Shown here: positions 1 through 64,000 of the stretch, one piece after another
How positions within the stretch are numbered: position 1 is the first letter of the stretch
Layout: each line of letters begins with the position of its first letter
Assembly (NCBI RefSeq): GCF_000143985.1
Contig: NC_014364.1
Location: 3,472,001-3,536,000, forward strand
Origin: Sediminispirochaeta smaragdinae DSM 11293
Lineage (GTDB): Bacteria; Spirochaetota; Spirochaetia; DSM-16054; Sediminispirochaetaceae
DNA length: 64,000 nt
Direction of reading: 5' to 3'
Notes under the pieces: model-generated
Database searches by the model: none
Told to the model about the DNA's origin: nothing
What the model saw: the letters and a program-made list of their open reading frames with translations, nothing else
Position numbers and translations under genes: made by a program

Positions 1-1533
1 GGCATCCATGATGGTCCAGAACGCCTTTCTGAAACCCGCTTTGGCCGAAGCCTCCGGCGTCTTTCCAAGACGATACTCTTCTTTGATACGCTCAAAGATA
101 ATAACATTGGCGTCGACCGCCATACCAACCGTCAGAATCAAACCGGCGATACTGGTAAGGGTAAGGGTAAGGTTAAAGGCCGAAAGGATCGACACCATGA
201 TGACCAGGTTCAAAATCAAGGCAATATCGGAAACAATCCCGGCAACCTGATAATACAGAAGCATGAAAATAATGACCAGGATAAAACTCAAGGTAATGGC
301 CTTCAAACCTTGACGAACCGAGTCCTCACCAAGACTTGCGCCGACGGCCTGCTGGTTGTTGATTTTCAAATCAACCGGCATTGCCGCTGTTCTCAGAACC
401 AGGGCGAGATCGTTTGCCTCTTTTCGGTCAAAGCCGCTCATCTGGACACGCTCACGAATCGGCTCGTTGATTACCGCCATCGATTTGACCTTGTCATCCA
501 TTAAAATGGCAAGCGTCCCTTTCTGGTTTGTGCTTGTCAACTGAAAGAAGATCTCGCCACCCTCCTGATCAAGGGTAAAATTGATGACAGGCTTGCCTGT
601 AACAGGATGATTTCCAACGGTCGCATTCTGGATGTGACTCCCGTCAAGGCCGACTTCTTCGCGAACAACAACCCAGCGCCTTAGCTGATCGATACCGTAA
701 CTATCTTTTTCATAGAATCCGCGAACAATATAGCCGGCCGGAACAAAATCGGGAGTAATGACATGCCCCTGATCATCGTAGGCCTTTGTGGGATTCTGCT
801 GAAAGTACTGCACGACCTTCTGGCTCAGTTCCTGATCGACAATATGGAAACTTAAGGAGCCCTTACCCATGAGGAACGAGTTTACTCGCTCGGGATCGGC
901 CGCACCGGGAATATCTATATTGATCTGGTTCGTTCCCTGCTGACGAATCTGAGGCTCGGTCACACCAAATTTGTCGATTCGGTTGTTGAGGATCTCCATG
1001 GCCCGCTGTACAGCCTGGTTTTGATCATCCACCGTTGGGGGATGTCCGAGACGCTTCTCAAGGCTGTCGAGATCGGCTTCGAGCAGGATACTCATACCGC
1101 CGGAAAGGTCGAGGCCGAGTTGCAAGACCGACCCGCCCTCATCTTTCAGATCAAACAACTTGGTCCGATAGTATCCTTCGATTGCTGAGAAAGCCGCCTC
1201 TTCGGTATTAAACCCCTTCAAAAGGGTTGAGACTGTCCATTTAGACGGAAGGTCCCTGCCGTCGAGCTTGTAGTGCTCCTTAGCAATCGGTATCAGATAA
1301 GCATATTTTTCGGGAACAGCGTCCGAACCGGACGCCGCGACCAGGGATTTCAATTCTCCAACAGCTTTTGCCGCCTGGCCTCTGGCATAAGCCTGAATCT
1401 GCTGCTTGCTTCCGGCTGCGAGTTCTTTCTGCGCCTGCGGAACCATAAAGTACCACTCGAACGTGGGGTACAGAAAGACCCCGCATACGACAAGTACCAG
1501 CAGCACAATGAATAAACGTGAACGTTTGCTCAT
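1..1533 (-). CDS. secD: Protein translocase subunit SecD (3' end cut by window edge)
   Basis: SecD forms the SecDF-YajC membrane complex that uses the proton motive force to help pull proteins across the inner membrane after SecA. The reading frame opens with MSKRSRLFIVLLVLVV, one N-terminal membrane helix, and runs open through 511 codons to the window edge. The visible C-terminal stretch includes AKAGFRKAFWTIMDA, typical of the SecD membrane domain just after the periplasmic region. LDLSGGMSILLEAD near residue 140 matches the family's conserved LDLxGG motif. It lies 45 bp downstream of yajC on the same strand, the usual yajC-secD(-secF) order, so secF probably follows outside the window. 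Spirochaetal SecD proteins have an extended region between the first helix and the LDLxGG motif, as here. The identification is firm; the end of the gene is not visible. Confidence 0.95.
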   Translation of the reverse strand, partial: MSKRSRLFIVLLVLVVCGVFLYPTFEWYFMVPQAQKELAAGSKQQIQAYARGQAAKAVGELKSLVAASGSDAVPEKYAYLIPIAKEHYKLDGRDLPSKWTVSTLLKGFNTEEAAFSAIEGYYRTKLFDLKDEGGSVLQLGLDLSGGMSILLEADLDSLEKRLGHPPTVDDQNQAVQRAMEILNNRIDKFGVTEPQIRQQGTNQINIDIPGAADPERVNSFLMGKGSLSFHIVDQELSQKVVQYFQQNPTKAYDDQGHVITPDFVPAGYIVRGFYEKDSYGIDQLRRWVVVREEVGLDGSHIQNATVGNHPVTGKPVINFTLDQEGGEIFFQLTSTNQKGTLAILMDDKVKSMAVINEPIRERVQMSGFDRKEANDLALVLRTAAMPVDLKINNQQAVGASLGEDSVRQGLKAITLSFILVIIFMLLYYQVAGIVSDIALILNLVIMVSILSAFNLTLTLTSIAGLILTVGMAVDANVIIFERIKEEYRLGKTPEASAKAGFRKAFWTIMDA

Positions 1534-1578
1534 ACGTTAAACTCCGGTAGGGATTTGTCTTTTTGACAGGGAAAGGTC

Positions 1579-1947
1579 TTAGGCGTCCTTCTTGGATGAA
1601 GAGGCCTCTTCCTTACCCTGTTCAACTACTGTAGATATCGCACTCTTGGTAAACTCGAGCTTGGTATTATCGTCCACCTTCAAAACAACGGTCTGATCCT
1701 TGACGGAAACAACAGTTCCGCGAATTCCGCCGATACTGACCACCCGGTCTCCCTTCTTTAAGGCCTCAAGCATCCGTTTTGCATCTTTCTGCTTCTTATT
1801 CTGAGGACGAATGATCAAAAAGTAGAAAATCAGAATAACGAGCCCAAAAGTGACGAATGTCGTCATCATCTGTCCGGAACCACCGCTGGCTGCGGCACCC
1901 TCCGGAGCTCCCATCAATATGGGTAAATTAGCTAACATCTCCATCAT
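1579..1947 (-). CDS. yajC: Preprotein translocase subunit YajC
   Basis: YajC is a small single-pass inner-membrane subunit of the SecDF-YajC complex. The 122-residue product has an Ala/Gly-rich start, one hydrophobic helix (about residues 29-46, FVTFGLVILIFYFLII), then the diagnostic RPQNKKQKDAKRM segment and a small soluble domain with GDRVVSIGGIRGTVVSV, all standard for the family. The C-terminus is charged (EEASSSKKDA). Two adjacent ATG codons (1947 and 1944) are possible starts; AGGTG upstream suits either. It is 45 bp upstream of secD and 79 bp downstream of a small unknown gene, and all three are probably co-transcribed. Confidence 0.95.
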   Translation of the reverse strand: MMEMLANLPILMGAPEGAAASGGSGQMMTTFVTFGLVILIFYFLIIRPQNKKQKDAKRMLEALKKGDRVVSIGGIRGTVVSVKDQTVVLKVDDNTKLEFTKSAISTVVEQGKEEASSSKKDA

Positions 1948-2026
1948 AGAAAACGCACCTTTTCATGTTGATTTCGAAAAAACGTACCACGGATACTCAG
2001 CTGAGTCAAGAATGGCCTACGAGAAC

Positions 2027-2320
2027 TCATATTCTTGAGACCTTCGTAACCCCTTCCGGAACCGAAAAGACTCCGAGCAAGCGCTTCATATCATCGATAC
2101 CCTCAAGATGAGCCCCGCTGACACGGTTATAAGCATCCACGACCAGTTTCATCGAATCCCGGTCATCGTCATACAGAGCCATGCGAAAAGCCGCACGGAA
2201 CAACCCCTGTTCGCTAAGCTGGGCCGCGGAAAGCTTCGAATAGTGTCTGGCGGTCCTGGAATCGATTAAAGCGGTATCGCCCTGATATCCGATGGAAAAC
2301 ACAAAATCATCTCTTTTCAT
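2027..2320 (-). CDS. Small conserved-looking protein of unknown function
   Basis: The 97-residue product starts MKRDDFVFSIGYQGDTALID and contains no motif I recognise. It is soluble and mixed alpha/beta in appearance, without membrane segments or cysteines. A recurring feature is the phrase LSEQGLFRAAFRMALYDDD, which resembles a helical core. It sits between the groEL terminator and yajC on the same strand, so it may be the first gene of a yajC-secD transcript. Good codon structure and spacing argue that it is real. Function unknown. Confidence 0.65.
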   Translation of the reverse strand: MKRDDFVFSIGYQGDTALIDSRTARHYSKLSAAQLSEQGLFRAAFRMALYDDDRDSMKLVVDAYNRVSGAHLEGIDDMKRLLGVFSVPEGVTKVSRI

Positions 2321-2340
2321 TGTTCTCTGTTCCCTCTATT

Positions 2341-2380
2341 AAACACAAAAGGCCCCCGCGCACCTTGGCACAGGGGCCCT
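2341..2380 (-). terminator. Rho-independent terminator after groEL
   Basis: GGCCCC at 2351-2356 pairs with GGGGCC at 2373-2378. Read on the minus strand the stem is followed by TTTTGTGTTT. It lies about 60 bp after the groEL stop, between groEL and the next minus-strand gene, and fits an intrinsic terminator for groEL. Confidence 0.8.
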
Positions 2381-2436
2381 ACATGGTCAAGACAGAAAAC
2401 CGTGAAACGGTATGCTGCCATCGCCTAAAAGCGATG

Positions 2437-4116
<1,680 letters not shown>

Positions 4117-4171
4117 CTATTAGTGTTATTAATGTGTTTAATAATGAAGAGCTAATGCTATTTCTGAAGCT

Positions 4172-4200
4172 AAGATACAAATATTTCGGGCAAACGCCAA
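4172..4200 (-). promoter_or_regulatory. Candidate sigma-70-like promoter of groEL
   Basis: On the minus strand TTGGCG (4195-4200) and TATCTT (4172-4177) are separated by 17 bp and would start transcription about 65 nt before the groEL start. The match to consensus is moderate. The sequence just downstream contains two TTAGCT direct repeats, but not the TTAGCACTC-N9-GAGTGCTAA pattern of HrcA control. Confidence 0.4.
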
Positions 4201-4234
4201 GAAGAAATTTGCATTTTTTCAGCTTTCTGCTCTT

Positions 4235-4819
4235 TTACTCGTCTTCTCCAATCGTACCTTTTAAGCCGATCTCTTCTGCGACCGTCCGCATTCCCTCGAT
4301 GGTATCGGTAATAAGATCACTCACCTCAACACCGAGCATGGCAGCCCCCTTCTCGATAATCGAACGGTCGACACCGGCGGCAAAGCCCGCCGACTTCCAC
4401 TTTTTCTTTACCGATTTCGCCTTCATATCCAAAACGCTTCGGGAGGGACGAACCAAGGCAGTGGCAGTCACTAAACCCGTCAATTCATCAACGGCAAAGA
4501 GACTCTTTTCCATTACGCTTTGCGGCTCCACATCCACGCAAATTCCCCAGCCGTGACTCTGGACCGCACGAATATACTCCTCGGGCCAGTTGTCGGCCTC
4601 CATCAGCTCCCTCACCTTGACGCAATGCTCTTCAGGATACTTCTCATAATCGACATCGTGAATCAAACCGACGATGCCCCACTTCTCTTCATCCTCTTCC
4701 GCCTTTCGGGCAAGGTGTCGCATCACCGCTTCGACGGACAATGCGTGTTTGATCAGCGCCTCGGATTCCGTCCACTTTGTCAATAGAGCCCATGCATCTT
4801 CCCGCGTCGGCTTTTCCAT
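4235..4819 (-). CDS. HD-domain phosphohydrolase-like protein
   Basis: A 194-residue soluble protein of the HD superfamily of metal-dependent phosphohydrolases. HALSVEAVMRHLA (about residues 25-37) supplies the first conserved histidine. VGLIHDVDYEKYPEEHC (about 50-66) carries the HD metal-binding pair, and VQSHGWG (about 86-92) the third histidine region. FAVDELTGLVTATALVRPS supplies the C-terminal aspartate region. This HD-x-D pattern resembles the small stand-alone hydrolases often annotated as HDIG proteins; the substrate is unknown. GAGGAG lies before the ATG. It sits between birA and groEL on the same strand, but nothing links the three functions. Confidence 0.8.
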   Translation of the reverse strand: MEKPTREDAWALLTKWTESEALIKHALSVEAVMRHLARKAEEDEEKWGIVGLIHDVDYEKYPEEHCVKVRELMEADNWPEEYIRAVQSHGWGICVDVEPQSVMEKSLFAVDELTGLVTATALVRPSRSVLDMKAKSVKKKWKSAGFAAGVDRSIIEKGAAMLGVEVSDLITDTIEGMRTVAEEIGLKGTIGEDE

Positions 4820-4872
4820 GATTCTGCTCCTCCTCTATCGTTTATCGTTTCTATCTTTTTTGTATCTATTCT

Positions 4873-4969
4873 GGGCGCCACCCAGCCGCTACGCGGCCGG
4901 GTCGGGCCTCTACGGGGTACGCTCATCGCTTCCGTCCTTCGCTATCGCTCAGGACCGCCTTCGGCGCCC
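4873..4969. repeat. 97-bp palindromic GC-rich dispersed-repeat-like element
   Basis: The unit is bounded by GGGCGCC (4873-4879) and GGCGCCC (4963-4969), which are inverted copies. Inside are two further hairpins: CCCAGCCGC/GCGGCCGGG, and GTCCT/AGGAC around 4934-4953. It is far more GC-rich than the AT-rich DNA to its right (4820-4872) and overlaps the last codons of the biotin ligase, including its TAG stop. Only one copy is in this window, so calling it a dispersed repeat is inference from its structure. Confidence 0.6.
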
Positions 4970-5742
4970 TCCGAGTCCCTGGCGCGGGGAAAGAGTATCT
5001 CAGCACTGAAAAACGCATCAGGCTCGCCGGATCCGGTGTCGAGCAAAAGCTCTCCGTCCCGTCCGATTCCAACAAGACGGCCGCTCACCCTCCTGTCGAC
5101 GTTGGGATCACCGTCGAGTAAGGTAATCTCTTCACCCCGAAGATAGAGCATGTCGCTGCAGCGTCGGTGCCAAAGCGGATCTGAAAGCGCCGCATCAAGG
5201 GCAGCAAGGAGATCAGGCAGAAGGCTGAGGGGCTCGAACAGCATCCCCGATGCCAGCAAGAGGCTGGTAGCCCCGAAAGCGGAGGTATTGCCTTCCCGAC
5301 TCTCAAGCGGAAGGGATTTCTGGGCAACATTCAAGCCGATACCCACGGCGGCAACAGCACCATAGCTCTCACAAAGGATACCACTTACCTTTTTGCCGTC
5401 AAGCAAAAGGTCATTCGGCCACTTTAAAAGAGGGTGTAACGTCGTTTTCTGCTCTATAAGGGTCGCAAGAGCAAGGGCCGCAATCATGGGCAAGGGCGCC
5501 CCTCGCCCCACGACACGATCCTTCGGAAGAGCGACGGTGAACATCAGACTTTCCCCCGGAGCCGACTCCCAGCGCCTCCCGGAGATCCGACAGCGGCCGG
5601 ATTGCTGAAACCCCGCGACCACCACAAAGCCGGGCTTCTGTCCCTCGGAGACCATGACTCTGGCCCGATGCATGGTGGAATCGACCACAGGCTCGTAGTA
5701 GACGGCACCCCCAAAAGGGTTTGAACAACCCAAAACATCCAT
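4942..5742 (-). CDS. birA: Biotin--[acetyl-CoA-carboxylase] ligase
   Basis: This enzyme activates biotin with ATP and attaches it to the biotin carboxyl carrier protein and similar subunits. The 266-residue product has the catalytic domain: VVDSTMHRARV (about residues 19-29), QQSGRCRISGRRWES (about 47-61, in place of the usual QxxGRGRxGR.W), KWPNDLLLDGKKVSGILCE (about 103-121) with the catalytic lysine, and a C-terminal SH3-like part (GRLVGIGRDGELLLD). There is no N-terminal helix-turn-helix, so it is a group I ligase and not a repressor. The last dozen or so residues (about DSEGAEGGPER) are encoded by a palindromic repeat that also supplies the stop codon, so the native C-terminus was probably altered. 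The Shine-Dalgarno sequence is weak. Confidence 0.9.
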   Translation of the reverse strand: MDVLGCSNPFGGAVYYEPVVDSTMHRARVMVSEGQKPGFVVVAGFQQSGRCRISGRRWESAPGESLMFTVALPKDRVVGRGAPLPMIAALALATLIEQKTTLHPLLKWPNDLLLDGKKVSGILCESYGAVAAVGIGLNVAQKSLPLESREGNTSAFGATSLLLASGMLFEPLSLLPDLLAALDAALSDPLWHRRCSDMLYLRGEEITLLDGDPNVDRRVSGRLVGIGRDGELLLDTGSGEPDAFFSAEILFPRARDSEGAEGGPER

Positions 5743-5864
5743 TTCTAAACTCTACCCGAGGCGGGCTCTTTTGACAATCACGTATAATCATGTGAAAAAG
5801 CACTTTTTTTAAAAAAACCACTTGCAAAAAAAGGCAATTCATCATAATTTTTATACAAATTTTC

Positions 5865-5878
5865 GGTATAAATATTCA
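5865..5878 (+). promoter_or_regulatory. Possible ARG box before argR
   Basis: GGTATAAATATTCA lies 18 bp before the argR start. It matches the ArgR operator half-site pattern TGAAT-WWWW-ATTCA with a perfect right half and 3 of 5 in the left half. Self-regulation of argR is common, so the position is sensible. Only one box is clear. Confidence 0.35.
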
Positions 5879-5896
5879 TTTTTACAGGAAGAAACA

Positions 5897-6367
5897 ATGA
5901 AGGAACGTAGCCAACGCCTTCGTAAAATACGGGAACTGATTCGGGAAAATAGGATAGAAAGCCAGGAAGCGCTTTTGGAGCGGCTTCATGATGAAAACTA
6001 CAAGGTTACCCAGGCGACCCTGAGTCGCGACCTTAAATTTCTCAAGGTGGGTAAGATTTCCGACGGCTGGTCGGGCTACTACTATGCCCTTCCGGAGGAT
6101 GAAAACTCAAATGAATCGGAAAAGGGACTTGTCCAGGACATGCACCGGGGGGTGGTCTCCATGGAGTTCTCCGGAAACCTGGGGGTTATCAAAACCCGTC
6201 AGGGCCATGCGGACAGTGTCGCCTTTGCCCTGGACAAGCTCAACCTTCCGGAGGTCCTGGGAAGTGTCGCGGGAGACGATACCATCTTTGTCGTGCTCCG
6301 GGAAGGTGTGACGAAGGAAGACCTTCTTCAGACCTTCCGGGAACGCATTCCCGAAATAGGAACCTAA
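5897..6367 (+). CDS. argR: Arginine repressor ArgR
   Basis: ArgR is a hexameric, arginine-sensing DNA-binding protein that controls arginine genes. The 156-residue product has an N-terminal winged helix (LRKIRELIRENRIESQEALL and VTQATLSRDLKFLKVGK, about residues 6-53). Its C-terminal oligomerisation and arginine-binding domain ends with the family signature region VAGDDTIFVVLRE (about 127-139). The ATG at 5897 is chosen over an upstream in-frame ATG at 5822 because AGGAAG lies just before it and the N-terminus then matches the family. It is followed directly by a possible leader peptide and argG, so the pair is likely linked in regulation. Confidence 0.95.
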   Translation: MKERSQRLRKIRELIRENRIESQEALLERLHDENYKVTQATLSRDLKFLKVGKISDGWSGYYYALPEDENSNESEKGLVQDMHRGVVSMEFSGNLGVIKTRQGHADSVAFALDKLNLPEVLGSVAGDDTIFVVLREGVTKEDLLQTFRERIPEIGT

Positions 6368-6369
6368 CG

Positions 6370-6435
6370 ATGCATAATCACGCAACATTTCTGATCGAAA
6401 TCCAGATGAAGGGGCGCTTCCTCCGTCGAGGCTAA
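6370..6435 (+). CDS. Possible Arg-rich leader peptide between argR and argG
   Basis: A 21-codon frame begins 2 bp after the argR stop, with AGGA about 8 nt upstream, inside argR. It carries arginines at positions 16, 19 and 20 (KGRFLRRG, then TAA). The DNA over its end can fold, with GGGG..TTCC pairing to GGAA.CCCC just past the stop. This would suit translation-coupled control of argG, but codon evidence on so short a frame is weak and it may be chance. Confidence 0.25.
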   Translation: MHNHATFLIEIQMKGRFLRRG

Positions 6436-6486
6436 GCTTCGGAATCCCCGCAGAAACATACTACTACACAAAACAAGGAGAACCTA

Positions 6487-7758
6487 ATGAGTTCGGAAAT
6501 TAAAAAGATTGCGCTCGCTTATTCGGGCGGGCTGGACACCAGCATCATTATTCCATGGTTGAAAGAACACTATCCAGGCAGCGAAATTGTCGGTGTCTGT
6601 GTCAATGTCGGACAGGACGAAGAGTGGGACAACATGGAACAAAAGGCCCTTGATTCCGGGGCAAGTAAGCTCTACATTAGAGACGTTCGGGATGAGTTCT
6701 GTGATGATTATCTCTACCCCCTCATCAGATCAGGCGGTATCTACGAAGGAAAGTATTACCTGGGGACAGCCATTGCACGCCCCCTGCAGGCAAAGCACAT
6801 CGCAGAAATTGCTCTGGCCGAAGGAGCCCAGGCTGTTGCCCACGGCTGTACCGGAAAGGGAAACGACCAGGTTCGCTTCGAACTGAGCTTCAAGGCCCTT
6901 GCTCCCCAGCTGAAGGTCATTGCCCCCTGGAGGGTCTGGGATATCACCAGCCGTGAGGAGGCCATCGACTATGCCGCCGCTCACAACGTTCCCCTCGGAA
7001 ACATCAGCAAGAAAAATATCTACAGCCGCGACTGGAATATCTGGCACATGAGCCACGAGGGCGGCGATCTTGAAGATCCCTACAACAGGCCGCAGGAGCC
7101 CATGTTCCAGCTTACCAAAAGCCCTCAGAACGCACCGGACAAGGAGACCGAAATCATCCTCCAGTTCGATAAGAGCAAGCCTGTTGCCCTGAACGGCAAA
7201 AAGATGAGTTTTCTGGAGATTCTTGAAGAGCTTAACAGGCTTGGCGCCGAAAACGGCATCGGCCGGTCGGATGTGGTGGAGACGAGGCTGGTTGGAATGA
7301 AGAGCCGGGGAGTCTACGAAACCCCGGGAGGAACGATCCTTTTTGCGGCCCTGAAAGAGCTCGAGATGATCACCATTGATCCCGATGTCCTCTCGATGAA
7401 GCAGCAGATGGCCCTGAAGTATTCCGAGGTGGTTTACAGTGGAAAGTGGTTCACTTCCATTAGAAAATCTCTCGATGCCTTCATGGCCGAGGCATGCAAG
7501 TATGTAAGCGGTGAGGTACGGCTTGTACTTTATAAGGGGAACATCATCGTCGGAGGCAGACGTTCACCCTATTCGCTTTACATGGCGGATCTCGCCTCTT
7601 TCGGTGCGACAAGCTATAATCACGCCGATGCGACCGGATTCATCAACCTCTACGGCCTCTCTACGGGCGTGGCGGCGATGGTTCACAAAAAGATGGACGC
7701 GGAAACAGGGCAGGCTCCCGCCATGCTCGGAACCGCTGCAACCTTTCACGATAAATAG
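6487..7758 (+). CDS. argG: Argininosuccinate synthase
   Basis: Joins citrulline and aspartate with ATP to give argininosuccinate, the penultimate step of arginine synthesis. The 423-residue product opens with KIALAYSGGLDTSIIIPWL, the PP-loop ATP-pyrophosphatase motif (SGGLDTS, about residues 14-20). It contains AVAHGCTGKGNDQVRFEL (about 116-133), the second signature, and NIWHMSHEGGDLEDP further on. Length and motif order are normal for the longer bacterial form. AAGGAG lies 7 nt before the ATG. It follows argR, and a strong terminator follows. Confidence 0.97.
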   Translation: MSSEIKKIALAYSGGLDTSIIIPWLKEHYPGSEIVGVCVNVGQDEEWDNMEQKALDSGASKLYIRDVRDEFCDDYLYPLIRSGGIYEGKYYLGTAIARPLQAKHIAEIALAEGAQAVAHGCTGKGNDQVRFELSFKALAPQLKVIAPWRVWDITSREEAIDYAAAHNVPLGNISKKNIYSRDWNIWHMSHEGGDLEDPYNRPQEPMFQLTKSPQNAPDKETEIILQFDKSKPVALNGKKMSFLEILEELNRLGAENGIGRSDVVETRLVGMKSRGVYETPGGTILFAALKELEMITIDPDVLSMKQQMALKYSEVVYSGKWFTSIRKSLDAFMAEACKYVSGEVRLVLYKGNIIVGGRRSPYSLYMADLASFGATSYNHADATGFINLYGLSTGVAAMVHKKMDAETGQAPAMLGTAATFHDK

Positions 7759-7793
7759 GCTCTTATCTATCCATGTGGATATGGTGAAATTGC

Positions 7794-7831
7794 GGCCGCC
7801 GATACCTCAACGGATCGGCGGCCTTTTTCTT
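7794..7831 (+). terminator. Rho-independent terminator after argG
   Basis: GGCCGCCGAT (7794-7803) pairs perfectly with ATCGGCGGCC (7814-7823), followed by TTTTTCTT. It lies 35 bp after the argG stop and is a textbook intrinsic terminator. Confidence 0.92.
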
Positions 7832-7878
7832 ACATAGTCGCGCTTGACAATACGCCCGGGAAGCAACATCCTGTTCTC

Positions 7879-9462
7879 ATGGAGAAAAACAACATATCAT
7901 ATATTGACCTCGATCAGGCAAAGGCTTTCAAGGCCCTTGAAACACTTTCGCCTCTTTCACTGGAGAAGCTGCTTACCACTTCCGCAATCGCCGAGAAAAC
8001 AGCGGCCTCGGGGGCTGGCCTCAGCTACAATTATGCAGCCATGCCGGTCGGAGAGAAGCAGCTCGAACTGCTTGAACAACTGACCGAAGAGATGCAGCTT
8101 ATCGGAAAGTTCCGCCTCCTTGCCGCCGGCGGGGTGATGAATACCGGCGAAAAGCGTAAGGTGCTCCATCACCTTTGCAGGAGCGAACTGGTCGGCAAAG
8201 TGCTTGATGAAAAGGGCCAGGATATTGGAGCCTTTTATCGCGAACAGCAGAGACGATTTTCCGACTTTGCCGGTAAGGTGCACGCCGGGGAGATCACCGG
8301 CTCTACGGGAAAGGCTTTTACCACGGTACTCCAGATCGGAATTGGAGGCTCGGACCTCGGTCCGAGGGCCCTCTACCTCGCCCTGGAGGGAGCCGTGGAA
8401 GCCAAAATGAAGGGGCTGTTCATCAGCAATGTCGATCCCGACGACGCTGCGGCCGTGCTTTCGGGGATCGACCCCGAACGTACCCTCTTTATTCTGGTCT
8501 CCAAAAGCGGAACCACCCAGGAGACCCTTACGAACCGGGATCTGGTACTCTCATGGCTGGAATCAAAAGAAATTCCCGGCCTGAAACCTGGAAAGCAGAT
8601 GGTGGCCGTTACCAGTGCAACCAGTCCCCTTGCAGGCTCCGATACGCTTCTGGATAGTTTCTATATCGATGATTTCATCGGAGGACGCTACTCTTCAACC
8701 AGCGCCGTCGGAGGAGTCATCCTTTCCCTCGCCTTTGGTCCCGAAGTCTTCGATCGACTGCTTAAAGGAGCGGCTGAAACCGATGCAATCGCTCTAAACG
8801 CACCATTTCGGGAAAATGCGCCCCTTCTGGACGCAGCAATCGGCCTCTATCTCAGAAACATCCTTCACTATCCAGTTACCGCAGTGCTTCCTTACAGCCA
8901 GGCACTCAGTCGATTTCCGGCCCACCTTCAGCAGTTGGATATGGAAAGTAACGGTAAAAGGGTGAACCGGGACGGGAAGCCACTAGGCTACTCCACCGGA
9001 CCTGTGGTTTTCGGAGAACCGGGAACCAACGGTCAACACAGCTTCTACCAGCTTCTTCATCAGGGAACCGACATTATTCCTCTTCAGTTTGTCGGATTCA
9101 AAAAAAGTCAGCGGGGAGAGGACAGAAACGACGAGGCGGGAATCAACAGTCAAAGGAAATTGAATGCAAACCTCGCCGCACAAATCATCGCCTTCGCAAA
9201 GGGCAAAGAAGACGTGAATCCGAACAAAAGCTTTCCGGGTGGACGCCCCTCAAGCCTGTTGGTCGGCGACCGTTTATCTCCCGAAGTGTTAGGCGCTCTG
9301 TTGGCCCACTTTGAAAACAAGGTCATGTTTCAAGGCTTCCTCTGGAATATCAACTCTTTCGATCAGGAAGGGGTCCAGTTGGGTAAGATTCTCACGAAAA
9401 AGCTCCTTTCGGGAGAAACAGAAGACCAGGAACTCATGGCCTTCGACACACTACTTCGCTAA
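7879..9462 (+). CDS. pgi: Glucose-6-phosphate isomerase
   Basis: Interconverts glucose 6-phosphate and fructose 6-phosphate in glycolysis. The 527-residue product carries VLQIGIGGSDLGPRALYLAL (about residues 150-169), SKSGTTQETLTN (about 213-224), the phosphate-binding SGTTQET region, EPGTNGQHSFYQLLHQGTD (about 378-396) with the catalytic histidine, and a C-terminal NKVMFQGFLWNINSFDQEGVQLGK. It is of the long PGI type. No good Shine-Dalgarno sequence is visible before the ATG. TTGACA at 7844-7849 may be part of a promoter, though a matching -10 box is poor. The gene stands alone after the argG terminator. Confidence 0.96.
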   Translation: MEKNNISYIDLDQAKAFKALETLSPLSLEKLLTTSAIAEKTAASGAGLSYNYAAMPVGEKQLELLEQLTEEMQLIGKFRLLAAGGVMNTGEKRKVLHHLCRSELVGKVLDEKGQDIGAFYREQQRRFSDFAGKVHAGEITGSTGKAFTTVLQIGIGGSDLGPRALYLALEGAVEAKMKGLFISNVDPDDAAAVLSGIDPERTLFILVSKSGTTQETLTNRDLVLSWLESKEIPGLKPGKQMVAVTSATSPLAGSDTLLDSFYIDDFIGGRYSSTSAVGGVILSLAFGPEVFDRLLKGAAETDAIALNAPFRENAPLLDAAIGLYLRNILHYPVTAVLPYSQALSRFPAHLQQLDMESNGKRVNRDGKPLGYSTGPVVFGEPGTNGQHSFYQLLHQGTDIIPLQFVGFKKSQRGEDRNDEAGINSQRKLNANLAAQIIAFAKGKEDVNPNKSFPGGRPSSLLVGDRLSPEVLGALLAHFENKVMFQGFLWNINSFDQEGVQLGKILTKKLLSGETEDQELMAFDTLLR

Positions 9463-9519
9463 GCATAACGAAAACTACGTATGATAGCTCATCCCTTGAT
9501 GAGGTGACGGACAAAAAAA

Positions 9520-9555
9520 CCCCCCAGGGAAAAGGAGGTACAAAACCCTGGGGGG
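9520..9555 (-). terminator. Strong hairpin; intrinsic-terminator form on the minus strand
   Basis: CCCCCCAGGG (9520-9529) pairs perfectly with CCCTGGGGGG (9546-9555). On the minus strand it is followed by TTTTTTTGT; on the plus strand no T-run follows. The loop holds AAAAGGAGGT. No minus-strand gene is seen to its right, so its role is unclear; it may simply form the 3' end structure of the pgi mRNA. Confidence 0.55.
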
Positions 9556-9574
9556 AACATCTAAAAGGAGGTCG

Positions 9575-9676
9575 ATGAAAAAAGATTTCATGCTCTCTGC
9601 AATAAAGCAAACCATTCTGGCTGGAAATGGTTACAAGCTTTATCACAAAAAAGCCTTTCGATCTCCGGTTCTATGA
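9575..9676 (+). CDS. Possible 33-residue small protein
   Basis: A short frame, starting MKKDFMLSAIKQTILAG, follows the sequence AAAAGGAGGTCGATG. The Shine-Dalgarno match is complete, but only 3 nt separate it from the ATG. It is basic with a slightly amphipathic start. The same AAAAGGAGGT decamer occurs in the loop of the hairpin just upstream. There is no homology I recognise. It is the only coding candidate in the 490-bp gap between pgi and the next gene. Confidence 0.25.
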   Translation: MKKDFMLSAIKQTILAGNGYKLYHKKAFRSPVL

Positions 9677-9891
9677 ACCATTGATCACATCAATTTTCTC
9701 CAGTAACGTAATCAAACAAATCGGAATGGTCAAGTCTTTTTCGCACTTTTTTTCACAATTTTAAAGAAAAAAAATGATGGTTTCCTAAATTTCTCAAAAA
9801 TCATACGAATTTGTAGCTAGTGCTCAAAATCCTGAAGAGAGAAGGATACAAGCGTCCTTTCCCATAGGTAATGGACATCTGCCTCTGCCGG

Positions 9892-9921
9892 TTGACCATA
9901 GACGATTCCGTCGATTATCAT
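9892..9921 (+). promoter_or_regulatory. Candidate promoter of the chemotaxis receptor gene
   Basis: TTGACC (9892-9897) and TATCAT (9916-9921), each 5 of 6 to consensus, are separated by 18 bp. Transcription would start about 25 bp before the gene, with AAGGAG in the leader. Confidence 0.45.
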
Positions 9922-9952
9922 TAGATGTAATTTTCTTCCCAAGGAGCCTTCG

Positions 9953-12130
9953 ATGGCACATACGTCGTTTCCTATGCCACGTTCCAGTGAACGTTTTCCG
10001 GCATTCAGGGTGAGAATCCTCATAAACATCACACTCGTTATCTTTGTCAGTGTATTTGCAACCCAGCTTTTAAAGATGGTGGTAGAGGGAATGACCTACA
10101 GGGTCAATGCCTTTTCGATCATCGTGGAGAGGACCGGTACACTTATGTTGTTCACCGTTCTTCCCCAGATTCTTTTTCTTGATTTACTGCTTTTTTTCTA
10201 TCTTAAGCCCCTCCACAAAACAGTGCTCAAGAGATTTAAGGGAGAGCACGTTGATAGCGACGAGCAGCAACGCGCCAGGAAAATTCTCTCCCGCCTTCCC
10301 CGTATTGTGCTCTTTGCAAATATTTTCTGCATGCAATTGGGATCAATCCATGAGATTGCCAGACAACATCTCTCTTCAGCGGAAATACTATTTTTTATTC
10401 TTGAAAATCTAGCCAGCGGCGGTGTGTTCGGAATGCTGCAGAATAGTTTCAACACCATCATTCTTCAACGCCCCAGGGAGATACTTGGATTGCATTCGGT
10501 AGAAAAGGGAACCAGAGAGCAAAGTCTGATTCTTAGGCAAACACTGGTGGTGGTTTTTCTGGCCTCTTTTCTCATGTTAACCTTCATCGATGTCGGTAGT
10601 ACGGTGATCCAAGGCAACTCACAATTTACCAATCTCATTGAAAAGGTCGTTAAAGGCGATATCGATCTGAATGAAGCGAGAACAGAGTACAAAAATAGTG
10701 TCTCGGCCAAACTGAATGTGTCGGCGGACCGCATTGATTTTCCTTTGGACAACGAACAGGCGGAGCGACTCAATCCTAAAAAGATTTTCCAGATTGTATT
10801 TGTTACCATGCTGATCATTGCCTTTCTCATTCAGTTTATTGCATCTAGGGCCCAAACCCGGCAACTAAAAAGCCTGTCGCGTAAGCTTGAAGAATTGTCA
10901 ACCGGAAACGCAGATCTAACGAAACGAATTACCATCACGCAATTCGATGAGATAGGGGATGTGGCCGATCGTCTCAATGTTTTCCTCGAAAAGCTTCGCT
11001 TGATGCTCAAAGATATCGTACAGGCAAGCTTGGAGGTGAACGACTCGAGCAAAACCCTTGAAGAGGTGCTTGAAAACACCGTCAGCGCAACCAATGAAAT
11101 GGCTGCGGCTGTTAAGCAGGTAAGTACCAATGCAGTCAGGCAGTCTTCGGTGGTAAACGATACCAAACTAAGCCTTGAGAGTATGCTTGGCAGCCTTGAT
11201 ACCATTAGTGAAAACGTCAATACCCAGGCAAGCTTTGTCGAGCAGACCTCCAGTGCCATGAACGAAATAGCCGCCAGCATAAAGTCCGTCAGTCAAGCCA
11301 CAGGTAGGGCCAACGACCTTGCAGATACCCTTATGCAGGTTGCCGACGAGGGACGATCGGCAGTGGATAACTCTGTGCAGGCTGTAAAAGAGGTAGAGGT
11401 TTCTTCAGAAGAGGTAAACAATATTGTCGGAGTTATCACAAAGATAGCGGCACAGACAAATATGCTGGCGATGAATGCAGCCATTGAGGCGGCACATGCA
11501 GGTGATGCAGGTAAGGGCTTTGCGGTTGTTGCCGAAGAGGTTCGTTCTCTTGCCGAAAATAGCTCTACGAGTGCAAAGAAGATCACCTCGCTGATCAACG
11601 AAATGGTGGAACGGGTTAATAAGGGGGTTACACTCTCCGAACAAGCCGGCGTTTCGCTCCAAAGGGTAACGGCCGACATCAATAAAACCACGAATTTGAT
11701 AAATGAGATTGCCGCTGCAATGGATGAGCAAAACTCAGGAGCAGAGGAAATTCTTGAGGCTATAAACTCTTTGGTCGATGCCACGAGCCAAATCAGATCA
11801 ATCGCCCATGAGCAAAAAGAAAAGAATCGTATCATCAGATCTTCAATATCAACCTTGGTCCAGATTTTTTCCGAAATCCAACAGGCGACTATGGACCAGG
11901 CAGAGGGTAACGAAAACATCGTTGAGGGAGTTTCCCATTTAAAGGAAGTCGCCACCCAAAACAGAGAAGTCGTAACGATGATGACGCACCTGCTTTCAGG
12001 CTTTGTGTTGGATGCGGAGAAAGAGACGGGAAAACGTAAGCAGATAGAGAAGATAGAGAAAAAAGAGACGCAAAGGGAAGTTGCCGAAACGGAAACCGGC
12101 ATTCGTCATGCCGATATGGTAGACCGATAA
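9953..12130 (+). CDS. Methyl-accepting chemotaxis protein with multi-helix membrane N-terminus
   Basis: A chemoreceptor that would signal to CheA/CheW. The 725-residue product begins with an unusual input region of about six hydrophobic segments: roughly residues 22-44, 62-84, 113-133, 143-160, 190-208 and 280-298. A large soluble stretch (about 208-278) separates the last two. A HAMP domain follows (about 300-365, ending [16 protein letters not shown]), then a long signalling coiled coil. The conserved tip, about residues 500-530, includes [32 protein letters not shown]. The C-terminus is Lys/Glu-rich. AAGGAG lies 7 nt before the ATG and supports this start. No che genes are nearby. The sensory ligand cannot be inferred. 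Confidence 0.92.
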
Positions 12131-12143
12131 AAGGTTAAAGACA

Positions 12144-12182
12144 TAAAAAAACTTCCGATCAGACGGTCGGAAGTTTTTTTAT
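12144..12182. terminator. Bidirectional intrinsic terminator
   Basis: ACTTCCGA (12151-12158) pairs with TCGGAAGT (12167-12174), with an A-run on the left and a T-run on the right. It therefore serves both the chemotaxis receptor (plus) and the converging phosphofructokinase gene (minus). Confidence 0.9.
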
Positions 12183-12209
12183 CTTCGAATGGATGGGGAA
12201 TCGGTATCG

Positions 12210-13580
12210 TTACTTCTTCCCTTCCTGCTTCATACCCTTTTCATGTGCTTTTTCGCCCTTGTCACACATATTAACCGGCTGCCGAGTATTTTCAACCACA
12301 TCACGCCACAGACTCCCTTCGGTATTGACGTGTTTACGTTTGGAAACCGCAACCCGCATGGGAAGATGGACAAAGGTATTGTTTACCATGCTCATCAAGG
12401 TTTTCGTCTTACCGGCCATGGCCGCATGGACCGCGTGGGCGCCCAGTCTGCTGCAGTAAATCGAATCGTTTGGGTTGGCCGGAGAACTTCGAATAATGTA
12501 ACTGGGATCGATATACTTAATATTTACTTCCATGTCGATGGATATAAAGTATGCCTTGATTTTTTCCTTCAAGAACACCCCGATATCGGCAAGACGCTTA
12601 TTGCCGGAGAGATCTGTCTCTCCGGTTTCCGAAACAAGCTCCTGTCCGGCTCCCTCTGCAACAAGAATGACTGCATGATTTCGATCAAGTAGGCGTTTTC
12701 GCAGGCTTTCAAAAAGGCCGTTCGGGCCATCCAGATCAAAGGGGCTCTCGGGAATAAGGCAAAAATTAACATCACTCATGGCAAGCGCGGCATAGGCTGC
12801 AATAAACCCGCTCTCTCGGCCCATCACTTTCACCAAGCCGATACCATTGATGGTATCGTGTGCTTCGACATGGGCACCTCGAACAACATCGACAGCCTTC
12901 TCCACCGCCGTTTCAAACCCGAAAGAGCGCTGAATAAAGGAGAGATCATTATCGATAGTCTTCGGAATGCCAATCACGGAAACCCGCAAAGCTCGCCGTT
13001 CCAATTCCTCGGCAATCTCAAGGGCCCCCCGTTGGGTACCATCGCCTCCAATGGTAAAAAGCATATTAATATTTAGTCGTTCAATGGCATCGGCAATTTC
13101 CCCGACCCTGTCTCCACCGCCCCGGGCCGAGCCGAGAACGGTACCGCCTCGGGCCTGAATATCATCGACATACTCGGGATCAAGCTCTAGGGTACTGAAA
13201 TTACTTTCGGAAAGAAAACCACGATACCCGTTTTTGATGCCGGTAATACGCTTTATGCCATAGCTGTACCAAAGACACCGGACGATGGCCCTGACAACAT
13301 TGTTCAAGCCGGGGCATAGCCCTCCACAGGTGACAACAGCGGCATGGACATGCGCAGGATTAAAGTAGACCTTCTCCCGCGGTCCTGCACGCTCCAGAAG
13401 CTCTTCGGTCTTAAAAGGCCCCCTGGTATCACCGGCTGCCGCATCAATCTCAAAAAGGATCCGCTCGGAATCACTGACATAGTTGGCAATGGAATCACCT
13501 TTGACCGTCGACATTTTAATCGGCGACTGTATATTAGGTTCACCAAGCGAGGGAACGGAAAAATCGAAATCATCTGGCAT
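12210..13580 (-). CDS. pfkA: 6-phosphofructokinase, group II / clade X type
   Basis: Phosphorylates fructose 6-phosphate to the 1,6-bisphosphate. The 456-residue product carries [17 protein letters not shown] (about residues 78-94), [16 protein letters not shown] (about 165-180), [20 protein letters not shown] (about 189-208) with the catalytic TIDND, and [15 protein letters not shown] (about 235-249). The residue pair that separates phosphate donors is Gly in GGDGT and Lys in PKTIDND. Gly favours ATP; PPi enzymes have GGDD. The combination is that of the long ATP-dependent clade X enzymes, so I infer ATP use. The start at 13580 (MPDDFDF) has AGGAGG 5-6 nt upstream and is preferred to an ATG at 13604. 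Confidence 0.88.
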
Positions 13581-13866
13581 TGGAACCTCCTGCCTGCACT
13601 CCAAGTAGCTGATAAAATAATAGTAAACCCGCTCTATCCTTGCAAGGAGGAGGGGTGGCTTTCTCTTCGATACTTTTTAGCGTTTAAAGCGGAGATAGGA
13701 GAATGCCGATAGAAAGGAAGGTAGTGTTCCGAATTCTGGTGATGGCCCATCCCTATAGTCAGAATATCACCACTATTCGTAACACTAGGTACACGCTCAA
13801 AGTAGATACTTTTATATATGTAAGAGTTTTTATCTTGAATAGTTTCTCAGGGGTTGATACGTAACC
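13581..13866. other. Divergent intergenic region
   Basis: This region of nearly 290 bp lies between divergent genes and must carry both promoters. The half next to the GGDEF-EAL gene is AT-rich. I could not single out a convincing -35/-10 pair, and no RNA gene or long palindrome is evident. Confidence 0.4.
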
Positions 13867-16371
13867 ATGATAGTACTTATTTCCGGATGGTCTCTTATAA
13901 CCTTTGTGTCATTGCTTATTGTTGTCGTGCTCACTTCTGGGATTTACTTTCAACGAGAAAGCAGCCTCCTGGGGAACATGATCTTCATGCCGGGAGCCGT
14001 TGCTTCGTTCTGGATGCTTTTTGAAGCCCTTACCCTATTATCGCCACACCGAAATGAGGCAATCTTCTGGGCCACCGGTTGGTTTTTGGGTTTTCTCCTC
14101 TACCAGCCAGCCCTTCTTTTTTATTTTGCAAGCTTCGATGAAGATCGCCCAACGGGAAAAAGACGGATTACCGCCGTTATTGATTTGCTCTTTGTGATAG
14201 CAGGGATCACCTACTTCATTTTTATGGTAAGGACAACCACGCTTAAAGCTGCCGAAAATAGTCTGACCATCAACCCCGTCGGTTTTCTCCCGAAGCCTCA
14301 TTACCATTTTTCCTGGTATATTCTCTATTTTGTCCTTCGAATCACCGCACAACTGCGTAAAATGGGTAAGCAACTATTCGCCAACGTAAGCAGCGCCCAA
14401 TGGCGTAGAATTCTCTGGTTTCCCCTTACGGTAGCCTGTATGGTTCTCCTTTTAACGGACTACCTTGCAATGTGTGGTTTACCGCTGCTTCCCATTGGAC
14501 AGGTTGCTTCGGCCGCTTTTTTCTTTCTCCTCTTTGCGGGAGTACGATACCGTTTTTTCTTTCGGCCGTCGGCACGTTTTGCTGCCGATGAAATCCTTCA
14601 GACCATGCCCGATCCCTTGCTTGTGTGCGATACGGAAGGCCACATTCAGGTAATCAATAATGCATTTTGCAAGGTTTTCGATTATAGTCCGGAAGAAATT
14701 ATCGGGAAGAACCTTTTCTTCACCGAAAACCGTGAAAATAGAAAGGTCGTGCTCGAAGCGGTACGGGAGGAACAGATAAACGGCTTGGAACGGATCCTCT
14801 ATGACCGTAATGGAAATCCTATTTACACAAGCCTTTCTCTTTCCTGGCTCCACGATCGGGACAAGGCCAGAGCAGGGGCTATCGTGGCCGTTCAGGACAT
14901 CAGAAACTATCATCATGCCTTGGACAGGCTTGAAGATCTCTATCACAGGACGGAGGCAATGGTCCAGGAACGGACAAAAGAGCTTCAGGAGACAAACCTC
15001 ACTCTGAAAAATGAAATTGCTTCCAGACGCCAGGCCCAGGAACGGCTTCACCACGCAGCCTATCATGACAGCCTGACGGGATTGCCGAATAGGGAGATGT
15101 TCACAGAGCGTTTGCAACTGGTTTTCAGCAAGTATATGCACAGGAACGGTGCCACTTTCGCCCTTTTATTCATCGACCTTGATCGTTTTAAAATGATTAA
15201 TGATTCACTGGGGCATCTTTCGGGAGATATGGTGCTTAAGGAAACCGCGGATCGCCTGGAAAATTGCCTCAGGGATGTCGATACCATCGGAAGAATGGGA
15301 GGAGATGAATTTGTTGTCCTGATGGAGGACATAGGAGAGAGTCGAGCGGTGATCACCGCGGCGGAGCGTATCATCGAAAGCATGAAGAAACCCTTTTGCA
15401 TTCGTATCGAAAATCGTGTACACGAGATCAGCACCAGTGCCAGCGTCGGCATTACCATTGTCAATCCACGATATATCAACGCCGAGGAGATGTTGAGGGA
15501 CGCCGATCTTGCTCTTTACCGAGCAAAAGAGCTGGGAAAGAACTGTTACGAAATCTTCAATGAGGATATTCAGGCGGGGGCTCTGGCACATATGGATATC
15601 GAACGGGGACTTAGAAATGCCCTACAACACGATGAATTCGAGCTCCACTATCAACCAATCATTAATCTTGCCACAAAAAGCCTTGCAGGTTTCGAGGCTC
15701 TGATTCGCTGGCATCATCCGGAAAAAGGGCTTTTGCATCCTGCTTCTTTCATTCCTGTAGCGGAAGAGAGCGATCTTATCGTCGAGATCGATAGGTGGGT
15801 ACTTCAAAGATCATGCAGCGAACTTTCACAATGGCATAAGGCCCTCTCCTTTCAACAAAAGCTTCCCTCGGTGAGTATCAACATCTCTGCCCGTCACCTC
15901 GCTGCCGGCAGAAAACTCATTGATGACATAAAAGATACCCTTAAGCAAAGCGGGCTATCTCCTGAAACTCTGATCATAGAGATAACCGAAAGCGCGATCA
16001 TCAAAAGTATGGATACGGCAAAAACGATCTTGAATCAGATAAAAGGTCTGGGAGTCGGATTACATTTGGACGATTTTGGAGAGGGCTATTCCTCGGTTAA
16101 TCTCCTTAAGAATGTTCCTTTCGACGCCATGAAAATCGACCGTGCTTATGTCACGGGCATGAAAAGGGAAAATCCGGGGAGCAGACTCCTGAGAACCATC
16201 GTCGAACTGGGCCATTCCATGGATAAAGCGGTCATAGCAGAGGGGATAGAGGCTCCGGGAGAGGCTGAACTGTTGAAATCCTTCCACTGTGAGCATGGAC
16301 AAGGTTTTCTGTTCAGCAAGCCGATAAAAAGCGAAGATATCGGCAGCTATATGGAGCAATTTCCGATGTAG
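13867..16371 (+). CDS. Membrane-bound PAS-GGDEF-EAL protein (c-di-GMP turnover)
   Basis: A bifunctional-type c-di-GMP enzyme: GGDEF domains make and EAL domains hydrolyse the second messenger. The 834-residue product has about seven hydrophobic segments in residues 1-230, resembling the 7TM N-terminal region of some histidine kinases. A PAS domain (about 240-350, ADEILQTMPDPLLV) and a short coiled coil follow. The GGDEF domain has an intact GGDEF motif at 478-482. The EAL domain has intact EALIRW from residue 610, IEITES, DDFGEGYSS and a conserved late IDR. Both active sites look complete, so net activity cannot be predicted. The Shine-Dalgarno sequence before the ATG is poor. It is transcribed away from the phosphofructokinase gene. 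Confidence 0.93.
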   Translation: MIVLISGWSLITFVSLLIVVVLTSGIYFQRESSLLGNMIFMPGAVASFWMLFEALTLLSPHRNEAIFWATGWFLGFLLYQPALLFYFASFDEDRPTGKRRITAVIDLLFVIAGITYFIFMVRTTTLKAAENSLTINPVGFLPKPHYHFSWYILYFVLRITAQLRKMGKQLFANVSSAQWRRILWFPLTVACMVLLLTDYLAMCGLPLLPIGQVASAAFFFLLFAGVRYRFFFRPSARFAADEILQTMPDPLLVCDTEGHIQVINNAFCKVFDYSPEEIIGKNLFFTENRENRKVVLEAVREEQINGLERILYDRNGNPIYTSLSLSWLHDRDKARAGAIVAVQDIRNYHHALDRLEDLYHRTEAMVQERTKELQETNLTLKNEIASRRQAQERLHHAAYHDSLTGLPNREMFTERLQLVFSKYMHRNGATFALLFIDLDRFKMINDSLGHLSGDMVLKETADRLENCLRDVDTIGRMGGDEFVVLMEDIGESRAVITAAERIIESMKKPFCIRIENRVHEISTSASVGITIVNPRYINAEEMLRDADLALYRAKELGKNCYEIFNEDIQAGALAHMDIERGLRNALQHDEFELHYQPIINLATKSLAGFEALIRWHHPEKGLLHPASFIPVAEESDLIVEIDRWVLQRSCSELSQWHKALSFQQKLPSVSINISARHLAAGRKLIDDIKDTLKQSGLSPETLIIEITESAIIKSMDTAKTILNQIKGLGVGLHLDDFGEGYSSVNLLKNVPFDAMKIDRAYVTGMKRENPGSRLLRTIVELGHSMDKAVIAEGIEAPGEAELLKSFHCEHGQGFLFSKPIKSEDIGSYMEQFPM

Positions 16372-16452
16372 CTAGCTGCTACACTCCTCCCTCTATAATG
16401 GTAATGGTTGCAAGAGCAGCTCCTCTCGCGTACACTATGGAAGGAGATACCT

Positions 16453-17622
16453 ATGGAAAAACAGATAAATAATCTCATTGAAGGCCTTTCGGAGTACCCG
16501 GTTAAGCTAAGGTCTTTGCGGGATATTGTCCTTGCGAACCTCGTGATGTTGGGAGAAATTCCGGCGCCGACCTTCAGGGAGCAGGCAAGAATGGATTACT
16601 TCGTTCACCGCCTCACCGAAAATCAGCTCCTAAATTGTTCGACCGATGAGGTAGGAAATGGATTGGGCATTCTTCCGGGAGAGAATGGTGATCGAAATAT
16701 CCTCATAGTCGCCCATCTTGATACGGTCTTCGACGAGAAGATCGATCATACGATTTCCATTCATCCCAATCGTGTCGTAGGACCGGCTGTCGGAGACAAT
16801 GCATTGGGTGTTGCAACATTGGTCTCCCTCCCCTCCCTTATGGAGGAACTCGGCATCAAGCTCGACAGTAATTTAATTCTGATGGGATCGGCCAGAAGTC
16901 TCGGCCGAGGCAATATCGAGGGATTACGCTTTTTCCTCGACAATACCGATATGCCGATCTCGGCGGGAGTGTGTGTGGAAGGAGTAAAGCTTGGACGGAT
17001 AAGCTATTCTTCCATCGGTATGGTTCGCTGCGAGATTGCCTTTCGGGTTCCTGAAGAGTACGACTGGACTCGCTTCGGTGCTGTTGGTTCGATCGTAACA
17101 GTAAACGAACTAATAGACAGAATTCTCGAGATTCCTCTTCCAAAACGGCCAAAGACAAGTATCGTTCTCGGTTCCATTAACAGCGGAAGGGGATTTAATA
17201 CCATTGCAACCGATGCGGTATTGCGCTTGGAAATCAGGAGTGAATCGGGAGAGATGGTTCAGCAACTCAAAACCCAAATCCAGAATATTGCCGAAGAGGT
17301 ATCAAGCCACAACGGCTCTGAGGTAAATATCCACTTTCTCGGGCAAAGAAAGCCCGGCGGTATCTCCTTCTCCCATCCTCTCGCCGAAAATGCCAGGCTC
17401 ATTATGAACAGTTTGGGGATCACCCCCAGAATAAGCCCCAGCACATCGGAATTGTCGGCCTTTATCGATAAAAACATTCCGGCGGTCACCCTCGGGATCA
17501 CCGACGGCGAGAACTTAAATAAACGAAATGAGTCCATCGAAATCGAACCAATCTATACGGGGATAGCCCAGCTCCTCGGCTTGATTTTGGCCATCGACAG
17601 GGGGTACTGTAATGAATCTTAA
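16453..17622 (+). CDS. M20-peptidase-like protein lacking key catalytic residues
   Basis: The fold is that of M20 zinc peptidases/deacylases. HLDTVF supplies the first metal histidine and aspartate (H88, D90), GPAVGDNALGVATL the bridging aspartate (D115), and an inserted dimerisation domain spans about residues 195-305. Where the family has its catalytic and metal-binding Glu-Glu pair, this protein has Ser149-Leu150 in ARSLGRGNIEG. The GHS-like dimer histidine region reads EEYDW, and the final metal histidine region reads ENLNKRNES. It is therefore probably a pseudoenzyme or does different chemistry. GGAG lies 7 nt before the ATG at 16453; an upstream in-frame ATG at 16408 lacks this. Its last 11 bp overlap the glucosyl-3-phosphoglycerate synthase gene, so the two are translationally coupled. 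Confidence 0.82.
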   Translation: MEKQINNLIEGLSEYPVKLRSLRDIVLANLVMLGEIPAPTFREQARMDYFVHRLTENQLLNCSTDEVGNGLGILPGENGDRNILIVAHLDTVFDEKIDHTISIHPNRVVGPAVGDNALGVATLVSLPSLMEELGIKLDSNLILMGSARSLGRGNIEGLRFFLDNTDMPISAGVCVEGVKLGRISYSSIGMVRCEIAFRVPEEYDWTRFGAVGSIVTVNELIDRILEIPLPKRPKTSIVLGSINSGRGFNTIATDAVLRLEIRSESGEMVQQLKTQIQNIAEEVSSHNGSEVNIHFLGQRKPGGISFSHPLAENARLIMNSLGITPRISPSTSELSAFIDKNIPAVTLGITDGENLNKRNESIEIEPIYTGIAQLLGLILAIDRGYCNES

Positions 17623-18598
17623 CAATTGGATCAGAAAGAATACCTATCACCATACCGATTTTTCCGACCTTTCCGCACTGGTCGAAGAGAAGCAGCGCCG
17701 GGAGCTCACCATCTCGCTCTGTATCCCAACCCTGAACGAGGAAAAAACCATTGGGAAAGAGGTCGTCCTCTTCCGATCGGAATTGATGAATCACTACCCG
17801 CTCATCGACGAAATAGCAATCATCGATTCGGGTTCCACGGACAAAACCATCGAGGTGGCAAAATCTTTTGGTGCCGACACCTATCTTGCTTCCGATATCT
17901 TGCCTCGTCTTGAGTCAAAGCGGGGTAAGGGGGAAAACCTTTGGAAGGCGATCTATCAGCTTCGAGGAGATATCATTGTGTATATCGATGCCGATATCAA
18001 GAATATACATCCACGTTTTGCTTACGGTTTGATAGGTCCCCTTGTTTATCGGCCCGAAGTCCAGTATGTGAAGGCTTTCTACGACAGGCCCCTGGCCTTT
18101 AGCCAGGGTGTTCGTCCTTCAGGAGGGGGAAGAGTGACCGAGATTCTTGTACGCCCCCTTTTCAGCCTCTTTTTTCCTGAATTATCGGCAATTATACAGC
18201 CCTTGTCGGGCGAATATGCCGTGAGGCGAGCGGTCCTTGAGCAGATTCCGTTTCCCATCGGCTACGGAGTTGAAACCAGCCACCTCATCGATATCTATCA
18301 GCTTTTGGGGATGGAGGCCTTTGCGCAAACGGACCTCGACCAACGGGTCCATCGAAATCAGGATACCAGGAGCCTTGGTAAAATGTCGTTTGGTATCTTG
18401 CAAACCTTCTTTAATAGGCTTCAGAGCTTGAATATCATCGGTGACGAGCTTGAGCTTGAAACGATTCTCAGGCAGTTTCAGGTCAAAGAGGATCAATTCG
18501 AATCGATCGAGTTCAACATCATCGAGGAAGAACGGCCCCCGATGCAAGGCATCGAGGAATATGCAGAAAAAATGAAGAAAAGGGGCGAAAAAACATGA
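17612..18598 (+). CDS. gpgS: Glucosyl-3-phosphoglycerate synthase (GT81 family)
   Basis: Transfers glucose from an NDP-glucose to 3-phosphoglycerate, the first step to glucosylglycerate, a compatible solute and polysaccharide primer. The 328-residue product shows the GT-A features of GpgS: SLCIPTLNEEKTIGKEVV (about residues 35-52), IDSGSTDKTIEVA (about 70-82), GKGENLWKA and VYIDADIKNIHPRF with the metal-binding DAD (about 127-129), VKAFYDRPL, GGGRVTEILVRPL, and QPLSGEYAVRR. These are closely diagnostic for GpgS; the related mannosyl enzyme is the main alternative. It overlaps the M20-like gene by 11 bp and the next gene by 4 bp. The phosphatase for the second step (GpgP) is not visible here. 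Confidence 0.88.
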   Translation: MNLNNWIRKNTYHHTDFSDLSALVEEKQRRELTISLCIPTLNEEKTIGKEVVLFRSELMNHYPLIDEIAIIDSGSTDKTIEVAKSFGADTYLASDILPRLESKRGKGENLWKAIYQLRGDIIVYIDADIKNIHPRFAYGLIGPLVYRPEVQYVKAFYDRPLAFSQGVRPSGGGRVTEILVRPLFSLFFPELSAIIQPLSGEYAVRRAVLEQIPFPIGYGVETSHLIDIYQLLGMEAFAQTDLDQRVHRNQDTRSLGKMSFGILQTFFNRLQSLNIIGDELELETILRQFQVKEDQFESIEFNIIEEERPPMQGIEEYAEKMKKRGEKT

Positions 18599-18948
18599 TT
18601 TCTCTGGTTATAGATATCTTGTTACTCATCGTTTTAGCCGTTTTTGTGGCTCTCAATGTCCCATATACCACCGACGTCAATATTTTCGGACATGTCACAC
18701 AAGGGGTGTCTTCTGTCGCGGTCATCCTCATCAGCATTGTTGTGGGAGTACTATTCTCTTTTTTCTTCTATCTCGGTGAGAGTATGAGGAAATCGAGAAA
18801 GACAAAGGAGAAGCGACGATTGAAGGAACTAAAGGAAAAAGAGAAATTAATTGCCAAAGTTCCTCAAAGTGATGAAAGTAAAGCAGAAAAACAAAAACAG
18901 ATACAAAAGCAGCCCCGGCTGTTTGACCGTTTCGGCAAAAGAGGATAA
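18595..18948 (+). CDS. LapA-domain (DUF1049-like) small membrane protein
   Basis: The 117-residue product has two hydrophobic helices (about residues 2-22 and 40-62), a short loop between them (VPYTTDVNIFGHVTQG), and a strongly basic, Lys/Glu-rich cytoplasmic tail predicted to be helical. This is the layout of LapA/YciS-type proteins, which in enterobacteria act with LapB in envelope lipid assembly; the role in spirochaetes is unknown. The start overlaps the gpgS stop as ATGA, so it is translationally coupled. Confidence 0.75.
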   Translation: MISLVIDILLLIVLAVFVALNVPYTTDVNIFGHVTQGVSSVAVILISIVVGVLFSFFFYLGESMRKSRKTKEKRRLKELKEKEKLIAKVPQSDESKAEKQKQIQKQPRLFDRFGKRG

Positions 18949-18959
18949 CAATAGTTGTA

Positions 18960-19406
18960 ATGGAAGCACTTCTTCAAAATAGAATTTTATGGCTTACCCT
19001 TGCCGTCACCATGACGGCGCAGGCCCTGAAAGTCCTTATAGAATTGTTGATAGAGAAAAAGCTCGACCTCAGGCGAATGGGGGAAACAGGAGGGATGCCA
19101 TCAAGTCACTCCGCTGCTGTCTCCTGTCTTGCGGTCTCGATGGGGTTGACCCAGGGCTTTGGAAGCCCTTTTTTTACCATCTCTGCGGTCCTCGCCGTTG
19201 TGGTAATCTATGATTCGACAGGCATTAGGCAGGCGGCAGGAAAGCACGCGGAAATCATCAACGAAATGAGCAACGAGCTGGCTGACCTTATCGAACACGG
19301 CTATCAACCTCAAAAGTTGAAAACCCTTCTTGGTCATACCTACCCTCAGGCGGTCGCAGGAATCGCTCTTGGCATTGTGGCAGCGCTTATATTTGCGCGG
19401 CAGTGA
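18960..19406 (+). CDS. Divergent PAP2-family membrane protein (DUF212/YuiD-like)
   Basis: The 148-residue product carries GGMPSSHSAAVSCLAVSMG (about residues 42-60), the conserved SxSH phosphatase-like segment. It also has YDSTGIRQAAGKHAEIINE (about 84-102), which together define the divergent PAP2 family. Hydrophobic helices at about 8-30, 50-82 and 127-146 place it in the membrane. PAP2 relatives dephosphorylate lipid or sugar phosphates, but activity is not proven for this branch. It is the last gene of the gpgS operon and ends only 7 bp from the converging MFS-HEAT gene, which leaves no room for a separate terminator. Confidence 0.82.
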   Translation: MEALLQNRILWLTLAVTMTAQALKVLIELLIEKKLDLRRMGETGGMPSSHSAAVSCLAVSMGLTQGFGSPFFTISAVLAVVVIYDSTGIRQAAGKHAEIINEMSNELADLIEHGYQPQKLKTLLGHTYPQAVAGIALGIVAALIFARQ

Positions 19407-19413
19407 AGATTTC

Positions 19414-21693
19414 TCACAGATCGATAGGATCATCCTTTCGTCGATAGAGTCGCTTGCCATGTTTTCGTGAGCGCTTTTTATGATCGCTTCCGCCGCCGAG
19501 CAGAAATCGGACCGACATCGCCGCAAGAAAAAAGCGAAGCCGTTCAAAACGCAAGAGCTCAGGATCGGAAGCAAGCTGTACCAAGAGTTCGGATTCAAGC
19601 CCATGAGGTAAAGGCAGCCTCTTGAAAACCGGGATCAGTGCTTCCGAAAAACGCTCCGGCTGTTTCAAGATAAGCGAGCAAGCCAGATGCAGATCGGCAA
19701 ATTCATCCTTTTGTTCTTTTCCAAGCCCCGAATTGAAGCGATCGAGTAACTCATCGACACCATCCCTTCTTTTCGACTGGAAAAGTGAGTAGAGGGGGTA
19801 AAACCAGCGCTCCATGGAAAGAAGAGCGGCCATGGAAAGGATGATCTCGTCCCGCAAAAAGGAAGGAGGATCTTTTCGCTTCAGAAGCCCCGCCAGGGCA
19901 GGTAACGCTGCTATGTCGCCAAGCAGCTGAAGGGCGACTGCACCATGCATAATGACCATCGGATTGTGGCTACGCTCAAGGGTTCCCTCGATGAGAGACC
20001 GCTTATCACTTCCGCCGATTCTGGCCAGGGCTATCATGGCATTCGCCTTCAGCAGATAATCGGGGGAGCGTAAAGCAGAGATAAGAACAGCTTCTCCGGC
20101 TTTCAGTCGTTTTCTGCCGATGATTCTTGCCGCAATATGTGCTGTTGTGTAGGTCCGCTTCTTTACCTCCCGGATCAGCACCTTGGTAATGTCCTGATTC
20201 ATCGGCACGGCTTCCAAAGCCCTAAGGGCCCTTGCCCTTACATAGAACCGGGGACTTTTCAGTTTTTCGAGCAATTCATCAACGGCAACGGGACTTCCGA
20301 CCTCGGCAATATCGTCCAGAACCTTCATCTCCTGCTGGACGTCTTCCGATCGGTCGAGCTTATCAAGCAGAACGACGGCCCGAAGGTCGCGGGGACTGAA
20401 AATAATGGAAAGAGCGTTTCCCACCGTATAGCGTCCCGCATCCTTGATAAAAAGAGCCGTCGCCATCATTACCAGAAAGAAAAAAAGCAAGGTACCGAAG
20501 TAAATTCGGTAAGCATCTACCAGGCTAAACATTGGGAGGGCCAATAAACGGCCGAGAAGGGCTCCTCCTGTTAGGGCGCCGACAGCATTCCCTACTCCCA
20601 TCGTCATCTGATAGACAATACCGAGGTTCAGATGCTCGGTTTTATCGGTAATGGCGTAAAAATAGTTTTTACTTGAAACCTGACCGCCGAGCTGTCCTGC
20701 ATAGTAGAAAAAGAAAACGAAGGCAAGGAGAAAAAAGACCATTCCTCCGTCGAGATCCGGAGCAATTACCAATGGAATAAGCGAAACGGTAAAAAGCATG
20801 GTATAGAGCATATAAAGCGGTTTTGCTCCAATGCGATCCAGGAGAAGTCGGGAAAGGAGCCCCATGGCGATGGCACCGAATCCTCCCACGACGGTAAGCA
20901 GCATCACCGTTTGATCACTTCGCAGGTACACCTCTTTTGCATAGACGATGATGAAGGGAACGGCCATGCCGGTGACAAGAGACAGAAGAAAAAAGTGAAT
21001 AATGAAGCGACGAAAATCACTGCGCTTCAATGCCGTTCGAATGCCGGCCCAAAAGCCATCGTCCTTTCCCCCGCCTATTAGAACAGGATCAGGAAACTTG
21101 GTAATGATAGCGCCGGCCAAAAGCCCAAGTACTATGCCAAGCCCGATGAAGAAGGCATAACGCCATAACGGAGCACTCTTCCCTATGCTGAGGGCGACAA
21201 TCAGCGAAAAAACAAGGGTCGCGATCTGGTTGACAATCTGAAGACGGCTCAGATACGAACCCATGGTTCGCTGCTCCATCACCATCCCCAGAATGGGATT
21301 GAATCCGATGATCGCAATGCCCCGAAAAATATGAAATCCTAAAAGCGCAAGGGCAATAAGAAGGAGACCAATCTCTTTATGTCCTGCAGCGGCAAAAAAG
21401 GGAACAAAAAGAACAGGAACAAGCAAAAGGCTGCGAAGTATCCAGAACCTGCACATCATTCTTCTTAGGCCAATGTGCCCGACCATCGCCCGACCTATCA
21501 GCATAAAGAAGAAGGCAATATATTGAAAAGAACTGATGAGACCAACGAAAAAGTTGTCAGCCCCCAGCCTGAGCGCAAGGAGAATAATCATCTGTCCGCT
21601 GATGAGAATATAGGAAGCAGCGTTTGTACCTTCAAACCAGGTCAGATATTTTCTGGCGTCACGCTTTTCGGAAGAAGCAAGCTCTTGTACCAT
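19414..21693 (-). CDS. MFS transporter fused to C-terminal HEAT-like repeats
   Basis: The 759-residue product has an N-terminal major-facilitator transporter (about residues 1-415, roughly 12 hydrophobic segments, with RLLLDRIGAKPLY in a loop) and a soluble C-terminal half. The latter contains helical repeats resembling HEAT/PBS lyase repeats, for example VAVDELLEKLKSPRFYVRARALRAL and EAVLISALRSPDYLLKANAMIALARI. The tail is Lys/Arg-rich (KKRSRKHGKRLYRRK). HEAT repeats bind partner proteins, so the transporter may be regulated or scaffolded through them; this is inference. The substrate is unknown. The Shine-Dalgarno sequence is weak. It lies 43 bp after speA and is probably co-transcribed, which hints at polyamine-related transport but does not show it. 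Confidence 0.85.
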   Translation of the reverse strand: MVQELASSEKRDARKYLTWFEGTNAASYILISGQMIILLALRLGADNFFVGLISSFQYIAFFFMLIGRAMVGHIGLRRMMCRFWILRSLLLVPVLFVPFFAAAGHKEIGLLLIALALLGFHIFRGIAIIGFNPILGMVMEQRTMGSYLSRLQIVNQIATLVFSLIVALSIGKSAPLWRYAFFIGLGIVLGLLAGAIITKFPDPVLIGGGKDDGFWAGIRTALKRSDFRRFIIHFFLLSLVTGMAVPFIIVYAKEVYLRSDQTVMLLTVVGGFGAIAMGLLSRLLLDRIGAKPLYMLYTMLFTVSLIPLVIAPDLDGGMVFFLLAFVFFFYYAGQLGGQVSSKNYFYAITDKTEHLNLGIVYQMTMGVGNAVGALTGGALLGRLLALPMFSLVDAYRIYFGTLLFFFLVMMATALFIKDAGRYTVGNALSIIFSPRDLRAVVLLDKLDRSEDVQQEMKVLDDIAEVGSPVAVDELLEKLKSPRFYVRARALRALEAVPMNQDITKVLIREVKKRTYTTAHIAARIIGRKRLKAGEAVLISALRSPDYLLKANAMIALARIGGSDKRSLIEGTLERSHNPMVIMHGAVALQLLGDIAALPALAGLLKRKDPPSFLRDEIILSMAALLSMERWFYPLYSLFQSKRRDGVDELLDRFNSGLGKEQKDEFADLHLACSLILKQPERFSEALIPVFKRLPLPHGLESELLVQLASDPELLRFERLRFFLAAMSVRFLLGGGSDHKKRSRKHGKRLYRRKDDPIDL

Positions 21694-21736
21694 TTTCTAA
21701 AAGTATTGCATGTTCCTCCGATAGCTTCAAGCGGGC

Positions 21737-23656
21737 TTATACTTCGTAATACGTATAGCCCTGCATGCCGTCGATGTAGGCCTTCATGATCTCTTTTCGG
21801 TCGTAAGGGGTGATCGACTTCTTGCGGACCGCATTTTCGGCAAGATGACGAAACCCCTCGATCAGTCGTTTGGGATCATATTCTACATAGCTCAGCACAT
21901 CCGAGACCGAATCCCCTTCGACCTCACGGGTACAAGCAATTTCACCCTCTTCGTCCAAGGCCACACTCACAATGTTCGTGTCACCAAAAAGGTTATGGAG
22001 ATCGCCAAGGGTTTCCTGATAGGCCCCAACGAGAAAGGTTCCTATGACATATCGGGATTCAGGAGAAAAGCTGTGCAACGGCAGATACTCCTGCATACCG
22101 TAAAGATCAATGAAGTGATCGATCTTTCCGTCGCAGTCGCAGGTGATGTCGGCAAGTACCCCCCGGCGATCAGGTTCTTCATTGAGTCGATGAATCGGCA
22201 TAATGGGAAAAAGCTGGTCAATGGCCCAATTATCCGGGACGCTTTGAAAGAGACTGAAATTGCCGTAATAGATATCAGCCAGCATCGATTCCACCTTCTG
22301 AAGCTCGTCCGGGATAAAACGCATCTTTCTGCTCAACTGGACGATCCGATCCAGGGCGAGCCAGAAAATCGAATCACCGACACTTCTGTCCCTCAGGCTC
22401 GCATTGCCTACCATAAAGAGATTACGCAACTCATCACGATAATAGATGATATCATGATAGCTCTCCTGAAGGTTCTTGATGCTGATACCCTTATAGGCCT
22501 CAAGCATGTTCGTCAAAGCCTCCGGAGCCTCTTCTGGAATGGCATCGGGCAATTCCTTGTCGTGGAGGCTATTGACATCGAGAATATTGAAAAGCAGGAC
22601 CGAATAGTAGGCAACGGTCGCCCTTCCCGATTCGGTAACGACCGTCGGATGTTCGACACCGGCCTCATCCATGACCATTTTAATGACATCCACAACATCG
22701 GAACAGTACTCATCAAGGCTGTAGTTTTTGCTACTCACAAAGGTGGTTCGAGAACCGTCGTAATCGACCCCTAATCCACCGCCGATATCCAGGTAGCCCA
22801 TGGGAGCCCCCTCATGTACCAAAGCGGTGTAATAGCGGCTTGCTTCATGAACCGCACTTCTGATGTCGCGAATATTGGGGATTTGACTTCCGAGGTGATA
22901 ATGAAGCAGCCGCAGGGTGCCAAGCATATCCGCCCGGGATAGTTCCTCAATCGCGTCGACCAACTGGCCCGCGGTGAGGCCGAACACCGAATGATCACCG
23001 GCCGACTCAGCCCATTTGCCTCCGACGGTGGAGGAAAGCTTGACCCGCAGCCCCAAGGTCGGTTCAATCCCAAGTTTTTTCGAACGCCTGATAATGGTGG
23101 ATATCTCCCCGGGCTGTTCAATCACAAGAATCACCTGAAGACCCATTTTCACCCCGTAAAGGGCAAGGTCGACAAACTCTTCGTCTTTATATCCATTACA
23201 GATGATAGGGGTTTCAGGGTCCCGAACCATCCCCAGAGCAATGAGAAGCTCCGGCTTACTTCCAGCCTCAAGGCCGTGATGATACGCTCCGCCGAAACGA
23301 ACAACTTCTTCGATAACCTGCTGCTGCTGATTCACCTTGATGGGAAAAACACCGCGGTAGGCACCGCGATATTCGTACTGCTTCATGGTTTTGGCAAATG
23401 ATTCGTTGAGGGTACGGATCCGCTCCCCAAGAATGTCGGGAAAACGAAGGAGGACGGGCAAACCATACCCACGAGCCTCAATGCCGTCTATGATATCAAG
23501 CAGGCTGACACGCTTTTCACCGCCGCCCCAGGGCAGTTTAACACGCACCTCTCCCTTTTCCGAGAGATCAAAGAAACCGTGGCCCCAATTGTCGATTCCA
23601 TACATTTCGGCGGCATCAGCCGTCGACCAATTTCGTATTCCGTTCTTAAGATCCAT
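21737..23656 (-). CDS. speA: Biosynthetic arginine decarboxylase
   Basis: A PLP enzyme converting arginine to agmatine for putrescine and spermidine synthesis. The 639-residue product matches SpeA over its whole length: WSTADAAEMYGIDNWGHGFF at the N-terminus, GVFPIKVNQQQQVIEEVVRFG (about residues 100-120) with the PLP lysine, LLHYHLGSQIPNIRDIR (about 250-266), LDIGGGLGVDYDGS (about 284-297), and the C-terminal half typical of the fold-III ADC group. No clear Shine-Dalgarno sequence precedes the ATG, but the N-terminal match supports this start. It lies 34 bp after the alkyltransferase-like gene in a minus-strand run of four genes. Confidence 0.96.
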   Translation of the reverse strand: MDLKNGIRNWSTADAAEMYGIDNWGHGFFDLSEKGEVRVKLPWGGGEKRVSLLDIIDGIEARGYGLPVLLRFPDILGERIRTLNESFAKTMKQYEYRGAYRGVFPIKVNQQQQVIEEVVRFGGAYHHGLEAGSKPELLIALGMVRDPETPIICNGYKDEEFVDLALYGVKMGLQVILVIEQPGEISTIIRRSKKLGIEPTLGLRVKLSSTVGGKWAESAGDHSVFGLTAGQLVDAIEELSRADMLGTLRLLHYHLGSQIPNIRDIRSAVHEASRYYTALVHEGAPMGYLDIGGGLGVDYDGSRTTFVSSKNYSLDEYCSDVVDVIKMVMDEAGVEHPTVVTESGRATVAYYSVLLFNILDVNSLHDKELPDAIPEEAPEALTNMLEAYKGISIKNLQESYHDIIYYRDELRNLFMVGNASLRDRSVGDSIFWLALDRIVQLSRKMRFIPDELQKVESMLADIYYGNFSLFQSVPDNWAIDQLFPIMPIHRLNEEPDRRGVLADITCDCDGKIDHFIDLYGMQEYLPLHSFSPESRYVIGTFLVGAYQETLGDLHNLFGDTNIVSVALDEEGEIACTREVEGDSVSDVLSYVEYDPKRLIEGFRHLAENAVRKKSITPYDRKEIMKAYIDGMQGYTYYEV

Positions 23657-23690
23657 GAAGGATGATAGTATCGAAATCTACGAAAATCGT

Positions 23691-24032
23691 CTATTGGGAT
23701 ACTTGCTGCCAAAGGCCGGGAACCGGGGCAACAACACCAAATTGTAGGAAATCGACACGCCAGGAACGTGAGACTTCCACCCCTTCTCCGGCCAGCAAGG
23801 CCGCCTGTTCTTCTCGCCCGCCCCCCTCCGGCAACCTGATCGTGCCATCGGCTCCGACCACCCGATACCAGGGCAGGTGCCTGGAGGATGAAGAAGAGTG
23901 GAGAAGACGGGCGACCTGGCGAGCCGCCCCAGGAGGTCCTCCGGCCCAACGCGCAACACCCGAGTACGAGGCCACGGTGCCAACGGGTATCGAACGGATG
24001 GCATCGATAATCCGCTCACTAAACGGAGTCAC
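23691..24032 (-). CDS. Alkyltransferase-like protein (ATL; MGMT-domain, no cysteine)
   Basis: The 113-residue product is the DNA-binding half of O6-alkylguanine-DNA alkyltransferase: IPVGTVASYSGVARWAGGPPGAARQVARLL, then HLPWYRVVGADGTIRLPEG. The alkyl-acceptor cysteine of PCHRV is replaced by Trp55 (PWYRV), which defines ATL proteins. These bind O6-alkylguanine lesions, cannot repair them, and hand them to nucleotide excision repair. Tyr replaces the usual His next to it. The start overlaps the stop of the aldo/keto reductase gene by 4 bp (ATGA), so the two are translationally coupled. Confidence 0.88.
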   Translation of the reverse strand: MTPFSERIIDAIRSIPVGTVASYSGVARWAGGPPGAARQVARLLHSSSSSRHLPWYRVVGADGTIRLPEGGGREEQAALLAGEGVEVSRSWRVDFLQFGVVAPVPGLWQQVSQ

Positions 24033-25162
24033 CCCAGGACCTCCACAGCCTCCTGCATGAGATCCGCTATCGGAAGATGCTGGGGACAGGATCTCTCACA
24101 TACCTTGCAGGATATGCAAAGTTGGGCCCCCTTTTTTTCCCTGATGGTTCTGTGATATAAATCGGCGGTGCCTTCCGGATTTCGAAACATACATGCTTCG
24201 TTGAGGAAGTGAAGAACCTCGGGAATAGCAACTCCCTGTGTACAGGGCATACAATAGCGACAACCGGAACAAAGGGCCTTCTGCCGCTGTTCGTAAAATC
24301 TGGATACTCGGATATAGCGCTCAAAATCCTCTTCCCCCAAGGAGCCGGTACGAACTTCCGAGGCTATACGGATATTTTCTTCCACTTCTTCCAGCGTCCG
24401 CATACCGCTGAGAACCACCTGGATTCTACTATCATCCCAGACATACCGTAGAGCCCATTCCGCAGGAGAATAGGCAGCTCCTTCGTTCCAGATCGCCATG
24501 ATCTCCGGAGGAACCTGCCGCGTGATGCATCCTCCCCGCAGAGGTTCACTGACAACGACCCCAATCTTCTTTGAAGCCGCAAGCTTCAATCCTCTCAGTC
24601 CAGCTTGATAATCGGTATCAAGGAAATTGTATTGGATCTGACAGAAATCCCAGGGATAGCTTTCAAGAATTTCCCGAAAAAGGGAATATTCATCGTGAAA
24701 GGAAAATCCGACCATCTTTGCGTGACCTCTCCCCTGAATCTCATCGAGAAAATCAAAGATCCCCACTTTGATTAGGTGATTCCAGGTATGAGAATTCAAC
24801 GAATGAAGCAAATAATGATCAACATGGTCGGTACGGAGGCGCTCAAGCTGTTGCAGAAAAAAAGACATAGGATCTTCTTTTCTGCGGATAAGCCAGCTGG
24901 GCAGCTTCGTAGCTATGTTGACCCGATTGCGAGCCTTTCGCTCTTCCAGAAAACGTCCCAGAAAGGGTTCGCTTTCTCCGTCGTGGTAGGGCCAGGCAGT
25001 GTCAAAATAGTTGACACCCTTTTCAAGCGCATAATCAAGCATCTCTTCAGCCCGTTGCCTATCGATTCCGGAACCTTCGGTGAGCGTCGGAAACCGCATA
25101 CAGCCGAATCCCAAAATCGGATAGCGCTCATCGCCTGATGGAAAGTTTCTGTACTGCAACAT
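24029..25162 (-). CDS. Aldo/keto reductase with C-terminal 4Fe-4S ferredoxin domain
   Basis: The 377-residue product has an AKR TIM barrel (about residues 1-280): ILGFGCMRFPTL, GVNYFDTAWPYHDGESEPFLG with the catalytic Asp-Tyr region, DHYLLHSLNSHTW, and WALRYVWDDSRIQVVLSGM. A ferredoxin-like tail follows with two cysteine clusters, CSGCRYCMPC (about 293-302) and CISCKVCERSCP (about 350-361), as in the widespread iron-sulfur AKR family. The role is a redox reaction on an unknown carbonyl. The ATG at 25162 (MLQYRNFP) has GAGGTG close upstream. A longer frame to 25339 would add an unrelated hydrophobic, Lys-rich extension and is rejected. Confidence 0.87.
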   Translation of the reverse strand: MLQYRNFPSGDERYPILGFGCMRFPTLTEGSGIDRQRAEEMLDYALEKGVNYFDTAWPYHDGESEPFLGRFLEERKARNRVNIATKLPSWLIRRKEDPMSFFLQQLERLRTDHVDHYLLHSLNSHTWNHLIKVGIFDFLDEIQGRGHAKMVGFSFHDEYSLFREILESYPWDFCQIQYNFLDTDYQAGLRGLKLAASKKIGVVVSEPLRGGCITRQVPPEIMAIWNEGAAYSPAEWALRYVWDDSRIQVVLSGMRTLEEVEENIRIASEVRTGSLGEEDFERYIRVSRFYEQRQKALCSGCRYCMPCTQGVAIPEVLHFLNEACMFRNPEGTADLYHRTIREKKGAQLCISCKVCERSCPQHLPIADLMQEAVEVLG

Positions 25163-25320
25163 TTCACCTCTTTTCGCATATATTATATATTCTATCAGAT
25201 ATCTGGCAGATTTCGACTTTTTCTTACTGTTCCGAATATTGGTGGTAATCACTCGCTTTTTCTCGGCTGTATATAGAAATAGGTATTGCAAAAAGAGAAT
25301 GAGATGGAAAATGACGCTCC

Positions 25321-25349
25321 TTGACATAAAATCTGCCATGTGGTATTTT
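25321..25349 (+). promoter_or_regulatory. Promoter of tRNA-Pro
   Basis: TTGACA (25321-25326) and TATTTT (25344-25349) are separated by exactly 17 bp. Transcription would start a few bases before the tRNA at 25363. Confidence 0.8.
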
Positions 25350-25362
25350 TGTCGCGCTATAT

Positions 25363-25436
25363 CGGGCTGTAGCGCAGGGGTTTAGCGTACATGTCTGGGG
25401 GACATGGGGTCGGCGGTTCAAATCCGCCCAGCCCGA
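25363..25436 (+). tRNA. tRNA-Pro (anticodon GGG)
   Basis: All four arms fold. The acceptor CGGGCTG pairs with CAGCCCG. The D stem is GCGC/GCGT and the anticodon stem CATGT/ACATG. The loop CTGGGGG gives anticodon GGG, and the T stem is GGCGG/CCGCC with TTCAAAT. Discriminator base is A; CCA is not encoded. GGG reads the proline codons CCC and CCU. Confidence 0.95.
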
Positions 25437-25447
25437 AATAATTACTT

Positions 25448-25482
25448 ATCCCATAAAGAATTATTCTTTATGGGATTTTTTT
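25448..25482 (+). terminator. Rho-independent terminator after tRNA-Pro
   Basis: ATCCCATAAAG (25448-25458) pairs perfectly with CTTTATGGGAT (25466-25476), followed by a run of T. Confidence 0.92.
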
Positions 25483-25510
25483 AGGTCTAGCCATTTGTGC
25501 CAGAGCGTCT

Positions 25511-25545
25511 CCTCTGTTTTTCCTAACTATGGAATCAAACAGAGG
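25511..25545. repeat. Inverted repeat / hairpin between tRNA and GntR gene
   Basis: CCTCTGTTT (25511-25519) pairs with AAACAGAGG (25537-25545), and an inner TTCC/GGAA extends the stem. There is no T-run on either strand. It may mark the 3' end of the minus-strand regulator transcript; its function is not clear. Confidence 0.45.
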
Positions 25546-25673
25546 TAAACAAAAAGCGTGTATTCAAATTGAAGCTTACGGCGAGGTCGGTTGAAGCCCC
25601 CCGCAAAGCATGTGATATCCTGGAACATACAATCTTGTAATTCTGTCGGAACATTCATCAAGGACCTACGCCT

Positions 25674-26375
25674 TCAGGTCCTGATGTGCTCGTCCAGCAA
25701 CAGCTCGTCCTGCAGCTGTGAGATACGACTCAGATTGCGGCCCTTCAGAGCATCAAGCAGATGGCGGTGGTGGGTTATACTCTCCTCGCGGCCCATGGTG
25801 CTCCAGGTTTTCTCAGAATTGGATTTATAGATCTGGTAAAATGTCTCGGTCATGGCATCGTACAGCTGGATGAACAGCAAATTGTTGGACATACTACAGA
25901 TAAGACGATGGAACTGAAAATGTGCATCGTGGTAGCTTTTGTCGTCCTCTTTCTCGATGGCGCGGGTCATCTTCTGAAAGGCCTTTTCCAGCTGTGATAG
26001 CTTTTTGGGCTGCGCCGGATTCAGAACCACCAACCGCATGGTGCAGTATTCCAAAAGGATACGAAATTCGTTGATCTGGTTTTTGCTCACATTCAAAATG
26101 TTGCTGCGCATCAGCTCAGAGAAATAATTCTTCAGGTTGAAATCGCACACAAAGGTACCTTCTCCCACACGTGTTTCCGTGACGCCCAGCGTGTTCAGTT
26201 TCTGTAACGCGATCTTCAGGGTCACTCTACTCACGCCAAGCTGATGTGAAAGTTCGATTTCCGAGGGGATTTTTTCTCCGATACGCCACTCACCGTCCGT
26301 AATCTTTTTGACCAGAATATCATACACCTGATCGGCAACACTCACCCTCTGTACCTTGTCCACGCTTTTTGCCAT
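25674..26375 (-). CDS. GntR/FCD-family transcriptional regulator
   Basis: The 233-residue product has an N-terminal winged helix (VADQVYDILVKKITDGEW, KIPSEIELSHQLGVSRVTLKIALQKL, about residues 12-62) and a C-terminal all-helical FCD ligand domain, with DDKSYHDAHFQFHRLI and an EFRILLEYCTMRLVV helix. FCD regulators usually sense sugar acids or carboxylates. The ATG at 26375 (MAKSVDK) has GGAG 9 nt upstream; an in-frame ATG at 26420 does not. It diverges from a dehydratase gene that has a perfect palindrome at its promoter, so it most likely represses that sugar-acid operon. Confidence 0.88.
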   Translation of the reverse strand: MAKSVDKVQRVSVADQVYDILVKKITDGEWRIGEKIPSEIELSHQLGVSRVTLKIALQKLNTLGVTETRVGEGTFVCDFNLKNYFSELMRSNILNVSKNQINEFRILLEYCTMRLVVLNPAQPKKLSQLEKAFQKMTRAIEKEDDKSYHDAHFQFHRLICSMSNNLLFIQLYDAMTETFYQIYKSNSEKTWSTMGREESITHHRHLLDALKGRNLSRISQLQDELLLDEHIRT

Positions 26376-26742
26376 ACGTATGTTCTCCTCTTCCTTCCCG
26401 TGCCCCGAAGTCCTGTCCATACTTCATAATATACTCAGGGATGCTGCATATGTAGCGATAGACAATCAGAAAAGCATGCCCGTATCCTTCTGTATCCAGA
26501 CATGTATATATCGTTCCTATATAGACTTACGGCATCATATATTATTGCTATGCACACAGTTGAGACGCTGTGTTCAGTGACAACTTAATCAACGGCATAC
26601 CCAAATCACTTTTAGCATACCATGGCTTTCCAAGCAATTACAATCAGAATGCGTGAAAATCGCCTCGCGGTCGGTGTGTGACAACTGCCCGGCATTCGAT
26701 TTCGCTTATTGAAGAAAATTTATTAACAAGCGAAGAAATTGA

Positions 26743-26771
26743 TTGACAGCAAAAATAATGGGGCCTATGCT
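26743..26771 (+). promoter_or_regulatory. Promoter of the sugar-acid operon
   Basis: TTGACA (26743-26748) and TATGCT (26766-26771) have a 17-bp spacer. The predicted start falls within the adjacent palindrome. Confidence 0.6.
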
Positions 26772-26775
26772 ATAT

Positions 26776-26798
26776 GTATACTTGATAGTCAAGTATAC
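26776..26798 (+). promoter_or_regulatory. Operator palindrome, likely for the GntR/FCD regulator
   Basis: GTATACTTGA (26776-26785) and TCAAGTATAC (26789-26798) are perfect inverted repeats around TAG. The site starts 4 bp after the -10 box, so a bound repressor would block initiation. AAGGAG and the dehydratase ATG follow within 26 bp. Confidence 0.8.
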
Positions 26799-26823
26799 AA
26801 GCAACCAATAAGGAGAACACTGA

Positions 26824-28011
26824 ATGAAAATCACAAACGTGGATATCTACATGCTGGACGCAGGAGCACAGAGGGCCAGTCGACGGCCCATCTGCTGCCG
26901 AGTGTGGACAGATGAAGGTATCTACGGCGACGGCGAAGCGGGCATTGCATTCGATTATGCGGCCCCCGCGGGAGTGGGCATGCTGCAGGACATCTCCCGC
27001 CTGGTGATCGGCATGGACCCCATGCGCGTGGACGAGGTGTGGCAGCGTATGTTTAAAATCAGCTTTTGGGGTCAGGGAGGAGGACCGGTGGTGTTCGCCG
27101 CTATCAGCGCCATCGATATCGCCCTGATGGACATCAAGGGCAAGGCCCTACATGTGCCGGTTTATGAGCTGATCGGAGGCAAGGTGAACGACAGCATCCG
27201 CTGTTATGCCAGCCAGTTGCAGTTCGGCTGGAACGAAGACGTAGGCCCCCGGGGCACGGCCGAGGAGTATGCAGCTATATGCAGGTATGCCATGGATGAT
27301 GGCTACGACGCAGTGAAGCTGGACTTTACCATGTATGACCGTGATAAAAAGGACATTCCGAACGCTCAGTGCGAGGGTTTCCTGTCCAACGATTTTTACA
27401 AAATGGTAGAGGAGCGCATCGCGGCCATTCGGGAGGCGTGCGGCGACGTAGATATCATCATGGAGAACCATGGGCGCACGGATGTCACTTCCGCCATCAA
27501 GCTGGGCGAACTGTGTGACAAGTACAATTTCTATGCCTATGAAGAACCTACTACCCCTCTGCGCCCCGAATTCCAGAAGCTGGTGCGCGAGCGTGTGAAA
27601 ACACCTTTGGCGGCGGGAGAGCGACTGTACAGCCGATGGCAGTTTCTGAATTATTTCGAGGATAACTCCATCCAGCTGGTGCAGCCCGATGCCTGCAACT
27701 GCGGCGGCATTTCGGAGTGCAAGAAGATATGTACCATGGCAGAAGCTTTTGATGTGAAGGCGCAAATTCACTGCGCAGGCGGTCCCATCTCCACAGCGGC
27801 GGCGTTGCAGCTGACGGCGGCCACCACCAACTTCGCCATTTATGAACACCATTTTCGCAGCACGCAGTCGTCCATCGCCCGGCTTGGCAAATATGATTAT
27901 CAGCCTCAAAACGGTAATTTCTCTGTTTCCGATCGTCCGGGCCTTGGCCAGGAGCTTTCGGAGGCCGCAATTGCAGAAGCATTGGTCCACGTGACCGTGT
28001 CAGAACCATAA
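26824..28011 (+). CDS. Mandelate racemase/enolase-superfamily sugar-acid dehydratase
   Basis: Members with this pattern dehydrate sugar acids such as galactonate, gluconate or mannonate to 2-keto-3-deoxy acids. The 395-residue product has an N-terminal capping domain (about residues 1-125) and a barrel. In the barrel are KLDFTMYD, IIMENHGRTDVTSA and FYAYEEPTTPL, plus PLAAGERLYSRW as the third metal glutamate region. QIHCAGGPISTAAALQLTAATTNF carries the late catalytic histidine. The first ligand is Glu in ENHGR where galactonate dehydratase has Asp, so the exact substrate should not be assumed. It is the first gene of an operon with two transporters. AAGGAG supports the start. Confidence 0.85.
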   Translation: MKITNVDIYMLDAGAQRASRRPICCRVWTDEGIYGDGEAGIAFDYAAPAGVGMLQDISRLVIGMDPMRVDEVWQRMFKISFWGQGGGPVVFAAISAIDIALMDIKGKALHVPVYELIGGKVNDSIRCYASQLQFGWNEDVGPRGTAEEYAAICRYAMDDGYDAVKLDFTMYDRDKKDIPNAQCEGFLSNDFYKMVEERIAAIREACGDVDIIMENHGRTDVTSAIKLGELCDKYNFYAYEEPTTPLRPEFQKLVRERVKTPLAAGERLYSRWQFLNYFEDNSIQLVQPDACNCGGISECKKICTMAEAFDVKAQIHCAGGPISTAAALQLTAATTNFAIYEHHFRSTQSSIARLGKYDYQPQNGNFSVSDRPGLGQELSEAAIAEALVHVTVSEP

Positions 28012-28040
28012 ACCCACATGCACATGAGGAGGATTGCATT

Positions 28041-29342
28041 GTGAAAAACATAAAATTGCTTGGACTGGACAAAACCTACAAGCAGTGGCTTACACTGATG
28101 GCCATTTTCATGGGCGGCGGCACCATTTATAAACTGGCTTATATTCGTGATGTCTATTATACCCAGATGATGGCGGCCACAGGTGCCACTAACGTGCAGA
28201 TGGGTCTGATGATGACCGCCTTTGCCGCTACATGTGTTTTCTGTTTTTTACCCGGTGGATGGCTTGTAGACCTTTTCCCTGCAAAATATCTGGTTTCCGC
28301 CGGTCTTATTATCACCGGTATAGCTGGCCTTGTAGAGGCCACACTCCCCCCAATGAAGGTTATTTTGGTTATTCAGGGTATCTATGGCATATCTACCACG
28401 CTGTTGTTCTGGGAATCTATGTTCAAAGGTGTTCGTCTGCTGGGCAACAAGAATGAACAAGGGCGTTTGTTTGGTATTCTTGAGGGTGGCCGAGGTATCA
28501 CAGGAACCGTTATTTCCTTTATTTCCCTGGCCGTTTATGCCAAGCTGGGTTCTGATAAGCTAGGTATGCGCGGTGCAATGTTTGTTTATGCGATTGCATT
28601 GATTATTTTTGGTTTGATTGCACTATTCATGATGGAAAAAAACGAAGTGGAAGGACGCGTGGATGCAATCAAAGCATTAAAGGGTCTTGGGAAGGTATGT
28701 ACATTGCCAAAGGTGTGGATCGCCGGTTGCATCGTGTGGATGGGCTATGCTTCCTACAACGGCCTGAGCTATTTCAGCCCCTATCTTGTCAAGGTACTGG
28801 GAGTGTCTCAAACTGCAACATCGGCTATTTCGATCGTGCGTACGTATCTGTTCGCCATTATCTGCGCACCCATTGCCGGCATGATTGCCGATAAAATGGG
28901 TTCCCGTATCAATTTTCTAAAATATGTGTTTGCTCTTGGTACGATTATGTGCGCCGCCACGATCGTCCTTTCCGTGCTGGACTGCGGCATCGGTGTGTTC
29001 ATCTTCATCATGCTGGTAGTCGCCGCCATTATTCTGGCAATGCGCGGCACGTACTATTCCACCACCGCTGAAATCGGCATTCCCATTGTGCTTTCCGGCG
29101 CTGCCTTGGGGCTGATATCTCAGCTGGGAAACGCACCGGATTTGTATATTTCCGCGTTGTACGGCTGGTTCCTCGACGCCTATCCCGGCAAACAGGGATA
29201 CCTTATGGTGTTCGGCACCATGGCCGTACAGTTTCTGATTGCCTGCATCCTGTGTATCGTTCTCCACGGAATGAACAAACGCGATGCAGCGAATAACAAG
29301 AAAGTTGTTTTTGATATTGAAGGCGGAGACGTCATAGACTGA
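28041..29342 (+). CDS. Major facilitator transporter, probable sugar-acid uptake
   Basis: The 433-residue product has about 12 membrane helices, with the MFS loop GGWLVDLFPAKYLVSAG (about residues 72-88) after helix 2 and a central charged loop (about 200-215). It starts with GTG (VKNIKLLGL), 8 nt after GAGGAGG. Position, directly after a sugar-acid dehydratase and 29 bp downstream, suggests import of the dehydratase substrate. The family alone does not give the substrate. Confidence 0.82.
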   Translation: MKNIKLLGLDKTYKQWLTLMAIFMGGGTIYKLAYIRDVYYTQMMAATGATNVQMGLMMTAFAATCVFCFLPGGWLVDLFPAKYLVSAGLIITGIAGLVEATLPPMKVILVIQGIYGISTTLLFWESMFKGVRLLGNKNEQGRLFGILEGGRGITGTVISFISLAVYAKLGSDKLGMRGAMFVYAIALIIFGLIALFMMEKNEVEGRVDAIKALKGLGKVCTLPKVWIAGCIVWMGYASYNGLSYFSPYLVKVLGVSQTATSAISIVRTYLFAIICAPIAGMIADKMGSRINFLKYVFALGTIMCAATIVLSVLDCGIGVFIFIMLVVAAIILAMRGTYYSTTAEIGIPIVLSGAALGLISQLGNAPDLYISALYGWFLDAYPGKQGYLMVFGTMAVQFLIACILCIVLHGMNKRDAANNKKVVFDIEGGDVID

Positions 29343-29361
29343 TTAGACCCATGGGAGGAGA

Positions 29362-30792
29362 ATGTTCGTGAGTACTCAAATTTCCCGGCCGCACATCGGC
29401 GAAAAGAAAAACTTTCGGTTGCCGCATGTATTTGTATTGCTTACCATTGTGGCGCTTATTGTCGCACTGTTGACGTACTTTGTGCCGGCAGGTACTTACG
29501 AACGAGTGGTGGATGAGGTTTCGGGCCGCACCTTAGTTGACGCAAACAGCTTCCATTATCTTGACAAAACCCCCATCACACCTATGCAGTTTATCACCGC
29601 CTTTACCCGCGCGTTCAAAAACGCAGCGTCCATGATTTTCATGACACTGGTGGTGGGTGGTGCCTTCGGCATCATCAACGCGCTGGGTATTATTCCCGCA
29701 GTGCTCTCTGCTGTGATGAAGAAATTTGAAAATCAAAAATTTCTTGTCATTCCCCTTTTAGTGTTGGTTTTAGCGCTTTTCGACTCCTTCATGGGGGCGC
29801 CGGAACTGTGCATCGTATTTTTGCCTATGATCCTGCCCCTGGTGCTGAACCTTGGGTGGGACACCATGACAGCCTGTGCGATCGTGATCTGTGGCAACTG
29901 TGTCGGCTACAGCACCGGTATGGGCAATCCCTTCACGACCATTATTGCGCAAAAAATTTGTGAGCTTCCACTTTATTCAGGAATGTGGTACCGCGCCATT
30001 TGTTTTGCGGTTTTCTATGCCGTTGCCGCCTTGTATATTATGCGCTACGCCCGCAAGGTAGAGCGCAATCCATCGATGAGCCGAACCTTTCACAATGACG
30101 AAAGGCGTCGCTCTGACATGAAGGTGGAGACGGGCATACGGTTGCCGCACCGTGTCAAGCTTGCCGGTTTTTTTACCCTGCTGTGCTTTATCTTCAATAT
30201 TGTCGGCGTAATCCGGCTGGGCTGGGACCTTGCCGAAATGACCGGCCTGTTTTTAGTGATGGGCGTTGGAGCCGGCGCCATTTCCGGACGTACACTTACA
30301 CAAACGTGTGAAATGTTTATGAACGGTGCACGGGAAATTCTACAGGGTGCGCTGGTAATGTGCTGTGCACGCACCATTACCATTCTGATGGCGGACAGCA
30401 ACACAATGGACATGTTGGTTTACGTACTGTCAAAACTTGCCTCCGCATTTCCGGAGGTCCTCGCCATCCTGGGAATTTTCTTCGTGGCGATGCTTGTCAA
30501 TTTCCCGATTCCCTCCGGCTCCGGTGAGGCAACCGTTCTGGTTCCGCTGCTCTCGCCTTTGGCTGATATCTTGGGTGTCAGCAAGCAAGCCACCATACTG
30601 GCGTTCCAGTTTGGCGACGGCTGGTCGAACACCATCTATCCCACGAATGCATCATACATGGCGACGCTGGCGGTCGCGGGTGTCGACTGGACCGATTGGG
30701 TGGTCTTCCAGTTTCCGCTGTGCTGTCTTTGGACAACGCTCAGCGTCGTGATGCTGTGCATCGCCCAATGGATCAATCTCGGCCCCTTCTGA
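29362..30792 (+). CDS. YfcC-family (C4-dicarboxylate carrier-like) membrane transporter
   Basis: The 476-residue product has about 12 hydrophobic segments and features of the YfcC/DcuC-like superfamily: LLTYFVPAGTYERV (about residues 33-46), GGAFGIINALGIIPA (about 93-107), GYSTGMGNPFTTIIAQ (about 191-206), and NFPIPSGSGEATVLVPLLSPLADILG followed by FGDGWSNTIYPTNA in the second half. Relatives carry dicarboxylates or basic amino acids. Start: ATG at 29362 is 4 nt after GGGAGGAG. A GTG at 29368, 9 nt after GGAGG, is an equally good alternative and would remove two residues. It is the last gene of the sugar-acid operon. Confidence 0.82.
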   Translation: MFVSTQISRPHIGEKKNFRLPHVFVLLTIVALIVALLTYFVPAGTYERVVDEVSGRTLVDANSFHYLDKTPITPMQFITAFTRAFKNAASMIFMTLVVGGAFGIINALGIIPAVLSAVMKKFENQKFLVIPLLVLVLALFDSFMGAPELCIVFLPMILPLVLNLGWDTMTACAIVICGNCVGYSTGMGNPFTTIIAQKICELPLYSGMWYRAICFAVFYAVAALYIMRYARKVERNPSMSRTFHNDERRRSDMKVETGIRLPHRVKLAGFFTLLCFIFNIVGVIRLGWDLAEMTGLFLVMGVGAGAISGRTLTQTCEMFMNGAREILQGALVMCCARTITILMADSNTMDMLVYVLSKLASAFPEVLAILGIFFVAMLVNFPIPSGSGEATVLVPLLSPLADILGVSKQATILAFQFGDGWSNTIYPTNASYMATLAVAGVDWTDWVVFQFPLCCLWTTLSVVMLCIAQWINLGPF

Positions 30793-30794
30793 TA

Positions 30795-30826
30795 AAAAGG
30801 TTCGCCCCTTCATCAAAGGGGCGAAC
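30795..30826 (-). terminator. Terminator for the GH31/ABC operon, probably shared
   Basis: GTTCGCCCCTT (30800-30810) and AAGGGGCGAAC (30816-30826) form a perfect 11-bp stem. On the minus strand it is followed by CTTTTTATC, so it ends transcripts coming from the GH31 gene. On the plus strand it sits 7 bp after the YfcC stop and may protect that mRNA. Confidence 0.82.
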
Positions 30827-30896
30827 ATAAGGATCATCATGAGAAAGTCCGATTCACAGATAAATTAGGATAGAAGTTTCTTAACAGCTAAGGTAG

Positions 30897-30927
30897 AGTA
30901 GGCACCGTTGTAGCCATAGGGCCTACT
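30897..30927. repeat. Small inverted repeat downstream of GH31
   Basis: AGTAGGC (30897-30903) pairs with GCCTACT (30921-30927). There is no T-run. It lies between two converging operons in an otherwise featureless 157-bp gap. Confidence 0.35.
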
Positions 30928-30949
30928 GTATAGCTAAGTTAATAGTTTC

Positions 30950-32953
30950 CTATATTATTTCCGGAAGTTCTCCTTTTTTTGCAAAGACGGGAATTACATC
31001 CAGCGGTGTATCGTATGAAAATGAGGTTCCGCCTTCATACAACGCTCCCGTATGAAGATCTCGCCAGGAGCTTTTACCTGGAAGATATACCGCTCTGCTT
31101 TTTCGGCCTTCATAAAGTACCGGGCAAACTATCAACGACTCTCCCAGCATATATTCGTCATCCACATTCCAGGCTTTATCATCCTGAGGAAAATCATAGA
31201 ACAGGGGACGCATGACCGGCGTACCTTTTTCATGGGCCTTTTCCATAAGCCTCATCAGGTAAGGGCGCAAATGTTCCCGTATACGGAGATACTTTTTACA
31301 GATTTGATACACATCCTCACCATAGCTCCATACCTCATTATCCGCCCCGCTGGGCATCAGGCCTCCCCCTGAAGTCCCCAACGGCTCTTTATGCGGTTCC
31401 CTATCCCCGTGCAGCCGCATTACCGGACAAAACGTTCCGAATTGGAACCAGCGTACAAAGCATTCCCTGAATTCCTCGGAGGCAATGTTTCCTCCGTGAA
31501 AGCCTCCGATATCCGTTGTCCACCATGGAATGCCGGCCAGACCCGTATTGAGTCCCGCCGCGAGCTGATCACGAAGAGCTCTGAAGCTGGAATCAATATC
31601 CCCCGACCAGAGGAGGGCGCCGAATTTCTGGCTGCCAGCCCATGCGCAGCGTATCAGATTGATAATATTCTTTTGCCCTTCGAGCTTCATCCCTTCATAA
31701 GCCATCTTTGCATATTCTTTGGGAAAAAGATTACCGATTTCGAGGTCAGAGCCTCTCCAGTACCGGTAGTTGCTGTACTCGTATTTCGTAAATTCCGGCT
31801 CTGCTTCATCAAGCCAGAAAATACGAATGCCTTTGTCGTAGTAGTTTTTCTTTAATTCGGACCACACAAAGGACCTTGTTGCAGGGTTTGTCATATCGGC
31901 AAAACAGGCATCCCACAACTGGGTCATGCGGCTGCCCTTTTCCGAACGGGTTAGGAGTCCTTCCTCCTCCATCCTTTTATAGTTCCTGCTCTCTTTGTCT
32001 ACCGTAGGCCATATCGAAACCATAAGTTCGATTCCCATTGATTTGAGTTCCTTGACCATGCCTTCGGGATCCGGCCAGTACTCAGGATCAAAACACCAAT
32101 CTCCTTGATGAGGCCAGTGAAAAAAATCGGCAACAATAACGGAAATGGGCAAACCTCGTTTTTTGTATTCCCTGGCGACATTCAGAAGTTCTTCCTGGGT
32201 CTGATATCGCATCTTACATTGCCAGAAACCCGTTCCGTATTCGGGCATGACAGGCGGTTTGCCTGTTACATTCATATATTGCTCATGAATCTCCGCAGGA
32301 CTGTCTCCTGCGGTAATCCAGTAATCCATTTGCCTTGTGGATTCGGCAATCCATTCGGTTATGTTTCTGCCGAATGTCACACGTCCGATAGCCGGATTGT
32401 TCCAGAGGAATCCGTACCCCCGACTTGACAGGGCAAAAGGTATGCTGGCCTGGGAATTCCTGTGAGATAGTTCAAGGAGGCAGCCTTTATGGTTGAGAAA
32501 CGGCTGTTGGTACTGCCCCATCCCATAGATCTTCTCTCCTTCAACAGCCTCGAAACGTACCGTCAGCTTATAATAATCCGTGCCTGTATGTGCATCGAAG
32601 GCCCGAGGGTCCAGCTCAAGGGCGCTGTTAAAGCCTTCATCCTCTTCCTTGAACCTGTTTCGATCATATTCTTCAAGAATTATTTCTCCCTTCTGATTCA
32701 GAAAACACATCTTCCCCGAGGGGTAGATATCACAAGAAATCTTTCCGTTTTGAATGCTTGCCCTTTTACCGGATATCTCTATCCGTACCGGAAGCGTTTC
32801 TTCAGGCGAATCCTGGAGTGCAAAATCATCATCGGGCAATATTTCATATGACTGGGTGGCCCTTACTCGAAGGCTGTTTTTTCCCCATGGCTCAATGCAA
32901 AGCAGCTCCTTATCCTGTCTTCGTATCAGCCTGTTTTTTTCCTGTTTTATCAA
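30950..32953 (-). CDS. Glycoside hydrolase family 31 (alpha-xylosidase/alpha-glucosidase type)
   Basis: Retaining exo-acting alpha-glycosidase. From the preferred start the 667-residue product has an N-terminal beta-sandwich (about residues 1-210) and a catalytic barrel. IFWLDEAEPEF carries the nucleophile Asp382, and LWSGDIDSSF the acid/base Asp452. GIPWWTTDIGGFHGG and VMRLHGDREP follow, then C-terminal beta domains. The WLDxxEPE form is common among alpha-xylosidases, but glucosidase activity is not excluded. No signal peptide, so it acts on imported oligosaccharide. Start: TTG at 32953, with AGGAGG 6 nt upstream and just past the permease stop, is preferred. No in-frame ATG there fits, and a longer frame to 33220 overlaps the permease gene by 240 bp. 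Confidence 0.88.
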   Translation of the reverse strand: MIKQEKNRLIRRQDKELLCIEPWGKNSLRVRATQSYEILPDDDFALQDSPEETLPVRIEISGKRASIQNGKISCDIYPSGKMCFLNQKGEIILEEYDRNRFKEEDEGFNSALELDPRAFDAHTGTDYYKLTVRFEAVEGEKIYGMGQYQQPFLNHKGCLLELSHRNSQASIPFALSSRGYGFLWNNPAIGRVTFGRNITEWIAESTRQMDYWITAGDSPAEIHEQYMNVTGKPPVMPEYGTGFWQCKMRYQTQEELLNVAREYKKRGLPISVIVADFFHWPHQGDWCFDPEYWPDPEGMVKELKSMGIELMVSIWPTVDKESRNYKRMEEEGLLTRSEKGSRMTQLWDACFADMTNPATRSFVWSELKKNYYDKGIRIFWLDEAEPEFTKYEYSNYRYWRGSDLEIGNLFPKEYAKMAYEGMKLEGQKNIINLIRCAWAGSQKFGALLWSGDIDSSFRALRDQLAAGLNTGLAGIPWWTTDIGGFHGGNIASEEFRECFVRWFQFGTFCPVMRLHGDREPHKEPLGTSGGGLMPSGADNEVWSYGEDVYQICKKYLRIREHLRPYLMRLMEKAHEKGTPVMRPLFYDFPQDDKAWNVDDEYMLGESLIVCPVLYEGRKSRAVYLPGKSSWRDLHTGALYEGGTSFSYDTPLDVIPVFAKKGELPEII

Positions 32954-32979
32954 GGGGTTCCTCCTGGTAATGAAAATAA

Positions 32980-33816
32980 TTATTCCTTTACTGCTCCGCT
33001 GGTCAGTCCGCTGATGATATATTTCTGCATGAAAATAAAAATTAACGTGACAGGGATAATGGTGACAACAGCAAAAGCGGTAAGGTAACTCCATTTTGTT
33101 CCGTATTGTCCCAGAAAATTGAACATTCCGGCTGTTATGGGTCTCAACCTCTGGTCCTGAATAAATGTCATTCCGTAAGCAAGATCTCCCCATGCATAAA
33201 GAAATGAAAAAACCGCGCATACTATGACTCCGGGTTTTGCTATTGGCACAAAGATAAGAAGAAAAGAGCTAAACCGATTGCATCCATCTATGCGTCCGGC
33301 ATCTTCCAACTCTTTGGGAATGGATGCGAAATATCCGTTCAATATCAAAACCGAAAACGGGATTCCTATCGTGGCGTCCGCAAGGATTGCCGAGAGCTGA
33401 TGATTCAACAGGTTCATGTCCCGGAAGATAATAAACATCGGGGTAAGTATGACAGAAACAGGGAGCATCTGTGTTATGAGAAAGGTTAGAATGGCAAGCT
33501 TTTTACCTTTAAAATGAAATCTTGCTATTCCGTATGCAGCGGGAATGGCAAGAATCAATGATATACACATTGCACAAAAAGAGATAATAAAACTGTTCTT
33601 AAAGGAAGCGAACATGTTAAAATCCCCATGTTCCAGCTGGGCAGCATACGAGTCAAGGTTCAGGACTTTCGGAAAGAAAGTAGGTGGTACCTTAAAGATT
33701 TCTATCTCCCCCTTCAATGAGGTGACCAGCATCCAGTAAAGAGGAAACAGAAGAACAACGGTTATCAGCAAGGCCGCTATGCACATTGTGAGATTTTTCT
33801 TTTCTTTTACATTCAT
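32980..33816 (-). CDS. Carbohydrate ABC transporter permease (MalG-like)
   Basis: Second membrane subunit of a CUT1-type sugar importer. The 278-residue product has six predicted helices (first about residues 12-32, last about 248-266) and the EAA-loop region ELEDAGRIDGCNRFSSFLLIFVPIAKPG (about 180-207) that contacts the ATPase. The N-terminal VTSLKGEIEIFKVPP is characteristic of MalG-type proteins. Its ATG overlaps the upstream permease stop by 4 bp. No ATPase gene is in the operon, so a shared MsmK-type ATPase encoded elsewhere is likely. Confidence 0.93.
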   Translation of the reverse strand: MNVKEKKNLTMCIAALLITVVLLFPLYWMLVTSLKGEIEIFKVPPTFFPKVLNLDSYAAQLEHGDFNMFASFKNSFIISFCAMCISLILAIPAAYGIARFHFKGKKLAILTFLITQMLPVSVILTPMFIIFRDMNLLNHQLSAILADATIGIPFSVLILNGYFASIPKELEDAGRIDGCNRFSSFLLIFVPIAKPGVIVCAVFSFLYAWGDLAYGMTFIQDQRLRPITAGMFNFLGQYGTKWSYLTAFAVVTIIPVTLIFIFMQKYIISGLTSGAVKE

Positions 33817-34721
33817 GCTGCGGTTCCCTTATCGTTGTATACAAATTTCAGATAGATAATGCTGACACAAAAAAGTATTATGAACAGAATATTTGCCGTT
33901 GCCGCTCCCTGACTGTATTTGAATAAGCCGAATGAAAGCTTATAGGAATACGTTGAAAGTAAATGAGTCGAATTTACAGGGCCTCCGTTGGTCATAACAA
34001 ACACAAGATCGAAAACCTTGAAGGTATAAATAAAACCGAGAATCAGAACCGCTTCTATGGCCGATTTCAGCAAGGGAACGGTTATTTTGAAAAACGATTG
34101 TCGTTTGTTTGCTCCGTCGATTGCCGCAGCTTCATACAGTTCCGGAGGAATCGTTGTCAGTCCGGTTGAAAGAAGAATCATATTGAAGGGGATGCCTATC
34201 CAAGTATTGGTTGCGATTAAAGAGAACATGGCTGACCCGGGATGCATCAACCATTCTATCGGTTCCTCGATGACTCTGGACATCTGTAATAGCTGGTTGA
34301 TGATCCCGACATTCGTAGAAAACATGAATTTAAACATCAATCCAGAAACTGTCATAGGAATCATCCATGGGATCATCAACAGACCCCTCAGAGGTTTTGC
34401 AAATGGAAAGTCCTTGTTAAAAAACAGAGCAAGAGCAAAACCTATGAGAAACTGGAAGATAAGACAAGCAATGGTGAATATGAAAGTATTGCGAATGGAA
34501 GTTATTAGCACCTCGTCTTCCAAAAGTGTCCTGTAATTTTCAAAACCTACAAAGTCCTTTGTAGGAGCATTAATCGTTGTGACGGTAACATCCTGAACAC
34601 TCAGAATAAAGTTACTGATAATCGGATATCCTACAAATGCAAGCATATACAGCAAGGCAGGCAGAACAAACAGATATCCGGTGTTTCCGAATCTAAAAAA
34701 GCGTCGTATCTTCTGAATCAC
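33813..34721 (-). CDS. Carbohydrate ABC transporter permease (MalF-like)
   Basis: First membrane subunit of the sugar importer. It has about six helices, beginning YLFVLPALLYMLAFVGYP. The EAA-loop region is LYEAAAIDGANKRQSFFKITVPLLKSA (about residues 200-226 from the preferred start). Start choice: an ATG at 34751 lies inside a perfect 11-bp hairpin and has no Shine-Dalgarno sequence. A GTG at 34721 (reading VIQKIRRFF) follows AGGACGG by 5 nt. I therefore prefer the GTG, giving 302 residues, with moderate confidence. It is the second gene after the binding protein. Confidence 0.88.
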   Translation of the reverse strand: MIQKIRRFFRFGNTGYLFVLPALLYMLAFVGYPIISNFILSVQDVTVTTINAPTKDFVGFENYRTLLEDEVLITSIRNTFIFTIACLIFQFLIGFALALFFNKDFPFAKPLRGLLMIPWMIPMTVSGLMFKFMFSTNVGIINQLLQMSRVIEEPIEWLMHPGSAMFSLIATNTWIGIPFNMILLSTGLTTIPPELYEAAAIDGANKRQSFFKITVPLLKSAIEAVLILGFIYTFKVFDLVFVMTNGGPVNSTHLLSTYSYKLSFGLFKYSQGAATANILFIILFCVSIIYLKFVYNDKGTAA

Positions 34722-34742
34722 GTAAACCGTCCTGGGAATAAA

Positions 34743-34775
34743 ACTTCTCATACAGCCGAAGCTCGTATGAGAAGT
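34743..34775 (-). other. Intergenic mRNA hairpin between binding-protein and permease genes
   Basis: ACTTCTCATAC (34743-34753) and GTATGAGAAGT (34765-34775) form a perfect 11-bp stem with an 11-nt loop, 19 nt inside the space after the binding-protein stop and without a T-run. Such hairpins protect the upstream mRNA segment and lower permease expression relative to binding protein. Confidence 0.75.
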
Positions 34776-34793
34776 CTGTAAAAGTGTTAAGAT

Positions 34794-36032
34794 TTATTTT
34801 ACTATGCTGTCGATCGTCTGCTGAGCTTTCGCCGCTGCAGCCTCAGGGGTCGAAACTCCTGTAATGCATTCATTCATGGCCAGAGAAAGTGCATCAGAAA
34901 TTTCCGGCCACCGTGGATGTGGTCCTCTTGGATAGGCATACGCCATCTGCTTTACGAAAACCTTCATAATCGGATCGTCGGAGAACTGGGTATCCGCAAC
35001 ATCCTTTCTGGAAGCAATATAACCGAAATCATTGATATACGTTTTCATCTCTTCAGGGGAAGCAACGAATTTCAGAAATTCGATGGCTTCAGGCACCCTA
35101 TCGCCGTTGATGATTGCAAAGTTTTCACCCCCCAAATCCGATGCCGGTTCATCTCCTACGGGCATCATAACGACATTCCAGTTGAGATCAGGGGCTTGTT
35201 CTCGCATGGTGGGTACCTGCCAGGGGCCGTTTACCATCATGGCAAGATTGCCGGAAATGAACTGGTTCATGGTGTCGCCCTGTGTCCAGTTTATTACATC
35301 TTTGGGCATGGCCCCGCTTTTTGCGAGATCGCGAACAAGGCTCAGCGCCTTAATTCCGTTTGCATCGTTTATCTCAAATGATGAATTCCCGGTCCCCCAT
35401 AGCCAGCACAGAAAACCGAATGTCCCCTCCTCGTTCTGGAGAGAGCTGATTCCAAAACCATGCACAGTGCCCTTGGTAGTCTTCAAAGCAACGTCCTTCA
35501 GTTCCTCCCAGGTAGTAGGGGGTTCTACGCCTGCTTCGTTCAGCATATCCTCGTTGTAGAATAGCGAGAGACAGTTGCTGCCGAAGGGGAGACCGTAAAG
35601 GCGTCCGTCCAGTTTGCAGGAATTAAGCGGTCCTTCATAATACTCTTTTAAACCGGGCCATGAAGCCAACTCATCGGTGATATCGGCAAATATCCCCATT
35701 GCGGCATAGGAAGCATGATCAGGATTATCAATAATAACCATGTCGGGCAGTTCCGAAGCAACAACCCCGATAGATAACTGCTTTTTGAAATCGGCAAATG
35801 GGATGTATTTGGTAACAACCTCAACCTGGTCCTGAGAGTTATTATAATCCTTACATATTCTGGCCAGCGTTTCCTGATGTTTTACCGTTTCCCAGTAATT
35901 CCAAATGACAACCGTTTTTTTCTCTCCAGGTGCAGAATCGGATTCCGGTGTTCCTTGTTTTTCCTGTGCACCTCCTGCAAAGAGGAGACCAGAAACGAAA
36001 AGAATCAAAATAGCAGCAATTCCTTTTTTCAT
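34794..36032 (-). CDS. Extracellular sugar-binding protein (ABC transporter, family 1)
   Basis: Captures oligosaccharide outside the inner membrane and delivers it to the MalFG-like permeases. The 412-residue product has a signal peptide (residues 1-20, KKGIAAILILFVSGLLFAGG), a linker rich in Gln/Glu/Ser, then VVIWNYWETVKHQETL. YNNSQDQVEVVTKYIPFADF and the hinge-region GLPFGSNCLSLFYNEDMLNEAG follow. There is no lipobox cysteine at the cleavage site (FAGGAQ). GGAGG lies 5 nt before the ATG. It is the first gene of the operon and lies 121 bp from the response-regulator gene. Confidence 0.93.
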   Translation of the reverse strand: MKKGIAAILILFVSGLLFAGGAQEKQGTPESDSAPGEKKTVVIWNYWETVKHQETLARICKDYNNSQDQVEVVTKYIPFADFKKQLSIGVVASELPDMVIIDNPDHASYAAMGIFADITDELASWPGLKEYYEGPLNSCKLDGRLYGLPFGSNCLSLFYNEDMLNEAGVEPPTTWEELKDVALKTTKGTVHGFGISSLQNEEGTFGFLCWLWGTGNSSFEINDANGIKALSLVRDLAKSGAMPKDVINWTQGDTMNQFISGNLAMMVNGPWQVPTMREQAPDLNWNVVMMPVGDEPASDLGGENFAIINGDRVPEAIEFLKFVASPEEMKTYINDFGYIASRKDVADTQFSDDPIMKVFVKQMAYAYPRGPHPRWPEISDALSLAMNECITGVSTPEAAAAKAQQTIDSIVK

Positions 36033-36076
36033 AAATTCCTCCGAAAATTATAAATAAAGTTCAGAAACATTTAGAT

Positions 36077-36105
36077 ATTGTATGGGCATAAATAACAGCA
36101 CACAA
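36077..36105 (-). promoter_or_regulatory. Candidate promoter of the sugar ABC operon
   Basis: On the minus strand TTGTGT (36100-36105) and TACAAT (36077-36082) are 17 bp apart, about 45 bp before the binding-protein ATG. The -10 box is good (5 of 6); the -35 is weak, as expected for an activator-dependent promoter next to an AraC-type response regulator. Confidence 0.45.
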
Positions 36106-36153
36106 CGTATAAATTCTTAATATAAGGTGGGTATTCCTAAGGTGAAGTCTTTC

Positions 36154-37683
36154 TTACCTGTTTGTCTTTCGGTATTCCGACGGATTCAATCCCGTCGTAT
36201 CTTTAAAAACCCGACAAAAATATTTCGGATCTCTGTACCCAATTTTTTTACTAACAGAATACAATTTTAAATTAGTACCTATGAGCAACTCTTTTGCTTT
36301 CTGTATCCTGTATTCTTTCAGATACGTGCTAAAGTTGCTTCCCGTCTCAAGATGAAACTGGGTACTGAGGTATTCGGGGGTAACATTACTTTTTGCCGCA
36401 ATCTCTTCCAGGGTAATTCCCTGAGAATAAAATTCATGTATCATGTTTTTCACCCGTATCACAAGCAGACTTTCGTTCTGATTTTCTCCCAGTGATCCCG
36501 GTAAAAGGTGCAATAGAATATGTGTTGCATGCTCAAGTTCTCGCCATGTAATTGCCAAAGAGATCTGTTCCAGTAGCTGCTGCTGGTTAATAGCGGCATA
36601 ATCTTCATAAACAACCTCGCGGGCAATACTCAACACGGCCCAGATAAATCGGATAAATGACTCTTTAATTTCTCTTGGAGAAAAGAATCTTCTTTCGTTA
36701 TAGTAATCGATAAAATTCTTAATTCCAGATTCAAACGTATTTTTATCCAGTGTACAGAGAGCGGTGCGAACCCTACCCTCGATAAAAACAGGATAGGAAA
36801 CAGGATTGAGCTGCAGTCGATGTATTTCCGTCTTTGAAATCATTCTGTTATCTCCAAGAACAAGACTCCACTCAAGCAGCCCGCTGCTTTCTTTTGCAGC
36901 CTCCCTTATTTGATCTAAATCTTGAAACGAAGACCATACTGTTCCGAAATCTTTCAATCCATTCCTCCTCATTTCCGATGAAAAAAATGTATTGAACCAA
37001 TCATAAAGGGGTCTGCAATCTTTTACGTTGTAAATAACTATTAGTATATTGTATCTTTTCTGCTCCATAATGAGCTTATAACACAAACCAATCTTATTTT
37101 GCAAAATCATCTTTATTATCCGAACAAACTTTTGGTAGTCAGTTTCTGATCTTTTTCCAGTATATACATCGACAAGAGCAAAATAACCTTCTGTATCAAC
37201 CTGGTAATTTTCCGCAAGAAATCTTCTTGCCTTCTGATCAACTTCCATTTCTCCCGAGATAACAGAATGTAATATTTTCTCCATTGAGAATAAAGCTAGC
37301 TGTTCCTGATCAGATACAAGCTGGCTTTCTATATTTTTAAGGGATCGTGATAACTCGCCGACAGAAATCGGTTTAAGAAGATACTCGCTGACTCCCAACT
37401 GAAGAGCCTTGCGGGCATATGCAAATTCGGAATAGGCACTTAATACTATTGCTCGCACAGGAATATGATTTTCTTTCAGCCTATTCAACATTCCAAGCCC
37501 GTCAAGTTTCGGCATCCTGATATCGGTGATAACCAAATCAGGTCTTTTTTCCGTTATCATACGGGCTCCCTCTATTCCATCTTTTGCTTCTCCAAGCATC
37601 TGATAGTCCGGATTAATTTTTTGCACTAATTTTATGAGACCTTCTCGGATCCTGATCTCATTTTCTACGACAACAAACTTCAT
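36154..37683 (-). CDS. YesN-type response regulator with AraC DNA-binding domain
   Basis: Cytoplasmic activator of the adjacent sugar operon (inferred). The 509-residue product has an N-terminal receiver: VVVENEIRIREGLI (here EN replaces the usual ED/DD acidic pair), LVITDIRMPKLDGLGML with phospho-acceptor Asp54, and a KPI lysine near residue 102. A long middle region (about 125-400) has no recognised motif. The C-terminal AraC/XylS helix-turn-helix pair runs ITLEEIAAKSNVTPEYLSTQF to VSKKIGYRDPKYFCRVFKDTTGLNPSEYRK. It lies 7 bp after the sensor kinase gene. Confidence 0.9.
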   Translation of the reverse strand: MKFVVVENEIRIREGLIKLVQKINPDYQMLGEAKDGIEGARMITEKRPDLVITDIRMPKLDGLGMLNRLKENHIPVRAIVLSAYSEFAYARKALQLGVSEYLLKPISVGELSRSLKNIESQLVSDQEQLALFSMEKILHSVISGEMEVDQKARRFLAENYQVDTEGYFALVDVYTGKRSETDYQKFVRIIKMILQNKIGLCYKLIMEQKRYNILIVIYNVKDCRPLYDWFNTFFSSEMRRNGLKDFGTVWSSFQDLDQIREAAKESSGLLEWSLVLGDNRMISKTEIHRLQLNPVSYPVFIEGRVRTALCTLDKNTFESGIKNFIDYYNERRFFSPREIKESFIRFIWAVLSIAREVVYEDYAAINQQQLLEQISLAITWRELEHATHILLHLLPGSLGENQNESLLVIRVKNMIHEFYSQGITLEEIAAKSNVTPEYLSTQFHLETGSNFSTYLKEYRIQKAKELLIGTNLKLYSVSKKIGYRDPKYFCRVFKDTTGLNPSEYRKTNR

Positions 37684-37690
37684 GATTAAT

Positions 37691-39538
37691 CTATCCTTCG
37701 ATTTCAGTATACTCTATGTGAACAGCGGTCCCTCTTCCTTCAGTACTTTCAATGTCGATATGCACTCTCTCACCGTAATACATCCGAAAACGTTCCATTG
37801 CATTAAAAATTCCAAGTTGGCCCTTTTTGTTTAAAAACTCATAGTTACCTGCATTGATCTGTTCCAGTAGTTCCTGTTCAATACCGCTGCCATTATCTTT
37901 TATAAGAATAGAAATTACGTCTTCCGGTTTGCTGATTTCTATCAATAAAATTTGTTTCTGTTCTGAGTTCTCAAATCCGTGGATTATGGCATTCTCAACA
38001 AAAGGCTGAAGCAGTAATTTATGGATATGGCAATCAAGAACAGCTGGCGCTATTTTCAGGCAAGACTCAAAACTGTTTTTAAGCCTTGTCTGTTGCAAGA
38101 AAATGTATTGCTTGAGCCATTCGACCTCCCGTCTGATTTTTACAACACCATTACTATTATCAATACTATAACGTAATATCCTGGCGAGAGCATTTATTGC
38201 ATTACTAATTTCAAATTCGTTTTTGTCGATGGCCATCCAGTTTATAGTATCCAGAGTATTGTATAAAAAATGGGGATTTACCTGTGCTTCAAGAGCCCTG
38301 ATTTCTGCATTTTTTTGTTTTATTGAAGCAGCATGGACATCTTCGATTAATTCATTTATTTTTCTGACCATGAGGTTAAAGTTGTCAGCAATCTTTTCCA
38401 TTTCCAAGGGCATTCTACGGTCTTTCTCAACCCGAACAGAAAGTTTTCCTTCTCCTGCCATATTCATGGCTCTGACAACCGTATCTATGGATTGGGTTAA
38501 TCGTCTTGTAATCAGTAGAATAATGGCCAAAAGCGCACACACGGATAATACAATGACGAATATTGTTAGCTTTTGTTGATTCGTAATTTCCTGATACAGA
38601 GCCTTTCGATCTCTGACAAGAAAGATATTCCAACCCGTTTTTTCATCTTCAACCTCGTAGATGGATAGATTGTTTCCTCCATGATTGGCATTACCAGAAA
38701 CCATGGTACCGATAAGTCTTCTCTTTTCTTCCGGATCTTTTGGTAAAGGCAGCTTGGTTCCTATTTTTGATTTATCGGGATAGGATATAACCGTTCCATC
38801 CGCGCCAAGTATAACGGTACAACTTTTATCATGAGCATTTTTTTCTGTTTGTTGTTCAGCACATATATCACTAAGCATTTTTTCGTCGATAGATAAAATT
38901 ACGACTCCATTTTTTTTATAGATGTTTCGGTAATCGATTATTCTATGTGCTATATGGAAAAGGTAGTATTTCTTTGAAGAAAAATACGAGACTACATGAG
39001 AAGACATTATCTTTAAAGTATCTTTTGATGCTATCTGCCTGAAAAGTTTTTCAGGCCTGTCGTCTGAGGTATCCAGCCAAGAAGTCTTTGTATTGTAACC
39101 TGTCAGAACATCATCAAAAACCATGTTTCCACTACTCATCAGAATAGTAATGGATTGGATATAGGGCATGGTATAGATATATTCATGTAGCACATGCCTT
39201 AACTGGCTGTTGTTTATTTCCAGTTCATTTCCGGCATTGATGTTGTCAATTAATTTTACTATCTCATCGTCGGTATATATTCTATATAAGAGATCTTCAT
39301 AAAATCCGAGTTTTGTCTGAATATTTCTTTGTGTCTGCACAAGATTGTTACTTTCAATAACATCGATATTCTTCTGCAGAATGGATATTATGTTGTAATA
39401 TGATATGACTTGCACAAGTATAACTGGTAAAATGGAAAGCAGACAAAAGGATATTATAAGAAATGTTTTAAAACTTTTTTTTGTGCGAAAAAGACGCTTT
39501 AGTTTTAGTAAAACGGCAGAACAATTTCTTACTATCAT
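37691..39538 (-). CDS. YesM-type sensor histidine kinase
   Basis: The 615-residue product has a membrane helix at about residues 25-48, an extracytoplasmic sensor region (about 50-320, Cache-like), and a second helix (about 323-343). A HAMP domain (about 345-400) precedes the His_kinase region QVNPHFLYNTLDTINWMAI with the phospho-accepting histidine. The ATPase domain has LLQPFVENAIIHGFE (N box) and IKDNGSGIEQ. This is the LytS/YesM architecture that pairs with AraC-type regulators for polysaccharide uptake. No Shine-Dalgarno sequence is obvious at the ATG. It is upstream of, and almost contiguous with, its partner. Confidence 0.92.
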   Translation of the reverse strand: MIVRNCSAVLLKLKRLFRTKKSFKTFLIISFCLLSILPVILVQVISYYNIISILQKNIDVIESNNLVQTQRNIQTKLGFYEDLLYRIYTDDEIVKLIDNINAGNELEINNSQLRHVLHEYIYTMPYIQSITILMSSGNMVFDDVLTGYNTKTSWLDTSDDRPEKLFRQIASKDTLKIMSSHVVSYFSSKKYYLFHIAHRIIDYRNIYKKNGVVILSIDEKMLSDICAEQQTEKNAHDKSCTVILGADGTVISYPDKSKIGTKLPLPKDPEEKRRLIGTMVSGNANHGGNNLSIYEVEDEKTGWNIFLVRDRKALYQEITNQQKLTIFVIVLSVCALLAIILLITRRLTQSIDTVVRAMNMAGEGKLSVRVEKDRRMPLEMEKIADNFNLMVRKINELIEDVHAASIKQKNAEIRALEAQVNPHFLYNTLDTINWMAIDKNEFEISNAINALARILRYSIDNSNGVVKIRREVEWLKQYIFLQQTRLKNSFESCLKIAPAVLDCHIHKLLLQPFVENAIIHGFENSEQKQILLIEISKPEDVISILIKDNGSGIEQELLEQINAGNYEFLNKKGQLGIFNAMERFRMYYGERVHIDIESTEGRGTAVHIEYTEIEG

Positions 39539-39659
39539 AATATTGTATCAAGTATGCAGCACAATATTTAATATCGCAAGTATTTATTAGCCCGAGATTA
39601 CGCCTCAGATGTAGCAAAGGATTTCAGATTTATCAAGCGAAGGATATGTGATCTATTCG

Positions 39660-39688
39660 AACCTGATCAAGGCGAGATTGATCAGGTT
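39660..39688. repeat. Perfect 11-bp inverted repeat after the ABC exporter
   Basis: AACCTGATCAA (39660-39670) and TTGATCAGGTT (39678-39688) enclose a 7-nt loop, 21 bp beyond the stop of the exporter gene. There is no T-run, so it may be a factor-dependent or stabilising 3' hairpin. Confidence 0.5.
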
Positions 39689-39709
39689 CTTGATGTTACA
39701 GGCTTAGTA

Positions 39710-41650
39710 TTATTCAAGCTCAAAGGCTCCTGTGTAAAGTTGATAATACTTTCCTTTCTTCTCAATTAGCTGTTCATGATTTCCTTTCTCAATAATATGC
39801 CCATGTTCCAGAACCATAATGATATCGGCATTGCGAATTGTGGAAAGACGATGAGCAATCACAAAAACCGTACGTCCTTTCATAAGAGCATCCATACCCT
39901 TTTGCACGATGGCTTCGGTTCTCGTATCAATAGAGGAGGTCGCCTCATCGAGAATCATTACCGGGGGATCTGCAACCGCCGCGCGTGCAATGGAGATTAA
40001 CTGCCTTTGTCCCTGAGAGAGACCGCTGCCGTTGCCTTCAAGCACCGTATCATATCCCTGGGGCAACATGTGAATGAAACTGTCCGCGTTAGAAAGTTTA
40101 GCAGCAGCTATGCATTCCTCATCGCTTGCGTCCAGCTTGCCATACCGTATGTTCTCCATCACGGTACCGGTAAATAGGTTTACATCCTGCAATACAATAC
40201 CGAGTGAACGTCGAAGGTCCGGCTTTTTAATTTTGTTGATGTTGATAGTATCGTAACGTATTTTGCCGTCTGCAATATCATAAAACCGATTAATAAGGTT
40301 TGTTATAGTGGTTTTACCTGCACCGGTAGCGCCTACAAGCGCCACTTTTTGCCCCGGTTCGGCATACAGGTCGACATTATGGAGGACAATCTTGTTTTTT
40401 TCATACCCGAAATCGACATTATCAAAAACAATTTTTCCCTTCATTTTCGTATAGGTAAGCGAACCATCGCCATGAGGATGCTTCCAGGCCCAGATGTCTG
40501 TACGCTCGCGACACTCCCTGATCTCGCCGTTTTCTTCTTTGGCATTGACCAGGGTAACATATCCCTCGTCCTTTTCCTCTTCTGCATCGAGAAAATCAAA
40601 AATACGCGATGCGCCGGCCAGGGCCATAATTACCATATTAAACTGCATGGAAACCTGGCCGATAGGCATAATAAAACTGCGGGACAAGGTAAGAAAAGAG
40701 ACAATGGTACCGATGGTTAAAACATCGGCTCCAGAGAGGCTAATGTTTTTGATGCCTCCAATAGCAGCAGCCCCGCCGACAATGGCAAGGAGCACATATA
40801 ACACATATCCCATGTTGGCTACAATAGGCATAGTGATGTTCCCGTATTTGTTGGCCTGAGTAGCACTCGCACAGAGCTCATCATTTTTTTTATCAAAGGC
40901 TTCTTTTGCTTTTTCCTCATAACAGAAAACCTTAACGACCTTTTGCCCGTTGATCATTTCCTCAATATATCCATCCACGTCTCCTAAGGATTCCTGTTGC
41001 TTCATAAAGTGGACACTACTTTTTCCGACCAGTAGTTTGATTAATTTTAATAGGGCCAATGTGAACAAGACAACAAAGACTGTCAGCCATACACTGAGGT
41101 ACAACATGGAAAAGAACACCGTGGCAATCGTGACAACGGACGCAAACATCTGAGGCAGGCTTTGGGACATCATTTGACGCAGTGTGTCGGCATCATTGGT
41201 GTAATAGCTCATAACATCACCATGACTGTGCGTATCAAAGAATTTAATAGGCAGACTCTGCATATGCGCAAACATGTTATCGCGTATACGTTTGAGCGTC
41301 CCTTGAGAAATAACCACCATCATTCTGTTATAGAAAAGCGTTGCCAAAACTCCGATACTATATATTGATCCCATGAAGAGCAGGGCCCGCAGGAGCAAAG
41401 AAAAATCGGGATGCTGCTGTCCAAGTAAAGGGATGATATAGGTGTCAATCAAAGACTGCAGGAACAATGCCGATGCAGCATTGGCCCCCGCACTGAGTAT
41501 GATACAGATAATGACGAAAGTGAGCCGAAGCCTATATTCCTTCATATACGATAACAATCGTTTAATTGTGCCGGGCTTGAACTGTTTAAATACAGGCTCT
41601 CTTGCCGAATTCAAGTTTCCTTCTATTTTCGTCTCTTTTGTATTATTCAT
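39710..41650 (-). CDS. ABC exporter half-transporter (canonical NBD of a heterodimer)
   Basis: The 646-residue product has a six-helix membrane domain (about residues 28-330), a charged insertion before the ATPase (VTLVNAKEENGEIRECRERT), and an ATPase with VGATGAGKTTITNL (Walker A), GLSQGQRQLISIARA (signature; Gln in place of Gly), and VMILDEATSSIDTRTE with the catalytic glutamate. It pairs with the adjacent gene, whose Walker B glutamate is changed, as in TM287/288-type heterodimeric drug exporters. The start at 41650 (MNNTKE) follows AGAGAG and overlaps the partner stop by 8 bp. A longer frame to 41722 would overlap more and is rejected. Confidence 0.92.
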   Translation of the reverse strand: MNNTKETKIEGNLNSAREPVFKQFKPGTIKRLLSYMKEYRLRLTFVIICIILSAGANAASALFLQSLIDTYIIPLLGQQHPDFSLLLRALLFMGSIYSIGVLATLFYNRMMVVISQGTLKRIRDNMFAHMQSLPIKFFDTHSHGDVMSYYTNDADTLRQMMSQSLPQMFASVVTIATVFFSMLYLSVWLTVFVVLFTLALLKLIKLLVGKSSVHFMKQQESLGDVDGYIEEMINGQKVVKVFCYEEKAKEAFDKKNDELCASATQANKYGNITMPIVANMGYVLYVLLAIVGGAAAIGGIKNISLSGADVLTIGTIVSFLTLSRSFIMPIGQVSMQFNMVIMALAGASRIFDFLDAEEEKDEGYVTLVNAKEENGEIRECRERTDIWAWKHPHGDGSLTYTKMKGKIVFDNVDFGYEKNKIVLHNVDLYAEPGQKVALVGATGAGKTTITNLINRFYDIADGKIRYDTININKIKKPDLRRSLGIVLQDVNLFTGTVMENIRYGKLDASDEECIAAAKLSNADSFIHMLPQGYDTVLEGNGSGLSQGQRQLISIARAAVADPPVMILDEATSSIDTRTEAIVQKGMDALMKGRTVFVIAHRLSTIRNADIIMVLEHGHIIEKGNHEQLIEKKGKYYQLYTGAFELE

Positions 41651-43394
41651 GAATAAGACTCTCTCTGTTCTGGGATTCATACACTTCTCGGTAAATCTTG
41701 CATGTCTCAAGTAGCTCATCATGCGTTCCTATGGCATTAATCCTGCCCTCATCCAGCACAATGATTTTGTCTGCATCCTGGATCGACTTTATGCGCTGAG
41801 CGATGATAATCTTTGTCGTATCGGGAATTTCCTTTTTAAATGCATGCCGAATCAGAGAATCCGTCGTGGTGTCTACAGCACTGGTGGAATCATCAAGTAT
41901 CAGTATTTTTGGATTTTTCAACAGTGCTCTTGCAATACACAACCGCTGTTTCTGACCGCCGGAAACATTGGCGCCACCCTGTTCAATATAGGTGTCATAT
42001 GTATCGGGAAATTCCTGTACGAAACTGTCGGCCTGTGCCTGTTTGCAAACCCTGATTAAGTCTTCATCGGAAGCATGTTCATTGCCCCAGCGAAGGTTTT
42101 CTTTGATCGTTCCGGAAAACAAAACGTTCTTTTGCAGGACCATGGCAACCTGATTGCGCAATGATTCAATGTCGTAATTTCGAACGTCTACACCACCGAC
42201 GGTTAACCTTCCGCTTACTACATCATAAAGACGAGGAATAAGTTGGACCAAACTAGATTTCGATGCCCCAGTTCCGCCAAGAATACCAACCGTTTCCCCC
42301 GATTCTATGGAGAAATTGATGCCATCGAGAACCGGTTTGTCTGTTTTCCTCGCATAAGAGAAACTAACGTTTTCAAAGGAAACAGAGCCATTTTTCACCT
42401 CATATACAGGCTCATCACAGTTTTTAAGATCGCTCTCCTCTGTCAGAACCTCAACAATACGTTCAGCAGATGCTCGGGAAATGATGATCATGACAAAGAC
42501 CATGGAAAGCATCATCAAGCTCATTAAGATCTGCATTGTATACGTAATAAGCCCGGTAAGATCGCCGGTGGAAAGACCTATAGCCGGATTATTATTGCTG
42601 GCAATTATAGCCTTTGCACTGAGCCATGAAATCAATATCATAGCGGCATAGACGCAAAATTGCATGAGCGGCATATTGAATGCCAGTATCTTTTCGGCTT
42701 TGGAAAAATCTTTAAAAATGAGCTCAGATATCCTACCGAACTTTTTTTCTTCATGAGCCTCTCTGGTAAATGATTTTACAACACGTATTCCTCTCAGATT
42801 CTCCTGGGCAACGCTATTCAACTTATCGTATGTCTTAAAGATCCTCACAAAAATTGGATGAACGTATGTAGCAATAAATAAAAGACCGAATAAGAGCACG
42901 GGCATAATCACAAGAAAAATCAGAGAGATATGAGCATCTATGCGGAAGGCCATGATCAAGGCAAAAATCATAATAAAGGGACTTCGTATCGCCATGCGGA
43001 TGAACATCATATAGGCATTCTGGACATTGGTAATATCTGTAGTCAGCCGGGTAACCAAACTTGCAGTAGAAAACTTGTCAACATTCGAAAATGAAAAATT
43101 CTGAACATTGTAATATATATCATGGCGCAAATTCTTTGCAAAACCGGCAGATGCTATAGCGGCGCTACGTCCCGCCAGAATGCCGGAAATGAGGGATATC
43201 ATAGAGCAGAAAACCAGTCCCAAGCCTATTTTAAACACATTGGACATATCTTCCTGCATGATTCCGTAGTCAATCAGATAAGCCATTAACGTAGGTATTA
43301 AGACTTCCATAATGGATTCAAATATCACATATACCGGCGTCAGGATAGAATCTTTTTTATACTGCCGGATACTGGATAGTAGTACTTTAATCAT
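41643..43394 (-). CDS. ABC exporter half-transporter (degenerate NBD of a heterodimer)
   Basis: The 583-residue product has six membrane helices (about residues 15-310) and an ATPase domain. Walker A reads LGGTGASKSSLVQL, with Ser before the lysine. The signature is NVSGGQKQRLCIARALL. In Walker B the catalytic glutamate is replaced by aspartate (ILILDDSTSAVDTTTD). Such asymmetry marks the non-hydrolysing half of heterodimeric exporters. It is 44 bp downstream of the MarR gene and overlaps the second half-transporter, so all three are one operon, probably exporting a toxic compound that MarR senses. Confidence 0.92.
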   Translation of the reverse strand: MIKVLLSSIRQYKKDSILTPVYVIFESIMEVLIPTLMAYLIDYGIMQEDMSNVFKIGLGLVFCSMISLISGILAGRSAAIASAGFAKNLRHDIYYNVQNFSFSNVDKFSTASLVTRLTTDITNVQNAYMMFIRMAIRSPFIMIFALIMAFRIDAHISLIFLVIMPVLLFGLLFIATYVHPIFVRIFKTYDKLNSVAQENLRGIRVVKSFTREAHEEKKFGRISELIFKDFSKAEKILAFNMPLMQFCVYAAMILISWLSAKAIIASNNNPAIGLSTGDLTGLITYTMQILMSLMMLSMVFVMIIISRASAERIVEVLTEESDLKNCDEPVYEVKNGSVSFENVSFSYARKTDKPVLDGINFSIESGETVGILGGTGASKSSLVQLIPRLYDVVSGRLTVGGVDVRNYDIESLRNQVAMVLQKNVLFSGTIKENLRWGNEHASDEDLIRVCKQAQADSFVQEFPDTYDTYIEQGGANVSGGQKQRLCIARALLKNPKILILDDSTSAVDTTTDSLIRHAFKKEIPDTTKIIIAQRIKSIQDADKIIVLDEGRINAIGTHDELLETCKIYREVYESQNRESLIHE

Positions 43395-43438
43395 AATGAT
43401 CTCCTTAACCTGTTGCTTGCGTACTACATAGAGGGAAT

Positions 43439-43897
43439 TTATTTATTAGATATATTTTCCTTCATCCGTTGTAAAAGCATGTACAGCATTTTCAATTCGT
43501 CGTCCGTAAACCCCTGGGTCAGAATACGTTCCATCCGGTCAATATCTTCCCTCATGAGGTCCTGAATCTTCTTTGCCTTTTTTGTGAGAACAATTTTTTT
43601 TAAGCGTGCATCATGCTTGACGGCCAACCTTTGAATCAAGCCTTTTTGCTCCATCAGGCTGAGCACATTCGACACAGTCGATCTGGTAATATTGAAATGT
43701 TCTTCAATATCTTTCTGGTAAACATCTCTTCCCGCATCTGTATTTCTCGCAAGATATCCAATGATCCACCCGTTGTTCCCGGTTATTGCCTCGATTTCCT
43801 TTTTATTGGAAGAAAACTCAAAATAACGCCGGACAAGATTATTCAACGTGCGGAGTTCCAACCCCATCCTTATTTCATCCATGAACCACGTTCCCAT
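43439..43897 (-). CDS. MarR-family transcriptional regulator
   Basis: The 152-residue product has the MarR winged helix: QKDIEEHFNITRSTVSNVLSLMEQKGLIQRLAVKHDARLKKIVLTKKA (about residues 61-108), flanked by helical dimerisation segments. It is the first gene of an operon with a heterodimeric ABC exporter and almost certainly represses it. Starts at 43897 or 43882 are both possible; neither has a strong Shine-Dalgarno sequence. The 43897 ATG lies directly beside the operator palindrome. Confidence 0.9.
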   Translation of the reverse strand: MGTWFMDEIRMGLELRTLNNLVRRYFEFSSNKKEIEAITGNNGWIIGYLARNTDAGRDVYQKDIEEHFNITRSTVSNVLSLMEQKGLIQRLAVKHDARLKKIVLTKKAKKIQDLMREDIDRMERILTQGFTDDELKMLYMLLQRMKENISNK

Positions 43898-43898
43898 G

Positions 43899-43928
43899 TC
43901 AATTTTGTTTCATATAAAACAAAATTGA
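43899..43928 (-). promoter_or_regulatory. MarR operator, perfect 12-bp inverted repeat
   Basis: TCAATTTTGTTT (43899-43910) and AAACAAAATTGA (43917-43928) are perfect inverted repeats separated by 6 bp. The -10 box (TATATG on the minus strand, 43911-43916) forms the spacer of the palindrome, so binding would exclude RNA polymerase. Confidence 0.85.
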
Positions 43929-43939
43929 CAAAATGTAAA
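43911..43939 (-). promoter_or_regulatory. Promoter of marR-ABC exporter operon
   Basis: On the minus strand TTTACA (43934-43939) and TATATG (43911-43916) have a 17-bp spacer. The start would lie within a few bases of the marR ATG, giving a very short or absent leader. Confidence 0.65.
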
Positions 43940-44064
43940 GTGGTTTTGGAGCTATTTCGACGAGGAGATCCAGGCATAATACCACTCGGAGGTTACACAA
44001 GAGCTTACCGCTTCTCTCCCAGTTCAATAGAGACAGAGGTGCCCAATACTTAGCGTCTGGATTA

Positions 44065-44733
44065 TTAGTTTTCTTTCAAATCATCCTTTAGCTGGAGATA
44101 ATCCTCCCTGGATAGCTCTCCTTTGGCATAGCGCGAACGGATAATCTCTTTCGCTGTCCCTGAGTCAAAGGTTATACGTGTCTTTTTTGCTTTTACCAGT
44201 GCAATAATAAGAACGATCACGGCAATCAACAGTACAAGACAAATCGCACAGAGCCAGGGGGTCATCAATCCGGCCATCACGTCAGGGCTGCCCGGACCGT
44301 ACCATCCGCTGCTTACTCCCCAGGAACCCATCATGCCCGGACCCATCATGCCGTATCCCGACATTCCCGGCCCCCAAAGCCCGGAGCTAAGATCTCCGTT
44401 ACTCTGGAGATAGCGGTAGCCCATAAGGCGGTGCATGGAAGCAAGCTGCTCAGAGCCCTCTCCTCCCATCATCTGATCCATCCATTCATGTTGCTGTTCA
44501 TCCGAAATCATAATCCCCATAACTGCATCACCAAGTTCTTCCAGAAGCTTTGGAGAGACCCTGTCGGGATTTATTTCGCTGATGGTGTCTACACCCTGGG
44601 TTTGCTCGATTTCTGCAATTATCTGGTCGATACCGCTGCCGTGCCCACCTTCATTTGCCGTGAGAACAAACGCCGGAACCAGTAAAAAACTCAAACTTAG
44701 TATACCGATTGCACACCGTTTTATTATAGTCAT
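44065..44733 (-). CDS. Exported/membrane SHOCT-domain protein with Met/Gly-rich segment
   Basis: The 222-residue product has a signal-like N-terminus (residues 1-26) and an acidic, His-containing start of the mature part. A middle region rich in Met, Gly and Trp follows (GPGMSGYGMMGPGMMGSWG, about 125-143), then a membrane helix (about 160-183). The C-terminal SHOCT motif reads IIRSRYAKGELSREDYLQLKDDL. Methionine-rich stretches bind soft metals such as Cu(I). With a CopB-like ATPase two genes downstream, I infer a periplasmic metal-handling role. It is last on the strand in this run, 23 bp after the other SHOCT gene. Confidence 0.75.
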   Translation of the reverse strand: MTIIKRCAIGILSLSFLLVPAFVLTANEGGHGSGIDQIIAEIEQTQGVDTISEINPDRVSPKLLEELGDAVMGIMISDEQQHEWMDQMMGGEGSEQLASMHRLMGYRYLQSNGDLSSGLWGPGMSGYGMMGPGMMGSWGVSSGWYGPGSPDVMAGLMTPWLCAICLVLLIAVIVLIIALVKAKKTRITFDSGTAKEIIRSRYAKGELSREDYLQLKDDLKEN

Positions 44734-44756
44734 ACCAATCCTCCTGTAATGTTAAA

Positions 44757-45023
44757 CTAAGCTTTATTCCCAAGATCGGCCTTCATCTGCATGTACTCTT
44801 CCCTGGAAATCTCGCCTTTGGCATACCGCTCATCAAGGATTTCTTCTGCAGTTTGTTTGTCATTTGCGGTACCTTCATGCCATCCGCCACCGGGACGGTT
44901 AAGCGCCCACCGGATAAGAAAGACGCCTCCTACAATCAGGCCTGCTAATATCAGTATCATTACTATACCTCCTCCATATCCCCAGTGCATTGTTCCGGGA
45001 TACCATCCCCATCCATTCATCAT
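44757..45023 (-). CDS. Small SHOCT-domain membrane protein
   Basis: The 88-residue product starts MMNGWGWYPGTMHWGYGGG, has one membrane helix (about residues 20-40) and ends with ILDERYAKGEISREEYMQMKADL, a clear SHOCT motif. Proteins of this size and form are often encoded beside copper ATPases and multicopper oxidases. It is 11 bp after the P-type ATPase gene and likely co-transcribed with it; the function is unproven. Confidence 0.78.
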   Translation of the reverse strand: MMNGWGWYPGTMHWGYGGGIVMILILAGLIVGGVFLIRWALNRPGGGWHEGTANDKQTAEEILDERYAKGEISREEYMQMKADLGNKA

Positions 45024-45034
45024 ATTTTTGCCTC

Positions 45035-47020
45035 CTATACGTCTTCTTTTCTTATTCTAAGCAATCTGGCATTGATTGCGACAATCACCGTTGAAAGTGA
45101 CATCAGTATCGCCCCGATCTCGGGAGAAAGCACTATTCCGGCGCTATACAGTACCCCGGCCGCAAGAGGGATGGTCACCACGTTATAACCACTTGCCCAT
45201 ATGAGGTTCTGTACCATCTTCCGGTAGGTTGCCCTGCCGAAAAGGATAAGCGCCGTTATATCCCGGGGATTGGATTCCACAAGAATGATATCGGCCGTAG
45301 CAGCGGCGACATCGGTCCCGGACCCCACCGCGATACCGATCTCCGCCTGTGCCAGGGCTGGGGAGTCATTCACTCCGTCTCCGGTCATGGCGACATACTC
45401 GCCACCGTTCTGCAATTCCCTGATCCTTTCCTGTTTCTGATCCGGCAGAACCTCCGCGAAAAAACCATCCATCCCGAGCTCATTTGCCACAGCCGCAGCA
45501 GTTTCCCGGTTGTCACCGGTGAGCATCCAGCACTTGATTCCCCTCTTCCGCAGGGCTTTGACAGCCTGATAGGATTCCGGGCGAATTGTATCTGAGAGGG
45601 CTATGGACCCTGCCACACTTCCGTCGACAATGACAAATACACGGGAAACGCCTCCCTTATGGCCGGCATGTTCCGGACGCCGGAGTTCTTGTTCCTCAAG
45701 ATAGCCGGGGCTGACAACATGTATCGCTCTTCCGGCAATCGTTCCCGATACCCCCTTGCCTTTGATTGCCTGAACGTTTTCCGCAAGTTCTGGCCTGATG
45801 CTTTCCTTTTTTGCATGAGCGACGATGCTCTTTCCTATAGGATGCTCGGATTGCGCTTCCAGTGCCGCCGCGTAAGTGAGCAGCTGTCTTTCATCGAACT
45901 GGTTGTCATGCAGGTCTATGGCTGTAACCTCAAATGTCCCCTTTGTTAAGGTTCCGGTTTTGTCAAAGACAACCGTTGTTATTTTTCGCGCATTCTCAAA
46001 TGCGGTGCGGTTTCGTATGAGCAAACCGTTCTGCGCCGATTTTGCGGTAGAGACCGCAACCACCAGGGGAATTGCAAGGCCGAGGGCATGGGGGCAGGTA
46101 ATGACCATCACCGTGGCCATGCGGGTGATGGCGAACTGCAGGTCCTTTCCAACAAATAGCCATGCCAGAAGCGTCACGACACCAACGGATATGGCTACAA
46201 TGGTAAGCCAGAAGGCGGCCCTGTCAGAAAGCGCCTGGGTTTTCGATTTCGCAGCCTGGGCCTCCCTGACCATGGTGATAACCTTCGACAAATAGGAATC
46301 CTCTCCGGTTCCCTCTACTCTTAGCTCCAGTGCGCCGTCACCGTTTATCGAGCCGCCGATAAGCCTGTCACCCTCTCCCTTCCGCACCGGCCGGGACTCA
46401 CCGGTCAGCATTGATTCATCGATATAGCTCCCGCCGTTTTCTACAAGACCGTCGGATGGAATTTTTTCCCCAGGTTTGATGACCAGCAAATCTCCTTTGT
46501 GAACCTCGGACAGAGGGACATCGATTATATCGCCGCCGCTTTTCCGGTGAGCCTCACTGGGCATCAATTGGGCCAGCTTCTCAAGGGCCGATGATGCGCT
46601 CAGTACAGAGGCCATCTCAATCCAGTGGCCGGCAAGCATGATTGCGATCAGCGTAGCCAGTTCCCAGTAAAAAGGAGAGCCGTCCAGTCCGAAGCTTACT
46701 GCGGCGCTGTAGACATAAGCCACTGTAATGGCAAGGCCGATAAGCGTCATCATTCCGGGATTTTTCTGTTTCAGCTCCCCGACCAAGCCGGAAAGAAACG
46801 GCCAGCCGCCGTAAAAAAAGATTACTGTTGCAAGGGCAAAAACGACAAAGGTATCTCCTTTGAATCCAAGGGTAAATCCCATAAATTTCTGGATAAGCGG
46901 AGAAAGGGCAAGAACAGGAATGGTAAGGATAAGAGTAACATAGAAGCGCTTTCGAAAATCCCGAATCATCATCCGGTGGTGTTCGGAATGATCATGATGA
47001 TGTTCATGATTTGCTGACAT
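45035..47020 (-). CDS. copB: Copper-type P1B ATPase (CopB-like, CPH motif)
   Basis: Exports copper or silver using ATP. The 661-residue product has a His-rich N-terminus (HEHHHDHSEHH) in place of a CxxC metal-binding domain, and eight predicted helices. TGESRPV marks the actuator domain. ITCPHALGLAIPLVVA carries Cys309-Pro-His311 in the ion path, VFDKTGTLTKGTF the phosphorylated Asp353, and MTGDGVNDSPALAQAEIG the hinge. CPH and the His-rich start define the CopB (P1B-3) branch. AAGGAGG lies 8 nt before the ATG at 47020; an upstream in-frame ATG is not supported. It is the first gene of a minus-strand operon with two SHOCT proteins, divergent from the hydrogenase genes. Confidence 0.92.
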   Translation of the reverse strand: MSANHEHHHDHSEHHRMMIRDFRKRFYVTLILTIPVLALSPLIQKFMGFTLGFKGDTFVVFALATVIFFYGGWPFLSGLVGELKQKNPGMMTLIGLAITVAYVYSAAVSFGLDGSPFYWELATLIAIMLAGHWIEMASVLSASSALEKLAQLMPSEAHRKSGGDIIDVPLSEVHKGDLLVIKPGEKIPSDGLVENGGSYIDESMLTGESRPVRKGEGDRLIGGSINGDGALELRVEGTGEDSYLSKVITMVREAQAAKSKTQALSDRAAFWLTIVAISVGVVTLLAWLFVGKDLQFAITRMATVMVITCPHALGLAIPLVVAVSTAKSAQNGLLIRNRTAFENARKITTVVFDKTGTLTKGTFEVTAIDLHDNQFDERQLLTYAAALEAQSEHPIGKSIVAHAKKESIRPELAENVQAIKGKGVSGTIAGRAIHVVSPGYLEEQELRRPEHAGHKGGVSRVFVIVDGSVAGSIALSDTIRPESYQAVKALRKRGIKCWMLTGDNRETAAAVANELGMDGFFAEVLPDQKQERIRELQNGGEYVAMTGDGVNDSPALAQAEIGIAVGSGTDVAAATADIILVESNPRDITALILFGRATYRKMVQNLIWASGYNVVTIPLAAGVLYSAGIVLSPEIGAILMSLSTVIVAINARLLRIRKEDV

Positions 47021-47165
47021 TTTCTCTGCCTCCTTCCTGTATTTCATACTTAAACGGTAATGAATTGCCGGAAGTAAATCAAACAATCAGGCCGGAAAGC
47101 TTTCTTTCTGTAAATGTCTCTTCTATACTGATTATAACGAACACTGTCACAAGGGAGTGCTGTGC

Positions 47166-47447
47166 ATGGGGGAACACCAACAAAAAGAGGCAAAAATGCA
47201 TGTTTCCGTTTGTATGGGTACCAATTGCACATTTCGAGGAGCCTCTCAGCTCATGGAAACGTTGCGGGCAGAAGAAGGTATCAAAGATCACTGTATCATT
47301 GAGGAAATGTCATGCCCGGACGAGCTTTGCGATCATTCGAGAAGATCTCCCGTAGTTAAAATCGACGACGACTATGTTATGCAGGCAAAGCCCGAGGCAA
47401 TTCTTGATGAAGTTTACAAACGCATCCGGGATAATCGGGAACCATAA
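47166..47447 (+). CDS. Thioredoxin-like [2Fe-2S] ferredoxin (NuoE-like)
   Basis: The 93-residue product, MHVSVCMGTNCTFRGASQ and later MSCPDELCDHSRRSPVV, shows the four-cysteine pattern of thioredoxin-fold [2Fe-2S] proteins related to NuoE/HydC, the small electron-transfer subunits of hydrogenases. It lies 2 bp before the hydrogenase gene and surely works with it. Start: ATG at 47166 has GGGAG 8 nt upstream. An ATG at 47196, with AGAGG upstream, would remove ten residues and fits the conserved core equally well. Confidence 0.82.
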   Translation: MGEHQQKEAKMHVSVCMGTNCTFRGASQLMETLRAEEGIKDHCIIEEMSCPDELCDHSRRSPVVKIDDDYVMQAKPEAILDEVYKRIRDNREP

Positions 47448-47449
47448 CC

Positions 47450-48964
47450 ATGAAAGGATACGGCGTCAAAAGGATCTTTGAGCGAATGCGCGGCATCTAC
47501 ACTCCGGTAACAGATCTGCGCAGGCGGCTTCTCATGGAAACGGTACAATTTATCATCGAAGGAAAAGATCCGTCGGAAATTGAGTCACTTCCTTTTAATA
47601 TTATTGAAATGGGTAAACCTGCATACCGCTGCTGTTCATACCGGGAGCTTTCCATTGTAAAGCAGCGACTACGACTGGCATTCGGGCTACCGCTGATAGA
47701 AGAGCGTGAGAATATGCCGGTTTCCCGCGGAATAGAAAGGGCATTTACCAGCGAGAAAATAATCGACGTCCCCCTTGTGAACGTAATCCGTGCCGCCTGC
47801 GAAAAATGCCCAGAGGATGAGGTGATCGTTACCGATAAGTGTCAATCCTGTATGGCCCATCCCTGTTCAATTGTCTGTCCGCGAAACGCCATTACCTTTC
47901 CCGAGGGAAAGGCCCATATCGATCAGGATAAATGTATAAAATGCATGAAATGTGTCCAGGTGTGTCCCTATTCCGCCATTACCAGAATGGTACGCCCCTG
48001 TGCCGAAGCATGCGGAGTCGGTGCTATAGATTCTGATGAAGAAGGCTTTGCCCGGATAGATCAGAAGGTCTGTGTAAGCTGCGGCTTATGCACAGTCTCA
48101 TGCCCGTTCGGTGCGATTTCGGATAAATCGGAGATTGTTCAGGTGACATTCAGCCTGCTGGAACATGATGAAAACCCCCTGGGACAGAAGTTGTACGCAA
48201 TTGTAGCACCTTCCTTTACCGGACAGTTCGGAAATAAAGTAACGCCGGAGATGATTTTTGAAGGCATAGGAAAACTTGGATTTGACAGAGTTATGGAGGT
48301 TGCCTACGGCGCGGACTGCGATACCGTTCTCCTGGCTGGAACATATTCTGCCGGACATGGTGATTTTTTGGGTACATCCTGCTGCCCCTCATGGGTGATG
48401 GCGGCACGTGCCTCTTTCCCGGATTTGGCTGAAAACATAACCGACAGCTATACGCCTATGGTCGAGACGGCAAAAAAGATCAAGGAGACCGATGCCGACG
48501 CAAAAATCATATTCATCGGACCGTGTATTGCGAAAAAGTACGAGGCCCTGACAGAAGAGGTTTCGGAATATATCGATCATGTGCTGACCTTTGAAGAACT
48601 GGCCGCCCTGTTTGTGGCCTTTGGAATCGATCTCATGTCTATTACAGACGGCCATCCCATTAATGATGCCAGTGCTCTCGGCCGGGGATATGCGAATGCG
48701 GGAGGTGTTGGAGATGCCATCATCAAAACAGTAGAGAATAGGTTCGGCATTTCCGATATCCAATTTGAAAGGGCCGATACTCTTGCCGACTGTCTGGAAA
48801 TGCTTAAAAGAATTAAAAAAGGCGAGACCAGCCCTAACCTTGTAGAGGGTATGGCATGTCCAGGCGGCTGTGTGGGAGGGCCAGGAACGCTGGCATCTCC
48901 CGGAACTGCTTCACGCCAAGTTACCAGGTTCGCAGAAGCTGGGGTTCTGAAAGATAACGTGTAA
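47450..48964 (+). CDS. [FeFe]-hydrogenase catalytic subunit, group B-like
   Basis: Catalyses reversible H2 formation or uptake at an H-cluster. The 504-residue product has an N-terminal domain of about 120 residues, then ferredoxin-type clusters (CQSCMAHPCSIVCP, CIKCMKCVQVCP, CVSCGLCTVSCP, about residues 127-225). In the catalytic domain are TSCCPSW (Cys311, Cys312), FIGPCIAKKYE (Cys359) and GMACPGGCVGGPG (Cys470, Cys474), which supply the H-cluster ligands. GPC in place of the MPC of prototypical enzymes, together with GGPG at the end, matches group B enzymes. There is no PAS domain, which argues against a sensory hydrogenase. HydEFG maturases are not in the window. It follows the [2Fe-2S] gene by 2 bp. 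Confidence 0.92.
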   Translation: MKGYGVKRIFERMRGIYTPVTDLRRRLLMETVQFIIEGKDPSEIESLPFNIIEMGKPAYRCCSYRELSIVKQRLRLAFGLPLIEERENMPVSRGIERAFTSEKIIDVPLVNVIRAACEKCPEDEVIVTDKCQSCMAHPCSIVCPRNAITFPEGKAHIDQDKCIKCMKCVQVCPYSAITRMVRPCAEACGVGAIDSDEEGFARIDQKVCVSCGLCTVSCPFGAISDKSEIVQVTFSLLEHDENPLGQKLYAIVAPSFTGQFGNKVTPEMIFEGIGKLGFDRVMEVAYGADCDTVLLAGTYSAGHGDFLGTSCCPSWVMAARASFPDLAENITDSYTPMVETAKKIKETDADAKIIFIGPCIAKKYEALTEEVSEYIDHVLTFEELAALFVAFGIDLMSITDGHPINDASALGRGYANAGGVGDAIIKTVENRFGISDIQFERADTLADCLEMLKRIKKGETSPNLVEGMACPGGCVGGPGTLASPGTASRQVTRFAEAGVLKDNV

Positions 48965-48969
48965 TATCA

Positions 48970-51900
48970 TTAATCCAAATACTGCTCAATATCCACTTCG
49001 TCAATGAGATCCGGGGGAAGATGCTGCTTTGCATAGACGCTGAAAATTCCGGACGTAAGAAAAAGGTTGAACAGGTCAGGATCGATGTGATTGTCCTTTT
49101 TGAATTGATATAATATCTCGATGGCTTCCGATATCTTCTTCGCTCTTTTATACGGCCTGTCGCCAGCTGTCAGGGCTTCGAAGATATCGGCAATCGCCAT
49201 TATTCGGGAAGGAATAGATAGATCATCAGCCTTAAGCATTCTGGGATACCCATCCCCCGAAAGCCGTTCGTGATGTGTTCCGGCGAATTCGGGGACTCTT
49301 TTTAGTGCATCGGGGAAAGGCAGTGTTTGAAGCATCATTATGGTTTGTATGATATGTTCGTTGATTTTATATCGCTCTTCTCGATTAAGGGTGCCGACGG
49401 GAATAGACAAATTATACAGTTCGCCATTGTTATAAAGGTACTCCGGTTGCTCAAGCATAAAACCAAGACCTTTATAGTCGTTTCTACTCTGAGCCTGTAA
49501 ACGAATGATGTGATCTTTCCGATCATCGAGTAAAAATTCCCATCCGGGTTTGGTGGTTCGACCTGATTCTACAAATCGTTCGTGTTCGGCCCATGATAAT
49601 CCGAGAGAGGGGTCCATTCTTCTGAACCACTTTCTATTTCCAATGAGACGTAAGCGTTTGATATCACCATCGCTGAGATAACGATTGCCATAATTACACT
49701 CGGCAATAAATGAAAAGTCATCAAATAGTGTATCTTCCTCTTCCTCCCTTGCTGTACGGGCATCAGCAGGATTCTTCCCTGACATAACAGCTTCCAATTC
49801 TTCGATCTTCAGGTCCCTGAGGAAAATCTCAAAGCGCATTCGTATTTCATGAATCCGGTTATTGATGGTTTCCAATTTGACTGATTTATCCACCACATAT
49901 TCCGGTGTCGTTATCTTACCGCAGTCATGGAGCCAGGCACCATATCGAAAGGCCTTTCGTTCCTCGTCGGAAGAAAACCTGAAATCAGCAAGCGGGCCGG
50001 CAGAGGTCCGTTCCGCTTCATTCGCCAGCATGATGGCCAGCTCCGGGACTCTTTTACAATGTCCTCCGGTATAGGGACTTTTGGTATCAATCGCACCAGC
50101 TATGAGCTGAATAAAGGACTCAAGGAGTCTGTCATTGGAGTTGATAAGGGCCTTAGCTTGATAGATGGCCGCAGCCTCAGCACTTAACGCCTCGATAAAC
50201 GTCTTAACCGAGTCACTGAAAGGAATAATCTGTCCTTCGACAGGAGAACGGGCATTGATCAGCTGCAGAGCACCGATCATATCCCCTCCCTGTACCTGCA
50301 AAGGTACAGTCATAAAAGAAATCGACTTGTAGTTGTTGAATGTGTCGAATTCTCTTGTACCGGTAAAATCATACCCTTTACTCTCATAAGCGTTATCAAC
50401 GACGATGGTCCGCTGGTCATGTATTGCGCAGGAGACCACATTGTTCCGATTAGGTTCTCCATTTTCCTTATATAATGGAACATGCGGTAGCCTAACTCTT
50501 TCTTTCTCAGCCCCTCCCTGCGCTATGTTCAGACTATCATTCAAAACTACCTGGAACTCCAGATGGTCACCCTTTTTGAGATATAAACTCCCACCGTCGG
50601 CATCGCCTATTTCCTTTGCACCTTTGAGTATCATCTCTGTCAGAAGATCTGTATTCTTTTCAACGGACATAGCTATTCCCAAATCGATTATTCGCTGAAG
50701 CTTCACAGTGGCAATCTGCAAATCTTTCGTCTTTGCTTTTAAGGCGCTTTTCATCAATGCAAATGCTTCAGATAATTCTGCAAATTCCACTATGATCGTT
50801 TTCTGAGGAACATCGCCGTTAAAATCAAGATTCTTCATCCGTCTCGCTTCACGTGCAAGGATAGTAAGAAAGTGGCTAAGCCTCCTACTGCCAAGCATAA
50901 CAAAGGGGAAGAGCAAAAAAAGTAGAAACAAAGCAGAAGCAATAGCCCTTTGTCGCATCTCTACCAGATAGCCCAAGAAATCCTCAGATGGGGCTATCAT
51001 AATGAGATCAAAAACATGTCCCCCTATCGGTTCCCAAGAGCGGCTCCAGATCATATATGTATCGCGTATGGAAAACGCTCCTTCCCTTGTGGGGGGAAGG
51101 ACAACTTCACTCAAACTTTGCATGTCGGTATTATCATTAAATGTCGTATTAATAGGCGCCAAAAAATCATTTGAAGAGCCGATCCACTCTTTTAATTTGC
51201 TATTCGAGGCAAGAATAGAACCTTTAGCGTCCAATAAGGCTGTTCTACAGTTCTCAGAGACATAAAGATTGTTGAGAAAATCCTCCAAACTTGCCAGCGT
51301 TATATCTATACCTACGACGCATTGTGTTCCTATTGATTTGGCAGCAGTTATGCCGGGTTCTTGGAAAGAATCAAAGAGATACGTATCTGTTAGCACACCT
51401 TCCTGAAGGTTCTCCCGAGCCAAAAGAAACCACGGACGAGATGATGCCGTATACTCAACCCTATCATGTACGCGCTTTCCAACGACCTCCAAGTCCTCGT
51501 TTAGATAGGTCCATAGCTCACGCGCTGCCTCTCCTTTCTCATCCATCATAATTATCGACCGTAGAATATAGACAGTCCCGTCCGGTGCTTCATGCTTACG
51601 TATGATCTTTTCGTCGGTACCTGCATGAATTAACTGAAGGAAGGTATTATCGGAAAAACCGCGATACACGGAATAAATTTCCGGGTAATTGTTTAAGAGC
51701 TCAACAAAATAGCGTATAAAAGGTAAGGATAATCCATCATCATTTTGCTTATCAGCGATTCCAGGAACTGTTGCCACCTGATGTACCGATTTTTGAGCCT
51801 GAACAAGCATTTTTGTCAATTCATCCTGAACTCTGTTTCCCGTCTCACTAAAAAGCTGACCAGCTTTTTCTGTATCCACCCGTTTGCTAATAGACAAAAC

Positions 51901-51987
51901 GGCAAGCAGGGTAGTGATGGAAGAGATGATGAGTATACAACAGACCAAAATCAGTAAACTGATCTGGAATTTAAAATGGAGCTTCAT
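48970..51987 (-). CDS. Membrane Cache-GAF-HD-GYP phosphodiesterase-like protein with long insertion
   Basis: The 1005-residue product has a helix at about residues 10-32, a large extracytoplasmic sensor region (about 35-345), a second helix (about 350-368), a GAF domain (about 430-600) and an HD-GYP-like domain. HD-GYP proteins hydrolyse c-di-GMP. The HD pair is His687-Asp688 (WLHDCGK), but the HHE motif comes only at 905-907 (HHERLSGDGYP), followed by ADIFEALTAGDRPYK. In ordinary HD-GYP domains these are much closer, so about 150 residues are inserted (roughly 720-880). Ser replaces Asp in the DGxGYP element (SGDGYP). The gene converges with the hydrogenase gene, with 5 bp between the two. 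Confidence 0.88.
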   Translation of the reverse strand: MKLHFKFQISLLILVCCILIISSITTLLAVLSISKRVDTEKAGQLFSETGNRVQDELTKMLVQAQKSVHQVATVPGIADKQNDDGLSLPFIRYFVELLNNYPEIYSVYRGFSDNTFLQLIHAGTDEKIIRKHEAPDGTVYILRSIIMMDEKGEAARELWTYLNEDLEVVGKRVHDRVEYTASSRPWFLLARENLQEGVLTDTYLFDSFQEPGITAAKSIGTQCVVGIDITLASLEDFLNNLYVSENCRTALLDAKGSILASNSKLKEWIGSSNDFLAPINTTFNDNTDMQSLSEVVLPPTREGAFSIRDTYMIWSRSWEPIGGHVFDLIMIAPSEDFLGYLVEMRQRAIASALFLLFLLFPFVMLGSRRLSHFLTILAREARRMKNLDFNGDVPQKTIIVEFAELSEAFALMKSALKAKTKDLQIATVKLQRIIDLGIAMSVEKNTDLLTEMILKGAKEIGDADGGSLYLKKGDHLEFQVVLNDSLNIAQGGAEKERVRLPHVPLYKENGEPNRNNVVSCAIHDQRTIVVDNAYESKGYDFTGTREFDTFNNYKSISFMTVPLQVQGGDMIGALQLINARSPVEGQIIPFSDSVKTFIEALSAEAAAIYQAKALINSNDRLLESFIQLIAGAIDTKSPYTGGHCKRVPELAIMLANEAERTSAGPLADFRFSSDEERKAFRYGAWLHDCGKITTPEYVVDKSVKLETINNRIHEIRMRFEIFLRDLKIEELEAVMSGKNPADARTAREEEEDTLFDDFSFIAECNYGNRYLSDGDIKRLRLIGNRKWFRRMDPSLGLSWAEHERFVESGRTTKPGWEFLLDDRKDHIIRLQAQSRNDYKGLGFMLEQPEYLYNNGELYNLSIPVGTLNREERYKINEHIIQTIMMLQTLPFPDALKRVPEFAGTHHERLSGDGYPRMLKADDLSIPSRIMAIADIFEALTAGDRPYKRAKKISEAIEILYQFKKDNHIDPDLFNLFLTSGIFSVYAKQHLPPDLIDEVDIEQYLD

Positions 51988-52121
51988 TTCCTGTTACTAT
52001 AAACGATCACATGCCTTTTCGCATAATCTAAACAAAAAAAAGACACTTTACTGGAAAAATTATATAGATCGTACTAAATCCGCGGGCCCCCTTCCCTTGC
52101 TTTGTTTCGAATTACGCTCCA

Positions 52122-52724
52122 TTAGGGAAGAACTTGCGCATGCACATTACGTAGCATCCAAGCAACTCTTGCACTTTCTTCTAATTCTTCTAGAATATAG
52201 AACGCCGATTCAAGATCGGCGCCCCCGACAATAGGCCCATGGTGTTCCAGTAAAAACCCATCACTTTTATCAAGCCGAAGCTGAAATGCCTCAAACAACT
52301 CTCTCGAACCAGGTTTAGCGTATGGAACGAGCCCCACAGAACCAAGCTTCATTCTCAGATAGGGAGTGTAATTTGGTATCACGTCCATAGTATTAGCAGA
52401 ATGATCCAAACACGACCAAAGAGTCGAGTAAAAACTATGTGTATGTATTACCGCCTGTATGTTTTCACTTTTCTTGTACAGGAGAAGATGCAATGGTAGT
52501 TCTTTACTGGGAGTAATACCATTATGTCGATTGCCTTCTATGTCAACCACCGAAAACCGTCTGCTGGTCAAAGAACCAAAGCAAGTATTACTGGCAGTAA
52601 TATAAACCAGCCCATTATGACGGAAACTCATGTTTGCTGATGAGCCCGAGACCTTATTTCGTTCAAAAAGACTTTTCGCGACCCATAGCGCAATCTTGTA
52701 CTTCTTCGAAAGTCCACTGCGCAT
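52122..52724 (-). CDS. otnC: Class II aldolase family, 3-oxo-tetronate 4-phosphate decarboxylase-like
   Basis: Zinc-dependent class II aldolase/adducin fold. The 200-residue product has SGSSANMSFRHNG (about residues 27-39), AVIHTHSFYSTLWS (about 92-105) and FLLEHHGPIVGG (about 152-163), the metal histidines. OtnC converts 3-oxo-tetronate 4-phosphate to dihydroxyacetone phosphate plus CO2. Its neighbour is the kinase that would make this substrate, which is the main reason for the call; a fuculose-phosphate aldolase is the alternative. The ATG at 52724 has GGGAGG 7 nt upstream and is preferred to 52739. It is the last gene of the C4-acid operon. Confidence 0.83.
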   Translation of the reverse strand: MRSGLSKKYKIALWVAKSLFERNKVSGSSANMSFRHNGLVYITASNTCFGSLTSRRFSVVDIEGNRHNGITPSKELPLHLLLYKKSENIQAVIHTHSFYSTLWSCLDHSANTMDVIPNYTPYLRMKLGSVGLVPYAKPGSRELFEAFQLRLDKSDGFLLEHHGPIVGGADLESAFYILEELEESARVAWMLRNVHAQVLP

Positions 52725-52743
52725 AGTATTGCCTCCCATTTTA

Positions 52744-54018
52744 CTATTCTTTTGTCATGTCTAAGGCCCGTATAAAGAAATCTTCACCGCCGAAATTTCC
52801 AGATTTTAAGACTATTCTCATTTTGTTGTCGTTGATTGGAATCATAATGGGAACACCAGGTGACACGCTTTCCCCGATGAGCAAAGAATTATAGCCAAGC
52901 CGTTTGGTAACGGCACCCGAGGTTTCACCACCAGCAACAATGATTCTGGTAAAGCCTGCTTTTACAGCTCGCCAAGCAATTTCTGCTGCAGTGTCTTCCA
53001 GCAAACCTGCAACCGACCGCCATTGCTTTGATTGTTTTACTTCCTCAGAAATATGTGCGGTAACATTTGAACTATAGACCAAGACAGGTTTACTACGATG
53101 TTCCAACACAAAGTCCCAAAGGCGTTCGATTTCTTCCGAACCTGTCAGTTTTGAGGAGTCAATCTTTATGGATTTCCCACCCCGGTGCTTAAAAACATCA
53201 ATCTGTGCCAGTGTTGCTTGTGAACAGCTCCCAGATAAAATAAGAGCGTGCCCAGCGGTCCCCATGCTCACCTTCCCTGAAGAAGGATTATCAGAATTGG
53301 AATACCTTTTCGCAAGCTCAGTCATAAGACCGGAACCTCCGGTCAAAAGTACTAAGTCACCAAAAACATCTACAATTTTCTTTGCATCTTCATCATAGAC
53401 AAAATCAGGAATTACATAAAAATGTTCTTTATCGCTTCCAAACCTATGTATGAGTGAAAGGATTTCTTCTTTAGGTTTTTTCATCAAATACTGATCAAGT
53501 TTGAGGCATTCATATTTTCCCTGTGGCTTCATTAAATTTGCAATATCGCTATCCCACATTGGAGTAAGTGGATGGTGTTTCATTGAGCTTTCGTTCAAAG
53601 GAACACCATCGACATAAAGACAACCATTGCGTACAATTCTTTTATTAATAGGTACTGCAGGACAAAGAATAGTATATTTCGATCCAGTCTTGTTCAGCAC
53701 GTTATCGACAATGGGTCCAATATTACCATGGCGAGTAGAATCAAACGTAGAACAATACTTTAAGAAAATCTGAACGGCCTTTCGTTTCCTTAACCATTCA
53801 AACGCCTTATTTGTATCATAAACCGCTTTTTTCACCTCTTGGGTCCTGGTTTTCAAAGCAATGACAATTGCGGTAAAATCATCATCGATGTTCCGATCAT
53901 CTTCTGGAACACCATTTAAAAGCAGGGTCTTCAATCCTCCCTGTGTAAGGAATGAGGCAGCATCGCTTGCGCCAGTAAAATCATCTGCAATACACCCTAT
54001 GTATAATTGATTAGCCAT
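52744..54018 (-). CDS. otnK: Four-carbon acid sugar kinase (3-oxo-tetronate kinase, OtnK family)
   Basis: Phosphorylates the C4 hydroxyl of a four-carbon sugar acid. The 424-residue product begins MANQLYIGCIADDFTGASDAA, with the hallmark ADDFTGA of the DUF1537 family (about residues 10-16). It has a mid-domain ALILSGSCSQATLAQ (about 257-271) and a C-terminal nucleotide-binding segment IIVAGGETSGAVTKRLG (about 361-377). GAGG before the ATG supports the start. It precedes otnC by 19 bp, the same pair as in described tetronate pathways. D-threonate kinase is the main alternative activity. Confidence 0.87.
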   Translation of the reverse strand: MANQLYIGCIADDFTGASDAASFLTQGGLKTLLLNGVPEDDRNIDDDFTAIVIALKTRTQEVKKAVYDTNKAFEWLRKRKAVQIFLKYCSTFDSTRHGNIGPIVDNVLNKTGSKYTILCPAVPINKRIVRNGCLYVDGVPLNESSMKHHPLTPMWDSDIANLMKPQGKYECLKLDQYLMKKPKEEILSLIHRFGSDKEHFYVIPDFVYDEDAKKIVDVFGDLVLLTGGSGLMTELAKRYSNSDNPSSGKVSMGTAGHALILSGSCSQATLAQIDVFKHRGGKSIKIDSSKLTGSEEIERLWDFVLEHRSKPVLVYSSNVTAHISEEVKQSKQWRSVAGLLEDTAAEIAWRAVKAGFTRIIVAGGETSGAVTKRLGYNSLLIGESVSPGVPIMIPINDNKMRIVLKSGNFGGEDFFIRALDMTKE

Positions 54019-54056
54019 GGAATATCCTCGCTCTTCCTATAACCATACGTAATAAA

Positions 54057-54344
54057 TTATTCCACTTTTTTCCAAGACATGACTTCTTTACTGTTTATCC
54101 AATCTCTTATTGCATTATCGTAGACAAGATAATGATTCGACTTCAAATGACATTCAAACATCGCTTTATCTTGATAAACCTCATAAAGAAGAAAACTATT
54201 TTCTCTTAATGAATTAACAGAAATATCAAATTGATGACATCCCTTCTCCATAGCCAAAGATGCTTTAGCTTGTGAAAAGCTATGCTCAATGAATTTGTCC
54301 ACATACTCATCTTTCACATCAAATATTACCGTCACAACAAACAT
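54057..54344 (-). CDS. Antibiotic-biosynthesis-monooxygenase-fold protein (YgiN/LsrG-like)
   Basis: The 95-residue product has the dimeric ferredoxin-like ABM fold: VTVIFDVKDEYVDKFIEHSFSQAKASLAMEKGCHQFDI, then LLYEVYQDKAMFECHLKSNHY, very like YgiN and LsrG. Members act as cofactor-free oxygenases or isomerases on small, reactive molecules. In a C4-acid operon an isomerase or epimerase-like role on an oxo-acid is possible but unproven. It sits between the dehydrogenase (2 bp away) and the kinase. Confidence 0.8.
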   Translation of the reverse strand: MFVVTVIFDVKDEYVDKFIEHSFSQAKASLAMEKGCHQFDISVNSLRENSFLLYEVYQDKAMFECHLKSNHYLVYDNAIRDWINSKEVMSWKKVE

Positions 54345-54346
54345 AA

Positions 54347-55435
54347 TCAGTCCTTTTCTAATGCTTTGTTTACCAGCCCAAAAATCTCCGCTGTTCCAGA
54401 ACTACCACCTAATTCATAGGGTAATAACTTCTTAGTCCGGTAAGCCGATTTTACCGCTTCTATCAAGGTCTCACTAGCTTGTATCGCGGCATCATTTGAA
54501 AATTTAGTACCCAAGTAATCAAGCATCATTGCACCAGAAAGGATCATGCCCGTAGGGTTGGCTATACCCTTCCCGGCAATATCGGGTGCACTTCCATGGC
54601 AAGGTTGAAACACTGCATTATCATCACCAATTTCACCAGATGGCGACATCCCCATTCCTCCCATTAATGCGGCTGCTTCATCTGACAAAATATCACCAAA
54701 TTGGTTCTCTACTGGGCAAACATCGAATTCCCAAGGCCTCCTGATAAGGTTTAACGCGGCAGCATCGACGTACATGTATTCAGTCGATATTTCCGGATAA
54801 TGCTCTTTCACTTCGTTAAAAATACTTCTGAAAAAGAACATCGATGATAAAACATTCGCCTTATCAATGCATGTTACAAGGCCTCGAGTTCCTTTACTCT
54901 TTCGCCTTTGTGCTAAGCTAAAACTGTAGTCAAATAGCTTCTCAGATATTCTTCGAGTTATTTTTATTAGATTATATGCAGCCTCATGGCTGTCCAACTC
55001 ATGTGATCTAGGATAGGCAAATATGCCTTCAGTGGATTCTCGTACAATGACAAAGTTAAGCGCTTTGCTCCGTTCATCAATTAAAGGGAGAGGTAATCCC
55101 GGCATTGTTATACATGGACGTACTCCGGCATAAAGTTCTAACCGTTTTCTTAAATCATGCTGAGGGCCTATCTCTGTTCCATCAGGATATCTAACATTTG
55201 GTAATCCCATGGCAGCTAAATAGATGGCATCAGCTTGTTTAGCACGAATAAAATTTTCTTCAGGAAAACTCTCCCCTGTTCGTCTATACAGATCCGCCCC
55301 CGCTTCAATCTCAGTATATGTAAGTTTAACGCCAAACTCAGATGCAACATCAGCAACTAAATCAAATGACGGCCTTGTGATCTCCTGACCAATTCCATCA
55401 CCTGGCATTACAGCAATATCAAATTCGTTTTTCAT
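54347..55435 (-). CDS. Isopropylmalate/tartrate dehydrogenase family oxidoreductase
   Basis: NAD-dependent beta-hydroxyacid (decarboxylating) dehydrogenase. The 362-residue product shows IAVMPGDGIGQEITRP (about residues 6-21), FVIVRESTEGIFAYPRSHE (about 127-145), an ENQFGDILSDEAAALMGG region, and QPCHGSAPDIAGKGIANPTGMILSGAMMLDYLG (about 272-304). The IAGKGIANP and ESTEG patterns fit the tartrate dehydrogenase/D-malate branch as well as isopropylmalate dehydrogenase. The setting (TRAP transporter, tetronate kinase and decarboxylase) makes a four-carbon acid such as tartrate, erythronate or threonate the likely substrate. It is 21 bp after the TRAP permease gene. Confidence 0.87.
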   Translation of the reverse strand: MKNEFDIAVMPGDGIGQEITRPSFDLVADVASEFGVKLTYTEIEAGADLYRRTGESFPEENFIRAKQADAIYLAAMGLPNVRYPDGTEIGPQHDLRKRLELYAGVRPCITMPGLPLPLIDERSKALNFVIVRESTEGIFAYPRSHELDSHEAAYNLIKITRRISEKLFDYSFSLAQRRKSKGTRGLVTCIDKANVLSSMFFFRSIFNEVKEHYPEISTEYMYVDAAALNLIRRPWEFDVCPVENQFGDILSDEAAALMGGMGMSPSGEIGDDNAVFQPCHGSAPDIAGKGIANPTGMILSGAMMLDYLGTKFSNDAAIQASETLIEAVKSAYRTKKLLPYELGGSSGTAEIFGLVNKALEKD

Positions 55436-55456
55436 ATCTTGTTCCTTCGCAGTTCG

Positions 55457-56734
55457 CTATATACCTGAAATATTGGGAATAAAAGTAATGAGACTCGGAA
55501 AAAAATTCAAAATAAGTAAGATTACGATTAATACTACGACAAATGGAATTATCTCTATGGATATCCTTTCAATTGATTCATCGGCGATATTACAGGAAAC
55601 AAATAAACACAATCCAACAGGAGGCGTGATCTGACCGATAGCAAGGGCAAAAATAAAGAGGACCCCAAAATAAACAAGGTTTCCTCCCATTGCTTCAATA
55701 ACCGGATAAAAAATAGGCGTCAACAGGACTACCGCAACAGCATTATCCAAAAAAGTTCCGACAAAAAGCAAAGCTAACATCATGAGAAGTTGAATAACTA
55801 AAAGATTGTTTGAGACCGTTACAAGATAGCGCGCAAACATTTGTGGAATAGATTCACTAGCAAGAATATAGCTAAAAAGATGTGCACATGCAACAAGGTA
55901 CATTATAGAAGCAGTGCTTTTTGCAGAAGAATAAATTACTTTCTTGAAATCCGAGAATCTTAGCATTTTATAAACAAAAACACTGATTATCGTACCATAT
56001 ACGACAGCAACTGCAGCAGCCTCTGTCGGAGTAAAAATTCCACCGTAAATGCCTCCAAGAATGATTCCTGGCATCAAGATTGCCCAGATCCCATCCTTTA
56101 GTGCAGCGCCAATTCTTCCCAATGAAGCTTTTTCCGATCCTTCATATCCTCTTTTCTTGCTGATAACATATTCAAGTATCATCAGACCAATTGCCATCAT
56201 CAAACCCGGTACAATGCCACCAAGGAAAAGTTCTCCAATAGAGGCACCAGCTATTGCCCCAAATAAGACCATATTATTACTTGGGGGAATTAATAATCCG
56301 ATAGGACCGGAGGCTGCTATTGTTGCTGCCGAAAAACTTTTTTTGTATCCCTTTTTCTCCATCGATTCAACCATGATAGAACCAATCGCAGAAGTGGTGG
56401 CCGGAGCAGACCCAGAAATGGCGCCGAAAAAGGTACAAGCCAAAGTACTCACCATTGCTAAGCCACCAGTTGTTTTGCCAACAAAGGAAGCGGCAATGTT
56501 TGTTAGTTTCCGTGAAACCCCGCCTCTTGCCATTATATTCCCAGCAAAAATGAAGAATGGAATAGCCATAAGAGTGAAAGAATCAACCCCTCTAAACATC
56601 TTCTGAACAATAGTGCTCACTGATACGTCACTAAAGAAATAGATAGAGAACGTTGCTGCCATTGCTAAACAAAACGAGATCGGAATCCCTAATAAAAGGA
56701 ATACAATAAACGAAATAAAAAGCGCGATACTCAT
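55457..56734 (-). CDS. dctM: TRAP transporter large permease (DctM-like)
   Basis: Twelve-helix main subunit of a sodium-driven TRAP importer for organic acids. The 425-residue product has GIPISFCLAMAATFSIY, MAIPFFIFAGNIMARGGVSRKL (about residues 55-76), FFGAISGSAPATTSAIGSI (about 102-120), ASGPIGLLIPPSNNMVLFGA, and FTPTEAAAVAVVYG, all family landmarks. Its start overlaps the small permease stop by 4 bp. Confidence 0.96.
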   Translation of the reverse strand: MSIALFISFIVFLLLGIPISFCLAMAATFSIYFFSDVSVSTIVQKMFRGVDSFTLMAIPFFIFAGNIMARGGVSRKLTNIAASFVGKTTGGLAMVSTLACTFFGAISGSAPATTSAIGSIMVESMEKKGYKKSFSAATIAASGPIGLLIPPSNNMVLFGAIAGASIGELFLGGIVPGLMMAIGLMILEYVISKKRGYEGSEKASLGRIGAALKDGIWAILMPGIILGGIYGGIFTPTEAAAVAVVYGTIISVFVYKMLRFSDFKKVIYSSAKSTASIMYLVACAHLFSYILASESIPQMFARYLVTVSNNLLVIQLLMMLALLFVGTFLDNAVAVVLLTPIFYPVIEAMGGNLVYFGVLFIFALAIGQITPPVGLCLFVSCNIADESIERISIEIIPFVVVLIVILLILNFFPSLITFIPNISGI

Positions 56735-57273
56735 GAAGCACCTTCTTCCTTACAGTTTTTTTTGGTCATCATGCTATTGTGCTTGATATCATAATCGAAA
56801 ACTTCTACAAGTATTTTTTCCAGTGCAAAAATTCCGATGCAAAAATTGGCAATAGGAACCTGGAGAAAAACATATGCCATTTTAATAAAAGGAATATTTA
56901 CGGATGTAAGGCCATTATTATAAAATCGTAATACCAAGGTCGCAGCAAGAAACGCTGCAATCCAAACAAAAATCAATACCAACACGTGCCCTATTATGAG
57001 TACGGATTTCTTCAACCACCGTTTCTTTATAGAATTAACTAACGACATTACTGCCACATGCCCACCACTGCGGTATACAACAGCAGCACCCAAATAGGTT
57101 AGCCATGAGAAAAAGTATTTTGAGAGCTCTTCACTCCAGGCTAGTGAAATTCCCAGATGTCTTGCAACTACTTGGGCAAATACCAAGATGCTCATTGCAG
57201 GAAGAAATATCATGATTGCTATCTTGAGTACTCGATAAATCTTATTGTTCAATGCTATCAATATGCTAACCAT
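56731..57273 (-). CDS. dctQ: TRAP transporter small permease (DctQ-like)
   Basis: Four-helix subunit that joins DctM in TRAP importers. The 180-residue product has helices at about residues 15-38, 50-70, 88-112 and 128-150, with the family motif SLAWSEELSKYFFSWLTYLGAAVVYRSGGHVAV after the first helix. The C-terminus is hydrophilic. The ATG at 57273 has GGAGTG just upstream; a longer in-frame start at 57327 is only 2 bp from the binding-protein stop and lacks such a site. Confidence 0.92.
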   Translation of the reverse strand: MVSILIALNNKIYRVLKIAIMIFLPAMSILVFAQVVARHLGISLAWSEELSKYFFSWLTYLGAAVVYRSGGHVAVMSLVNSIKKRWLKKSVLIIGHVLVLIFVWIAAFLAATLVLRFYNNGLTSVNIPFIKMAYVFLQVPIANFCIGIFALEKILVEVFDYDIKHNSMMTKKNCKEEGAS

Positions 57274-57329
57274 AAACACTCCATTTCTTGTAAAGCATAC
57301 AGCATTACGCTGTATGCTTTGCCTCATTT

Positions 57330-58340
57330 TTATTTGTTAGCCTTGATCTTGTTGATGAGATCACTATATTGCTTGCCATATTCGTTATAAACAGCATCGA
57401 CAACATCATTAAATCTGGAAGGGTCTATATAATTCACTTCCATCCCTTTAATCTTCAATGCCTCAATATTTTCGTCGAAACTATTTTTAGCATCATCGAA
57501 AGCCCACTGAGACACCTCTCGCCCTACTTCAAGAAAGATTTTTTTGTCCTCAGGACTTAAACTATCAAAAGTACTCTTCGACATAATCATAGGTTCTGCT
57601 GTATGTACATGCCCAGAAATAGAGAGATATTTTTGAACCTCGTAAAGTTTTTTATCTATAATATTTGCTAAAGGATTTTCCTGAGCCTCAACTGTGTTAA
57701 GTTGGAGGGCTGTATACAGCTCACTGGTTGTAATATTTGTGGATGCTGCGCCGCAGGTATTAAAAAAAAGCATATTTGCCTTTGAGGTCGAAACACGTAT
57801 CTTTAGGCCATTAAGATCTTCAGGTGAGAAGATAGGTTGACGATTATTTGTGATCTGCCGAAAGCCATTCTCTAACCACGAAATGACCATGACATTTTTT
57901 TCTTCAAGCTTCTTTGAAAGCAGGTCACCAACTTCACCGTTCAACGTTGAATAGGCATGGTCATAATCTCGAAAAAGAAAAGGCATTCCAAGAACACTAA
58001 AATCAGGAACCAGAGTCATCAGCTTATCATCCGAAGTAATTGCAATATCAATGGTACCTAGCTGAACCGCTTCGGTTACTTCTTCCTGTGTACCAAGCTG
58101 GTTCAAAGGGAAAATGGTAATGGTATATCTTCCATTAGTTCTTTTCTCTATTTCCTCCTTGAATTTCAGTGCTGCCTTGTGATAACGATGCGTTTCAGCC
58201 GCCGAATGGCTTAATTTTAGATTAACAACGCCGTCAGATGAATTCTCACCTTGTCCATTTGCCATTACGACAGGAGTAATACATACCACGAGAGCAAGAA
58301 CGACAAACGTAGATAACATGATCCTAGCGATCTTTTTCAT
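57330..58340 (-). CDS. dctP: TRAP transporter substrate-binding protein (DctP-like)
   Basis: Periplasmic solute receptor. The 336-residue product has a signal peptide (residues 1-25, KKIARIMLSTFVVLALVVCITPVVMA). LKLSHSAAETHRYHKAALKFKEEIEKRTNGRY, FPLNQLGTQEEVTEAVQLGTIDI and LNGLKIRVSTSKANMLFFNTCGA follow, where the conserved Arg of IRV binds the substrate carboxylate, and YTALQLNTVEAQENP. The ATG at 58340 has AAGGAGG 6 nt upstream; the in-frame ATG at 58364 does not. It is the first gene of a seven-gene C4-acid operon. With an FCD regulator divergent from it, an acidic substrate is likely. Confidence 0.95.
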   Translation of the reverse strand: MKKIARIMLSTFVVLALVVCITPVVMANGQGENSSDGVVNLKLSHSAAETHRYHKAALKFKEEIEKRTNGRYTITIFPLNQLGTQEEVTEAVQLGTIDIAITSDDKLMTLVPDFSVLGMPFLFRDYDHAYSTLNGEVGDLLSKKLEEKNVMVISWLENGFRQITNNRQPIFSPEDLNGLKIRVSTSKANMLFFNTCGAASTNITTSELYTALQLNTVEAQENPLANIIDKKLYEVQKYLSISGHVHTAEPMIMSKSTFDSLSPEDKKIFLEVGREVSQWAFDDAKNSFDENIEALKIKGMEVNYIDPSRFNDVVDAVYNEYGKQYSDLINKIKANK

Positions 58341-58492
58341 AATGGTCCTCCTTAGACCTATCAATTTTATTAAAATTCCGCTTTACGAAATTTTCTAAAC
58401 GTTTACTGCTACTAAGCACCTCCCCGTTTCTGTGTATTATCTTTTATGTTACTTTTACTGGTATGATTGGTTAACTACATAACTTATCAACT

Positions 58493-58521
58493 GTTATACC
58501 ATTGACTTTTCAGTTTGTCAA
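58493..58521 (-). promoter_or_regulatory. Promoter of the TRAP/C4-acid operon
   Basis: On the minus strand TTGACA (58516-58521) and TATAAC (58493-58498) have a 17-bp spacer, close to consensus. The inverted GGTATA box overlaps the -10 element. Confidence 0.8.
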
Positions 58522-58590
58522 CGTATTTTTATATTCCTGTAATGGACATACTTGCATTGACGTACATCGATTATTCGGTATACATTATGC

Positions 58591-58599
58591 TGGTATAAT
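58591..58599 (+). promoter_or_regulatory. Extended -10 promoter of the GntR gene
   Basis: TGGTATAAT (58591-58599) is a perfect extended -10 element. The start would fall inside the adjacent 16-bp palindrome, consistent with autorepression. The -35 is poor, as is usual for this promoter type. Confidence 0.6.
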
Positions 58600-58672
58600 A
58601 TGTTAACATATTTACGTGTCAACCAATCACGTTAATGAGAATTTGGTTGAGTCTTTTTGAGGTAGTCTATTT

Positions 58673-59401
58673 ATGGCAAAGCGAATTATCCATAGGAAAA
58701 AAATCTACGAAGAAATTGTTGATCATCTTTTCGACGATATCAAAAATGGGGTGTATAAAGTTAACGAAGAGCTGCCTTCAGAAAGAGAGCTGATGGAGGA
58801 GTTTGGTGTCGGCCGTCCAGCTGTTCGTGAAGCTATTTCCAAACTTGAATTAATGGGCTTAATTGACGTTAGATCCGGTTCAGTGGCAAAAGTTCGTGAG
58901 CCAACAATCCAGCGCTTAGTCGATGAAATGTCGGGGGTTGTTCAGCTTCTTCTGATGTCACCAGAGGGTGAAGCTACATTTCAAGAAATACGACTCATAT
59001 TAGAAGTAGCTCTCGTACGAAAGGCTGCGCGTGATGCGGGATCAGAGCAAATTAGAAAACTAGAGTTAGCATTAGAGGACAACAGGCAGAATCTGAACGA
59101 TAGAAACAAATTTGCCGAAAGTGATTTATCTTTTCACCAAGCCTTAGCAGAAATCACAGGAAATTCAGTAATTATTGGGGTAATGCAATCTCTCAGCTCC
59201 TGGTTAATGAGAAAACGGGAAGTAACCCTTGCAAAATCCGGTCAAAGTAAAATGGCATTTGAGGCTCACCAAAAGATTTTAGATGGAATAAAAAAACGAA
59301 ACCCAGATTTAGCTGAAACAGCAATGCAAGATCACTTATCGCAGATCCAAAATATCTGGGCCGAACAAATTGATAATGAAATATCGGAGTCAGGCTCATA
59401 G
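58673..59401 (+). CDS. GntR/FCD-family regulator of the C4-acid operon
   Basis: The 242-residue product has the winged helix KIYEEIVDHLFDDIKNGVY, LPSERELMEEFGVGRPAVREAISKLELMGLIDVRSG (about residues 10-78) and an FCD domain (about 100-235) with ESDLSFHQALAEITGNSVI and a late FEAHQKILDGI histidine, which form a metal-carboxylate site in relatives such as LldR and NanR. It diverges from the TRAP operon and most likely represses it until the acid, or a metabolite of it, is present. Confidence 0.92.
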   Translation: MAKRIIHRKKIYEEIVDHLFDDIKNGVYKVNEELPSERELMEEFGVGRPAVREAISKLELMGLIDVRSGSVAKVREPTIQRLVDEMSGVVQLLLMSPEGEATFQEIRLILEVALVRKAARDAGSEQIRKLELALEDNRQNLNDRNKFAESDLSFHQALAEITGNSVIIGVMQSLSSWLMRKREVTLAKSGQSKMAFEAHQKILDGIKKRNPDLAETAMQDHLSQIQNIWAEQIDNEISESGS

Positions 59402-59402
59402 C

Positions 59403-59748
59403 CTGCTCCTATCTCGAAGAAAATCCCAATCCCAATAGGCAAAAACAACATATATTGGATTCCACACTGGAACAATATGTATCACATCACTTCCATACCC
59501 AAACGCAAAACGACTAATCGTAAGTCTCGACATGAAGCAGATAAGAAAACCAAGCACAGCGCAGTCAAGGCGGGTCATCTTCAGCTCATGGAGATAGGTC
59601 CGTTTTTTCTTTGTAGCGCAAAAGTCTCTGGTTTCCATCGCGTTTGCAAGATTTGTGCTGGCTTTCAAACCGGTGATGATCACCGATACGATGATAGGCA
59701 TGTACGATTTGGGCCGCGTAATGAATGATCCTTTTTCCAGGTCAAGCC
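59403..59748 (-). pseudogene. Remnant of ECF transporter transmembrane subunit EcfT
   Basis: In a minus-strand frame, RPKSYMPIIVSVIITGL followed by NLANAMETRDF and a trailing KKKRTYLHELKMTRLDC matches the C-terminal third of EcfT (the AMExRGF coupling region). It is joined without a break to the end of a damaged ATPase (DLEKGSFI), so most of EcfT has been deleted, including its start. Downstream residues degrade into sequence without clear EcfT character. Confidence 0.65.
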
Positions 59749-60287
59749 CGCGGGTTTTCTGGGCGTCCGCCACCATGATGATAATCGTATGCCCCTGGTC
59801 GTTTGCATCCCTTACAATATCCATAAGAACGGTACTGCTTTTTCTGTCGAGTCCAACGGTCGGTCCATCCAGGGTAAGAAGTTGGGCAAAATATCTGATG
59901 GTCGGGATTCTGAAAAACAAATCCAACTTCACGCGAGATTTGCGCGATGCTCATATCCTTCGTATCCTTCCCATACAGAAAAACGCTTCCCTCGCAAGGC
60001 CTTAGCAAACCGACAAGATGCTTTGCCAGCGTTGTCTTACCAGAGCCATTCCGGCACATTCCAAGCCGAAGGCCACTTCATCTTCCACACTCATCGTAAA
60101 CAGTTGCGTCTCGGGATCCTGAAATACGACCCCGACCGTTCCCGCCAAACTGGCAACCTCAGCCTCTTTTGTGTTCATGCCGCAGGTGAACACATCACCC
60201 TTCACTGACCTTTACAGGGGCTTCACCCTAGGCCATAGGCGGATAACTGAAGGAAAAGTTTTCGATTGTGATGACAGTCTCATCCAT
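59749..60287 (-). pseudogene. Remnants of two ECF ATPases (EcfA1/EcfA2), fused and frameshifted
   Basis: The first ATPase begins at 60287 (MDETVITIENFSFSYPPM) and stops after 19 codons at 60228. In another frame VVFQDPETQLFTMSVEDEVAFGLE survives, but the Walker A segment between is gone. It then runs straight into the Walker A of a second ATPase (NGSGKTTLAKHLVGLL) in a third frame. Next comes GFVFQNPDHQIF, followed directly by the Walker B region LLTLDGPTVGLD, with Gly where the catalytic Glu should be. The LSGGQ signature stretch is deleted. No functional protein can result. Confidence 0.8.
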
Positions 60288-60297
60288 AGTGTAAAGC

Positions 60298-60546
60298 TTA
60301 CTCCTCCATCTCCCTCTTCCTTGCCTTACCAAGGGTCGCAAGCGGCGGATACACCTTTCGAACCGCAAAAACAAGGGGTATCCCTACAATTCCCCCGGCC
60401 ACAACCTGCCCGATATTCCCGGGAACTTCTGCAAGAGCAGGGCCAAAGCCGTAGAGGAGACCGCCGGCCAGAAGATATCCGCCGATCATTACAATTGCTC
60501 CAAAGAACCATCCCAGAATCATAAAATGCAGCGAAATATACCCCAA
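60298..60546 (-). pseudogene. Truncated ECF transporter S component (substrate-binding membrane subunit)
   Basis: About 82 codons remain of the C-terminal half of an S component: hydrophobic helices, then EVPGNIGQVVAGGIVGIPLVFAVRK. This ending is typical of PF07155-like S components for riboflavin, thiamine precursors or vitamin B6. A stop lies in frame 15 bp upstream (60559-60561), and the possible TTG start lacks the N-terminal helices. It heads the decayed ECF set in the usual S-A-A-T order. The original vitamin is unknown. Confidence 0.7.
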
Positions 60547-60626
60547 CTTCCGCCAAGGTTATGTATCCCCTTACGGACAAGTAGTGTTAAGACTGTTGTA
60601 ATAGCTGTTACCTATGTGGTCCGGCC

Positions 60627-61778
60627 TTAATACAGTTCTGATAAAGCAGCTTCGAGCCCATCTCCTATTTTTGCGGGAAATCCTCTATCCCTCAGGGCTT
60701 TCCCTACAAATGTCAATGCGGTCATTACAGGCATCGGCTTAGCCGTATGGCCCATGTGGCCGATCCTGAGCAACGCACCATTCAACTCTCCATATCCGGG
60801 AGAAATGACGACACCGTATGTTTCCCGCAAATGTTCAATAAATGAGGCCGATTCAATCGCCTCGGGAATCTTAAAGGCGGTACAGCAATCTGTAGCGATG
60901 AATTCCGATTCCGGCCACAGCGACAGCCCCATTGCCTTTAGCCCCGCTCTGCAGGCTCTTGCACAATCGCCATGTCGCTTCCAGACCGCTTCAAGCCCCT
61001 CTTCAAAGATCATATCCAGGGCGGCATTAAGGGCGTAGATCAACGAGACGGAAGGCGTATAGGGAAATGCTCCATGTGTCAGCCACTTCTCTTTCCAGTC
61101 GAGCATGCTGAGAAAGGTATTACGGGCAGGGTTCGAAGCAGCAATCCTCTGCCATGCATCCGGACTTACCGCCATCAAACTCAGACCAGGCATCGCACCT
61201 ATACACTTTTGCGGACCGGTAATGCAGATATCAATTCCCCATTCATCGGTTCTCACTTCACTACCCGCAACGCCTGAAACAGAATCGACAAGGGTGATAG
61301 CCCCATATTCTTTAGCAATAGGACACAGCTCGTTAATGGGATTTATCGTTCCCGAAGGGGTCTCAGAATGGACAACACTCATCAGTTTTATATCGGGGTT
61401 CTTCTCAAAGGCAGAACGTACTTCTTCCGGAGTAATCGAGCTGTTGTAGTCTTTCCGAATTTCAACCACTTTGCCACCGTACATATGGATAAAGTCTTCA
61501 AACCATTTACCGAACACCCCGGTAACGAGGTTCAAACAGGTATCTCCGGGCCTGATACAACTGAATGCGGCCGCCTCAAGTCCCAGTATCGCCTCGCCTT
61601 GCATGATGATGATATCATTACTTGTTAGAAATAGTTTTTTAAGCTTCTCCTCAACGCCATGGTGCAACTGTTTAAACGCCGGATCATAATGATAGAGGAT
61701 TGGTTCTGCCGCCGCTTTCGATACACGCGGATGTATTTCAGCCGGGCCAGCAGACATTGTCAGTTTGTCATACTTCAC
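60627..61778 (-). CDS. Pyridoxamine--pyruvate transaminase-like class V aminotransferase
   Basis: PLP-family aminotransferase. The 383-residue product resembles the Mesorhizobium pyridoxamine-pyruvate transaminase (from memory) through the whole chain: LTMSAGPAEIHPRV, LYHYDPAFKQL, GEAILGLEAAA, ETPSGTINPI, ITGPQKCIGAMPGL with Lys191 as the expected Schiff-base lysine, FPYTPSVSLI, and LLRIGHMGHTAKP near the end. That enzyme converts pyridoxamine and pyruvate to pyridoxal and alanine in vitamin B6 degradation. Serine/alanine-glyoxylate aminotransferase is the alternative. GTG at 61778, 5 nt after GAGGTG, is the preferred start; an ATG at 61844 would add an unconserved 22 residues. Confidence 0.82.
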   Translation of the reverse strand: MKYDKLTMSAGPAEIHPRVSKAAAEPILYHYDPAFKQLHHGVEEKLKKLFLTSNDIIIMQGEAILGLEAAAFSCIRPGDTCLNLVTGVFGKWFEDFIHMYGGKVVEIRKDYNSSITPEEVRSAFEKNPDIKLMSVVHSETPSGTINPINELCPIAKEYGAITLVDSVSGVAGSEVRTDEWGIDICITGPQKCIGAMPGLSLMAVSPDAWQRIAASNPARNTFLSMLDWKEKWLTHGAFPYTPSVSLIYALNAALDMIFEEGLEAVWKRHGDCARACRAGLKAMGLSLWPESEFIATDCCTAFKIPEAIESASFIEHLRETYGVVISPGYGELNGALLRIGHMGHTAKPMPVMTALTFVGKALRDRGFPAKIGDGLEAALSELY

Positions 61779-62028
61779 GTGAACACCTCGCTTTTTCCAT
61801 CCATACTTGAATTTGTACATGTAAATTAAGTGCCAATTTTCCAATGGAAGTGATTAGGTAAAAAAAGAACATCGATGTAATCTTTTTAATACAATCAATT
61901 ATTAGATTCAAGACATTAAATCCCAGCATCAAATACGAAGGGAAACAGATCAAACAGCTTTATATCGCCCAATTTCTTCCATAGAGACAGGGATATACCG
62001 ATCTTTGCAGTAGGCTTTGAAAGGTGTA
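61779..62028. other. AT-rich intergenic region
   Basis: About 250 bp between two minus-strand genes with no RNA gene, palindrome or convincing coding frame. It is expected to hold the promoter of the transaminase gene, but none stands out. Confidence 0.4.
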
Positions 62029-62844
62029 CTAACGGAATTTACGGTTTACACCGGCGAGGTCGGCCTGAAAGGATAGAAGGATTTCCTCAATCTCGGTATT
62101 CGAAACCGCTGATTGGTCGATCATACGATTCAAGCTTTCCCGAAGGGAATCATATTCCTGAAACACATTGAGTATGGATTGCACATCTTCCTGAACTTCA
62201 TCGGCACTATCTTTGCTCTTTTGAGTTGTTTCCAAAAGCTTTTGCAGGATTTCCCGGCTTGATGAGACTTCGGCACCGATGGACTGCATGATGTCCACGA
62301 GCTGAAAGATTAAGTCGATCATTTCATGCAGCTGTGCAGACGCCTGAGTAACGATCTCCCTGGATTGCTCCCCATGTCGCCGGATCTCTTTGGCGACAAC
62401 AGCGAACCCCGCTCCTTCCGTTCCGACACGGGCAGCCTGAATCGAAGCATTCATTGCAAGAATATTCGTCATCTCGGACAAATCTTCGATTTCCTTCAGC
62501 TGCTTCTCCGCCTCTTCGGCTTTCAACTGCAAGGCCTGCCCGAGCTTATAGGAATCGCCGAAAGATGTATCGATATGAGAAAAATGCTCTTCCACATCTT
62601 CGATGTAGCCTCGGGAACGCAAGAAAACATCAAGCAAACGTTCCATTCGCTGCTGAAAGGTTGACCTGACGGTCCCAATGACCTCGGTTAATTTAGCGAA
62701 TTGTTCATGCAAATACTGGATCGTAATATTCAGAAGCTGACTTCGCGATATAATTTCAAAAACGATCGCATTGATTTTACTCGCGAAGTAATGCAGTATC
62801 TTTTTCCCGTTGCTTATCCTGGTCGTCGCATGTGCTTGGCCCAT
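62029..62844 (-). CDS. Soluble chemotaxis-receptor-like signalling protein
   Basis: The 271-residue product has no membrane helix. It is almost wholly helical and contains an MCP signalling tip, SEMTNILAMNASIQAARVGTEGAGFAVVAKEIRRHGEQS (about residues 122-160), between two coiled-coil arms. This is a short cytoplasmic receptor that could bind CheW/CheA. It lacks its own sensor domain and follows, after 5 bp, a FIST-domain gene, which I infer supplies the sensing function. The tip differs from consensus in a few places (NASIQAARVGTEGAG). Confidence 0.87.
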   Translation of the reverse strand: MGQAHATTRISNGKKILHYFASKINAIVFEIISRSQLLNITIQYLHEQFAKLTEVIGTVRSTFQQRMERLLDVFLRSRGYIEDVEEHFSHIDTSFGDSYKLGQALQLKAEEAEKQLKEIEDLSEMTNILAMNASIQAARVGTEGAGFAVVAKEIRRHGEQSREIVTQASAQLHEMIDLIFQLVDIMQSIGAEVSSSREILQKLLETTQKSKDSADEVQEDVQSILNVFQEYDSLRESLNRMIDQSAVSNTEIEEILLSFQADLAGVNRKFR

Positions 62845-62849
62845 TGTGT

Positions 62850-63959
62850 CTATCTCCCGATGAACAAGGCGGTAAGAGTCTGGTTGTGATGAGTGAACAA
62901 TTCCTCTCCGTAGGTATTAAAGCCTATGTAAGGAAGGGATGAAAAAATCTGATGAAAGCTCTCCAATTTGCCATCCTCTTTCATTTCAAGATATCGAAGG
63001 ACACAATTAAAAAGTATTACTCCCTGAATGGGATAGACATAGTCTTCGGCTTTTTTTAGTGCATCTCTGGCATTTGCAAGAATATCACCCTGCTTTAAGA
63101 GTTGCATTTTAGTGCCGGCCTCTATAAAGCAGTAGAATTGCAGTCCTTTCCCATCTATTACCGCATTGGGGCTTCTTGTATAAACCCTATCGCCGATAAC
63201 CACCCCTAATGGATTCCGTGAAAAATGGATATGGTCGATTGCCTCCGGTCCCGGAAGATTCAGCAGCTTAGCGTAATAATCGGCGGCAGGCATGTGGTTT
63301 ATTTCCCACACAATGCGCCGCTGAGGATCGGCACGGGTGATAAGGAACTCCTTCCCGGTAGGCAGATAATGGACAAAATGATCATAGAAAAAAGGAACCT
63401 TCATCTTCATTACCGCTACAGCCGCTCCGTCGCTGGACATTATAGAATTATGCGCAACCAATGTTTCGGTAAATGTTAGTTCATCTGCCGCTGCTCCGCC
63501 GACAATGGGGAAGGTGAACTTCTTTGCAGTGGTAAACTCTTTCATCAGCAACTCACCCAACGACAGTCCGTCGATAAGTACGATTCCAATGTAATCGGCG
63601 GGATTTACTTCACCTTCAGGAAGCTGAAGAGCAATATCCTCGACGATTTCACGTGCCGTCTGTCGCGGATGTGCTTTAACACCTTCACGAAAAGAGGAAA
63701 CCACTGTTTCCACTTCATCAGAGGAAAGCGACATGGCCGTAAAACCTTTTTCCATCGGCCCGTTCGGTCCCCACCCACCGATCATCGATGAGCCGAGGCA
63801 TACGGCCTCGGGAAACCACTGGTGGACGGTCGCCTCTATGTCCAACTTTTTATAATCGACAGAAAAAAAATACAAAACGATCCGAACATTTTCCTGCGAG
63901 ATCGCCTGCAAGACCGGATCAATATCCTCTCCGGCTGTAGCCGCTGTAAGAACTGACAT
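62850..63959 (-). CDS. FIST-domain sensory protein
   Basis: The 369-residue product has FIST N-terminal (about residues 10-200) and FIST C-terminal (about 210-350) domains: CLGSSMIGGWGPNG, IVLIDGLSLGELLMKEF, FPIVGGAAADELTF and GFNTYGEELFTHHNQTLTALFIG. FIST domains are thought to bind small molecules, possibly amino acids, and often precede signalling domains. Here the two modules are separate, adjacent and probably translationally coupled genes. No membrane segment is evident. The start is the ATG at 63959, with a GAGGG sequence some distance upstream. Confidence 0.9.
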   Translation of the reverse strand: MSVLTAATAGEDIDPVLQAISQENVRIVLYFFSVDYKKLDIEATVHQWFPEAVCLGSSMIGGWGPNGPMEKGFTAMSLSSDEVETVVSSFREGVKAHPRQTAREIVEDIALQLPEGEVNPADYIGIVLIDGLSLGELLMKEFTTAKKFTFPIVGGAAADELTFTETLVAHNSIMSSDGAAVAVMKMKVPFFYDHFVHYLPTGKEFLITRADPQRRIVWEINHMPAADYYAKLLNLPGPEAIDHIHFSRNPLGVVIGDRVYTRSPNAVIDGKGLQFYCFIEAGTKMQLLKQGDILANARDALKKAEDYVYPIQGVILFNCVLRYLEMKEDGKLESFHQIFSSLPYIGFNTYGEELFTHHNQTLTALFIGR

Positions 63960-64000
63960 AGTATTTTGAACCCTCGTTGGAGCAGAATATACTAGAGCAC

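Follow-up and report, generated by a model that had tools for sequence, protein, structure and literature searches.

The locus raises the question of how a bacterium could degrade a four-carbon sugar acid with the kinase and the decarboxylase of the tetronate pathway when OtnI, the isomerase of that pathway, is missing. Two dehydrogenases are known to open the pathway; LtnD is a beta-hydroxyacid dehydrogenase, and DenD is an SDR. L-threonate and D-erythronate are reportedly degraded, in the work of Zhang et al. from 2016, by LtnD or DenD followed by OtnI, OtnK and OtnC. The available part of PMC12540250 summarises the pathway in this form. In the window, that is, the whole stretch of 64,000 nucleotides from Sediminispirochaeta smaragdinae DSM 11293 that was analysed, we found seven closely packed minus-strand genes in the order dctP-dctQ-dctM-DH-ABM-otnK-otnC, where DH denotes a dehydrogenase and ABM an ABM-fold protein, and a divergent gene for a GntR regulator. 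As the gaps in the run from dctP to otnC range from -4 to 38 bases with the starts as called, these genes likely constitute one operon. Profile matches located all genes named by a first-pass annotation (TRAP, dehydrogenase, ABM, OtnK-like and OtnC-like) where it had placed them.

We propose, with a probability of roughly 0.55, that the operon serves the TRAP-mediated uptake of a (2R)-hydroxy C4 sugar acid and its conversion to dihydroxyacetone phosphate (DHAP) by DH, ABM, OtnK and OtnC. The transporter would import D-erythronate and/or L-threonate, which carry the (2R) hydroxyl. DH, which has Phe at position 139, would then oxidise C2 with NAD(P)+ while CO2 is retained, yielding 2-oxo-tetronate, and the ABM protein would transfer the C2 carbonyl to C3 via an enediol, a ketone shift resembling that of LsrG. 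If ABM indeed makes the shift from the 2-oxo to the 3-oxo compound, it replaces OtnI. Subsequently, OtnK, assigned to its family above the cut-off, would phosphorylate C4, and the OtnC-like protein, related to its family but below the cut-off, would release DHAP by decarboxylation. Conserved neighbourhoods and residue evidence support both the variant route to DHAP and the ABM protein in place of OtnI, as suggested by the first-pass annotation, whereas the choice of tetronate and the activity of ABM are what we infer from sequence.

The product of otnK (52744..54018, minus strand) is a DUF1537 protein that reaches 402 bits with the 3-oxo-tetronate kinase profile NF043035 (cut-off 350). The D-threonate pathway consists of PdxA2 and DtnK, and the fold of PdxA2 is related to Iso_dh. 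A DUF1537 kinase and a dehydrogenase of related fold are features that the operon would share with it; however, DH belongs to PF00180 and not to PdxA, and the kinase scores 120 bits with DtnK (NF047819, cut-off 450), so that the case of a PdxA2-like dehydrogenase with a D-threonate kinase, considered in the first-pass annotation, does not apply. The adjacent gene (52122..52739, minus strand) encodes an Aldolase_II protein (PF00596) with the motifs HTH at residues 99-101 and EHHG at 165, which is related to OtnC but remains under the equivalog cut-off (NF043034, 170 versus 250 bits). Since, according to the available part of PMC12540250, OtnC of the Aldolase_II type is associated with a 3-oxo substrate, a 3-oxo compound must be made. 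A profile search revealed no OtnI, LtnD or PdxA inside the operon, where the PF00180 protein is the only dehydrogenase, and no OtnI at the cut-off in the genome of this organism, in which the best match is a hydroxypyruvate-isomerase-like protein (130 versus 325 bits); the earlier failure to see OtnI is thereby confirmed. Compared with the canonical pathway, the operon has in common OtnK above its cut-off, the Aldolase_II decarboxylase and the proposed end product DHAP, but it differs in the Iso_dh entry enzyme, which stands in place of LtnD or DenD, and in the ABM protein proposed to act instead of OtnI.

The dehydrogenase (54347..55435, minus strand), our proposed (2R)-tetronate 2-dehydrogenase, is a member of the Iso_dh superfamily (PF00180, 273 bits, cut-off 27) with the catalytic Lys, Asp and Arg set. 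This agrees with its first description as a tartrate/isopropylmalate-type enzyme, yet the protein falls below every NCBIfam equivalog cut-off (LeuB, 242 versus 353 bits; TTC, tartrate dehydrogenase, 232 versus 470 bits). Like the 3-isopropylmalate, tartrate and D-malate dehydrogenases, it keeps the catalytic Lys, the metal Asp and three Arg, and R96, R106, R132, K192, D224 and D248 are retained in the DH subfamily. Unlike them, it belongs to a separate subfamily with Phe in place of the catalytic Tyr: Phe139 is present in all 86 subfamily members examined, and Tyr occupies this position in all 30 control Iso_dh proteins. We take the replaced Tyr to be the acid of the Iso_dh decarboxylation chemistry. 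The title of Aktas and Cook (2009), listed among the references of PMC8468904, attributes the acid-base chemistry of these decarboxylases to a Lys-Tyr pair. The subfamily is distinct, and its members occur in many Proteobacteria and also in a small number of other phyla; within the tree the DH of the window was not placed, with an end branch of 1.05 and a position within no starred set of half the rows or fewer.

The ABM protein (54057..54344, minus strand; PF03992, 51.5 bits, cut-off 23.1), the putative 2-oxo- to 3-oxo-tetronate isomerase, has LsrG as its sole NCBIfam match, at 37.5 bits and below the cut-off of 135, and LsrG was the only NCBIfam match for each of four ABM proteins scanned. 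The conserved ABM residues are E33, C36, D40, E55, Y57, H66, H71 and K86. LsrG, a phospho-AI-2 isomerase of the ABM fold, has V6, S29, E33, F39, D40, Y54, E55, Y57, H66 and H71 in common with ABM; most of the conserved residues are therefore common to both, although a part of them may be features of the fold as such. In addition, LsrG resembles the proposed role of ABM in that it performs a ketone shift on a small molecule. It differs in that it carries Asn at the position of Cys36, which is invariant in the ABM set, and the operon is devoid of lsr genes.

The dehydrogenase-ABM-otnK-otnC set singled out by the first-pass annotation recurs in other phyla, which indicates that it is more than a chance association, and the same swapped set occurs in many marine and soil bacteria. 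In the DH-seeded survey, ABM was found at 20 of the 21 DH loci with otnK, and OtnI at 2 of 80 loci. Correspondingly, all four loci with DH among the 38 of the OtnK-seeded survey contained ABM, as opposed to none of the 34 without DH, and OtnI was present at 11 loci, none of them with DH. ABM and OtnI occur together at one locus (L079). Among ABM genes at 110 bits or more, taken from the ABM-seeded surveys together with L054, L141, L143, L158 and L163, nine out of ten adjoin DH and/or otnK. Of the 17 ABM relatives in the ABM-seeded surveys, 8 stood alone, and the neighbourhoods of relatives outside DH loci gave no informative common pathway. Moreover, when the 36 DH loci flanked by 8 kb or more in each direction are considered, 14 lack both ABM and otnK, so that the DH subfamily may serve other purposes too. 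The absence of OtnI does not extend to whole genomes, as 18 of 21 set-bearing genomes carry an OtnI/hydroxypyruvate-isomerase-type gene elsewhere. A literature search, for which subscription papers were mostly out of reach, yielded no description of this gene set. Taken together, we see about even chances for a new route with non-orthologous replacements at both of its opening steps: an Iso_dh of the Phe139 type that does not decarboxylate would serve as tetronate 2-dehydrogenase, and a cofactor-free, LsrG-related ABM keto isomerase would replace OtnI. Some lineages would add upstream a MocA-family dehydrogenase and a lactonase of the SGL or metallo-beta-lactamase type, with which a C4 sugar or lactone would become the starting compound of the module.

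An isomerase would be unnecessary if DH oxidised C3 directly to 3-oxo-tetronate, acting on the beta-hydroxyl as PdxA does; ABM would then be accessory, for example by holding the keto acid, which is unstable, in a single form. The C3 hydroxyl lies beta to the carboxylate and suits the beta-hydroxyacid chemistry of Iso_dh, the missing Tyr acid could stop the beta-keto acid from decarboxylating, and one locus (L050) comprises DH, otnK and otnC with no ABM within 10 kb. However, Iso_dh enzymes oxidise the carbon carrying the alpha-carboxylate, and the almost constant company of ABM at DH-otnK loci argues against this reading. Moreover, locus L084 pairs ABM with a true LtnD (468 bits, cut-off 350), the maker of a 2-oxo acid, beside otnK and otnC and with OtnI absent at the locus. 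We therefore regard direct oxidation of C3 as rather unlikely.

The transporter bears on the nature of the substrate. It is encoded on the minus strand by dctM (55457..56734, large permease; PF06808 and TIGR00786 above cut-off), dctQ (56731..57327 as called, small permease; PF04290) and dctP (57330..58364, solute receptor; PF03480 and TIGR00787 above cut-off). The true start of dctQ is probably the ATG at 57273, which is preceded by GGAG. Between the dctP stop and this likely start lies a hairpin of 12-14 bp (57290..57322, minus strand; -20.2 kcal/mol over 79 nt, z -2.9), which may raise expression of dctP above that of the permeases. The best PDB sequence matches of the receptor are 4pdd, 4pdh, 4nq8 and 4p9k, and the same four again ranked near the top in a search with a predicted receptor model built from 13 sequences (pLDDT 88, as against 36 for the single-sequence model). 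The ligands of 4pdd, 4pdh, 4p9k, 4pak and 4nq8 are presumably D-erythronate or pantoate; among the papers within reach, our literature search found none on these five structures. The receptor falls in a clade used by some canonical operons, since 4 of the 20 receptor-clade loci fetched contain ltnD-otnK-otnC-otnI. The ten of these 20 loci that are closest to 4pdh (L167-L176, 80-94% identity) have no otn gene nearby, and hence the 4pdh protein itself is not linked to a tetronate operon. As the clade points to ordinary tetronates, the different four-carbon acid contemplated earlier is unnecessary.

In malate-type Iso_dh enzymes, three Arg grip the two carboxylates of the substrate, and their complete retention in DH is unexpected with a monocarboxylate and speaks against our main reading. 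It would fit a dicarboxylate resembling malate, such as a hydroxymethyl-tartrate related to oxidised apiose, which DH would decarboxylate to 2-oxo-tetronate for ABM, OtnK and OtnC; the sugar-oxidising MocA-family proteins and lactonases at sister loci are likewise in line with this. Nevertheless, the uniform replacement of the decarboxylation Tyr by Phe, the occurrence of the receptor clade in some tetronate operons and the kinase, which is OtnK rather than OiaK, the kinase for apionate (111 bits, cut-off 700), render such a substrate improbable.

There is similarly little likelihood that an unlinked OtnI/hydroxypyruvate-isomerase-like enzyme supplies the isomerase and that ABM has another job. 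A 278-residue Hyi/OtnI-like protein is indeed encoded in the genome, and the genes in 18 of the 21 other set-bearing genomes are closer to the OtnI/Hyi type; of eight such genes inspected, some have an LtnD-type gene next to them and some exceed the cut-off for OtnI as well as that for Hyi. However, the candidate of this organism is the protein that remains far below the OtnI cut-off, its gene adjoins a MocA-like gene and no tetronate gene, and DH travels with ABM rather than with OtnI. Finally, the three-step bypass of 2024, which according to the available part of PMC12540250 likewise dispenses with OtnI and acts on the 2-oxo acid with LtnD, a DUF1537 2-OtnK and an F_bP_aldolase 2-OtnC, and which would leave ABM incidental, is highly improbable here, because the OtnC-like protein is of the Aldolase_II type, an Iso_dh enzyme stands where the bypass has LtnD, and the kinase exceeds the 3-oxo-tetronate cut-off.

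Returning to the proposed conversion of a tetronate via DH and ABM, its control can be sketched. The region between dctP and the GntR gene (58365..58672) contains three GGTATA hexamers, at 58495-58500 on the minus strand and at 58577-58582 and 58592-58597 on the plus strand, a sequence that we take to be the NanR operator unit. The GntR/FCD regulator (58673..59401, plus strand; PF00392, PF07729) is nearest to NanR, with 235 bits for NF003011 and thus below the cut-off of 260, and it probably keeps the operon repressed as long as neither the acid nor an intermediate is present. The GC content of the operon is 38-43%, compared with mostly 44-53% in the flanks. At an E value of 1e-60 or better, DH matched, besides its own gene, proteins in only 4 of the other 246 genomes from this phylum (38-40% identity). 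These few matches and the lower GC content suggest that the operon was acquired horizontally.

Taken together, the operon appears to be a new variant of the known tetronate pathway, in which the OtnK/OtnC end is already known and the opening enzymes are swapped. If this holds true, it would assign a function to widespread genes labelled 'isocitrate/isopropylmalate dehydrogenase family' and 'putative quinol monooxygenase', and an isomerase role in sugar-acid catabolism to an ABM-fold protein. The exchange of Tyr for Phe at position 139 would provide a one-residue mark for those members of a textbook enzyme family that do not decarboxylate, and the arrangement would suggest that several unrelated entry modules converge on OtnK/OtnC as a shared exit.

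The families named in the first-pass annotation (TRAP transporter, dehydrogenase, ABM-fold protein, OtnK-like kinase and OtnC-like decarboxylase) all lie in one compact minus-strand operon of the window (3472001–3536000 of the single-contig genome of 4,653,970 bases), in the order dctP-dctQ-dctM-DH-ABM-otnK-otnC, with a GntR/FCD regulator gene divergent to it. The kinase scores above the NCBIfam 3-oxo-tetronate kinase cut-off (402 versus 350 bits), whereas the aldolase-type protein is OtnC-like but below the OtnC cut-off (170 versus 250 bits). The dehydrogenase DH (54347–55435, minus strand; Iso_dh, PF00180) falls below all equivalog cut-offs, and the sole NCBIfam match of the ABM protein (54057–54344, minus strand; PF03992) is the phospho-AI-2 isomerase LsrG (37.5 bits, cut-off 135). 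The isomerase OtnI was not found at its cut-off in this genome. We assign a probability of roughly 85% to the operon serving the catabolism of a C4 sugar acid that ends in DHAP. The GC content of the operon (window 52000–59000) is 38–43%, as opposed to mostly 44–53% on its flanks, and relatives of DH are nearly absent from the phylum, which together suggests horizontal gain.

The neighbourhood search proposed earlier showed that the gene set recurs. Full-length DH relatives with 46–51% identity were obtained in a plasmid search, and in Sulfitobacter, Rhizobium and Agrobacterium they adjoin ABM, otnK and an OtnC-type aldolase gene. The Marinovum locus comprises ABM and a metallo-beta-lactamase-type hydrolase without otnK, and in Cupriavidus neither ABM nor otnK was found within approximately 7 kb of DH. 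From a scan of genome contigs, many of them short, the best 80 of 588 candidate DH loci were taken; most are from Alpha-, Beta- and Gammaproteobacteria and a small number from Desulfobacterales, Planctomycetota, Acidobacteria, Poribacteria and Armatimonadetes. Profile searches of these best 80 loci detected ABM in 36, otnK in 21, otnC in 17 and OtnI in 2, in addition to MocA (38), SGL lactonase (22) and metallo-beta-lactamase-type lactonase (15), counts that may run low, as one otnK gene (L053) was found by blastp and missed by the profile. Restricting the count to the 36 loci flanked by 8 kb or more of sequence on each side gives 21 with ABM and 15 with otnK; ABM is present in 14 of the 15 loci with otnK versus 7 of the 21 without (Fisher p ~0.0004, for related and thus non-independent sequences). 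At three loci, from SAR116 cluster bacterium AG-335-B03 (L107), an uncultured SAR116 isolate (L105) and an alphaproteobacterial MAG (L094), DH-ABM-otnK occurs without otnC, and a divergent gene adjoins otnK, which is RraA-like (PF03737) in L094 and may replace the decarboxylase.

A survey seeded on OtnK, covering 289 genomes of the class of locus L067, yielded 39 matches in 37 genomes, examined as 38 loci. DH is present in four of these, one being the centre genome itself; ABM accompanies all four and none of the other 34, and OtnI occurs in 11 of the 38, never together with DH (p ~1e-4, leaving out the centre genome). As 23 of the 38 loci contain neither DH nor OtnI, the absence of OtnI alone is not unusual. 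Seeding on an ABM alignment gave matches in 6 genomes of a set of 369 and in 11 of a set of 289, centre genomes included; the second set is largely the one surveyed with OtnK, so that the two surveys overlap. Nine of these 17 ABM genes adjoin DH and/or otnK, five of them at loci also covered by the other surveys (L054, L141, L143, L158 and L163); at scores of at least 110 bits the proportion is 9 of 10, with L192 as the exception.

All 86 members of the DH subfamily (window, 80 loci and 5 plasmid loci) carry Phe at the position of Tyr139, which we take to be the Thermus isopropylmalate dehydrogenase numbering. Tyr is found there in 30 of 30 Iso_dh proteins from spirochaete relatives and in E. 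coli LeuB and DmlA, and three nearer outgroup proteins have Tyr in two cases and Phe in one (Rhodococcus, L026). R96, R106, R132, K192, D224 and D248 are retained both in the subfamily and in the spirochaete Iso_dh proteins. Acid-base catalysis in oxidative decarboxylases of this kind is reportedly the work of a Lys-Tyr pair (Aktas and Cook 2009, listed among the references of PMC8468904). The Tyr acts after decarboxylation; its loss, with the Lys and the metal ligands retained, is as expected for an enzyme that oxidises without decarboxylating. Moreover, Iso_dh enzymes act on (2R)-hydroxy acids. D-erythronate (2R,3R) and L-threonate (2R,3S), which the canonical OtnI route degrades, agree with this stereochemistry. 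The three Arg residues hold the two carboxylates of malate-type substrates, and their retention counts against a monocarboxylate. It is moderately likely that DH oxidises C2 of the substrate.

That ABM converts the 2-oxo into the 3-oxo acid is somewhat favoured. Residues E33, D40, E55, Y57, H66 and H71 are invariant or nearly so and common to LsrG, and Cys36 is peculiar to this ABM subfamily. The fold is capable of such a ketone shift, as LsrG shows; the LsrG reaction is mentioned in PMC12274486. Locus L084 encodes DH, ABM, the canonical entry dehydrogenase LtnD (468 bits, cut-off 350), otnK and otnC, and no OtnI was found there. Since, according to PMC12540250, LtnD yields 2-oxo-L-threonate and this OtnK/OtnC type acts on the 3-oxo form, the locus should encode a carbonyl-moving step, for which ABM is the candidate. 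The argument is not closed, because a gene elsewhere in that genome (L116) exceeds both the OtnI and the hydroxypyruvate isomerase (Hyi) cut-offs. Several results count against the proposed reading as a whole: an OtnI/Hyi-type gene lies elsewhere in 18 of the 21 genomes that carry the set, ABM and OtnI co-occur at L079, ABM is lacking at L050, and neither ABM nor otnK was found at 14 of the 36 well-flanked DH loci.

The solved structures nearest to the window DctP are 4pdd, 4pdh, 4nq8 and 4p9k, presumably D-erythronate or pantoate complexes. The same four are the best matches of the receptor at the sister locus L054, whereas that of L074 differs, with 4p47 first. When 299 genomes of one family were searched with the 4pdh sequence and 20 places along the ranking were chosen, ltnD, otnK, otnC and otnI adjoined the receptor gene in four (L178, L181, L183 and L184) and an otnK-profile match alone in one (L185); around the remaining 15, among them the 10 places where identity to 4pdh is highest, no otn gene was found. 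Hence, the receptor clade includes tetronate-operon receptors and is not confined to them. About 8 kb from its full canonical ltnD-otnK-otnC-otnI-TRAP operon, L178 also encodes a Tyr-type DH relative and, in two overlapping frames, a second kinase of the DUF1537 type.

A strong hairpin (57290–57322; −20.2 kcal/mol for a 79-nt stretch, z −2.9) directly follows the dctP stop codon, and the true dctQ start is probably downstream of the annotated one. The divergent control region (58365–58672) contains three GGTATA hexamers, with 24 observed versus 16 expected in the whole window; this hexamer is the operator unit of NanR, the family to which the regulator is nearest. Overlapping short frames beside the regulator gene (59396–60059, minus strand) resemble pieces of an ABC transporter ATPase gene, which has likely decayed. 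The class V aminotransferase gene at 60627–61844 is not linked to the operon; its product comes nearest to pyridoxamine-pyruvate transaminase, with 432 bits against a cut-off of 600.

A second otnK-otnC operon in this genome (L123, 1328000–1343000), with both products above cut-off (572 and 270 bits), carries TctABC-type transport and a DRL-family oxidoreductase; OtnI was not found there, and the locus may represent a third type of entry module. In the window operon, both opening enzymes differ from those of the four-step LtnD/DenD-OtnI-OtnK-OtnC route, and, in contrast to the three-step bypass, the decarboxylase belongs to Aldolase_II. As, in addition, no description of the gene set was found in the literature searched, we regard the operon as a new form of tetronate catabolism that belongs to neither described route.
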